DNA of 37,782 nucleotides from Halobellus rarus. Lineage in GTDB: Archaea; Halobacteriota; Halobacteria; Halobacteriales; Haloferacaceae. The position numbers and the translations under genes are program-made. Under the pieces are notes generated by a model. It did not search any database, had not been told where the DNA came from, and was given only the letters and a program-made list of their open reading frames with translations. The stretch covers positions 1 to 37,782 of the forward strand of contig NZ_JANHDI010000017.1 in the NCBI RefSeq assembly GCF_024494595.1, read 5' to 3'. Shown here piece after piece: positions 1 to 37,782 of this stretch. Numbering within the stretch: the stretch's first letter is position 1; every line of letters begins with the position of its first letter.

Positions 1-264
1 CGATTATGGGCACGGTGGGCCGTTACCCCACCGTCTACCTAATCGGCCGCAGCCTCATCCTACAGCACCGTAGTGTTTGTGACTCCCGGCGTTCCAGCGT
101 GGGAGTTGTATACTGAGTTAGCCTCAGTTTCCCGAGGTTGTTCAGTTCTGTAGGGTAGGTTGGCCACGTGTTACTGAGCTATCTGCCACGAGTGTGAACT
201 CGTGCGACTAGCATGGCTAAATCGGACTCCGATAGCAATGGCCTCCGGCAGGATCAACCGGAAT
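1..264 (-). rRNA. 16S ribosomal RNA, 5' end (partial)
   Basis: Read on the minus strand from 264, the sequence begins ATTCCGGTTGATCCTGCC, the conserved archaeal 16S 5' end. It continues through GGAGGCCATTGCTATCGGAG and the CACACTCGTGGCAGA and CTCAGTAACACGTGG segments typical of haloarchaeal 16S. About 264 nt are present and the rest lies off the left edge of the window. The RNA forms the core of the small ribosomal subunit, including the 5' domain seen here. The rest of the rRNA operon would follow beyond position 1. The mature 5' end is set by homology, so it may be a few nucleotides off. Confidence 0.97.
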
Positions 265-600
265 GGGTCTCCCCGGTGAAGGGGAGGGGTGTGGCGGGAT
301 TCCTTCCAGATGGAAGGGAATCACCAATCGTCATTGCGTGGTCCGTTCAGTGGTTCAGTGGACACCAGACAGGTGTCACCGAACCACCAAGGCTAACATC
401 AGATTCCATCTGTACGGCGGACCGCAGGGGTGGAATCCTCATCTCTTGCGGACGTAAGCGTACTCCGGACGAAGCCATAAAGGCACCGATCCGGGGACGC
501 TCGCCGACCGAAGTCGGGTGTCCGATCGGGCTCGGAGTTGAACCGAACCCAGTCGCGGTGTGTCTTTCGCATTCAAACGAACTGGACTTGAACACTTAAG
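265..600 (-). other. 16S rRNA transcribed leader with hairpins
   Basis: This stretch lies between the 16S 5' end and the nearest promoter-like box and has no coding signature. Three hairpins are visible: CTCCCC/GGGGAG around 270-287, a 10-bp stem with loop AGAT around 300-324, and a larger interrupted stem at 350-387 (GTGGTTC, then GACACC, closed by GGTGTC and GAACCAC). Haloarchaeal 16S leaders are known to hold half of a long processing stem cut by the splicing endonuclease. The matching half would lie beyond the left edge, so that part is inferred. Confidence 0.6.
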
Positions 601-605
601 CCCAT
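590..605 (-). promoter_or_regulatory. rRNA promoter box, proximal (P3 candidate)
   Basis: On the minus strand this reads GGGCTTAAGTGTTC, an A/T-rich box in a GC-rich setting, followed about 25 nt later by GTTTGAATGCG. The CTTAAGTG core resembles internal promoters known from haloarchaeal rRNA operons. It is the closest box to the 16S gene. Confidence 0.5.
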
Positions 606-729
606 CGTATCGTTCCCGGCTCGCGTTCGAGCCGAGACGACGCGGGCGTGTTCCGAATCCAGGCCGTCGAAGGTCCCGTTCGGGCCGACCCCGACCGGGC
701 TTCCGCGTATCTATACGAATGCCGGGGTA

Positions 730-747
730 ACATAAAAGACCGTCGAA
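730..747 (-). promoter_or_regulatory. rRNA promoter box (P2 candidate)
   Basis: On the minus strand this reads TTCGACGGTCTTTTATGT, a near match to the classical halobacterial rRNA promoter motif (TTCGACGGTG followed by TTTTATGT), as remembered from the Halobacterium literature. The start site would fall near 705-710, at a GATACGCGG sequence. Confidence 0.75.
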
Positions 748-787
748 CCGTCCCCGCCTCGTTATGCGATTTCACACCGCGAGAATG

Positions 788-804
788 TGATAAACACGGT
801 CAAG
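788..804 (-). promoter_or_regulatory. rRNA promoter box, distal (P1 candidate)
   Basis: On the minus strand this reads CTTGACCGTGTTTATCA. It is a diverged copy of the P2 motif at 730-747: the GAC-GT spacing and the TTTAT core are shared. It lies about 58 bp upstream of P2, in keeping with the tandem promoters usual for haloarchaeal rRNA operons. Confidence 0.5.
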
Positions 805-1302
805 CACACGCGAACGGAGAACGTCGGTCACCGCTGACGGCGCGGTCGATTCTGTCCGCGACCCGTCCGAGGTCGACACCATCGAAGAGGGCGGAAAAGA
901 ATAGTCAATAGAGAGATACATTGGCACCGGTTCCACCGCTTTCGATCCGATCGCGGACGTAATCACGCGTTAGGATTGCCAGTGCCCGAACCGACACAAC
1001 GATGAGTGAGATGCCCGGCGAGAGAGACCGACCGGTGGAGTCGCGAGACGTGCGCAGGAAAGGATATCGCGCGGTCGGAGGCCGACACGTCATCCCACGC
1101 GTTCGGCGTGCGGTCGAGTCGGGTGGTAACCGCGCATCGAACGGTCGAGTCGGGACGAACAAATCGATGTCGGATCCGGACAGCGATCGACGTTCGAGAA
1201 CGTCCTCGACGGGCCGATCGAGAGGATAGAAACGGCCGTGAGAGCGAATCGAGGGTCTAACGAGAAGCGCAGGCCGGCGTCAGGCGGGCACGCCCGAGAC
1301 GA
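805..1302. other. intergenic, no gene recognised
   Basis: About 500 bp lie between the distal rRNA promoter box and the end of the MC1 gene. Open frames here (for example about 1002-1229 on plus) encode Arg/Ser-rich, non-acidic peptides unlike the neighbours, have no recognisable domain, and look like chance. A short A/T-rich patch at 895-925 could hold another weak promoter. Nothing else is supported. Confidence 0.5.
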
Positions 1303-1635
1303 CTACTTCTCGATGTGTTCGATCCCCTGCTTCGAGACGTTCCCCCTCGTGACTGACGAGACCTCGTTCTGCTGCATCCACCCCGGCTTGTCGTTGGGAG
1401 CGGTGTCCCGCCACGCCCACGCGTCGTACACGTGTACGCGATCGGTTCCCCGTTCGAGCAGGCGTATCTCGGTCGCGTCGTCCTTCGCCTCGTCTTCGGA
1501 CTCGTAGGAGTCGTAGCCCTCGAGACGGCGGGCGGCTTTGAGTGCAGCTTGTCGCGGCATCCGGCCGGTAAACTGTTTGGTCTTCTCCCCGTTCTCGAGC
1601 ATCACGAAGTTCCGTTTTCCGTCCTCTCGTACCAT
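1303..1635 (-). CDS. MC1 family non-histone chromosomal protein
   Basis: The 110-residue product matches the methanogen chromosomal protein 1 (MC1) family. The N-terminal GKRNFV strand, the FTGRMPRQAALKAARRL segment (about 36-52), the IRLLERGTDRVHVYDAW core and the KPGWM turn all align with the family. MC1 is a monomeric, abundant DNA-bending protein that compacts archaeal DNA. Only the C-terminal three quarters are typical; the acidic stretch ESEDEAKDDA is a halophile-type insertion. The ATG at 1635 is supported by a good TATA box about 40-50 bp upstream. The gene is co-directional with, and upstream of, the rRNA operon, but the rRNA promoters lie between, so joint control is not implied. 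Confidence 0.93.
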   Translation of the reverse strand: MVREDGKRNFVMLENGEKTKQFTGRMPRQAALKAARRLEGYDSYESEDEAKDDATEIRLLERGTDRVHVYDAWAWRDTAPNDKPGWMQQNEVSSVTRGNVSKQGIEHIEK

Positions 1636-1671
1636 CGGTGTGTACCTCTATGTCAAGGATGCACATGGTTT

Positions 1672-1686
1672 GGCATAAATATATCG
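1672..1686 (-). promoter_or_regulatory. TATA box of the MC1 gene
   Basis: The minus strand reads CGATATATTTATGCC, the strongest A/T-rich box nearby. It predicts a start near 1650-1655 and a leader of about 15-20 nt before the ATG at 1635. Confidence 0.7.
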
Positions 1687-1987
1687 GCAAAATCGACTGC
1701 AGCGTCGGGGTCCGAACCAACGAGGTTGCCGACACGACGGTGATACCGGAGTCGGTTCGACGCCGGTGCGGTGAAGTCGGGAGCGACAAAACACGATAGT
1801 GTTGCGACCGATCGCGCGTCCGGTCGCACCGCAGCCGTGCGATCGAGTGAGTAACGGCTCGCAAACGCTCCGATAACCGAAAATACGGGGACTCCCCGGC
1901 CCGTCCGGTCGCCCTCGGGGTCGACGAGCCCCAGCGGACCACATCAGTACCGCGGAGCCGGGAGAATCTGGGGGACACGTAACCAAC
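1687..1987. other. intergenic between divergent MC1 and AbrB-like genes
   Basis: About 300 bp separate the two divergent promoters. No acidic, GC3-rich frame is present and I see no repeat or RNA signature. It probably carries only upstream promoter elements. Confidence 0.5.
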
Positions 1988-2000
1988 ACTTATGTATATG
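1988..2000 (+). promoter_or_regulatory. TATA box of the AbrB-like gene
   Basis: ACACTTATGTATATG lies 30-42 bp before the ATG at 2031, predicting a start near 2020 and a short leader. Confidence 0.6.
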
Positions 2001-2030
2001 CTGCGGCGAACCTTCGGCTAGACAGCTCCG

Positions 2031-2228
2031 ATGGTTCGGAAAAAGAAGCTCAGCCCGAGTGGCGCGAAAGACGACGACGGCGAGTACCACAACGTCCACG
2101 TGAACCTCCACGAGGACGAACTCGCCGTGGCCGGAATGGAGATCGGCGACGAGGTGTTCGTCCGGGTCCGAGACGGAAAGATCATCATCCAGAAGGCGGA
2201 CCCCGATTCGGTCGAGCACGACCTCTGA
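2031..2228 (+). CDS. small AbrB/SpoVT-like swapped-hairpin protein
   Basis: A 65-residue protein with a basic N-terminus (MVRKKKL) and a C-terminal half of alternating strands, EIGDEVFVRVRDGKIIIQKAD, typical of the AbrB/MazE/SpoVT swapped-hairpin fold. Such proteins dimerise and bind DNA, often as transition-state regulators or antitoxins. No toxin gene lies next to it, so an antitoxin role is not supported. It is co-directional with pyrD 66 bp downstream and the two may be cotranscribed. The family call rests on pattern only; the exact role is unknown. Confidence 0.75.
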   Translation: MVRKKKLSPSGAKDDDGEYHNVHVNLHEDELAVAGMEIGDEVFVRVRDGKIIIQKADPDSVEHDL

Positions 2229-2294
2229 GGAGCCGATGGACGGAGGTACCGACCAATCGGCGCGGCCGAACCGAACGCGACACGCGGAGGCACC

Positions 2295-3356
2295 GTGATA
2301 CGCTCGGCGTACCGGGTTCTCAGACCCGCGCTCTTTTCGCTTCCCGCGGAGACGGCCCACGGGGCGGTACATCGGGGACTGCAGACGGTCCAGGACACCC
2401 CCATCGAGGGGTTCCTCCGAGACCGACTCGCCGTCGACGACGACCGACTCGCCGTCGACGCGTTCGGCTGCGCCTTCGGGAACCCGATCGGCGTCGCCGC
2501 CGGGTTCGACAAGAACGCCGAACTCCCGTCGGTCCTCGGCGCGCTCGGCTTCGGCCACGTCGAGGTCGGGGGCGTCACCGCGCACGCGCAGCCCGGAAAC
2601 CCCAGACCGCGGATGTTCCGACTCGTGGAGGATCGCGCCATCATCAACCGGATGGGCCTCAACAACGAGGGCGCCGACGCCGTCGGCGAGCGGCTTCGGA
2701 CGAGCCCCGACCCCGGGATCCCCGTCGGCGTCAACGTCGCGCTCTCGGAGGCGACCGACGCCGCCGACGCGCCAGCGGACTACCGCTACACCTACGAGCG
2801 GGTCGCCGACGTCGCCGACTACCTCGCGGTCAACGTCTCCTGTCCCAACAGCGAGGGGATGCGCGAACTGCAGAACCGCGACTCCCTGGAGGCGATCCTC
2901 GGGGAACTCGTCGACGCCGGTGCCGGGCCGCTCCTCGTGAAACTCTCGCCGGATCTCCCCGGACCGGCGATCGAGGACGCCCTCGCGGTGGTCGACGACT
3001 TCGGCCTGGACGGCGTCATCGCCACCAACACGACGACCGACCGGCCCTCGGGGCTCGAAAGCCCGAAGCGCGCCGAGAAGGGCGGCCTCTCCGGAAAGCC
3101 GATCGAAGACGAGGCGACCGAGATGGTCCGCTTCGTCGCCGAGCGGACCGACGTCCCCGTCGTCGGCGTCGGCGGCGTCTCCGACGCCGCGGGCGCGTAC
3201 GCGAAGATCCGCGCGGGGGCGAGCCTCGTGCAACTGTACACCGGGCTGGTCTACGAGGGGCCGACGCTCGCGCGCGACGTCAACGAGGGGCTCCTGGAAC
3301 TGCTCGAACGGGACGGCTTCGCGGACGTCGAAGACGCGGTCGGCGCGGATCTGTAG
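2295..3356 (+). CDS. pyrD: dihydroorotate dehydrogenase, class-2-like
   Basis: Oxidises dihydroorotate to orotate in pyrimidine synthesis; the class 2 enzymes pass electrons from FMN to membrane quinone. The 353-residue product has the class-2-type N-terminal helical arm (LPAETAHGAVHRGLQ, about 17-31), the FMN-barrel motif GVAAGFDKNAE, GGVTAHAQPGNPRPRMFR, INRMGLNN, and a C-terminal GVGGVSDA phosphate-binding loop followed by GASLVQLYTGLVYEGP. The start is the GTG at 2295, preceded by GGAGG at 2286-2290. An oddity: the active-site loop reads NVSCPN with Cys183, where class 2 enzymes normally have the catalytic serine; cysteine is the class 1 residue. The gene converges on valS. Confidence 0.95.
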   Translation: MIRSAYRVLRPALFSLPAETAHGAVHRGLQTVQDTPIEGFLRDRLAVDDDRLAVDAFGCAFGNPIGVAAGFDKNAELPSVLGALGFGHVEVGGVTAHAQPGNPRPRMFRLVEDRAIINRMGLNNEGADAVGERLRTSPDPGIPVGVNVALSEATDAADAPADYRYTYERVADVADYLAVNVSCPNSEGMRELQNRDSLEAILGELVDAGAGPLLVKLSPDLPGPAIEDALAVVDDFGLDGVIATNTTTDRPSGLESPKRAEKGGLSGKPIEDEATEMVRFVAERTDVPVVGVGGVSDAAGAYAKIRAGASLVQLYTGLVYEGPTLARDVNEGLLELLERDGFADVEDAVGADL

Positions 3357-3370
3357 GTCGGGGACGTTGG

Positions 3371-3376
3371 AAAAAA
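3371..3376 (-). terminator. T-tract terminator after valS
   Basis: A run of six T on the minus strand lies 23-28 nt past the valS stop, in otherwise GC-rich DNA. Archaeal termination commonly uses such oligo-T tracts. In the plus direction it sits 15 nt after the pyrD stop as an A run, so it would serve valS only. Confidence 0.5.
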
Positions 3377-3398
3377 GTCAGTTCGAGGCGAGCGGGAT

Positions 3399-6053
3399 TC
3401 AGCCCTCGGAGTGAACGATCACGATCGCGTCGTCGGCCTCGACCATCTCTCCGTCGCCGAGGTACTGTCTTTCCTCCTCGATCTCGAACATCTCGGGACG
3501 CAACTCGACGCCGGCGACGTGGAGCGTTCCGTTCACGGTCTCGTAGTCGCCCTCCGCGAGCGCGGCCTCGATCTCCGAGACCTGGCTGCCGAACTCCGGA
3601 CCGACCAGCGAGTAATCGAGGTCGACGCCGGTGACGACCGACTCGACCGCGGGACGCTCCTCGAGCGTCGTCAGCTCCCCGACGTGCATCACGCCGGAGA
3701 TGTCCGCCTCGAACCCGGAGATATCGCCCCAGACCTCGACGCGGTCGAGTTCGGCGTTCATCGAGAGCTGCTCGTCGCTCTTGTACTTCCGGAGCGCACC
3801 GACGACGGCCATCGCCGTCTCGCCGGCCTGGGCGTCGGCGTCGACGCCGATCGGGTCGGGCCAACCGCTGTTGTGGACGCTCGTTCTGTCGTCGTGCATA
3901 TCGTGCCACAACTCCTCCGTCGCGTGCGCGAGGATCGGCGAGAACAGTTTGAGGAAGCGTCGGTGGGCTACTTCGAGCGTGTACGCCGCGGAACCTCCCT
4001 CCTCGCCTTCGCGGACGCGCTGCTTCGCTATCTCCAGGTAGTCGTCGCAGAACGTGTGCCAGAAGAACCCGCGGAGGCCGTCGCGGGCCTTCGAGAACTC
4101 CCGGCTCTCGAATCGGTCGGTGACCCGCTCGATCTCGCGGTCCAGGGAGGCGAGCAGCCAGCGGTCGAGTTCGGTGAGATCGTCGTGATCGAACGTCTCG
4201 GGGGCGTCCTCGGTGAGGCTCTCGACGAGTTTCGAGGCGTTCCAGAGCTTCCGCAGCAGCTTCTCGCCCGCGCGGAGCCCCTTCTCCGAGTACGGGAGAT
4301 CGTCGCCGACGGCCGAGCCGGCGGCCCAGTAGCGCGCGGCGTCGACGGGGTACTTCGAGACGACCTCGTCGGGCGCGACGATGTTCCCCTTCGACTTCGA
4401 CATCTTTTCTCTGTTTTCGTCGAGCACCATCCCGTTGATCATCACGCTGTCGAACGGCACCTCGCCGGTGTGCTCGTAACATTTCACGACCGTGTGGAAC
4501 AGCCAGAAGGAGATGATGTCGTGGCCCTGCGGCCGGAGGTCGAACTGGTAGAGCTCGGGGTTCTCGAAGGCGAATTCTTCCTCCGCCCCGTCCCAGTCCC
4601 AGCCGGCGTTGATCAGCGGCGTGAGCGACGACGTCGCCCAGGTGTCGAGGACGTCGTCCTCGGGGACGAACTCGTCGTGGCCGCACTCGGGACACGCACC
4701 GACCGGCGGGTCGTCGCTCAGCGGGTCGACCGGGAGCTCCTCTTTCTCCGCGAGGACGACGTGCTCGCAGTCGGCGCAGTACCACACCGGGAACGGGATC
4801 CCCGAGGACCGCTGTCGCGAGATGGCCCAGTCCCACTGGAGCCCCTCGATCCAGTTCTTGTACCGAGTGAACATCTTCTCGGGGTACCAGTCCATCTCTC
4901 TTCCGGCCTGGAGGTACTCGTCGGTCTTATCGAGCAGTTCGACGTACCACTGGTCCTTCACGAGGAACTCGACGCTCGTCCCGCAGCGCTCGTGGACGTT
5001 CACCGTGTGGGTGATCGAACGGCGGTCTAAGAGCGCTCCGTCGTCGTCGAGGTCCGCGACGATGGCCTCGCGGGCCTCCTCCGAGGAGAGCCCCTCGTAC
5101 TCGCCGGCGACGTCGGTCAGCGTCCCCGACTCGTCGATGGCGATCCGGAGGTCCAGGTCGTGGGCCTGGTACCACTCGATGTCGGTCTGATCGCCGAACG
5201 TACAGCACATCACGACGCCGGAGCCGGTCTCCATATCGACCCGCTCGTCCGCGATGATCGGGACCTCCTGGTCGAACAGGGGGATCCGCGCCACCTCGCC
5301 GACGAGATACTGGTTCTCGTCGTCGTCGGGGTGGACGAACACCGCGACGCAGGCGGGCAGGAGTTCCGGTCGGGTCGTCGAGATGGTGAACGTCTCGGGC
5401 TCGCCGTCCACGTCGCTCTCCGCGTCACCGTCGTCGCTCCCAACGACCTCGAAGGCGATGTCGTGGAAGTGACTCGGCTGTTCGTCGTCCTCGGTCTCGA
5501 CCTGCGAGATAGCCGTCTCGCACTCGGGACACCAGATCGCCGGCGCGCGCTGGCGGTACTCTCTGCCCCGCTCGTGAAGGTCGATGAAGGAGAGCTGAGA
5601 GATCCGCCGCACCTCGGGAGAGATGGTCTGGTACGTCTGGTTCCAGTCGATGGAGATGCCGAGGCTCTGCATCTTCTCGGTGAACTCCGCCTCGTACTCC
5701 GCGCACACCTCCTGAGTCATCCGCTGGAACTCCCGGCGCTCGTAGTCCTGGTGGCGGACGTCGAGTTCGTCCTCGGCGAGGCGTTCGGAGGCGATGCCGT
5801 TGTCGTCGTATCCGAACGGGAAGTAGACGTCCTTCCCGCGCATCCGGTTGAACCGAGCGACGAAGTCCTGCAGCGTGAAGCCGTAGACGTGGCCCCAGTG
5901 CAGGCTCCCGGATACCGTCGGCGGCGGCGAGTCGATCGAGAAGGCGGTATCGGGGTCCTCCGCACTCCCCCCGTACGCGTAGGTCTCGTCGTCGACCCAC
6001 CGCTCTTGCCACTTCGTCTCGACGGTTTCGGGGTCGTATTCTCCGCTCGGCAT
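3399..6053 (-). CDS. valS: valyl-tRNA synthetase
   Basis: Charges tRNA-Val with valine in the cytoplasm. The 884-residue class I synthetase has the PPPTVSGSLHWGH segment with the HIGH-type signature HWGH at 52-55, the zinc-binding pairs CPEC and CGHD-type motifs, a CP1 editing region (TTRPELLPACVAVFVHP and DMETGSGVVMCCTFGD), and KMSKSKGN with the signature at 550-554. The C-terminal anticodon-binding helices and a short coiled tail follow. Its length is typical for the archaeal family. The ATG at 6053 follows a TTAAG-containing box 28-37 bp upstream. It sits downstream of pheST on the same strand but has its own promoter signal. Confidence 0.98.
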   Translation of the reverse strand: MPSGEYDPETVETKWQERWVDDETYAYGGSAEDPDTAFSIDSPPPTVSGSLHWGHVYGFTLQDFVARFNRMRGKDVYFPFGYDDNGIASERLAEDELDVRHQDYERREFQRMTQEVCAEYEAEFTEKMQSLGISIDWNQTYQTISPEVRRISQLSFIDLHERGREYRQRAPAIWCPECETAISQVETEDDEQPSHFHDIAFEVVGSDDGDAESDVDGEPETFTISTTRPELLPACVAVFVHPDDDENQYLVGEVARIPLFDQEVPIIADERVDMETGSGVVMCCTFGDQTDIEWYQAHDLDLRIAIDESGTLTDVAGEYEGLSSEEAREAIVADLDDDGALLDRRSITHTVNVHERCGTSVEFLVKDQWYVELLDKTDEYLQAGREMDWYPEKMFTRYKNWIEGLQWDWAISRQRSSGIPFPVWYCADCEHVVLAEKEELPVDPLSDDPPVGACPECGHDEFVPEDDVLDTWATSSLTPLINAGWDWDGAEEEFAFENPELYQFDLRPQGHDIISFWLFHTVVKCYEHTGEVPFDSVMINGMVLDENREKMSKSKGNIVAPDEVVSKYPVDAARYWAAGSAVGDDLPYSEKGLRAGEKLLRKLWNASKLVESLTEDAPETFDHDDLTELDRWLLASLDREIERVTDRFESREFSKARDGLRGFFWHTFCDDYLEIAKQRVREGEEGGSAAYTLEVAHRRFLKLFSPILAHATEELWHDMHDDRTSVHNSGWPDPIGVDADAQAGETAMAVVGALRKYKSDEQLSMNAELDRVEVWGDISGFEADISGVMHVGELTTLEERPAVESVVTGVDLDYSLVGPEFGSQVSEIEAALAEGDYETVNGTLHVAGVELRPEMFEIEEERQYLGDGEMVEADDAIVIVHSEG

Positions 6054-6080
6054 TCTCGGGAGAAAATACCGGCGGGCGGC

Positions 6081-6090
6081 GTGTTAAGTC
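6081..6090 (-). promoter_or_regulatory. TATA-like box of valS
   Basis: The minus strand reads GACTTAACAC centred about 32 bp upstream of the valS ATG, predicting a nearly leaderless transcript. The T-rich stretch CGTCTTTCC at about 6115-6123 may end the upstream pheST transcript. Confidence 0.5.
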
Positions 6091-6128
6091 ACTCGATTAC
6101 CCGGTTGAACCGGAAGGAAAGACGCCGG

Positions 6129-7931
6129 CTACTCCCCGCCGAGCGCTTCGAGGTCGAACTCGAAGGCCGCCACCGGCAGTTCGAGGTCGTGTTCGACCAG
6201 GACTCGGGGATGGAGTTCGCCGACGACGCCGACGGGCTCGCCGTCGATCACCACCGAGGCGACGCGGCCGTCGATGAAGGAAGGATGCTCCGTCGGCGGC
6301 GTTTCCAACTCGACGTCGAAGTCGCGGCAGATCGCCTGCAGGCGGGCCTTCGCGTCCTCGTAGGTGGCGTCGTGACGCGCGAGCGCGCCAGCGACGTGCC
6401 GGCGTTCGCGGACGCGCGTGTTGACTTCGTCGTCTCGCTCGGCCACGAGGCCGACCTCCGCGAGGTCCTGTGGGTACGCGCGGTGGGTGTTGTTCTCTAA
6501 GACCATCACGAGCGAGGGCAGCGCCCACGGCCGCAGGATGGTGTAGTCCTCGCTGTAGGGTTCGGTGATCCGGACCGGGTCGCCGCCGCCGAGGTAGTCG
6601 CCGCCGGCCTCGACGTTCATCCGGTCGTACGCCTCCGCCTGGCTCGTCATGTGGAAGTTCAGCAGGTCCTCGAAGCCGAGGCCGGTGAGAGCGTTTCTGG
6701 TCGCGGCTTCGAGCCGCGAGCGCTCGTGACGGCCGCCGACCGTTCCCACGTCGGGGTAGCGCGGTTCGAGTTCGTCGAAGCCGTACGCGCGGCCGACGTC
6801 GTCGACGAGGTCGAGCGGGTGAAGCACGTCCGTCCGGTACGGCGGGATCGACACCTCGTAAGTGGTGTCGTCGTCACCGGACGCATCGGCGGCACCGGCG
6901 TCGGCGTCGCCGGCTTCACCGACGCCCTCGGCGGCCGCGTCGTCTTCGACGACCGCGTCGAGGCCGGAGCGCTCGAAGAGGTCGACGACCGCTCTCTCCT
7001 CGAACTCGACGCCGAGCATCGTCTCGATGCGGTCGTGGGAGACCGACTTCGTCTCGACCTCGAAGTCCGGGCGGACGAGCGTCCGCTCGCCCTCCGAAGA
7101 CGACTCGCCGTACTCGACCTCGACCTCCTCGATGGTCGCGCCGCGCGCGGAGAGCGCGTAGCAGATGATGTTGCACATCCGGTCGATCGTCCACTGGTCC
7201 GTCCCGGTGAGTTCGATCAGCAGTTCGCGGGACTCGGTCGACACCTCGGTCCGGCGGCCGTTGATGACCGGCGGGAACGAGAAGAGGCCGAGTTCGTCGT
7301 AGATCGCCGGGTAGCGGTCGTACTCGGCGACGATGTCGGCGTACGTCTCGCCGGTCGGGTGCTCCTCCAGCACCTCGGCGGGCGTCATTTCTCGATCACT
7401 GTCCAGCGGGACGAACGTGTCGCCCTCGGGGTCGATTCCCGTGTAGGTGATCGAGTTGCCGTCTCCCTCTTCGGTGAGGGCATCGCCCTTGATCGCGACG
7501 AGGTCGTGAATCCCGATCGCGCCCTTCGCGCGCTTGCGACCCATCGTCGCGTGGAGTTTCTCCTGCAACTGGATCAGCGAGTCCAGCGCGGACTCGTCGA
7601 GGTCGACGCCGCGGACGATCGCGCCCGTGACGTACGGCCGCTCGTCGGGGACGTCGCCGTCGACGACGTACGTGAAGTCGGGGTCGTTGGTGTCGGGGAC
7701 CGCGACGCCGCGATCGTCGCCGTAGTGGTAGCGCAGCGAGCGGGCGACGCCCTCGACGGAGAGCCGATCCAGGCGGTCGGGGCCGAACTCGAACTGCAGC
7801 AGGCCCTCCTCGGTCTCGCCCTCGAACTCCAGGCCGAGGCCGAACAGGTCCGATTTCAGTTCCTCCTCTCCCTTCTCCTCGTGGCCGGTCAGTTCCCGAA
7901 GCTCGTCGGGATCGATGTCGACGACAGGCAT
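6129..7931 (-). CDS. pheT: phenylalanyl-tRNA synthetase beta subunit
   Basis: The beta subunit of the heterotetrameric (alpha-beta)2 enzyme carries the B3/B4 editing and B5 DNA-binding-like domains; it supports tRNA-Phe charging and clears misacylated Tyr. The 600-residue product starts MPVVDIDPDEL and contains GRKRAKGAIGIHD, the B5-like region YEVSIPPYRTDVLHPLDLVDDVGRAYGF (in two motifs), and the C-terminal catalytic-like fold ending HPRVLVEHDLELPVAAFEFDL. An Ala/Asp/Gly-rich insert at about 325-350 looks lineage-specific. The ATG at 7931 overlaps the pheS stop by one base (TGATG), so pheS and pheT are translationally coupled. The frame stays open far upstream of 7931, but that part is an out-of-frame reading of pheS. 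Confidence 0.97.
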   Translation of the reverse strand: MPVVDIDPDELRELTGHEEKGEEELKSDLFGLGLEFEGETEEGLLQFEFGPDRLDRLSVEGVARSLRYHYGDDRGVAVPDTNDPDFTYVVDGDVPDERPYVTGAIVRGVDLDESALDSLIQLQEKLHATMGRKRAKGAIGIHDLVAIKGDALTEEGDGNSITYTGIDPEGDTFVPLDSDREMTPAEVLEEHPTGETYADIVAEYDRYPAIYDELGLFSFPPVINGRRTEVSTESRELLIELTGTDQWTIDRMCNIICYALSARGATIEEVEVEYGESSSEGERTLVRPDFEVETKSVSHDRIETMLGVEFEERAVVDLFERSGLDAVVEDDAAAEGVGEAGDADAGAADASGDDDTTYEVSIPPYRTDVLHPLDLVDDVGRAYGFDELEPRYPDVGTVGGRHERSRLEAATRNALTGLGFEDLLNFHMTSQAEAYDRMNVEAGGDYLGGGDPVRITEPYSEDYTILRPWALPSLVMVLENNTHRAYPQDLAEVGLVAERDDEVNTRVRERRHVAGALARHDATYEDAKARLQAICRDFDVELETPPTEHPSFIDGRVASVVIDGEPVGVVGELHPRVLVEHDLELPVAAFEFDLEALGGE

Positions 7932-9526
7932 CAGTAGGTCACCTCCGCGCCGCGGAGGAAGTCGAGGTCGGCAAGCGTGCCGTGCAGGTCGCGGATGTCC
8001 TCTGCCCCCGTGGTGAGCATTGCAAGCCGTTCCAGTGCGAGGCCCCACGCCATCACGTCGTGCTCGACGCCGAGCGGTTCCAGCACCTCGTCGCGGAACA
8101 TTCCCGAGTTTCCGATCTCGATCAGTTCGCCCGTCGTCGGATGCCGACCGAACAGCTCGAACGAGGGCTCCGTGTAGGGGTTGTAGTGCGGTTTGAACTG
8201 CACGTCCGTGATCCCGAACTGCTCGTAGAACTCGACGAACGTGCCCATCAGGTCCCTCACTGAAAGGTTCTCGGCCATCACCCACCCCTCGATCTGGAAG
8301 AACTCCAGCAGGTGCGTCGCGTCGAGCGTGTCGTTGCGGTAGACCTTCTCGACGGAGAAGTACCGCTGCGGGGGTTCGAGGTCGCCGACCTGCGTGCCCG
8401 AGAGGTAGCGCATCGACAGCGACGTGGTGTGGCCGCGCAGCGCGATGGCGCGCGCGAAGTCCTCGGACCACGGCGAGTGGTAGCCATCGCCGTCCTCGCC
8501 GACACCCTCGCGGTGGGCGCGCTCCACGTTGTCGACGAGGTCCTCGGGTAGGTCCTCGATCGGCGGGACGTCCAGCGCGAAGCGGTCCCAGTGGGTCCGC
8601 GCCGGGTGGTCCTGCGGCATGAACAGGCAGTCGTTGATCCAGAAGTCCGCGTCGGCGTGCGGGCCGTCCATCTCCTGAAAGCCCATCCCGACGAGGACGT
8701 CCTTCACGCGATCGGCGGTCTGCCGAAGGACGTGCGTCTTGCCGCCGCGGACCTCCGGCGCGTCGGCCTCGACGTTGTACTCCGTGAACTCGACATCTTG
8801 CCACTCGCCGGAGGCGAGCATCTCGGGAGTCAGGCGGTCGACCGTCTCGGCCGTCTCGACGCCCTCCATCAGCGCCGTGACGCCCGCGTCGGTGAGCGTG
8901 ACCGTCCGGACCGTCCGCTCGTGACGGTCGAGGAGGTTGCGGGAGACGAGCTGGTCGAGGACGTCGTCGCCGACGTCGGCGACCGGGTCCGTCTCTGACT
9001 CGCCGCCGTTCTCGGCGTCGCCGGCGTCCTCCACATCCGCATCACCGTCGTCCACACCCGCGTCGCCGTTCGCGGCGTTCGCGAGAGCGACGAGTGCGAC
9101 TGCTTCGGGATCTGATTCGGTATCGGCATCGCCGTCGGCGGCGAGTTCGCCGCTGTCGATTGTTCCGTACCCCTTCCGCCCGAAGTTCGCCAGCGCGATG
9201 TCGACCTCCGGACCGTCGAGGTCGGCCGCGCCGATGACCCGGCCCATCTGAACCGGCTCCTCGTCGGCTCCGGCTTCGATCGCGGCGCGGTAGAGCCGCA
9301 CCTCGGGGAGGCCGGCGTCGACGTACGCGCGGCCTTCCTCGGTCAGTTCGTACTCGACCGACTCGGTCTCCTCGACGTCGAGCAGTCTCTCGTCGCGGAG
9401 TTCGAAGACGGCCTGCGTCGCCGTCTCGGGCTTCAGGCCCGCCTCCTCGGCGAGTCGATCGATCGACAGTTCCTCGGTCGCACTCGCGGCGTTCAACACC
9501 GCGACCTGTGGTTCTGGAAGTTTCAT
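7931..9526 (-). CDS. pheS: phenylalanyl-tRNA synthetase alpha subunit
   Basis: Catalytic alpha subunit of PheRS, a class II synthetase. The 531-residue product begins with winged-helix-like N-terminal domains (MKLPEPQVAVLNAAS, SIDRLAEEAGLKPETATQAVFEL) typical of the archaeal/eukaryotic form, which helps bind tRNA. The catalytic core has DADFWINDCLFMPQDHPARTHWD in pieces at about 295-320, the motif 2 region FFQIEGWVMAENLSVRDLMG, and motif 3 AWGLALERLAML near the end. Between the two parts lies an acidic, repetitive insert (about 130-190) rich in DGDADVEDAGDAE, probably a flexible salt-adapted linker. The upstream 440 bp contain no obvious strong TATA box. Confidence 0.97.
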   Translation of the reverse strand: MKLPEPQVAVLNAASATEELSIDRLAEEAGLKPETATQAVFELRDERLLDVEETESVEYELTEEGRAYVDAGLPEVRLYRAAIEAGADEEPVQMGRVIGAADLDGPEVDIALANFGRKGYGTIDSGELAADGDADTESDPEAVALVALANAANGDAGVDDGDADVEDAGDAENGGESETDPVADVGDDVLDQLVSRNLLDRHERTVRTVTLTDAGVTALMEGVETAETVDRLTPEMLASGEWQDVEFTEYNVEADAPEVRGGKTHVLRQTADRVKDVLVGMGFQEMDGPHADADFWINDCLFMPQDHPARTHWDRFALDVPPIEDLPEDLVDNVERAHREGVGEDGDGYHSPWSEDFARAIALRGHTTSLSMRYLSGTQVGDLEPPQRYFSVEKVYRNDTLDATHLLEFFQIEGWVMAENLSVRDLMGTFVEFYEQFGITDVQFKPHYNPYTEPSFELFGRHPTTGELIEIGNSGMFRDEVLEPLGVEHDVMAWGLALERLAMLTTGAEDIRDLHGTLADLDFLRGAEVTY

Positions 9527-9933
9527 TTATGTCGTGTCGTGGATCTCACTGCAGCGTCGGTCGTTGTCCGGTCTACCGACCGGCCGCCAGTTAGCAGTTC
9601 CGAAGACCGTGGACCGTTCCGAAGACCGTGGACCGTTCCGAACCGCTGACGTGCCGGAGCCCGGACGGTCCGCGGCTCGGCCGGATCGAATCGGACGGTT
9701 TCCCCGCCGACCGCGACGCGCCCGCCGAGAGCGGACGCGTCCGGCCGACGGCTCCGTCGCCCTCACTCGATCCCGAAAAAGAAGCCGGACCCTTCGGTGT
9801 CGGTCGGTCTCGCGTCGACGCCGCACGCGGTGGAGTCGGGCCCGTGGCGCATATCGGATCGGTCTCCGTCGCCGAGCAAAACGGTTCCGGAAGCGTGGTA
9901 GTCGGGCGCACGGGTCGGCGTCGATCGGGGGTG
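9527..9933. other. divergent intergenic region upstream of pheS
   Basis: About 400 bp between divergent pheS and the amphi-Trp gene. No convincing gene is present. The region holds a short direct repeat (9597-9644) but no clear TATA box facing pheS, so how pheS is transcribed is unclear from sequence. Confidence 0.5.
9597..9644. repeat. 19-bp direct repeat, about 2.5 copies
   Basis: GTTCCGAAGACCGTGGACC occurs at 9597-9615 and again at 9616-9634, followed by a partial GTTCCGAACC. It lies 70-118 bp upstream of the pheS start and could be a repeated operator site or a simple tandem duplication. Confidence 0.85.
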
Positions 9934-9942
9934 CGTTTATCA
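9934..9942 (+). promoter_or_regulatory. TATA box of the amphi-Trp gene
   Basis: GCGTTTATCA sits 25-32 bp before the ATG at 9966, which predicts a leaderless transcript. Confidence 0.65.
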
Positions 9943-9965
9943 GCCGAGGCGGCGTACTCGTTCGT

Positions 9966-10256
9966 ATGCCCGAAGAAGTGCTGTTCAAATCGGAGACCCC
10001 CCAGAGCCGAGAAGCGATCGCGTCGTATCTGCGGTCCGTCGCGGACAAACTGGACGCCGGCGACCCCGTTACCCTCACGGCCGGAGAGCAGTCGGTGACG
10101 ATGGATCCGCCCGCGCAGCCGACGTTCGAGGTGAAAGCCGAGCGCGAGGGGCCGGCCGAGGGCCCCGGAGAACTGAGTATCGAGTTCGAGATCGAGTGGG
10201 ACGAGGGCGACGGAGGAGCGGACGCAGGCGGGAGCGGAGAACTGACGATCGAGTAG
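9966..10256 (+). CDS. amphi-Trp domain-containing protein
   Basis: A 96-residue acidic protein beginning MPEEVLFKSE and containing SREAIASYLRSVADKLDAG and FEIEWDEGD. This is the haloarchaeal amphi-Trp domain pattern, a small conserved family of unknown function named for an amphipathic tryptophan-containing strand. The last 20 residues are Gly/Asp/Glu-rich. The ATG at 9966 is chosen because the TATA box is ideally placed and the longer upstream frame is basic and unlike a haloarchaeal protein. It converges on trpS with a 24-bp gap. Confidence 0.85.
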   Translation: MPEEVLFKSETPQSREAIASYLRSVADKLDAGDPVTLTAGEQSVTMDPPAQPTFEVKAEREGPAEGPGELSIEFEIEWDEGDGGADAGGSGELTIE

Positions 10257-10280
10257 CGGTCCGGTAACCCGGGGAGCGCC

Positions 10281-12008
10281 TCAGTCGTCGCCCGGCGCGA
10301 CGCCGCGACGAGGCGACTCCAGGGAGATATCGAGGTCCTCGAGCAGATCCTCGACCTCCTCCCGTTTCTCCTGGTGCTCTTCGAGGAACCCGCGCATCAG
10401 TTCGGCGGCCTGCTCCTTGCAGCCGCCGCAGAGGCGCTCGCCGCCGACGCACTCGTCGTAGACCTCCTTGGCGAACTCGTCGTCGTCGCCCGCGAGCAGG
10501 TAGGCGTACAGTTCGTAGACCGGACACTCGTCGGCTCTCCCGCCTAACTCGCGCTGCTCTTCGGCGGTGTCGCGGCCGCCGGTCGTCGCCGCCTTCACCT
10601 TGTCGTAGCCCTCCTCGGGGTCGTCGAGCAGCGAGATGTGCGAGGCCGGGATCGACGAGGACATCTTCCCGCCCGTCAGACCGGTCATAAAGCGGTGGTA
10701 GATCGACGACGGCGGGACGAAGCCGTAGCCGCCGTGATCGAGTTCGACCTCCCGCGCGAGTTCCTCGGCCTCGTCGGCGTCGAGGTCGAAGGCGTCGACG
10801 TGCGCGTCGTAGCGGCGTTTTTCCCCGTCTATCGTCTCGACGAGCGCCTCGAAGGCGTCGTCGGTCGCGTTGAGATCCAGGAAGCGAACGCGGGGGCGGA
10901 GCGGCTCCATCCCGGCGTTGTCGAGCTTCTCGACCGCGGAGTCGAGGACGTCGTCGTCGTCGACGACGCCGAGTTCGTCGAGATCGGCCGCATCCGCCTC
11001 GGCGAGCCACTCACCCGCCTCCTCACACCGGGGCCGTTCCGGCTCCTCGGCGTACGCCTCGCGCTCCTCGTAGACGGCCGCGACGAGCGCCCGTTCGGCG
11101 TCGTCGAGCTCGAAGCTCGCGAACGCTTCGGTCACCCCGAAGAACCGCATCCGCGCGGCGAGGTCTCGGGCGAACCGGACGTGCGGGTCCTGGTCGGGGC
11201 CGACGGGGATGACGGTCGGCTTGGGCTCCTCTAACTGCGGATAGAGGATGTCCGCCATCTGCGTGACCACCGACTGCATGTGCGAGACGTTCGTCTCGCC
11301 GTCGAAGCCGTAGATGCCCTGGAACTCAGAGAAGTTCGCCTTCGAGCCGAGTTCGAAGGCGAGGTCCTGGAGTTCGCGGTTGTCCGACTGCCGGTAGAGT
11401 TCGCCCTCCTCGGGGTCGAAGCCGAGCGCGAGCAGGCTCAGGAGGTAATCGCGGGCGTGCTCGTCGATCTCCTCCCAGGTCATCCCGCGGGCGGCGTGCG
11501 CCTCCAGGTCGGCGATCAGGCCGTAGGCCTCGGCGCCCTGCTCTTGGTGCCAGATGATCTCGTCGAAGACGAGTTTGTGGCCGATGTGGGGGTCACCGGT
11601 GGGCATAAATCCCGAGAGGACCGCCGCCGGGTCGTCGTTCCGCAGGGCCTCGGCGACGGGGTCGTAGTCGCGGTGGCCGAAGATGACGCCTCGGCGCATC
11701 AGGTAGTGGGGGTTCGGGACCTCGGGAAGCACGTCGTCGAACTCCTCGATGCCGAACTCCTCGAAGAGCTTTCGGTAGTCGGAGACGGTCGAGGAACCCC
11801 ACGGGTCGAGCGCGACGTCGTCCGCGCCGGCGGCCGAATCGCTCTCCGTGCCGCCATCGGTCCGGAGCCGAGCAGTCTCGCGCGCTACCGATGCGTCGGC
11901 ACGCGCGGTGTCGATGACGTCGCCGTCCTCCGTCTCGCGGGCGTCGCTGTCGCCGGTCTCAGTGACGTCACCGTCCTCTGTCTCGCGGGCGTCGTGGTCT
12001 CGTGTCAT
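10281..12008 (-). CDS. trpS: tryptophanyl-tRNA synthetase
   Basis: Charges tRNA-Trp. The 575-residue class I enzyme has PTGDPHIGHK with the HIGH signature at 141-144, the substrate region VIPVGPDQDPHVRFARDLA, and GGKMSSSIPASH with KMSSS at 448-452. The C-terminus carries CGGCKEQAAELM, typical of TrpRS anticodon-binding helices. The first ~65 residues are an acidic low-complexity extension holding a 16-residue imperfect duplication (DARETEDGDV twice), unlikely to be part of the catalytic fold. Translation may also begin downstream, for example near DPWGSSTVSDY, but no alternative start is better supported. The ATG overlaps the endA stop by 4 nt (ATGA), indicating an endA-trpS operon. Confidence 0.96.
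   Translation of the reverse strand: MTRDHDARETEDGDVTETGDSDARETEDGDVIDTARADASVARETARLRTDGGTESDSAAGADDVALDPWGSSTVSDYRKLFEEFGIEEFDDVLPEVPNPHYLMRRGVIFGHRDYDPVAEALRNDDPAAVLSGFMPTGDPHIGHKLVFDEIIWHQEQGAEAYGLIADLEAHAARGMTWEEIDEHARDYLLSLLALGFDPEEGELYRQSDNRELQDLAFELGSKANFSEFQGIYGFDGETNVSHMQSVVTQMADILYPQLEEPKPTVIPVGPDQDPHVRFARDLAARMRFFGVTEAFASFELDDAERALVAAVYEEREAYAEEPERPRCEEAGEWLAEADAADLDELGVVDDDDVLDSAVEKLDNAGMEPLRPRVRFLDLNATDDAFEALVETIDGEKRRYDAHVDAFDLDADEAEELAREVELDHGGYGFVPPSSIYHRFMTGLTGGKMSSSIPASHISLLDDPEEGYDKVKAATTGGRDTAEEQRELGGRADECPVYELYAYLLAGDDDEFAKEVYDECVGGERLCGGCKEQAAELMRGFLEEHQEKREEVEDLLEDLDISLESPRRGVAPGDD
11915..11995. repeat. imperfect 48-bp direct repeat inside trpS
   Basis: TGACGTCxCCGTCCTCxGTC followed by TCGCGGGCGTC occurs at 11915 and again at 11963, spaced 48 bp. 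It encodes the duplicated acidic decapeptide at the TrpRS N-terminus. The frame is kept because 48 is a multiple of three. Confidence 0.8.
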
Positions 12009-13135
12009 GGGGTAACGCGGGCTACCGAGAGCCAGTCTATCTCGCCGTTCGCCGCGGTGAGCGCAAAAACCATTCGCTTCCGGACCCCGCCAGCGAGGCG
12101 GACGTCGAGAGAGAGGTCTCGGGGATAGAACGCGTGGTCGGGCGCGCCCACGCGCACGAGGTCCGTCGAGTGACTCAGCGAGTCGACGTCGGTGAACTCC
12201 TCGTAGACCCGGAAGTCCGCGCCGAACTTGAAGCCGCTCTTGGGGACGACGCCGCGGTCCCGCAGCGCGGCGTAGGTCCGGAGCCGCCGGTCGAAGCGCT
12301 CGCCCTCGACGTCGCGGCCGAGCGCCACGACCGCGTCGGGGTCGACGTCGACGACGCCGCGCTGGGCGAGGTACGCGCCCTCGACGAGCGACAGCTGAAG
12401 GGGCCCCGAATCGGCGTTCCGACCGAGCAGCCGCTGGCCGTAGAACCGCCGCTCGTAGAGGTCCTCGGCGGCCCCGTAGCAGACGACGCGGTCGTCGAGG
12501 AGGTCGGCGTCGACCGTGGATGGGAGGGTCCCGGACGCGCTCTCACCGTCCTCGTTTCCGGCCTCGCCGATCGCCGGATCGCCGTCGGTCTCGAAGTAGG
12601 TCAGATCGCCGTCCTCGTCGACGACCGCGAGGACGACGTCGCCGAGCGACGCCGCCGAGATGCGCTCGCGCTCGCCCGCGACGCGGATCCGGTAGGCGAC
12701 CTCGTCGTCCCACGGGCCCTTGCCGCGGGGGTAGACGACGAAGTCGATCGCAGTCGCGGCGGTCGCGGCGTCGACGCCCGGCCACTCCTCCCGCACGGGC
12801 GAGAGGTAGAATCCGCGGTCCCGCAGGTCCTTGTACACCGCGAATCGGAGCGTCGCACCCGTTCGGACGAGGAACTCGCGGAAGTCAAGGGTGGGCGCGT
12901 CGCCGTCGGCATCGCTGTCGCTTCCGGCGGCCGCCTCCGCGTCGTCCGTATCGACCGCTGCCGACTCGTCGACGACGGCGTCGAGGTCGCCGCGCGAGAG
13001 GAGGTGTGCGGCCTCCACGGGCGCCAGTTCGATGCGGTTGCGGTCGAGCGGGCGGCCGTACCCGCGGGCGTCGTAGAACCGCTGTCTGGCGTCGCCGCCG
13101 ACGCGAACCACGCCGTCGGCCAGTGTCCCGTCCAT
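12005..13135 (-). CDS. endA: tRNA-splicing endonuclease EndA
   Basis: Cuts bulge-helix-bulge motifs to remove archaeal tRNA introns and process pre-rRNA. The 376-residue protein has two tandem EndA repeats, the homodimeric form found in haloarchaea and other euryarchaea. The C-terminal repeat carries the catalytic triad: Tyr311 in FRVYEEF, His322 in SHSTDLVRV, and Lys353 in GVRKRMVF. The N-terminal repeat keeps the fold (LDFREFLVRTG) but lacks the triad. An acidic spacer lies at about 80-100. The start MDGTLADGVVRVGG at 13135 is preferred; a GTG/ATG nine codons upstream is possible. It overlaps trpS by ATGA. Placing endA before trpS makes sense because haloarchaeal tRNA-Trp genes are known to carry a large intron. 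Confidence 0.95.
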   Translation of the reverse strand: MDGTLADGVVRVGGDARQRFYDARGYGRPLDRNRIELAPVEAAHLLSRGDLDAVVDESAAVDTDDAEAAAGSDSDADGDAPTLDFREFLVRTGATLRFAVYKDLRDRGFYLSPVREEWPGVDAATAATAIDFVVYPRGKGPWDDEVAYRIRVAGERERISAASLGDVVLAVVDEDGDLTYFETDGDPAIGEAGNEDGESASGTLPSTVDADLLDDRVVCYGAAEDLYERRFYGQRLLGRNADSGPLQLSLVEGAYLAQRGVVDVDPDAVVALGRDVEGERFDRRLRTYAALRDRGVVPKSGFKFGADFRVYEEFTDVDSLSHSTDLVRVGAPDHAFYPRDLSLDVRLAGGVRKRMVFALTAANGEIDWLSVARVTP

Positions 13136-13177
13136 ACTCCCTCTGGCGGCCGGCGGCGACATAGGGGCTGCGATGCG

Positions 13178-13915
13178 CTACTCGAACCGCTCGCACGTCG
13201 CGTCCAGACACCGCCGGCCGCGCGCGGTCTCGAACACCGGGAGGCCGCACTCGCACTCGTCGACGACGATTCCGGCGGGGATCGCGAAGGCGGTCTCGCA
13301 GTCGGGGTAGGCGTCGCAGCCGGCGAGCAGGCGGCCGCCGCGGCGGATAATTCGAAGATCGGACCCGCAGTCGGGGCAGTTCCACTCGCCGTCGAACCGC
13401 TCGCGGACGGCGTCGTCGAGGGATTCACACGAGCGGTCGAGACAGATCTCGAAGGCTTCGCCCGCCTCCGCGCGGATCCTCGGTAGGCCGCAGGACTCGC
13501 AGGTGTCGTCGAGGACGGTCGCACCCGCGGGAAGCGAGTACCGAACGTCGGAGTCGAGCCCGCGGACGTCGCCCCTCGCGCGGACCAGCGGTTCGCCGGT
13601 CTCGGGACGGGTCCCGACCGGGACGCCGGCCTCCGTGACGGGGTACTCGACCCAGCCGGAGCTCTCGTGGGAGACGACGCGGAGGACCTGCTCGCCGGCG
13701 CGCGCGACCAGGCCGAAACCGCCCTCGTCGGTCTCGACCGTGAGGGAATCGGGGCGGGTCAGCCACGCCACGGGCTGGTAGCCGTCGGCGTCGTGGACAA
13801 GGGTCGTTCGATCGGGTTTGACCACGACCGCGACGCGACCGCGCTGAGTGCGGGCGCGAGCGCCCTCGAAAGTCGTCGTGCAATCGCCGGCGAAGACGCG
13901 AATCGTCTCGGACAT
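13178..13915 (-). CDS. NucS-like N-terminal domain fused to C4 zinc fingers
   Basis: The 245-residue protein has two parts. Residues 1-100 (IRVFAGDC, RVAVVVKPDRTTLVHDADGY, QPVAWLTRP) resemble the N-terminal DNA-binding half of NucS/EndoMS-type proteins. Residues 135-245 hold three topoisomerase-type C4 zinc ribbons: Cys139/142/158/163, Cys180/183/200/206 and Cys221/223/236/241. The NucS nuclease domain is absent, so it is more likely a DNA- or RNA-binding accessory factor than an enzyme. Start MSETIRV at 13915 is supported by GGGATTATCA about 26-35 bp upstream. Its stop lies 42 bp before the endA start on the same strand, suggesting an operon with endA and trpS. Confidence 0.8.
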   Translation of the reverse strand: MSETIRVFAGDCTTTFEGARARTQRGRVAVVVKPDRTTLVHDADGYQPVAWLTRPDSLTVETDEGGFGLVARAGEQVLRVVSHESSGWVEYPVTEAGVPVGTRPETGEPLVRARGDVRGLDSDVRYSLPAGATVLDDTCESCGLPRIRAEAGEAFEICLDRSCESLDDAVRERFDGEWNCPDCGSDLRIIRRGGRLLAGCDAYPDCETAFAIPAGIVVDECECGLPVFETARGRRCLDATCERFE

Positions 13916-13940
13916 ACGGCGGGTGTGGTCCCGCCTTCGG

Positions 13941-13950
13941 TGATAATCCC
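13941..13950 (-). promoter_or_regulatory. TATA-like box for the zinc-finger/endA/trpS unit
   Basis: The minus strand reads GGGATTATCA, 26-35 bp upstream of the ATG at 13915, which fits a leaderless start for the three-gene unit. Confidence 0.5.
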
Positions 13951-13990
13951 TCTCACGAAGGTCTTTGAACGAGGGCATTTGACCACCTGT

Positions 13991-14644
13991 ATGGACGTTC
14001 CCGACGACGCGGTGCTGTTCGATATGGACGGGGTGCTGGTGGATTCGGAGACGTACTGGCACCGCTTCGAGGACGAGTGGGTGTTCGCGGAGGCGATCGA
14101 GAGCGGATCGCCCGCACACGAGGAAATCACCGGGATGCCGTACTACGAGATCTACGACTACCTCGACGCGAAGTACGGGACTGCGGTGACCAAAACGGAG
14201 TTTATGACGAAGTACGAGGAGCGCGCGGAATCGCTGTACGGCGAACAGGTCGGATTGACTGAGGGAGTCCGCGCAGTGTTCGACGCGATCCGGGCCGACG
14301 GCCGGGCGCTGGCCATCGTCTCCTCGGCGCGGCGGTCCTGGATCGACATCGTGCGCGAGCGGTTCGGCCTCGACCCGCTCGATCTGGTGTTGAGCGCCGA
14401 GGAGATCGACGAACCCGGAAAGCCGGAACCGCACGTCTACGAGCACGCCGCCGCCGAACTCGGGTTCGACCCCGACGAGTGCGTCGTCGTCGAGGACTCG
14501 GTCAACGGCATCGAGTCCGCCGCGCGCGCCGGCGCGTTCACCATTGCCTTCCGATCGACGCACAACGCGGACCTGGATCTCTCCCGCGCCGACGTCGTCG
14601 CCGGCAGTTTCGGGGAGTTGCGGGAGATACTGTTCGGGAGCTGA
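13991..14644 (+). CDS. HAD family hydrolase, beta-phosphoglucomutase-like
   Basis: A 217-residue HAD phosphatase or phosphomutase. Motif I is LFDMDGVLVDSE with the nucleophile Asp11 and Asp13. Motif II is the Ser of AIVSSARR, motif III the Lys of EPGKPEPHVYEHAA, and motif IV the acidic pair of VVVEDSVNGIESAARAGA. A helical C1-type cap lies between about 20 and 90. These features place it with the beta-PGM/phosphatase group that acts on sugar phosphates, but the substrate cannot be told. The start ATG at 13991 is the first codon giving the motif near the N-terminus; the longer frame upstream overlaps the divergent zinc-finger gene. Confidence 0.88.
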   Translation: MDVPDDAVLFDMDGVLVDSETYWHRFEDEWVFAEAIESGSPAHEEITGMPYYEIYDYLDAKYGTAVTKTEFMTKYEERAESLYGEQVGLTEGVRAVFDAIRADGRALAIVSSARRSWIDIVRERFGLDPLDLVLSAEEIDEPGKPEPHVYEHAAAELGFDPDECVVVEDSVNGIESAARAGAFTIAFRSTHNADLDLSRADVVAGSFGELREILFGS

Positions 14645-14675
14645 ATATCGATTCGAGCGGCGATGTGTCTTGGAC

Positions 14676-14907
14676 GTCGACTGCGACGCCTCTGTACGGC
14701 GACCGCGACGCCTACCGCACAGCGACCGCGACGCCTCCGCGCGTCGACTGCGACGCCTACCGCACGGCGACCGCGACGCCTCCGCGCGTCGACTGCGACG
14801 CCTACCGCACGGCGACCGCGACGCCTCCGCACGTCGACTGCGACGCCTACCGCACGGCGACCGCGACGCCTCCGCACGTCGACTGCGACGCCTACCGCAC
14901 GGCGACC
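14676..14907. repeat. 45-bp tandem repeat between convergent genes
   Basis: Four near-identical units begin at about 14743, 14788, 14833 and 14878 (last one partial), preceded by a diverged copy from 14676 at a 67-bp spacing. Each begins GTCGACTGCGACGCCTACCG. Units contain the inverted repeat GCGTCG-ACTG-CGACGC, a 6-bp stem with a 4-nt loop, sometimes with one changed base. The last unit overlaps the final codons and stop of the helicase gene, so the array looks like an expansion of that gene's 3' end. There are no unique spacers, so it is not a CRISPR array. Confidence 0.92.
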
Positions 14908-17231
14908 GTTCTGGTCGCCCGAACGGGATGCAGCGGCTCGTCGGGGAACGTCACCTCGACGGCGAACTCCAGTTCCTCGGCGTTCGCGCCGAAGACGCCG
15001 ACTGGCACCGAGAGCGAGTCGGAGAGGTACGCCTCCTTCGTCGTCATCTCGACGCCGTTGACGGTCACCCGAATTCCCACGGCCGCGCCGCCGCCCGCGT
15101 TGCGGACGGCGACCTCGCACATCTCGTTCTCGCCGGGCGCGATGCCGTCGGGGAACGATCCCCACGAGACCTCGATCGCGGGGAAGTCGCGGGCGTTCTT
15201 CACGATGCGGTCCGCGACGCCCGCCGAGAGCCCCGCGCGTTCGAGTTCGTCGGCTCCGGCGTCGACGACGTCCGCGGGGCTGTGGAGGCCGCCCGTCGCG
15301 AGCGTCCGCGCCCGGTTCGGGCCGATCCCGTCGACGGCCGTGAGGCCGACCGCGTCGCGCGGGACGCCGTGTTCGACGCGGGCTTCCACCCGGCAGGCGA
15401 GGTTCGCCGCCCGCGGGCCGGCGAACTCCGCGAGGAACTCCCGGAGCGCCGAGAGTAGACGCAGCGCGTTCTGCCGGATGATCCACGCGTCCGACCGGAG
15501 GTCCGCGGGCGTGCTGTTCTGCATCCCGGCGTGGAGGATCGCGAGCACTTTCCGCGGGCCGTCTTCCAACCCCGTCGACACGTCCGAGAGGACCGCGTCG
15601 ACGGCGTCGGCTTCGGACTGGCGCGCGGAGACGGAGTGGAACTCTTCCGCGCCGGCGACGGCCTCCAGGATGCCGTCCGCGGAGACGGCCTCGCGCCGAC
15701 AGAGGTCGTGGAAGCGCTCTGCGGTCTCCAACCGGAGGTAGTACTTCGAGGCGAGGCGGCCGAGCGCGGTTCCCCGGACCGAGAGGTCCTCGCCCATCTC
15801 GACGAAGCCCCGCGCGACGAGCGATTCGAGCGTCTCTCGCACGCGCCCGCGGAGGTTCTCGAAGTCGTACGCCGCCGGCTTCGACTGCGCGCGTTGGTAG
15901 TAGAACGTCGTCTCCAGCCACGACATCACGTCGTCGAGGTCGCGGATCGTGCCCATCGCGATCTCGGCGTTGAGGTGCGAATCCAGGTCCTCGGCCAGTC
16001 GCGACTCGATCTCCTTGCCCTCGCGGAGGAGTTTCCGGTACTTGTCGGCGTCCGCGCGGTCGCAGACGACCCAGCCGTAGCCGACGTCGTCGTAGCCGGG
16101 ACGGCCCGCTCGGCCGAGCATCTGGAGGATGTCGAGCGGCGAGATGTCGACCTCGCCCTCCAGGGGATCGTGGTACTTCGTGTCTCGGATGACGACGCAA
16201 CGCGCCGGGAGGTTCACGCCCCACGCGAGCGTCGACGTCGAGAAGAGCAGCTGGATCTTCCCCTCCTTGAACCACTCCTCGACGCGGTCGCGGTCGTCCT
16301 TCGAGAGGCCGGCGTGGTGGAACGCGACGCCGTCCGGCGCGGCCTTGGCGAGTTCGTCGTCGGCGAGTTCCTTCGCGTCGGTGTGGAAGTCGAAGTCGCC
16401 GCGCGCGCCCATCGGGATATCGCGCTTCGCGATCTCGTCTCGCGACTTTCCGGCGGCGCGGACGGCGTCCTGTCGCGAGGAGACGAACACGAGCGCCTGG
16501 CCGTCCTCGCGGATGTGCTCCTCGGCGAGGTCGAGCGCGCTGTAGAGCCGGCGGTACTTGTCGGCGAAGGCGTTGTCGCCGTGGGTGTACGTCTGCACGC
16601 CCGCGTGAAGGTCGACCGGGCGGTACTCCTCGCCGAACTCGAAGGTCGTTTCGGGAACCGCGTCCAGCCACGCGGCGACGTCCTCGATGTTCGGCATCGT
16701 CGCCGAGAGCGCGACGACGCGCGGGTCGCAGATGCGACGGAGTCGCGAGACGGTCACCTCGAGCACGCCGCCGCGGGTGTCCGAATCGAGGAGGTGGACC
16801 TCGTCGATGACGCAGCAGTCGACGTCCGCGATGAACGAGTAGCGCGCGGAGTCGTGCTTTCTCGTTGCGGAGTCGGTCTTCTCGGGCGTCATCACCAGGA
16901 TGTCCGCGCGCTCGGCGCGCCGCGGGTTCAAGTCGCGCTCGCCGGTGACGACGTAGACCGAGTACCCGAGGTCCTCGAAGCGCTCCCACTCGGACTCCTT
17001 CTCGTTGGTGAGCGCGCGCATCGGGGCGATAAAGAGCGCCGTGCCGCCGCGGTCGAGCGTCCGGCAGATGGCGAGTTCCGCGAGCGCGGTCTTGCCCGAC
17101 GCCGTGGGGGCGGCGGCGACGACGTTGTCGTCGCGGTCGAGGATCGCCGGCGCGGCCTCGCGCTGCATCCGATTGAACTCCTCGAACCCGAAGGCGTCGG
17201 CGAACTCGGGGACGACCTCGGCGACTTTCAC
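14892..17231 (-). CDS. Ski2/Brr2-like DEAD/H helicase with Sec63-type tail
   Basis: A 779-residue superfamily 2 helicase. Motif I is APTASGKT at 41-48, motif II DEVH at 143-146, motif III SATMPN at 176-181, and motif VI the QMLGRAGRPGYD segment. A winged-helix and ratchet region follows, then a helix-hairpin-helix (VDGIGPNRARTLATGG, about 634-650) and a C-terminal beta domain (about 685-779) resembling the FN3/C2 fold at the end of Brr2 and Sec63 proteins. This order points to nucleic-acid unwinding or remodelling in repair, recombination or RNA processing; it is related to Hel308 but not identical. The GTG start at 17231 (MKVAEVVPEF) has GGAGG eight bases upstream. The stop lies inside the 45-bp repeat array. 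Confidence 0.92.
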   Translation of the reverse strand: MKVAEVVPEFADAFGFEEFNRMQREAAPAILDRDDNVVAAAPTASGKTALAELAICRTLDRGGTALFIAPMRALTNEKESEWERFEDLGYSVYVVTGERDLNPRRAERADILVMTPEKTDSATRKHDSARYSFIADVDCCVIDEVHLLDSDTRGGVLEVTVSRLRRICDPRVVALSATMPNIEDVAAWLDAVPETTFEFGEEYRPVDLHAGVQTYTHGDNAFADKYRRLYSALDLAEEHIREDGQALVFVSSRQDAVRAAGKSRDEIAKRDIPMGARGDFDFHTDAKELADDELAKAAPDGVAFHHAGLSKDDRDRVEEWFKEGKIQLLFSTSTLAWGVNLPARCVVIRDTKYHDPLEGEVDISPLDILQMLGRAGRPGYDDVGYGWVVCDRADADKYRKLLREGKEIESRLAEDLDSHLNAEIAMGTIRDLDDVMSWLETTFYYQRAQSKPAAYDFENLRGRVRETLESLVARGFVEMGEDLSVRGTALGRLASKYYLRLETAERFHDLCRREAVSADGILEAVAGAEEFHSVSARQSEADAVDAVLSDVSTGLEDGPRKVLAILHAGMQNSTPADLRSDAWIIRQNALRLLSALREFLAEFAGPRAANLACRVEARVEHGVPRDAVGLTAVDGIGPNRARTLATGGLHSPADVVDAGADELERAGLSAGVADRIVKNARDFPAIEVSWGSFPDGIAPGENEMCEVAVRNAGGGAAVGIRVTVNGVEMTTKEAYLSDSLSVPVGVFGANAEELEFAVEVTFPDEPLHPVRATRTVAVR

Positions 17232-17401
17232 GCCTCGCACCTCCGAACGGGCGGCGAGGAAGCGACACCCGTCGGAACGAGGTGGATCGGAGTCGGGGAG
17301 ATCGGAACGAAACGGGTCATACAGGAGAAGCGGACCTCCGGCGGCAAAGTCGTTTCTCCATCGTCGCTGCTGTCGTGGGTCGCCGTATCGTCCGCCGGAC
17401 G

Positions 17402-17743
17402 CTACTCCGAGGAGCGTCGACGCGGAAGAACCTGTCCCCAGACGTGCTTGTCGAGCAACCGGGCGGTCATCGGCTCCGCGACCGTGATCTGACACGAGAG
17501 CCGCGGATAGCCGAACCGGAGTGCGGCGGCGTCGTGCCAGTGGGTGGGTTCCGGTGCGGGAGTGACCTCGACCGTACAGGTCGCACACAGGCCACGGCCG
17601 CCGCAGTTGACGTGCCGCGAGACAGTTCCGTACACCGGGAAGTCGCGTTCGAGCAACGCGTCGCGGAGGACGGTCCCGCGTTCGACTTCGAGGACCGTCT
17701 CGTCGTCGCCGTCGAGGACCGTCAGTGGGACGTGGTCGTCCAT
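17402..17743 (-). CDS. 2Fe-2S ferredoxin-like protein
   Basis: A 113-residue plant/adrenodoxin-fold ferredoxin. The ligands are Cys47, Cys53 and Cys56 in CGGRGLCATC plus Cys84 in RLSCQI, giving the C-x5-C-x2-C...C pattern of 2Fe-2S proteins. It likely transfers single electrons in the cytoplasm; the partner reductase or oxidase is not in this window. The C-terminus is basic (RRRSSE), unusual for a haloarchaeal ferredoxin, and it lacks the acidic N-terminal insertion of the main halobacterial ferredoxin, so it is a secondary ferredoxin. The ATG is at 17743. Confidence 0.9.
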   Translation of the reverse strand: MDDHVPLTVLDGDDETVLEVERGTVLRDALLERDFPVYGTVSRHVNCGGRGLCATCTVEVTPAPEPTHWHDAAALRFGYPRLSCQITVAEPMTARLLDKHVWGQVLPRRRSSE

Positions 17744-17840
17744 ACGCCCGTGTCGATCGCCCGAATGCTTAGTCTGCTGGCCGCCTGGTGGACCGTCGGC
17801 GCTTGGATCGCCGGAATTCTGCTCTCAGACGCGTGGGGAG

Positions 17841-17850
17841 AGTTTATATC
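17841..17850 (+). promoter_or_regulatory. TATA box without an assigned gene
   Basis: AGTTTATATC is a strong archaeal TATA box. It predicts a plus-strand start near 17870, at the edge of a hairpin-rich region. The nearest annotated plus gene, lipA, starts about 440 bp further on and has its own box. Confidence 0.6.
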
Positions 17851-17869
17851 AGAAGACGGAACCAGGACC

Positions 17870-18180
17870 CCCGTGACGTGAACACAGCCCCGCGCCGGGC
17901 TGCGGTTGTTCGGCACGTCGGCGCGGGAGTGACGACGCCGTGGTGACGGCGTCAGGGGTGCCGACTGTTCGCCTAAGCCACCAGCGGCTGCAGCGTTCGA
18001 CGGTGTGGGGAAGGACGTCGAATGAGGGTCACACGTCGGCGCTGTTCCGAGGGTCGAACCAGTTGCGCTGTTCCGAGGGTCGAATCGGTTGTGATATTCC
18101 AGAATTCGCGGCGGCGGGTCCTCGGGTTCGCGTTGGAGCGGTTCGTCGAGGCGGGACGGCTGAGGAGTGACTAGGGAGGG
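17870..18180 (+). ncRNA. candidate structured non-coding RNA
   Basis: Downstream of the TATA box the sequence forms successive hairpins. At about 17882-17912, GAACA and AGCCC pair with GGGCT and TGTTC. At about 17912-17958, an outer GGCAC/GTGCC stem encloses a perfect GACGCCGT-GGTG-ACGGCGTC hairpin. A 26-bp tandem duplication follows at 18039-18090. No convincing protein frame crosses the region. I could not match it to SRP RNA (no GGAAG-type apical motif) or RNase P RNA (no GAGGAAAGUC). The 3' end is a guess. Alternatives are a leader of lipA or simply decayed DNA. Confidence 0.35.
18039..18090. repeat. 26-bp tandem duplication
   Basis: GCGCTGTTCCGAGGGTCGAA occurs at 18039 and again at 18065, each followed by a six-base end (CCAGTT or TCGGTT). 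Two adjacent copies differ at only a few bases, so the duplication is probably recent. Confidence 0.85.
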
Positions 18181-18277
18181 ATCAGCAACCGTTCGTCGCC
18201 GGGCGAGTGCGACGGCTTCCCCGGTCAGAGTGTCGCACCCCTCGTCCCGATAGCGCTCGCTCTGCTAGTAACCCGCA

Positions 18278-18290
18278 GGCTTTTGCTCGC
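18278..18290 (+). promoter_or_regulatory. TATA-like box of lipA
   Basis: GGCTTTTGCTCGC lies 19-31 bp before the ATG at 18309, and GAGGTGAG follows at 18299-18306 as a possible ribosome-binding site. The two signals suggest either a very short leader or a longer transcript from upstream. Confidence 0.4.
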
Positions 18291-18308
18291 CCGCTCGAAG
18301 AGGTGAGT

Positions 18309-19241
18309 ATGAGCGGAAGGCGGAAACCGGACTGGCTGAAGATGCGTCCGCCGTCGGGACAGCAGTTCACCGGTATCAAGGAGACGCTCCGCGATCGCGA
18401 CCTCCACACGGTCTGTGAGGAGGCGAACTGCCCGAACATGGGCGAGTGCTGGAGCGGCCGCAACGGTCCCGGGACGGCGACGTTTATGCTGATGGGCGAT
18501 CGCTGTTCGCGGGGGTGTAACTTCTGCGACGTCGAGACCGGCGGGATGGAGGCGCTCGATCCGGAGGAACCGTCGAACGTCGCCGACGCCGTCGCGGAAA
18601 TCGGACTGGACTACGTCGTCTTGACCTCCGTCGACCGCGACGACCTTCCGGACCAGGGCGCGGGGCACTTCGCGCGGACGATCCGCGAGATCAAGGACCG
18701 CGATCCGGGGATCTTGGTGGAAGTGCTCATCCCCGACTTCCAGGGCGAGCCCGAGCTGGTCCGAAAGATCGTCGACGCCGGTCCCGACGTGATCGCGCAC
18801 AACATCGAGACGGTCGAACGGCTCCAGTGGCCCGTTCGCGACCGCCGCGCCGACTACGAGCAGTCGCTGTCGGTGCTCGAACAGGTGTCCGAGGAGTCAG
18901 AGGTCTACACGAAAACGTCGGTTATGCTCGGTCTCGGCGAGTACGATCACGAGATCTATCAGACGCTGTCGGATCTCCGGGAGGCCGACGTCGACGTCGT
19001 CACGCTGGGGCAGTACCTCCAGCCCTCGCGGTCGCACCTGGACGTCTTCGAGTACGTCCACCCCGACGCCTTCGAGACGTGGCGGCGGGTAGCGGAAGAA
19101 GAGCTCGACTTCCTCTACTGCGCGTCGGGGCCGATGGTCCGATCGTCGTACAAGGCCGGTGAGCTGTTCGTCGACGCCGTGCTCCGGGAGGGCAAGAGCG
19201 TCGCGGACGCGCGGCAGCGGGCGCGCACGGCGGGCGACTGA
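18309..19241 (+). CDS. lipA: lipoyl synthase
   Basis: Radical SAM enzyme that inserts two sulfurs into octanoyl groups to make lipoyl cofactor on dehydrogenase and glycine-cleavage proteins. The 310-residue product has the auxiliary cluster motif C-x4-C-x5-C (Cys36, Cys41, Cys47 in CEEANCPNMGEC), the radical SAM motif CSRGCNFC (Cys66, Cys70, Cys73), and the C-terminal RSSYKAGE serine that ligates the auxiliary cluster. All key residues are present and the length is typical. Neither lipB, lplA nor a lipoylated substrate gene is adjacent. The gene stands alone with its own promoter signals. Confidence 0.97.
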   Translation: MSGRRKPDWLKMRPPSGQQFTGIKETLRDRDLHTVCEEANCPNMGECWSGRNGPGTATFMLMGDRCSRGCNFCDVETGGMEALDPEEPSNVADAVAEIGLDYVVLTSVDRDDLPDQGAGHFARTIREIKDRDPGILVEVLIPDFQGEPELVRKIVDAGPDVIAHNIETVERLQWPVRDRRADYEQSLSVLEQVSEESEVYTKTSVMLGLGEYDHEIYQTLSDLREADVDVVTLGQYLQPSRSHLDVFEYVHPDAFETWRRVAEEELDFLYCASGPMVRSSYKAGELFVDAVLREGKSVADARQRARTAGD

Positions 19242-19420
19242 CATCGAATGACCCCGTTCGGGCGGCAGCGCCGCTCACACTGTCGAGCCGGCGTTCGGGG
19301 CTGACCGACACCACGGGTGGCGAACGGCCACACGCGGTCGGGTCCGACCTCCTGGCGACGGCGGGGTTGTGAGCGCGGCCACTCCTTCGATCCTCCGGAA
19401 GCGGCCGTCACCCGCACGGG

Positions 19421-19432
19421 AAAAGCTATCAT
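19421..19432 (+). promoter_or_regulatory. TATA-like box of the HTH_10 regulator
   Basis: AAAAGCTATCAT lies 25-36 bp before the ATG at 19457, consistent with leaderless transcription. Confidence 0.5.
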
Positions 19433-19456
19433 GTCCTGGGAGCCTATCCCCCAAAA

Positions 19457-20098
19457 ATGGGATTCATCGCCGAATACACGGTCGATTCGCCAGTGATGAA
19501 AGAGACCCACGAGCGCGTCCCGGACGCGGTCCTGGAGATGGAGGACCTCCAGATCCTCCAGGACGGGCAGGCGAAGTACGTCTTCTGGGCCAATAACGTC
19601 GATCCGGAGACGTTCGAAGAGGCCCTATCGGAAGACCCGTCCGTCGCGGAGTTCGCGGTTCTCACCAGCGTCGGGGAGCGGTCGCTGTACCGCGTGAACT
19701 TCACCTCCGAGGCGAGACAGAAGATGACGTATCCGGAGGCCTCGAACTTCGACATCGTCTTCCTGGGTGCCCATTCGACCGACGAAGGCGTCCACTTCCG
19801 CTCGCAGGTCCCGACTCGGGACGCGCTCTACTCGTTTCGAGAACGCTGCCGAGAGCTGGGACTCCCGTTCAAACTCGACAGCATCTATCAGGAGGACAGC
19901 AGTGACGCGCTCGACCAGTACGGACTCACCGATGCACAGCAGGAGGCGCTCGTGTTAGCGCACGAGCGAGGGTACTTCGCGTCGACCCGGGAGGCCTCCT
20001 TGGAGGAAATCGCCTCGGAGCTCTCGATCTCGCGCCAGGCGCTCGCTGGACGCCTCCGTCGGGGCCACGAGCAACTCATCGAGAGCACGCTGTTGTGA
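19457..20098 (+). CDS. HTH_10 (Bat-type) transcriptional regulator
   Basis: A 213-residue regulator of the haloarchaeal bacterioopsin-activator-like HTH_10 group. The N-terminal ~150 residues form the usual sensor-like beta domain (for example YRVNFTSEARQ). The C-terminus has the characteristic LTDAQQEALVLAHERGYFASTREASLEEIA pattern followed by SISRQALAGRLRRGHEQLIE, the recognition helix and dimer end. Such proteins control transcription, but the signal and targets cannot be read here. No operon partner: lipA is 215 bp upstream and the next gene has a separate leader. Confidence 0.9.
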   Translation: MGFIAEYTVDSPVMKETHERVPDAVLEMEDLQILQDGQAKYVFWANNVDPETFEEALSEDPSVAEFAVLTSVGERSLYRVNFTSEARQKMTYPEASNFDIVFLGAHSTDEGVHFRSQVPTRDALYSFRERCRELGLPFKLDSIYQEDSSDALDQYGLTDAQQEALVLAHERGYFASTREASLEEIASELSISRQALAGRLRRGHEQLIESTLL

Positions 20099-20237
20099 CC
20101 GGTCGCAAGCCGAATTTCGCGACAGGTCTCGAAACGCGGTGATAAAACATTACATAGTAAATGGGTAGCGTAAGGTGTGCGTCAGCCCTTCAGATAGACA
20201 GCCTGAGTGTGATACGAACTCACTCGGACGCAACAAA

Positions 20238-21038
20238 ATGAGCAACTCACCGCTGACACAGATTCGCGACGGCACGAGCACCCGATCCCCGGTTCCGAAA
20301 GCGATGATTCACAAACGGATCCTCAGCGTGGCCGAGAGAGACCCGAACGCGACAGTTGGAGAGTTGTCGAAGTCGGTGAGCGGCGCTCGTCCCGATCTCG
20401 TAGCGCGAGTCCTCGAGGAGTACGGCGATCCGGGTGACCGAGGAAACGAGACGGAACGCGGAGGTGCTGCCGCCGACACCGCACAGGAGACCGATTGCGT
20501 CGGGACGACTGAATCCTCCGTCGTCGACGCGAATCAAGCCGACGCTGGGACAGACACGGATACTGCGACCGCGCTGGCAGAAGTGGAGGCCGAACAGGAT
20601 CAGACACTGAGCGCCGAGCAGTACGAGATCCTCGCGGCGATTCGGGACCACCCGAACGCGACGCAGCGTGATCTCGCCGATCTCGTGGGCGTGAGCTGCG
20701 CGACGATCAACCGGCGAGTCAACTCCATCGAGGGATTCGACTGGGACGAGCGAGCGGCGTTCGCGACGGCGGCACTCGACGGGGAGGAGCGTCGACGCCG
20801 GGACGGGACGCCAGACGGCTCGGAGCCGCCGCTACCCGGGAGCGAAGATCCCTCCGAGGCGGGCTCGGTCGAGAGACGAGATGACAACGGGGCCCAGACG
20901 GACGCCGGCGAAACCGGCGGAAGCCTCTTCGGCGACGTCGAGTTGACGCACAAGGTCGTTCACGCGTGTATGGCCTCGGACCGGATCACGGAGGCCGAGG
21001 AGATGAAGATTCTGCGGGCGGCCCTCGAGTGCCGATAG
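20238..21038 (+). CDS. two-domain winged-helix regulator
   Basis: A 266-residue acidic protein with two helix-turn-helix-like segments. The first (about 22-62) includes ATVGELSKSVSGARPDLVARVLEE in part; the second (about 124-175) includes LSAEQYEILAAIRDHPN and ATQRDLADLVGVSCATINRR, a MarR/ArsR-like pattern. They are joined by a disordered, Asp/Thr-rich linker, and the C-terminus has another short helical region ending DRITEAEEMKILRAALECR. A DNA-binding regulator is likely; the family is not named with confidence. The ATG at 20238 is preferred over an upstream ATG at 20175, whose extra residues are Cys/Ser-rich and unlike the rest. Confidence 0.75.
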   Translation: MSNSPLTQIRDGTSTRSPVPKAMIHKRILSVAERDPNATVGELSKSVSGARPDLVARVLEEYGDPGDRGNETERGGAAADTAQETDCVGTTESSVVDANQADAGTDTDTATALAEVEAEQDQTLSAEQYEILAAIRDHPNATQRDLADLVGVSCATINRRVNSIEGFDWDERAAFATAALDGEERRRRDGTPDGSEPPLPGSEDPSEAGSVERRDDNGAQTDAGETGGSLFGDVELTHKVVHACMASDRITEAEEMKILRAALECR

Positions 21039-21071
21039 CGACGGGCAGGCGAGCGCGAGGAAAGATAGCCG

Positions 21072-21329
21072 CTATTTGAAGTCGGGGAACATCCGGCTGT
21101 GGGGAACGTCGAGGTCGAGCAGCCGAGCGGCGTTGCCGCCGAGGATGAGGTTCAGATCGTCCTGCGGGAGGTCGGTGTCCATCGCGAACTTCAGCAGTTG
21201 CCGTTGGTTAGCGCCCCAGTAGTCGGGTTGGTGCGCGGGCAATCCCCTGCTCGAGATCTGCTCCCAGTACGTCGGCGGATACTCGTTCGGTTGGCTGTGC
21301 TGAACCATCGACGCGTCCCAGAGGAGTTA
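21072..21329 (-). pseudogene. amidohydrolase family 2 remnant (C-terminal end)
   Basis: The frame encodes the last ~80 residues of an amidohydrolase-type enzyme: LLWDASMVQHSQPNEYPPTY upstream, then AMDTDLPQDDLNLILGGNAA and ending near PHSRMFPDFK. The ILGGNAARLL ending is typical of the family 2 (PF04909-like) C-terminus. Homology-like residues LLWDAS extend upstream of the first ATG (21308) to an in-frame TAA at about 21330-21332. The TIM-barrel catalytic part is missing, so the fragment cannot be active. It is most likely the tail of a deleted gene, though expression as a 78-residue peptide cannot be excluded. Confidence 0.7.
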
Positions 21330-21515
21330 GTCGACGGCTGCCAGGATGGTCATAATCAGTACACTCATAGGTGTGAGGTAAGCGTTTGGGAGACTGCAAC
21401 TCGTTACGACAGTCCGTATCAAAGAATATCCATCCCGGTTCTCATATCGAGACGTGATGTCCAGTACACGTAACGGCACAGGCGCGACAGCGACGCGGCT
21501 CCGGCGGGGCGACGA

Positions 21516-22430
21516 ATGAGTGCCATCGGGCTGCAGACGACCACGGGACCGGATAGTTACCTCAGCGAACTACTCGCGGGCGTCGGCCTCCCGACCCAAC
21601 TCGCGAACGCGGTCGCCTCTGCGCTCGTGTTTCTCGTGGTGTTCGTCGGGGTCTACGTCGTCAGCAAACTCGTGGTAGTGCCGCTGGTCGCCAGGCTGCT
21701 CGACAGGCGCGGCGTCGAAGAACACGTCCGAAAACCGCTCACGCTCGTCGTCTACGGGCTCCTGTTGTTCGTCGCCGTCGGCCTCGCCTTCTCCTTCGCC
21801 GGCTTCGGGAACATTCTCGTGGCGCTCTCGACAGTGACGGCCGCCGCGACTCTCGCTGTCGGGTTCGCGATGCAGGACGTCCTGAAGAACTTCGTCGCCG
21901 GGGTGTTCATCTACACGGACGAGCCCTTCCGGACGGGCGATTGGATCGAGTGGGAGGGCAACTCCGGCTACATCGAGGACATCAGCCTGCGGGTGAGTCG
22001 CGTTCGAACCTTCGACAACGAGCACCTCACGGTCCCGAACTCACAGCTCACGGACGGGGTGATCAAGAACTACGACAGAAACGGGACGCTCCGGCTGAAG
22101 TTCACGTTCCGGATCGGCTTCGACGACGACATCGACGAGGCGACGGACATCATCGTCGAGGAGGCGCGAGCACGGGAGGGAATCTTGAGCGATCCGGAAC
22201 CGTCCGTGCGGCTCGTCGAGATCAACGAGGCCTCGTTCGGGCTACAGAGCCGGATCTGGATCGAAGATCCCGGAAACTCGGATTTCCTCGGAATCCGCGG
22301 GCGGTTCGTCCAAGCGGTCACCGAGCGCTTCGAGGAGGCGGGGATCACGATCCCGTACCCGCACCGGACGGTGAACGGATCGCTGGAGCGGACGGGGTCT
22401 CGTCCGTCCGGACGGGTGTCCGACGACTAG
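21516..22430 (+). CDS. MscS family mechanosensitive channel
   Basis: A 304-residue small-conductance mechanosensitive channel that opens under membrane tension to release solutes. Three membrane segments are seen: about 31-55, 72-95 and a pore-lining TM3 region around 105-130 rich in Gly/Ala (AAATLAVGFAMQDVLKNF). The cytosolic beta domain follows (FRTGDWIEWEGNSGYIEDIS, LTVPNSQLTDGVIKNY), then the C-terminal mixed domain ending IPYPHRTVNG. The layout is that of E. coli MscS with a similar length. The upstream 200 bp contain the amidohydrolase remnant and no neighbour that suggests a special role. Confidence 0.94.
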   Translation: MSAIGLQTTTGPDSYLSELLAGVGLPTQLANAVASALVFLVVFVGVYVVSKLVVVPLVARLLDRRGVEEHVRKPLTLVVYGLLLFVAVGLAFSFAGFGNILVALSTVTAAATLAVGFAMQDVLKNFVAGVFIYTDEPFRTGDWIEWEGNSGYIEDISLRVSRVRTFDNEHLTVPNSQLTDGVIKNYDRNGTLRLKFTFRIGFDDDIDEATDIIVEEARAREGILSDPEPSVRLVEINEASFGLQSRIWIEDPGNSDFLGIRGRFVQAVTERFEEAGITIPYPHRTVNGSLERTGSRPSGRVSDD

Positions 22431-22520
22431 CGGGTGGCTGCCGTCGTCGAGACCGTCGGGCGCGAAACCACCGGGTCCGTCGCAGCGAGCCGCGCCGGCA
22501 GCGACTCGACGAGACTGGCG

Positions 22521-22529
22521 TTTTTATCC
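22521..22529 (+). promoter_or_regulatory. TATA box of the EamA gene
   Basis: GCGTTTTTATCCC lies about 22-30 bp before the ATG at 22551. A GGAGGTG stretch at 22539-22545 would also fit a ribosome-binding site if transcription starts further upstream. Confidence 0.6.
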
Positions 22530-22550
22530 CCCGCGGCGGGAGGTGAAGCC

Positions 22551-22964
22551 ATGATATCGACGGGCATCGCGCTGGCGCTCGGAGCGTTGCTACTGTTCGG
22601 CGGTTGGGCGGTGACCGCGGGACTCTCGACGCGGTCGGTGTCGGCCGTCAACGCCGTCTTTCTCTCCTACGTGGCGAGCATCGGAATCGCCGGCGCGTAC
22701 GTCCTCCTCGCCAGGCGACCGATCACCGGGACGCGGACGGACGTGGGATTCGCCCTCGCTTCGGGCGCGTTTCTCGCGGCGGGGAGCATCAGTTTCTACG
22801 CCGCGCTCACGCGGGGGAATATGGCGATCATCTCCGCGATCGCCGCCCTGTACTTCGTCGTCCCGGCCTTCGTCGGCGTCGTCTATCTGGACGTCGCGCT
22901 CAGTGCGGCGAACGCGGCCGGGTTGGCGCTCGCCGTCGTCGCCGTCGCCCTGATCGCGCTGTGA
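22551..22964 (+). CDS. half-size EamA/DMT transporter
   Basis: A 137-residue membrane protein with about five hydrophobic segments (about 3-22, 32-51, 63-82, 90-108 and 116-136), matching one EamA repeat of the drug/metabolite transporter superfamily. Full transporters have two repeats; half-size members such as this work as dimers. The substrate is unknown. The ATG at 22551 is chosen for the hydrophobic start and the TATA box. A longer upstream frame exists but encodes an unlikely basic leader overlapping the region after mscS. Confidence 0.85.
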   Translation: MISTGIALALGALLLFGGWAVTAGLSTRSVSAVNAVFLSYVASIGIAGAYVLLARRPITGTRTDVGFALASGAFLAAGSISFYAALTRGNMAIISAIAALYFVVPAFVGVVYLDVALSAANAAGLALAVVAVALIAL

Positions 22965-23022
22965 GCGGAGGTGAGAGGCCGCTTCCCACACGGCTTTGAG
23001 TCCGGGGGACGGAGGCGGATAC

Positions 23023-23916
23023 ATGCCCGGAATGGACGACGAAACCGCGGATCTGATCCTGTCGATCCGAGAGGATGCTCGACGGTCGGCGCTCCTGTCT
23101 CACCTCGCAGGGGGAGCGAAGGCCGTGAAAGAGGAATCCGACACCGCCGCGAACGCGGACGCCGAGGCGGTGCTCGCGGAGTTGGTGGATGGCGGGATCG
23201 TCGAGCGCGACGGCGACGCGTACTCCCTCACCGACTTCGGCGAGCGGGTCCACGAGTACGCGACGCGCGATTGGAACCCCTCGAACGAGGGGACCAAACG
23301 CGCCGCGACGTTCGAGACGCTCGCCGACTGCGAGTGGCACTGTTCGGCGTGCGAACTCCCCAGTTCCCAGCCCGCGAAGGACATCCAGATGCTCCGAAAG
23401 GAGGGCTTCGAGTTCGTCCAGAACACCGGCCAGGGCCAGGGCGATTACCGCCACTGTGAGAACTGCGAGGACACGACCTTTCACCGGAAGCTCGAGTACC
23501 CGTTCCCGACGCAGAAGTCGATCACGCGGCAGGACATGCCCGACTCGTTCAAGCGTCGCGTCCGCGGCCTCTACGACCACCGCGACGCGTTCGACGGATC
23601 TTCGCCGAGCACGACCCTGGAGGTCGACCACCGCGTGCCCGAGGTGCGCTGGGAGGAATCGGAGAGCTTCGACTACGAGTCGATGAGCGGCGAGGAGATC
23701 AGAGAGCACTTCCAGATCCTCTCGCGGAAGCACAACCTCCTGAAGAGCCGGAAGTGCGAATCCTGCGTCGAGAACGGGAAGCGGCCGCCGTTTATGGAGG
23801 TCGAATACTACTACGAGGGCGGCGAGGCGTACGAGGAGGACGTCGGTTGCGTAGGGTGTGGCTGGTACAATCCCCACGAGTGGCGGGCGTCGTTGCAGGC
23901 GGAACTGGACGGGTAG
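23023..23916 (+). CDS. HNH endonuclease with wHTH and zinc-binding pairs
   Basis: A 297-residue protein. Residues 7-80 look like a winged helix (ending DGGIVERDGDAYSLTDFGER). Zinc-binding pairs follow: CSAC (107/110) with CENC (145/148). The HNH/beta-beta-alpha-metal site comprises VDHRVPEVRW (Asp202, His203) and RKHNLLKSRKCESC (Asn238, Cys245/248). The C-terminus has GCVGCGWYNPHEWRASL (Cys276/279). Such an arrangement is seen in Type II restriction endonucleases and related HNH nucleases, so it probably cleaves DNA. The specificity is unknown. The start ATG has GGAGG seven bases upstream. A cytosine-5 methyltransferase lies 4.7 kb downstream and could be the partner. Confidence 0.8.
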   Translation: MPGMDDETADLILSIREDARRSALLSHLAGGAKAVKEESDTAANADAEAVLAELVDGGIVERDGDAYSLTDFGERVHEYATRDWNPSNEGTKRAATFETLADCEWHCSACELPSSQPAKDIQMLRKEGFEFVQNTGQGQGDYRHCENCEDTTFHRKLEYPFPTQKSITRQDMPDSFKRRVRGLYDHRDAFDGSSPSTTLEVDHRVPEVRWEESESFDYESMSGEEIREHFQILSRKHNLLKSRKCESCVENGKRPPFMEVEYYYEGGEAYEEDVGCVGCGWYNPHEWRASLQAELDG

Positions 23917-23933
23917 CTATCGAAACCGACGGC

Positions 23934-25328
23934 TCAGAGGCGCTCCGCGTCGGAAGCGACGTCGTGGCCGCCGACGATGCCGTTGGCTTCGAGGAGGTAG
24001 TAGAACGCGACGTGTGCGATGAACGCGGCGACGAGTCCGTTCAGCGCCGCGCCAACGGGGCCCGGAATCACCTGCGGTGCCGCGAGCCCCGGGACGACCT
24101 GACCGGCCGTGAGGACCGCGACGGCGGCTCCGACGACGTAGGCGAGGACGCCGGTCCATCGGACGCTCGCGAACCGGACGTCGGCCATCTTCGGGACGCG
24201 CATCCGCCAGCACAGCAGGAAGTCCGCGATGACGACGCCGCCGAGCGGCGGGACGTACTGACCGAGCGTCGACAGCCACGGGATGAGGAGGCTGTCCGCG
24301 CCGACCAGCGCGAGAACGATCCCGATCGCCCCGCCGGTCAGGATGAACGGGCGCTTGCGGTCGAACTCGAAGGCCTCGCTGCCGGCGACGCCGAAGGCGT
24401 AGGCGGCGTTGTCGTTCGTCGTCCAGATGTTGAGGATCAGCGCGAGGAGGCCGACCGCCGCGAGGCCCTGGGCCGCGAGCACTTCGTAGAGGTCGCCGGC
24501 GGGTGTGACATCGTACACGGATCCGCCGACGGCACCGGAGAGGAAGAGGAACCCGTTGCCGACGAGGAAGGCGATGAGCCCGGCCCAGAAGCCGACGCGG
24601 GTGCTACTGGCGAAGCGCGCCCAGTTGGGGGCCTGCGTCCCGCCGCTGATGAACGTCCCCACGACGATGGTGACGGCGGCGGCGAAGCCCATTCCGCCCG
24701 CGCTGGACGCGCCGAACAGCCCCGAGAGGCCGCCGACGTCCTGCACGGCGATGTAGATCGAGAGGAGGCCGACGACGACGAGTATCGGGACCGCAACGAG
24801 CGAGAGCGTCTCCATCCCCTCGTAGCCGAAGTACGCGGTCGCGAGGTGCAGGACGCCCCAGAGCAGGATGAGCGCGGCCGTGAACGTGGGGGTGTCGAGG
24901 CCGAAGAACGTCGCCGTCGGGATCGCGACCATCGGGATCGTGACGCCGAACCAGCCGACCTGCGTGCCGCCGAGAATGAGGTCTGCGAACTTCGCGCCCC
25001 AGCTGCCGAAGCTGTACCGCGCGAGGAGGACGGTCGTCAGTCCGGCTTTCGCAGCGATACCGCAGAGCGTCGCGACGTAGATCCCCAGGATCGCGTAGCC
25101 CGCGGCCATCGCCGTCAGCATCGGCCCGAATCCCATCGCCGCGCCCACCTCCGCACCGGCCCAGAGGGTGCCGGCGAAGAACACGAAGCCGAGGAGGACG
25201 GCAGAGATGCTCACGAGGCCTTTACGCTCGCCGCCGGGGACGTGGTCGAGCGGGTAGTCGGGATCGGGAAGGTCCTCGTCGCCGAACACGAACCGTCGCC
25301 ACGCGGGCGTGTCGTCTTCTGTTGCCAT
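23934..25328 (-). CDS. codB: cytosine permease, NCS1 family
   Basis: A 464-residue membrane protein with about 12 hydrophobic segments. The N-terminal PDYPLDHVPGGERKGLVSIS and the segments LLARYSFGSWGAKFADLI and GGTQVGWFGVTIPMVA match the CodB-like nucleobase:cation symporter-1 pattern. It likely imports cytosine. The codA gene encoding cytosine deaminase lies on the opposite strand 1.9 kb away, with a potassium channel gene between. The ATG at 25328 is chosen because a box TTACTATACA sits 23-32 bp upstream, giving a leaderless start. It converges with the HNH gene. Confidence 0.9.
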   Translation of the reverse strand: MATEDDTPAWRRFVFGDEDLPDPDYPLDHVPGGERKGLVSISAVLLGFVFFAGTLWAGAEVGAAMGFGPMLTAMAAGYAILGIYVATLCGIAAKAGLTTVLLARYSFGSWGAKFADLILGGTQVGWFGVTIPMVAIPTATFFGLDTPTFTAALILLWGVLHLATAYFGYEGMETLSLVAVPILVVVGLLSIYIAVQDVGGLSGLFGASSAGGMGFAAAVTIVVGTFISGGTQAPNWARFASSTRVGFWAGLIAFLVGNGFLFLSGAVGGSVYDVTPAGDLYEVLAAQGLAAVGLLALILNIWTTNDNAAYAFGVAGSEAFEFDRKRPFILTGGAIGIVLALVGADSLLIPWLSTLGQYVPPLGGVVIADFLLCWRMRVPKMADVRFASVRWTGVLAYVVGAAVAVLTAGQVVPGLAAPQVIPGPVGAALNGLVAAFIAHVAFYYLLEANGIVGGHDVASDAERL

Positions 25329-25350
25329 CGAGTTCGGCTCACCGCCCGGT

Positions 25351-25360
25351 TGTATAGTAA
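25351..25360 (-). promoter_or_regulatory. TATA box of codB
   Basis: The minus strand reads TTACTATACA, placed for a start at or just before the codB ATG at 25328. Confidence 0.6.
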
Positions 25361-25546
25361 TTGTGGATCCTGCCCACATTTGTGACGAGCGGGACCGATG
25401 CGTTCGTCTTTCGGGGCGGTTCGATTGACATCCCCGGGAGAGAGGTCGGTTCCGTTCGAATCTGTCCACGTTCGGAGACATCGGGAGGCGGATCGATCGT
25501 CCCCGCGTACCGGGGGATGATATGACCCGGGCGACACGCCTCCCGT

Positions 25547-27184
25547 ATGCAGTTGCGCTCCCGCCGAACCGCCTACTACCTGGGGTTGGTGGCGGTGACG
25601 ACAGTTCTCTTCACGGTGACCTACAACGTCGGAATGGCCGTCTGGGAGGACCGCCCCCAGCCGCTGTATCGTTCCCTCGAGGTGGTCGTCCAGAGTTTCA
25701 CCACGACCGGATACGGCGAGGACGCGGGGTGGCGGACGCTACAGATGAACGTCCTCGTGATACTGATGCAACTGGCCGGGATCGGCCTCATCCTCACCGC
25801 CGTCGACGTGTTCGCGGTGCCGTGGCTCCGCGACGCCCTCACGCCGGCGGCCCCGGAGAAACTGCCGGACCTGGACGACCACATCGTCGTCTGTGAGTAC
25901 ACGCCCCGGACGGACGCCTTCGTGACGGAACTCGAAGCACGGGGACGGGACTACGTGCTCGTCGAATCCGACACGGAGACGGCCCGCGACCTCCACGAGG
26001 CCGGTTATCGAGTCGTTCAGGGCGATCCCGAGTCCGTCGAGACGCTCGAAAACGCGGGCGTCGGGTCGGCGCGCTGCGTGGTCGTCGACGCCCCCGACGA
26101 CACGAGCGCGAGCGTCGCCCTATCGGTGCGTGACGTCCGCTCCGACGTGCGCGTGATAACGCTCGTCGAGGACGTGAACCTCGCCAGGTATCACAGCGCG
26201 GCGGGCGTCGACGAGGTGCTCTCCCCGCGGCAGCTACTGGGGCGGAGTCTGGCGGAGGAAGTTCCGACCGCAGTCGCCGCAGCGGTCGAGGAGGGCGTCG
26301 TCATCGGTGAGGGATTCGAACTCGTCGAACTGGCGGTGGCCGCGGAGAGCGACATCGCCAGCGGGACGTTCGCCGAGGCCGAGCTCCGCGAGCGATTCGG
26401 CGTGAACGTGATCGGCGCGTGGATCGGCGGCGACTTCGAGACGCCCGTTCGACCCGACGCGGAACTCGTCTCCGGCACCCGCCTCCTCGTCGCCGGGCGG
26501 TCCGAGGACGTCGAAGCGCTACGCGACGCGACGGCCGTAACCGTTCGCCCGTTTTCGGCACAGCGGATCATCATCGCGGGGTTCGGCGACTCCGGTCGGA
26601 CGGTCCACGAGACGCTCTCGGGTTCGGGCTTCCGGATGACCGTCCTCGACATCGCGGAGATGGACGGCGTCGACGTCGTCGGTGACGCGCGCGAACCGGA
26701 CGCGCTGGAGGCGGCCGGAATCAGCGACGCCGACGCGCTGGTGCTCACGGTCGCCGACGACACGACGGCCATCTTCGCGACGCTCATCGCCCGCGAACTG
26801 AACCCGGATCTCCACATCGTCGTCCGGGCCAACGAGGAGGCGGACGTCGAGAAACTGCGCCGGGCGGGCGCAGACTACGTGCAGTCGCTGGCGACGGTCA
26901 GCGGACGGATGCTGGCCTCGACGGTCTTCGAAGACCAGGAGGTACTGACGTACGACACGCAGGTGAACATCGTGCGCCTCCCGGCCGGCGGGCTGGCCGG
27001 CGGCACCCTCGCCGACGAGGAAGTGCGAACGGTGACGGACTGTACGGTCGTCGCCGCGATCAGAGACGGCGAGACGGTCACCGAACTCGATCCGACCGAG
27101 TTCGTCTTCGAGGCCGACGACGAGGTCGTCGTCGCCGGGACCGACGAGGCCATTACGCGGTTCGAGGCGGAGTTCGGCGTTTGA
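25547..27184 (+). CDS. RCK/TrkA-regulated potassium channel
   Basis: A 545-residue protein: two membrane helices (about 9-30 and 66-92) around a pore with selectivity filter TTTGYGE at 52-58, then two TrkA-N/TrkA-C (RCK) units. The second RCK has a proper dinucleotide motif GFGDSG (about 342-347, in IIIAGFGDSGRTVHETL). The first has CEYTPRTDAF in place of the glycine motif, so its nucleotide site looks degenerate. The pore filter differs from the classical TVGYGD and is close to other haloarchaeal channels as I recall them. It probably conducts K+, needed for the high internal K+ of haloarchaea. It lies between codB and codA. Confidence 0.9.
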   Translation: MQLRSRRTAYYLGLVAVTTVLFTVTYNVGMAVWEDRPQPLYRSLEVVVQSFTTTGYGEDAGWRTLQMNVLVILMQLAGIGLILTAVDVFAVPWLRDALTPAAPEKLPDLDDHIVVCEYTPRTDAFVTELEARGRDYVLVESDTETARDLHEAGYRVVQGDPESVETLENAGVGSARCVVVDAPDDTSASVALSVRDVRSDVRVITLVEDVNLARYHSAAGVDEVLSPRQLLGRSLAEEVPTAVAAAVEEGVVIGEGFELVELAVAAESDIASGTFAEAELRERFGVNVIGAWIGGDFETPVRPDAELVSGTRLLVAGRSEDVEALRDATAVTVRPFSAQRIIIAGFGDSGRTVHETLSGSGFRMTVLDIAEMDGVDVVGDAREPDALEAAGISDADALVLTVADDTTAIFATLIARELNPDLHIVVRANEEADVEKLRRAGADYVQSLATVSGRMLASTVFEDQEVLTYDTQVNIVRLPAGGLAGGTLADEEVRTVTDCTVVAAIRDGETVTELDPTEFVFEADDEVVVAGTDEAITRFEAEFGV

Positions 27185-27237
27185 GAGCGATTCCGATTAC
27201 CCAAAGCTGAAGCGTCGCTGCGGCCTCTGCTCCCGAT

Positions 27238-28521
27238 ATGTCCGAATACATCGTCACGAACGGCCGGACGGTGGCCGGCGAGGCCGTCGACATCGAGGTC
27301 CGTGCGGGAGCGATCGACCGCCTGGTCCCCGCAGGCGAGGGCGATTCAGACGCGTTCGACGCCGACCGCCGGTACGACGCCGACGGTCGGCTGGTGACGC
27401 CGCCGCTCATCGAACCGCACGTCCACCTCGACGCGACGGGGACCGCGGGCGACCCGTCCTGGAACGACAGCGGCACGCTCGCCGAAGGCATCGAGGTCTG
27501 GGCGGAGTACAAGGAGGACATCACCGTCGAGGACGTCCTCGAACGGGCGACGCAGACGGTGGAGTGGTACGCGTCCCACGGCGTGACGCGCATCCGGACG
27601 CACGCCGACACGACCGAGCCGTCGCTGACGACCGTCGAGGCGCTGGTGGAGCTGAAATCGCGGGTGTCCGACCTCGTCGACCTGCAGGTCGTCGCGTTCC
27701 CCCAGGACGGCATCCTCACCGACGAGTCCCACGAGGACCTGCTCGAAGCGGCCGTCGAGATGGGCGTCGACCTGGTGGGCGGGATCCCGCACAACGAGTA
27801 CACCCGCGAGGACGGGGTCAAGAGCGTCGAGATCGCGTGCGACCTGGCGGAGGAGCACGACCTGCCGCTGGACCTCCACATCGACGAGACCGACGATCCG
27901 AACTCGCGGTTCACGGAGGTGCTCGCCAGCGAGGCGATAAAGCGGGACATCGGCGACCGCGTCACCGCGAGTCACACGACAGCGACGCACTCGTACAACA
28001 ACGCCTACGCGGACAAACTGATCTCGATGCTCGCAGACAGCGGCGCCTCAGTGGTGACGAATCCGCCCGACAACTCCGTCCTGCAGGGCGCGTACGACGA
28101 CTACCCGCGGCGGCGCGGTCACACCCGAATCGACGAACTGCGCGAGGCCGGCGTGACGGTCGGCATCGGCCACGACTCCGTGCTCGATCCGTGGTACCAC
28201 TACGGCGTCGCCGACCCGCTGGACGCGGCGTTCGTCCTCGCCCACTACGCCCACATGGCGGGCCGCGCCGACGTCGAGGTGCTCTGGGAGATGCTGACCG
28301 ACGCCAACGCCGAGGTGTTCGGCCTGGAGGAGTACGGCCTCAGCGAGGGTAACGAGGGCTCGCTCGTCGTCTACGACAGCCCCGACGGGTTCAACGCCCT
28401 GCGGACGCAGGCACCGCGGACGCTGGTGCTCCGGAACGGCGAGCCGATCGCGCGGACGGAACCGAGCGCGACGACGGTACACAGAGCGGACGGGCCGACG
28501 TCGGTCGACTACAAGCGGTAG
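27238..28521 (+). CDS. codA: cytosine deaminase
   Basis: Hydrolyses cytosine to uracil and ammonia for pyrimidine salvage. The 427-residue amidohydrolase keeps the metal-site residues at positions matching E. coli CodA as I recall it: His61/His63 (EPHVHLDA), His214 and Glu217 (LHIDETDD), His246 (SHTTATHSYNN) and Asp313 (GIGHDSVLDPWY). The C-terminus ends DYKR, as in E. coli. Position 314 is serine instead of the usual aspartate. The close correspondence to a bacterial protein suggests horizontal acquisition, together with codB. The ATG at 27238 follows the channel gene by 53 bp on the same strand. Confidence 0.95.
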   Translation: MSEYIVTNGRTVAGEAVDIEVRAGAIDRLVPAGEGDSDAFDADRRYDADGRLVTPPLIEPHVHLDATGTAGDPSWNDSGTLAEGIEVWAEYKEDITVEDVLERATQTVEWYASHGVTRIRTHADTTEPSLTTVEALVELKSRVSDLVDLQVVAFPQDGILTDESHEDLLEAAVEMGVDLVGGIPHNEYTREDGVKSVEIACDLAEEHDLPLDLHIDETDDPNSRFTEVLASEAIKRDIGDRVTASHTTATHSYNNAYADKLISMLADSGASVVTNPPDNSVLQGAYDDYPRRRGHTRIDELREAGVTVGIGHDSVLDPWYHYGVADPLDAAFVLAHYAHMAGRADVEVLWEMLTDANAEVFGLEEYGLSEGNEGSLVVYDSPDGFNALRTQAPRTLVLRNGEPIARTEPSATTVHRADGPTSVDYKR

Positions 28522-28610
28522 TTCCGCCGACTTCGGGGCCATCTCAGCGGATTTCGATTCGCACCCCGAGGCACAGGGCTCCGATTCGCCGGCCGAGGTA
28601 TCCCCGCGGT

Positions 28611-28620
28611 GTTTAAATAC
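28611..28620 (+). promoter_or_regulatory. TATA box of the C5 methyltransferase
   Basis: GTTTAAATAC is a strong TATA box 31-40 bp upstream of the ATG at 28651. This argues against the in-frame GTG at 28609, which would lie inside the promoter. Confidence 0.75.
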
Positions 28621-28650
28621 GATCGCGAACGAGATCCGGATAGATTCCGA

Positions 28651-29721
28651 ATGCCGGGTTCCGACTTCGATCGCGCCTCGATCAAGGTGCTCGATCTGTT
28701 CTGCGGTGGCGGCGGCCTCTCGGAGGGCTTCCTGCAGGCCGGTTACGACGTCGTCGCCGGGGTCGACGTCAACGAGGACTTCTTGGCGACGTACGAGCAC
28801 AACCACGAGGACGCGCTCGCGATCCAGGCGGACCTCTCGACGGTCGGTCCGGAGGAGTTCTTCGAGGAATATCCAGTCGATCCGGACGAAATCGACGTCG
28901 TGATCGGCGGCCCGCCCTGCAAGGGTTTCAGCATCGCGGGGCATCGCGACCCCGACGACGAGCGCAACTACCTCGTCGGGAACTTCATCGACTTCGTGGA
29001 GTACGTCCGACCCGCGGCGTTCGTGATGGAGAACGTCCCGGGGATCAAGTCGATGGAGGGCGGCGACACCCTCCGGGCGATCCTGGAGGGGTTCGAGCGC
29101 GCGGGCTACGAGAAGCCGGCGTACGAGACGCTGAACGCCGCCGACTACGGCGTCCCGCAGAACCGCCGGCGCGTGATCTTCCAGGGGCGACGCGACGGAT
29201 CGATTCCGACGTATCCCGAGCGGACGCACGGCCCCTCGAAGCAGGCGACGCTCACGGGAAAACAGCTAGAGCCGTACGTGACCGTCGAGGACGCGCTCTT
29301 AGAGCGCGGCAGCGAAGACTGCAGCGGCGAAGAGCGCGCTATCGACGACCTGCCGAACCACGAGAAGACGAACCACTCCGCGGAGATGGTCGAGCGGATC
29401 TCCGAAGTCGACCCCGGCGAGAGCCTCTATGAGAGCTACGGCGACAGCTGGCGGCGACTCCCCCGCGACGAACCGTCGATCACGATCAAGGAGAACCACA
29501 ACGCGCCGTTCGTCCACCCCGTCGAGGACCGCGTCGGGACCGTCCGCGAGTGCGCGATCCTGCAGTCGTTCCCCGACGACTACGTGTTTCAGGGCCCCAA
29601 GAGCACGCAGCTGAAAGTCGTCGGCAACGCCGTCCCGCCGGGGCTCTCGAAGGCGATCGCCGAAACGCTGGCCGAAGATCTGGCGGAGATGGAGCGGAGC
29701 GTCGTCGCCGACGCGGAGTGA
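28651..29721 (+). CDS. DNA (cytosine-5) methyltransferase
   Basis: A 356-residue C5-methyltransferase. Motif I is DLFCGGGG (15-22), motif IV GPPCKGFS with the catalytic Cys90, motif VI MENVPG (ENV at 127-129), and motif VIII QNRRR (170-174). The target recognition region follows, and motifs IX/X end with VGNAVPPGLSKAIAETLAE. It transfers methyl from SAM to cytosine in a specific DNA sequence that cannot be read here. Motif IV has Lys where Gln is more common (PPCQGFS). No nuclease is adjacent; the HNH gene 4.7 kb upstream is a candidate partner, otherwise it is an orphan methylase. Confidence 0.95.
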   Translation: MPGSDFDRASIKVLDLFCGGGGLSEGFLQAGYDVVAGVDVNEDFLATYEHNHEDALAIQADLSTVGPEEFFEEYPVDPDEIDVVIGGPPCKGFSIAGHRDPDDERNYLVGNFIDFVEYVRPAAFVMENVPGIKSMEGGDTLRAILEGFERAGYEKPAYETLNAADYGVPQNRRRVIFQGRRDGSIPTYPERTHGPSKQATLTGKQLEPYVTVEDALLERGSEDCSGEERAIDDLPNHEKTNHSAEMVERISEVDPGESLYESYGDSWRRLPRDEPSITIKENHNAPFVHPVEDRVGTVRECAILQSFPDDYVFQGPKSTQLKVVGNAVPPGLSKAIAETLAEDLAEMERSVVADAE

Positions 29722-29768
29722 GGCGATCAGAACTTCCGAAGACCGCAGTGTCGAAGAGCTGTAGCGAC

Positions 29769-30419
29769 TTACGCCGACTCCGGCCGCAGCACGTTATACC
29801 CCTCCAACACCTTGCCGAGTCGGTACATCGAGGCGACGACGACGTCGCAGGACGGCCGGACGGCGTCTTTCGGGACGTAGCCCACGGACAGTCCGGCGAC
29901 CTCCAGCATCGGGAGGTCGTTCGCGCCGTCGCCGACGGCGATGGTGCGAGACAGCGGCACGTCGAGGTCGGCCGCGAGCGATTCGAGCGCGTCGTCCTTC
30001 GTCCCGGTGATGAGCGGTCCCTCGACCCCGCCCGTGAGGCGGCCGCCCTCGATCGGGAGGCGGTTGGCGACGATGGTGTCGACCTCGACGCCCTCGCGTT
30101 CGAGGGCGCGCTCGACGCCGCGCTCGAAGCCGCCGGTCAGGATCGCGACGTGGTGACCGGCCTCGCGGAGGCGGGCGATGAGGTCCGCGGCACCGGGGCG
30201 GAGTCGGACCTCTCCGAAGGCGTCCTCGGCGTCCTCCTCGGCGAGGCCGTCGAGCAGAGAAGCGCGTTCCCTGAGACTCTCCGCGTAGGAGAGTTCGTCG
30301 TTCATCGCTCGGTCGGTGATCTCCTGCATCCGCTCGGCGACGCCCTCGCGCTCGCCGAGCAGCACGGTCATCTCCGAGTCCGAGAGCGTTCCGTCGAAGT
30401 CGAAAGCCACGAGTCGCAT
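29769..30419 (-). CDS. serB: phosphoserine phosphatase
   Basis: The last step of serine synthesis: phosphoserine to serine. The 216-residue HAD enzyme has motif I AFDFDGTLSDSEMT with Asp7 and Asp9, motif II ILTGGFERG, and motif IV VGDGANDLPML. The length and the small C1 cap fit SerB. The start is the ATG at 30419 (MRLVAFDFDG), which puts motif I at the usual place; an upstream ATG at 30449 would add ten residues and is less likely. It is divergent from serA (about 220 bp apart), so the two serine pathway genes share an intergenic control region. Confidence 0.92.
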   Translation of the reverse strand: MRLVAFDFDGTLSDSEMTVLLGEREGVAERMQEITDRAMNDELSYAESLRERASLLDGLAEEDAEDAFGEVRLRPGAADLIARLREAGHHVAILTGGFERGVERALEREGVEVDTIVANRLPIEGGRLTGGVEGPLITGTKDDALESLAADLDVPLSRTIAVGDGANDLPMLEVAGLSVGYVPKDAVRPSCDVVVASMYRLGKVLEGYNVLRPESA

Positions 30420-30610
30420 ACGCGGGGAGTCGTCGTCGGAGCCTTTCAAGTCACCTATCGAGCGTCCGCACCCGGCTGTCGGCTACCCACGACGGCGGGG
30501 GTCGATCGGACCCGTATCGAGCCCTCGCGACGATAGTTCTCCGATGGAACGTACACGAGCCACGAGAGACGGTAACAGGCTGCAGAGCCGCCGTGAGACC
30601 GATGAAGAAA

Positions 30611-30618
30611 CGTTTAAC
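30611..30618 (+). promoter_or_regulatory. TATA box of serA
   Basis: CGTTTAAC lies 25-32 bp before the ATG at 30643, giving a nearly leaderless transcript. Confidence 0.65.
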
Positions 30619-30642
30619 CGGGAACCAGAGCTGGGTTAGTAT

Positions 30643-32244
30643 ATGAAGGTCCTTATTACGGACCCGATCGACGACGCCGGCCTGGAACGCCTCCGAGAGG
30701 CGGGCCACGACGTCGAGACGGCTTACGACGTAGACGGTGAGGCGCTTCTGGAAGCAGTCGCGGACGCCAACGCGCTCGTCGTCCGGTCCGGAACCGAAGT
30801 GACCGCGGAGGTCTTCGAGGCCGCGCCGGATCTCGTCATCGTCGGTCGCGCCGGAATCGGCGTCGACAACATCGACATCGACGCCGCGACCGAACACGGC
30901 GTCATCGTCGCGAACGCGCCGGAGGGGAACGTTCGCGCCGCCGCCGAGCACACCGTCGCGATGTCGTTCGCCGCAGCGCGGTCGATTCCGCAGGCCCACG
31001 CCCGGTTGAAAACCGGCGAGTGGGCGAAAAGCGACTACCTCGGCACGGAACTCAACGGCAAGACGCTCGGCATCGTCGGCCTCGGCCGGGTCGGCCAGGA
31101 GGTCGCGAAGCGCCTCGACGGCCTCGGGATGGACCTCGTCGCCTACGACCCCTACATCAGCGAGGAGCGCGCCGACCGCCTCGGTGCCGAACTCGTCGAG
31201 TTCGAGACGTGTCTGGAGCGGGCGGACTTCCTCACGGTTCACACGCCGCTGACCCCGGAGACCGAGGGGATGATTTCGACTGGAGAGCTGGAACTGATGG
31301 GTGGCGGCTACCTCGTCAACTGCGCCCGCGGCGGCGTCGTCGACGAGGACGCCCTCGCCGCGGCGGTCGACGACGGAACGCTCGACGGCGCGGCGATCGA
31401 CGTCTTCGCCGAGGAGCCGGTCTCGCCGGACAGCCCGCTGCTCGACGTCGACGACATCATCGTCACCCCCCACCTGGGGGCGTCGACCGAGGCCGCCCAG
31501 GAGAACGTCGCGACGTCGATCGCCGATCAGATCGACGCGGCCTTCGCGGGCGAACCGGTGATGAACGCGCTGAACGCCCCGTCGGTCGACGAGAGCGTCT
31601 TCCCGCGCATCCGCCCGTACATCGGACTCGCCGAGACCGCCGGGAAGGTCGCCGCACAGCTGCTCGACGGCCGGATCTCATCGGTCGAAGTCGCCTACGA
31701 GGGCGACATCGCCGAGGAAGACATCGAACTCGTCACCGCGTCGGCGCTGAAGGGCGTCTTCGAACCGCTGGAGTGGCAGGTCAACGCCGTCAACGCGCCG
31801 CAGATTGCCGAAGAGCGCGGCATCGACGTGAAAGAGTCGAAGCGCCTGCAGTCTGAGGACTTCCAGAGCCTCGTGACCGTCACAGTCGGCAACGAGCAAG
31901 ATTCGCTCAGCGTCTGCGGAACCCTCTTCGCCGGCGACGACCCGCGGATCGTTCGCATCGACGGCTACCGCGTCGACGCCATCCCGCACGGCAAGATGCT
32001 CGTCGCGCGCAACGCCGACAAGCCGGGAGTCATCGGCTTCATCGGCTCGGTGCTCGGTGAGTATAACATCAACATCGCAGGGATGTTCAACGCCCGTCGC
32101 GACGAGGAGGGCGGCGAGGCGCTCACCGTCTACAACCTCGACGATCCCGTCCCCGCCGAGGTCGTCGAGACGCTCCTCGCCGACGACCGGATGATCGACG
32201 TGAAGTACCTCACGCTCAACGGCGCGGACGACGGCGAGGAGTAG
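30643..32244 (+). CDS. serA: D-3-phosphoglycerate dehydrogenase
   Basis: Oxidises 3-phosphoglycerate to 3-phosphohydroxypyruvate, the first step of serine synthesis. The 533-residue protein has the D-2-hydroxyacid dehydrogenase fold: NAD motif GLGRVG at 146-151, the catalytic Arg in NCARGGVVDE, and the His in TPHLGAST. An intervening allosteric-substrate-binding domain (about 320-440) and a C-terminal ACT domain (about 455-525, with ADKPGVIGFIGSVLGEYNIN) give the long type, where ACT domains often sense serine. The start follows the TATA box closely. It is divergent from serB. Confidence 0.97.
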   Translation: MKVLITDPIDDAGLERLREAGHDVETAYDVDGEALLEAVADANALVVRSGTEVTAEVFEAAPDLVIVGRAGIGVDNIDIDAATEHGVIVANAPEGNVRAAAEHTVAMSFAAARSIPQAHARLKTGEWAKSDYLGTELNGKTLGIVGLGRVGQEVAKRLDGLGMDLVAYDPYISEERADRLGAELVEFETCLERADFLTVHTPLTPETEGMISTGELELMGGGYLVNCARGGVVDEDALAAAVDDGTLDGAAIDVFAEEPVSPDSPLLDVDDIIVTPHLGASTEAAQENVATSIADQIDAAFAGEPVMNALNAPSVDESVFPRIRPYIGLAETAGKVAAQLLDGRISSVEVAYEGDIAEEDIELVTASALKGVFEPLEWQVNAVNAPQIAEERGIDVKESKRLQSEDFQSLVTVTVGNEQDSLSVCGTLFAGDDPRIVRIDGYRVDAIPHGKMLVARNADKPGVIGFIGSVLGEYNINIAGMFNARRDEEGGEALTVYNLDDPVPAEVVETLLADDRMIDVKYLTLNGADDGEE

Positions 32245-32346
32245 TTGATCGCGACGGACGACGACGGGAAGTAATCGATCCCGTTGCGGACGGCCAGTTT
32301 TCGAAGCGGCACGGGGGAGGAAATAGCGTGCCGGAGAGTCCAGCGA

Positions 32347-32820
32347 TCAGTCGAGAGTGACTCGGGAGACGAAGGCATCGAGGAGGCGGCCGGGACGCGT
32401 CTCCGCCCCCGAATCGTCCGTCTCCCGTTCTAACTCCCGGTTGGCTTCTCTGAGGCGGTTCTCGTAGTGGTCGAGAACGTACTGCCGCTCCCGTCCACGG
32501 CGTTCGAGTTGCCGTGCCAACTCCGAGTTTTCCCGTTCGAGGCGGCGGTTTTCGTCGCGTAACTGTTCGTTGTCACGCTGGAGTTCGACCACGAGGTCCA
32601 GAAGCGTGGAGGCGTCGAGCGGACCGTCGACGCCATCACGGGTCGCTTGTCGTTTCGCGACAGATCCCCTTTCGTTCCGATCGAGGGACTCGATCTCGAC
32701 GTGAGTGAATCCACACGGTCCGATACCAGCACGTCGTGTTCCGTGGTCGACCGCCGAGTTTTCGACGTCGGTGATCGATCCGTCGCTCCTCGTCGACGAA
32801 TCAGAGAACTCTGTGGACAT
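32347..32820 (-). CDS. coiled-coil protein of unknown function
   Basis: A 157-residue acidic protein. The N-terminal ~65 residues are disordered (Ser/Asp/Thr-rich). Residues 73-134 form a strong coiled coil with heptad-like leucines (LLDLVVELQRDNEQLRDENR and following). The short C-terminus, RLLDAFVSRVTLD, is amphipathic. No enzyme motif is visible; a scaffold or structural role is possible. The ATG at 32820 is chosen because a box TATTCTTA at about 32844-32851 on the minus strand gives a leaderless start. I do not recognise the family. Confidence 0.7.
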   Translation of the reverse strand: MSTEFSDSSTRSDGSITDVENSAVDHGTRRAGIGPCGFTHVEIESLDRNERGSVAKRQATRDGVDGPLDASTLLDLVVELQRDNEQLRDENRRLERENSELARQLERRGRERQYVLDHYENRLREANRELERETDDSGAETRPGRLLDAFVSRVTLD

Positions 32821-32843
32821 ATATGTGAATTGGAACCACACCA

Positions 32844-32851
32844 CTAAGAAT
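32844..32851 (-). promoter_or_regulatory. TATA box of the coiled-coil gene
   Basis: The minus strand reads TATTCTTA, 24-31 bp upstream of the ATG at 32820. Confidence 0.55.
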
Positions 32852-33187
32852 ACCCGTCAGACGGGGGACGAACGGACGTCAGTCAGGATGGTCAGTGCTC
32901 AATATCGATGAGTAGCGGGTTGGAATCTCTTCCGAACGCGAGCGCTCTCGCGGCGTTGTAACCGGATCGCGGGAGATATTCAGTGGTTATGTATGACATA
33001 CGAGTATTTTACTCGAATTATCCAAGGGGACGGACGTTTTGATGAAGCATATTCTTATTGAGAGCGGATTTGATCGGGAATATTCGGAGAGAGTATATTT
33101 TTGATTAGTCGTATTTCCAAGGGGACAGCGTATAACAATGCCCGAATGAGCCGATAGGGATTCTGTTGGGACAAGCCCGACATTGCT
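32852..33187. promoter_or_regulatory. A/T-rich divergent control region with direct repeats
   Basis: The region between the coiled-coil and ferritin-like genes is unusually A/T-rich from about 32980. It holds a direct repeat TCCAAGGGGAC at 33021-33031 and 33115-33125, a small hairpin CGAGT-ATTTT-ACTCG at 33001-33015, and TATA-like boxes near 33090-33100 (AGTATATTTTTG) and 33129-33135 (GTATAAC). The repeats look like operator sites for the ferritin-like gene. No gene is seen. Confidence 0.5.
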
Positions 33188-34171
33188 ATGACAGAGCCAA
33201 CAGAACCAGACACGCGCGCAGCGAAGATTGCAGCCTCGGTGAAAGAACAACTAGGTTCCGAAGAGCGTTCTCGACGGAGTTTCCTGGCCCGCTCCGCTAT
33301 CGCGGGTGGATCCTTGCTGGCGCTCGGCGGAGCGACAGGCTCCGTCCTCGGACAGGAGGACGGCGATTCCGACGACGGTCCGGAGGAAATGACGGCGTCC
33401 TTCGACGATGTTGAAGGGACGGACCTCGACGTTTTGAACTACGCATTGTCGCTGGAACACCTCGAGAACGCGTTCTATCGCGAAGGGCTCGAGATGTTCA
33501 GTGTGGAGGACTTCGTCGTGGCCGATTCTCTGGAGTCCTACGACGAAGAGCGCCGAATGGAGGTGTATGACCGGGTCGAAACGATCGCCGAACACGAATC
33601 AACCCACGTCGACGTGCTCACGCAGGCGATCGAACTGCTCGGTGGGACACCGGTCGAGGAAGACTCCTACAACTTCGGTGTCGAAACCGTCGGCGACTTC
33701 CTCGGGCTCGGGCAGGTCCTGGAAAACACCGGTGTCGCCGCCTACGCGGGCGCGGCCCCGTTCGTCGAGAGTCCGGACCTCCTGTCGGCGGCGCTCTCTA
33801 TCCACAGCGTCGAGGCCCGCCACGCCGCACTGTTGAACGAGGTGAACGGGGAGTCGCCGTTCCCGGACGCGTTCGATTCGGCACAATCACAACAGGAGGT
33901 GCTCGACGCCATCGAGGGGCTCATCGAATCCGATGACGGTGAGGACGGGGACGGCGGTGGTGACGGCGACGACGATGACGAAGGTGACGGTGACGACGAT
34001 GACGAAGGTGACGGCGACGACGATGACGACGAGCAACCGACGACACCGGGCAACGAGACGGCCACACCCGGCAACGAGACGGCTACTCCCGGCGACGAAA
34101 CGGCCACGCCCGGCAACGAGACGACTACTCCCGGCAACGAAACGGCCACGCCCGGCAACACGACAGAGTAG
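33188..34171 (+). CDS. Tat-exported ferritin-like protein with sequon-rich tail
   Basis: A 327-residue protein. The N-terminus has a twin-arginine signal, RRSFL at 29-33, followed by a hydrophobic stretch (AIAGGSLLALGG), so it is probably exported. The middle (about 70-235) is a ferritin-like four-helix domain of the PF13668 type, with Glu/His pairs in SLEHLENAFYREGLE, EHESTHVDVL and SVEARHAALL; these could bind metal. An acidic Asp/Gly linker follows (about 250-285). The tail is six TPGNETA-like heptads with five N-x-T glycosylation sequons. The function is unknown: perhaps surface metal binding or stress protection. Confidence 0.88.
   Translation: MTEPTEPDTRAAKIAASVKEQLGSEERSRRSFLARSAIAGGSLLALGGATGSVLGQEDGDSDDGPEEMTASFDDVEGTDLDVLNYALSLEHLENAFYREGLEMFSVEDFVVADSLESYDEERRMEVYDRVETIAEHESTHVDVLTQAIELLGGTPVEEDSYNFGVETVGDFLGLGQVLENTGVAAYAGAAPFVESPDLLSAALSIHSVEARHAALLNEVNGESPFPDAFDSAQSQQEVLDAIEGLIESDDGEDGDGGGDGDDDDEGDGDDDDEGDGDDDDDEQPTTPGNETATPGNETATPGDETATPGNETTTPGNETATPGNTTE
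34043..34168 (+). repeat. 21-bp tandem repeat encoding TPGNETA heptads
   Basis: Six units of 21 bp, reading about ACACCGGGCAACGAGACGGC, encode TPGNETA-type heptads at residues 286-327. The third carries Asp instead of Asn and the last reads TPGNTTE. The number could vary between strains by slippage. Confidence 0.9.
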
Positions 34172-34230
34172 TCGGCCTGCGGTAAGCACGGGAGTCGGCG
34201 GACACGAGTTCCTATGCCGGTTCGCGTGAG

Positions 34231-35496
34231 CTAATTCGCGCCGATGTGATCGAGGATCGCCTGCAAGTCGTTCGGGACGGGTTCGGGCTTTCCGCCCGCC
34301 TCGAACGCGGCATCGGGGTCCTTCAACAGGTGCCCGGTCGTGAGGCAGACGACGTCCTCGTCGGCGTCGACCACGCCGCGGTCGCGGAGTTTCTTGAGTC
34401 CGGCGACCGAGGCGGCCGAGGCGGGTTCGACGCCGATACCCTCGTGAGCCAGATCGCGCTGAGCCTCGGTGATCGCCTCGTCTGAGACGGCGACCGCGGT
34501 GCCGCCGGTCTCGCGGATCCCCGGAAGCGCCTTCGGCGCGTTGACCGGGTTGCCGATGCGGATCGCCGTCGCGCGCGTCTCGACCTCCTCCCAGCGTTGG
34601 GTGTCCGCCCAGCCGTTCTCGATGGCTTCGACCATCGGCGCGGCCCCCTCGGCCTGGACACCGGTGAGTTTCGGCACCTCCGAGGGGTCGAGCGCTCCCG
34701 ACTGGACCAGTTCGCGGAACGCCTTGTACAGCGCAGAAGTGTTGCCCGCGTTGCCGACGGGCAGCACGATGCGGTCCGGGAACCGACCGTAGTCGTCGCG
34801 GAACTCCTCCAGTATTTCGAGACCGATCGTCTTCTGTCCCTCCAGACGGAAGGGGTTCAGCGAGTTGAGCAGGTACACTTCGCCGCGGGCGGCGAGTTCC
34901 TGGACGATGTCGAGACAGGCGTCGAAGTTGCCGTCGACTTCGAGGATGCGCGCGCCGTGGAGCGCGGCCTGGGCGATCTTGCCGGCCGCGACTTTACCGG
35001 AGGGAAGGAGAACGAGCGTCTCCATCCCGCCGCGAGCGCCGTAGGCGGCGAGGGCCGCAGAAGTGTTTCCGGTCGACGCGCAGGCCAGACGGTCGACGCC
35101 GAGTTCCTTCGCGACGCGGACGCCGACGGTCATTCCGCGGTCCTTGAACGATCCGGTGGGGTTCATCCCCTCGTGTTTGATCCGGAGCGTCTCGACGCCG
35201 ACGTCCTCGCGGAGCCGCGGGGCCTCGTGCAGCGGCGTGTCGCCCTCGGGGAGCGTGACGCCCTCCTCGAACGGAAGCGCGGCCCGGTAGCGCCAGACCC
35301 CGCGGCCCTGGCCCTGAAAGTCTTCGAACGTCGGCGGCTCCGCGTAGCGCACTTCGAGCAGGTTTCCGTCCTCGCCGGTGTATCGGATCTCGTCGAACGG
35401 GGCGTACGTTTCGCCCGTCTCGATGTCCGCGAGCCAGACGCCGTCGTCGGCGACGTCGGGAGCGTCCGGCGCGGGAGCGGTGAGTTCGAGGCTCAT
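34231..35496 (-). CDS. thrC: threonine synthase
   Basis: Converts O-phosphohomoserine to threonine. The 421-residue PLP enzyme has the cofactor lysine in NPTGSFKDRG (Lys118), the STGNTSAALAAYGAR phosphate-binding region, the GNAGNTSALYKAF loop, and a C-terminus with EPASAASVAGLKKL and TTGHLLKDPDA. The N-terminus carries an unusual extra ~75 residues (WLADIETGETYAPFDEIRY), common in the archaeal form. It is transcribed alone, converging on the ferritin-like gene with 60 bp between stops. Confidence 0.96.
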   Translation of the reverse strand: MSLELTAPAPDAPDVADDGVWLADIETGETYAPFDEIRYTGEDGNLLEVRYAEPPTFEDFQGQGRGVWRYRAALPFEEGVTLPEGDTPLHEAPRLREDVGVETLRIKHEGMNPTGSFKDRGMTVGVRVAKELGVDRLACASTGNTSAALAAYGARGGMETLVLLPSGKVAAGKIAQAALHGARILEVDGNFDACLDIVQELAARGEVYLLNSLNPFRLEGQKTIGLEILEEFRDDYGRFPDRIVLPVGNAGNTSALYKAFRELVQSGALDPSEVPKLTGVQAEGAAPMVEAIENGWADTQRWEEVETRATAIRIGNPVNAPKALPGIRETGGTAVAVSDEAITEAQRDLAHEGIGVEPASAASVAGLKKLRDRGVVDADEDVVCLTTGHLLKDPDAAFEAGGKPEPVPNDLQAILDHIGAN

Positions 35497-35632
35497 TGTC
35501 GAATCCCTCGCGTTCGGGCGTGAAAAGGTGGGCGGTTCGCGAGTCAGTGACCCACGGTTTCAGTCGCGTGCGTCTGCCGCCATCCGTGTCGTGTGAACGA
35601 TACCGGGGAGGAGACGCCGTTAGCGGGGACCG

Positions 35633-36010
35633 TCAGTCCTCTTCAGCGCCGTACTCGTCGATGCTCCGGTGGACGCGCTCGACCCACTGCTCGAGCGCGT
35701 CGTGGAGCATCTCTTTCGCCTCCGGAAGCTCCGTTCCGGTGTACTGATAGATGTAGCCCCCGGAGTCGAGCAGCCGTCGCTCGCGCTCGGCGAGCCCCTT
35801 CTCCATCAACGTCGTCAGCGAGCGATTGACGTTGCTCCGGTCCCGATCGAGGATGTCCGCGAGTTCGGCGACCGTGCTCCCCGGATTGTCGAGAAGCGTG
35901 AGATACGTCCGGCTCTCGTGGCGCTGGATCCCGAACACGCAGGCGAGGACCTGCTGGAAGCCCGGGTCTTCGGTCTCCAGAAGGTCGCTCATCTCTGGCA
36001 CGTCGCTCAT
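35633..36010 (-). CDS. TrmB/MarR-like winged-helix regulator
   Basis: A 125-residue DNA-binding protein. The winged helix spans about 25-100: FGIQRHESRTYLTLLDNPGS, then TVAELADILDRDRSNVNRSL as the recognition helix region, then a wing (LLDSGGYIYQYTG). A C-terminal helix (EMLHDALEQWVERVHRSIDE) likely dimerises. The pattern is the common haloarchaeal predicted-regulator type. The ATG at 36010 is preferred; a second ATG six codons later (35992) is possible. The long upstream frame is basic and spurious. The target is unknown. Confidence 0.85.
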   Translation of the reverse strand: MSDVPEMSDLLETEDPGFQQVLACVFGIQRHESRTYLTLLDNPGSTVAELADILDRDRSNVNRSLTTLMEKGLAERERRLLDSGGYIYQYTGTELPEAKEMLHDALEQWVERVHRSIDEYGAEED

Positions 36011-36309
36011 ACCATCTCCTTCACCGCCGCCGCGACTAAAGTCCCGCGTCGCCGGCAGTTCCCGGAAGTCGACGCCGGTACCACAGTTCCGGGAGTCGAC
36101 GCGGAGACCGAAAGAGCGGTCACGACGAGACAACCGAGAGACCGGATCGCTTGAGATCCGGATGGTTCCGAGCGAGAATACGTGAGCAGGCCGTGTGGCG
36201 AGACGCGGGGACGGAGCCACGTCGCCAGCGACAGCGGTTCGTCGCTTTCGGCCGCCCCTCTAAGAGTGTACTGAAAAGTAATTACTACACCGGCACGTAA
36301 GCGGCGACA

Positions 36310-37329
36310 ATGGGTGATTCCGGATCTCCGAGCGATCGAATTTCACCGCCCGAGGGGGGCTATCAGGCCCTCGTCGACAACTTTCCGAACGGGGTGTTGG
36401 TGCTCGTCGATTCGGGTCTTCGATATCGGATCGTCGGCCCGGATATACTACCGTTTTCGGGTCGTGAGACCACCGAAATGGTCGGGAAAGACGTGTTCGA
36501 GTTGTTTCCGGAATCCACGGCGAGCCGCCTCGCATCCGCGCTGGAGGCGACGCTCGACGGGACGGCGCAATCGTTCGACGTCGAGTTCGAGGCGAAAGTC
36601 CACCACATCGAAACCGAACCGGTGCGCATCGACGGCGACCCCTACAGCGTGCTCGTCACGCAGGACGTCACCGAGGCGCGGGAGACGGCGAATACGCTGG
36701 CAGAGCAGAACGAGCGACTCGATCAGTTCGCCAGTATGATCTCTCACGACCTCCGCGGCCCGCTGAACGTGGCCGAGGGTCGGCTGGCGCTCTTTCGCGA
36801 GACGGACGATCCGGAACACCTCGCTGCGGTCGAGGACGCCCTCGAACGAATCGACGAACTGACCGCGGATCTCACGGAGCTCGCTCGGAGCAGTGGCAGC
36901 GACGAGGAGTACGAACGCGTCTCGCTCGACACGGTCGCGCGTTCCGCCTGGGAGATGATCGACACGCTGGAGGCGACGCTCGTGACCGAGGGGTGCTCGG
37001 TCGTCGGCGGCGAGAGCCAGTTGCAGGCGCTCTTCGAGAACCTGTTTCGGAACGCCGTCGGCCACGGCGGGTCGGACGTCACGGTCCGAGTCGGCCCCCT
37101 CGAGAGCGGTTTCTACGTTGAGGACACCGGAGTCGGGATTCCACCGGAGAGGCGAGACGAGGTGTTCGAACACGGATTCACGACGGGATACAGCGGAACC
37201 GGTACCGGACTCACGATCGTCCGGCGAATCGCCGCCTCCCACGGGTTCGACGTCACCTTGGGCGAGAGCGCGGAAGGCGGTGCCCGCTTCGAGTTCCGCG
37301 CTTCGGAGGAATCGTTAGACGGCGAGTGA
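36310..37329 (+). CDS. PAS domain sensor histidine kinase
   Basis: A 339-residue kinase without membrane segments, so probably cytosolic. A PAS domain covers about 15-125 (FPNGVLVLVDSGLRYRIVGP, MVGKDVFELFP). The HisKA helix carries the phosphoacceptor His146 in ISHDLRGPLN. The ATPase has the N box ENLFRNAVGHGG (Asn244, Asn248), G1 EDTGVGIP (about 271-278) and G2 GTGTGLTIVRR (about 296-306). All catalytic boxes are present. No response regulator is adjacent, so it is an orphan kinase. The ATG at 36310 follows an A/T-rich box AAAAGTAATTAC at about 36274-36285. Confidence 0.93.
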   Translation: MGDSGSPSDRISPPEGGYQALVDNFPNGVLVLVDSGLRYRIVGPDILPFSGRETTEMVGKDVFELFPESTASRLASALEATLDGTAQSFDVEFEAKVHHIETEPVRIDGDPYSVLVTQDVTEARETANTLAEQNERLDQFASMISHDLRGPLNVAEGRLALFRETDDPEHLAAVEDALERIDELTADLTELARSSGSDEEYERVSLDTVARSAWEMIDTLEATLVTEGCSVVGGESQLQALFENLFRNAVGHGGSDVTVRVGPLESGFYVEDTGVGIPPERRDEVFEHGFTTGYSGTGTGLTIVRRIAASHGFDVTLGESAEGGARFEFRASEESLDGE

Positions 37330-37396
37330 GTAGCGAGAGTGTCTGTCTGTCTCAGATCGCGACTGATCGTCTACCCCCCATCTGGTCGGAGCCCGC

Positions 37397-37636
37397 TCAC
37401 TCGACGCGGCCGTATCCCATCTTCTCGATGCAGGTGAGCATCCCCTCCTCGTCCTCGTGTTTGTGTAACGTGGTCGGCGTGTCGCAGTAGTACGTGTCAC
37501 CGTCGTGGCGGAGAGAGAGCTGGTGCGTCCCGCCGAGCAGTTCCGCCTCGACGACGACGCGGCGGCCGTCACGGAGCGCGTCGAGAATCTCTTCGCCTGT
37601 CAACTCGCCGGATTCGACGCGGAGCGGTTCGGGCAT
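37397..37636 (-). CDS. small conserved-looking haloarchaeal protein
   Basis: A 79-residue acidic protein (MPEPLRVESGELTGEEILDA, then RRVVVEAELLGGTHQLSLRH, YYCDTPTTLHKHEDEEGML and CIEKMGYGRVE). The compact, ordered strand-rich sequence and acidic composition look like a real gene. Cys and His residues (YYCDT, HKHED, LTCIEK) could bind a metal, but no known motif fits. A box CATATTCTC lies about 22-30 bp upstream of the ATG, consistent with leaderless expression. The family and function are not recognised. Confidence 0.75.
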   Translation of the reverse strand: MPEPLRVESGELTGEEILDALRDGRRVVVEAELLGGTHQLSLRHDGDTYYCDTPTTLHKHEDEEGMLTCIEKMGYGRVE

Positions 37637-37657
37637 ACCCTAGTATTCGGGGCCGAG

Positions 37658-37668
37658 AATATGATTGT
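37658..37668 (-). promoter_or_regulatory. TATA-like box of the 79-aa gene
   Basis: The minus strand reads ATCATATTCTC, predicting a start next to the ATG at 37636. Confidence 0.5.
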
Positions 37669-37688
37669 TGTCCGTTGAGTCGGTCATT

Positions 37689-37700
37689 CAGAACGTTCTG
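37689..37700. promoter_or_regulatory. 12-bp palindrome next to the 23-bp repeats
   Basis: CAGAACGTTCTG is a perfect inverted repeat immediately before the 23-bp tandem array, which itself carries AGAAC half sites. It could be a dimeric protein-binding site. Confidence 0.5.
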
Positions 37701-37701
37701 C

Positions 37702-37782
37702 GGGGTCACAAGAACGGGACTTTCGAGGTCACGAGAACGGGACTTTCGAGGTCACGAGAACGGGACTTTCGAGGTCACGAGA
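37702..37782. repeat. 23-bp tandem repeat running off the window
   Basis: The unit GGGACTTTCGAGGTCACGAG plus AAC recurs with an exact 23-bp period (unit starts at 37716, 37739 and 37762), preceded by a diverged partial copy from 37702 (GGGGTCACAAGAAC). There are no spacers, so it is a direct tandem array. It continues past the right edge, so its size is unknown. Confidence 0.92.

Follow-up and report, generated by a model that had tools for sequence, protein, structure and literature searches.

Five genes were found between positions 23032 and 29721 of the window, the 37,782-nt stretch of the Halobellus rarus genome that was analyzed. All five were at the positions that a preliminary description had given, and profile searches and comparison with the sequences of solved structures confirmed their names. 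The features are as follows.

23032–23916, + strand: HNH nuclease of the ICEA (IceA1/NlaIII) family (Pfam ICEA, PADLOC REase_II, 15-row alignment)
23934–25481, − strand: codB, cytosine permease, part of the insert (NCBIfam cytosine permease, above cut-off)
25547–27184, + strand: two-RCK K+ channel (pore motif TTTGYGE, read from the sequence; two TrkA-N/TrkA-C units)
27238–28521, + strand: codA, cytosine deaminase family, part of the insert (profile and solved-structure sequence matches)
28177–28179, + strand: CodA codon for Ser314, which aligns with Asp314 of the E. coli protein (alignment)
28612–28619, + strand: TATA-like box of the methylase gene, TTTAAATA (conserved upstream of the methylase in relatives)
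28651–29721, + strand: DNA cytosine-5 methyltransferase, from its likely true start; 28609 in the ORF listing (Pfam, motifs, start conservation)

The distance from the nuclease stop to the listed methylase start was 4.69 kb, in agreement with the 4.7 kb estimated before.

The nuclease matched Pfam ICEA at 33.3 bits (cut-off 24) over residues 187–287 only, and PADLOC REase_II (1.2e-26) over residues 92–292. Its N-terminus (approximately residues 1–79) was a winged helix. The Cys pairs CSAC (residue 104), CENC (142), CESC (242) and CVGC (273) were accompanied by VDHR (198), HNLLKSRKC (234) and, close to the C-terminal end, GCVGCGWYNP. The HNH catalytic residues were conserved: all 15 aligned nucleases had the same EVDHR and N235/K238 region. 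These motifs and the profile searches bore out the earlier reading of an HNH nuclease with zinc-binding pairs and with GCVGCGWYNP near its C-terminus. None of the solved structures matched the nuclease by sequence, and the structure predicted from the 15-row alignment (mean pLDDT 54.9) was good over the winged helix only.

The methylase matched Pfam DNA_methylase (3.6e-62), and its motifs I, IV (PPC), VI (ENV), VIII and X were intact (DLFCGGGG, PPCKGFS, ENVPG, QNRRR and GNAVPP). It shared fold family and motifs with the M.HaeIII-type C5 methyltransferases, and its best solved-structure match was 1dct (3.6e-33). On the other hand, GGCC, the M.HaeIII-type target, was rejected here, where CATG is the probable target: the observed/expected ratio of GGCC was 0.85–0.89, compared with 0.87 in the controls. 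The listed start of the methylase, a GTG at 28609, runs into the conserved TATA-like box, which made the ATG at 28651 the more likely true start. The box was kept just 5' of the methylase both in loci in which nuclease and methylase are close together and in those with cod genes between them. This suggested that the methylase need not depend on transcription of codA.

Of 17 genomes of the genus Halobellus, 12 carried the nuclease, and the methylase was found in exactly these 12. Named relatives of the nuclease, 78–87% identical, were all from Halobellus (H. rufus, H. captivus, H. clavatus, H. inordinatus, sp. Atlit-31R and H. salinus); these are partly the same genomes and were not added to the counts, which refer to the 17-genome set only. 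In four genomes (G216, G254, G294 and G300) the two genes were adjacent, 381–487 bp apart. In seven (the H. rarus genome, G115, G293, G295, G296, G297 and G298) codA lay between them, with codB also in the interval. In H. salinus (G138), the nuclease was followed by a fragment of codB and by codA, and the methylase was approximately 76 kb away on the opposite strand. Within the genus, the comparison of gene order in related genomes, which the preliminary description had proposed as a check, came out in favor of a pair.

In the 293 genomes of the order, full-length relatives of the nuclease were found in eight, all of one family (this count excludes two further partial matches with E close to 8e-4). 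Close relatives of the methylase (at least 70% identity) were also found in eight, and six more at 43–51%. Seven genomes had both genes. When 392 genomes of the phylum were searched by profile, four had the nuclease, and all four were from the same family as in the order search. Outside Halobellus, the nuclease was adjacent to the methylase in G234, and the two were on different contigs in G153. G222 had the nuclease and gave no C5-methylase match at E 1e-10, and G076 had the methylase without such a nuclease. No methylase was seen by eye among the predicted ORFs beside the nucleases of G153 and G222. An ORF resembling an Mrr-type restriction protein (by eye) lay at L074:4621–5646, a few kb from the G076 methylase. 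A methylase widespread without the nuclease, together with a nuclease that pairs with a different methylase elsewhere, had been named earlier as evidence that would speak against a pair. This was borne out in part outside the genus, by G222 and G076.

The four compact loci contained a protein of 72–77 aa between the nuclease and the methylase, 49–61% identical between species; it matched winged-helix families only weakly, and in no case above cut-off. No significant match to this gene was found in the cod-bearing loci compared, which suggested that the cod genes occupy its slot. In the Halobellus loci examined, a serB-like HAD gene and serA lay 3' of the methylase, and mscS or EamA lay upstream in some. 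The cod-bearing loci did not form one clade: the trait required 2, 3 and 2 changes on the nuclease, methylase and HAD trees, respectively, so that gain, loss and exchange between species would look alike on these trees. Repeated loss was less likely, since the compact loci have the winged-helix gene in common. It would be economical to suppose that codBA replaced this gene once and was then exchanged between species, although loss may have occurred instead. The K+ channel was found at this place in the H. rarus genome only; its best relatives in the genus were 66% identical and located elsewhere. The relatives of codB aligned only from approximately residue 43.

The title of Xu 2002, as cited by PMC3261200 and PMC2816704, describes IceA1 as recognizing CATG; the text of PMC3261200 itself prints CTAG. 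Because of the CATG description, palindromes were tested in the carrier genomes against a maximal-order Markov expectation. No other 4-mer was as strongly depleted in carriers, compared with controls, as CATG. Its observed/expected ratio was 0.03–0.47 in 12 of 12 samples from 10 carrier Halobellus genomes (counts in the largest samples, 93/525 in G254 and 177/591 in G296). It was 0.60–1.20 in 24 haloarchaeal control loci, which came from 22 genomes without either gene by the order-wide searches. The relatives in other genera were also low, at 0.03 (G234), 0.47 (G153), 0.50 (G222) and 0.25 in G076, which has the methylase alone. G303 and G060, which are grouped in the same genus and lack both genes, gave 0.78 and 0.79; with a GC content of 48% they were unsuitable as the main control, and the comparison was redone with the 24 loci. 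The genus grouping was very mixed in this respect, the sampled Halobellus carriers having 66–68% GC.

Whole-genome counts of GCATGC in 60 genomes were 8–51 in the 12 carriers and 62–581 in the 48 others, which comprised 40 screened as lacking both genes, G076 with its methylase, and seven (G615–G621) that were not screened. The density was at most 16.5 per Mb in carriers and at least 19.7 per Mb in all others. Ratios to the reversed control pattern overlapped slightly (71/2501 in G251 versus 48/1588 and 51/1476 in the carriers G293 and G138). The carriers of the genus are one clade and therefore not 12 independent observations, and the whole-genome contrast amounts to little more than a single event. 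The relatives in two other genera added a few independent CATG observations.

In alignments of carrier sequences, substitutions at CATG were examined where a C in the third codon position precedes ATG, with the direction of change unpolarized. C-to-T stood at 0.347 for CATG (170 comparisons, 43 sites; site bootstrap 0.241–0.486), compared with 0.029 for CAAG and 0.034 for CACG, and CATG ranked first of 52 contexts. C-to-G was also raised at CATG (0.435 versus approximately 0.21), which indicated that part of the CATG loss is not deamination. In non-carrier haloarchaea, CATG ranked 13th of 53 contexts, with a C-to-T of 0.092 (1018 comparisons at 234 sites); its C-to-G was 0.217. The G303/G060 pair gave a C-to-T of 0.333 from only 15 comparisons and was uninformative, because C-to-T was common there across all contexts. 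As a further sign, TATG was raised in carriers (observed/expected 1.03–1.68 versus 0.33–0.95 in the 24 controls). Deamination of 5-methylcytosine would be expected to leave an excess of C-to-T over and above the general loss of CATG. We took this excess to support 5-methylcytosine, short of proof, since CTAG behaved alike on few comparisons (29) and the direction was unpolarized.

From these sequence comparisons, the nuclease and the methylase probably constitute one Type II restriction-modification system with CATG as its target, split by the cod insert. The presence of both genes in one and the same set of 12 among 17 genomes, the four compact loci and the CATG signal all supported the pair that the preliminary description had suggested. 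What is new here is that the pair probably acts on CATG. The methylase would add a 5-methyl group to the cytosine of CATG, and the HNH nuclease, with its added N-terminal winged helix, would cut unmodified CATG of incoming DNA. The order in the compact loci is nuclease, winged-helix-like protein (perhaps a regulator) and methylase. In the lineage of H. rarus, codB-codA would have taken the winged-helix slot, leaving the flanking genes and the methylase promoter, and the K+ channel gene would have landed later between codB and codA. The cod genes are probably bystanders; they would recycle free cytosine, and perhaps also 5-methylcytosine.

As in the IceA1 (Helicobacter pylori) and NlaIII systems, the nuclease here is of the Pfam ICEA family, with a CATG signal in the carrier genomes and with the genes neighboring in the compact loci. 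The extra N-terminal winged helix, the archaeal host and the codB-codA genes splitting the pair are unlike those systems. The methylase of the NlaIII system is an adenine methylase, which makes m6A, whereas the partner here is a C5-cytosine methylase. The ICEA-family nuclease, the CATG depletion and the C-to-T excess together suggested that an NlaIII-type nuclease is paired with a 5mC methylase. A literature search for the adenine-methylase partner of NlaIII found nothing, and one for CATG or m5CATG in haloarchaea found only work on motif avoidance by viruses.

It is possible, but in our estimate unlikely, that the nuclease and the methylase are separate enzymes or have different targets. The methylase would then be a stand-alone epigenetic enzyme, and CATG would be scarce for some other reason, for example because of a different system aimed at CATG. 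The nuclease-only G222 and methylase-only G076, the separate contigs of G153 and the 76 kb in G138 all point this way, as does the depletion of an unrelated word, CTCGAG, in Halobellus (0.12–0.29 in the G254 and G296 stretches). CTCGAG was also at 0.30 in two non-carrier loci of the same family (L081 and L088) and was not depleted in the other controls. It was rejected as the target. In other genera with one or both genes CTCGAG was normal (1.04), and CATG was 0.03–0.50. This last contrast, the sharing of both genes by the same 12 genomes and a nuclease family known for CATG argued against separate enzymes.

A functional tie between the pair and the cod genes, also raised in the preliminary description, was not supported. 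Under such a tie, CodA would convert to thymine the 5-methylcytosine released when methylated DNA is degraded, with CodB retrieving such bases. E. coli CodA becomes active on 5-methylcytosine once Asp314 is changed to alanine, and the 5-methylcytosine deaminase of Klebsiella pneumoniae has a serine at 314, as described in PMC6186785. CodA of the locus likewise has Ser314 in place of Asp314. Over residues 19–408 it aligned (E 2.5e-102) with 4r7w, one of the structures of the K. pneumoniae enzyme Kpn00632 (PDB 4r7w, 4r85 and 4r88). On the other hand, it is haloarchaeal and scored slightly closer to E. coli CodA, and 5-methylcytosine is only a candidate substrate. In favor of the tie, the arrangement was kept in seven genomes of the genus. 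Against the tie, all close haloarchaeal CodAs with a readable motif had GHDS, linked to the pair or not (the motif was not caught in L065, and the pattern matched another stretch in G302 and G303). These included a second CodA of H. rarus (C25:77150–78427, locus L078), 60% identical and also with Ser314. This copy lay in a stretch of lower GC (0.57), with no codB within the 15 kb examined. The codB-codA pair was common in haloarchaea and was seen away from any such methylase, and four carrier genomes had no CodA match at E 1e-40 in the genus search. Only 12 CATG sites occur in the window, so little 5-methylcytosine would be made. Because Ser314 is family-wide and four carriers have no CodA match, we rejected the tie as the main reading and regard it as very improbable. 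It is just as doubtful that an NlaIII-type nuclease swapped its adenine methylase for a cytosine-5 methylase, with CodA recycling the methylated base and a single locus thus carrying modification, restriction and methyl-base salvage together. Among the matches listed, no literature joined 5-methylcytosine, cytosine deaminase, restriction-modification and codA in such a link.

The composite acquired island proposed earlier stood only as an old insertion. The eight locus-linked CodAs formed a single clade (support 98/97) with one apparent origin; the unlinked copies of G199 and G302 lay beside it in the tree. This clade, kept across eight species, indicated that the insertion is old and in a fixed chromosomal place; the K+ channel alone was private to H. 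rarus. A recent acquisition of the entire block as a mobile island is highly unlikely. The patchy spread (the nuclease in eight of 293 genomes) would fit it, but the CodA clade, the serB-like HAD and serA genes 3' of the methylase in the relatives examined, the GC of the block (0.65–0.70, like the remainder of the window), the lack of a tRNA gene and of matches in the plasmids and viral contigs searched all disfavored it.

If the reading of one CATG system is right, one nuclease family would be protected by chemically different methylations, 5mC here and m6A for NlaIII, and restriction systems would be shown to be reassembled from parts. A restriction pair that keeps a multi-gene insert across several species would also mean that adjacency is not required. 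The haloarchaeal CodA family as a whole would be a set of candidate 5-methylcytosine deaminases. The motifs of 5mC in haloarchaea are described as poorly mapped in PMC10609329, and the sharp prediction of the present reading is 5mC at CATG in Halobellus.
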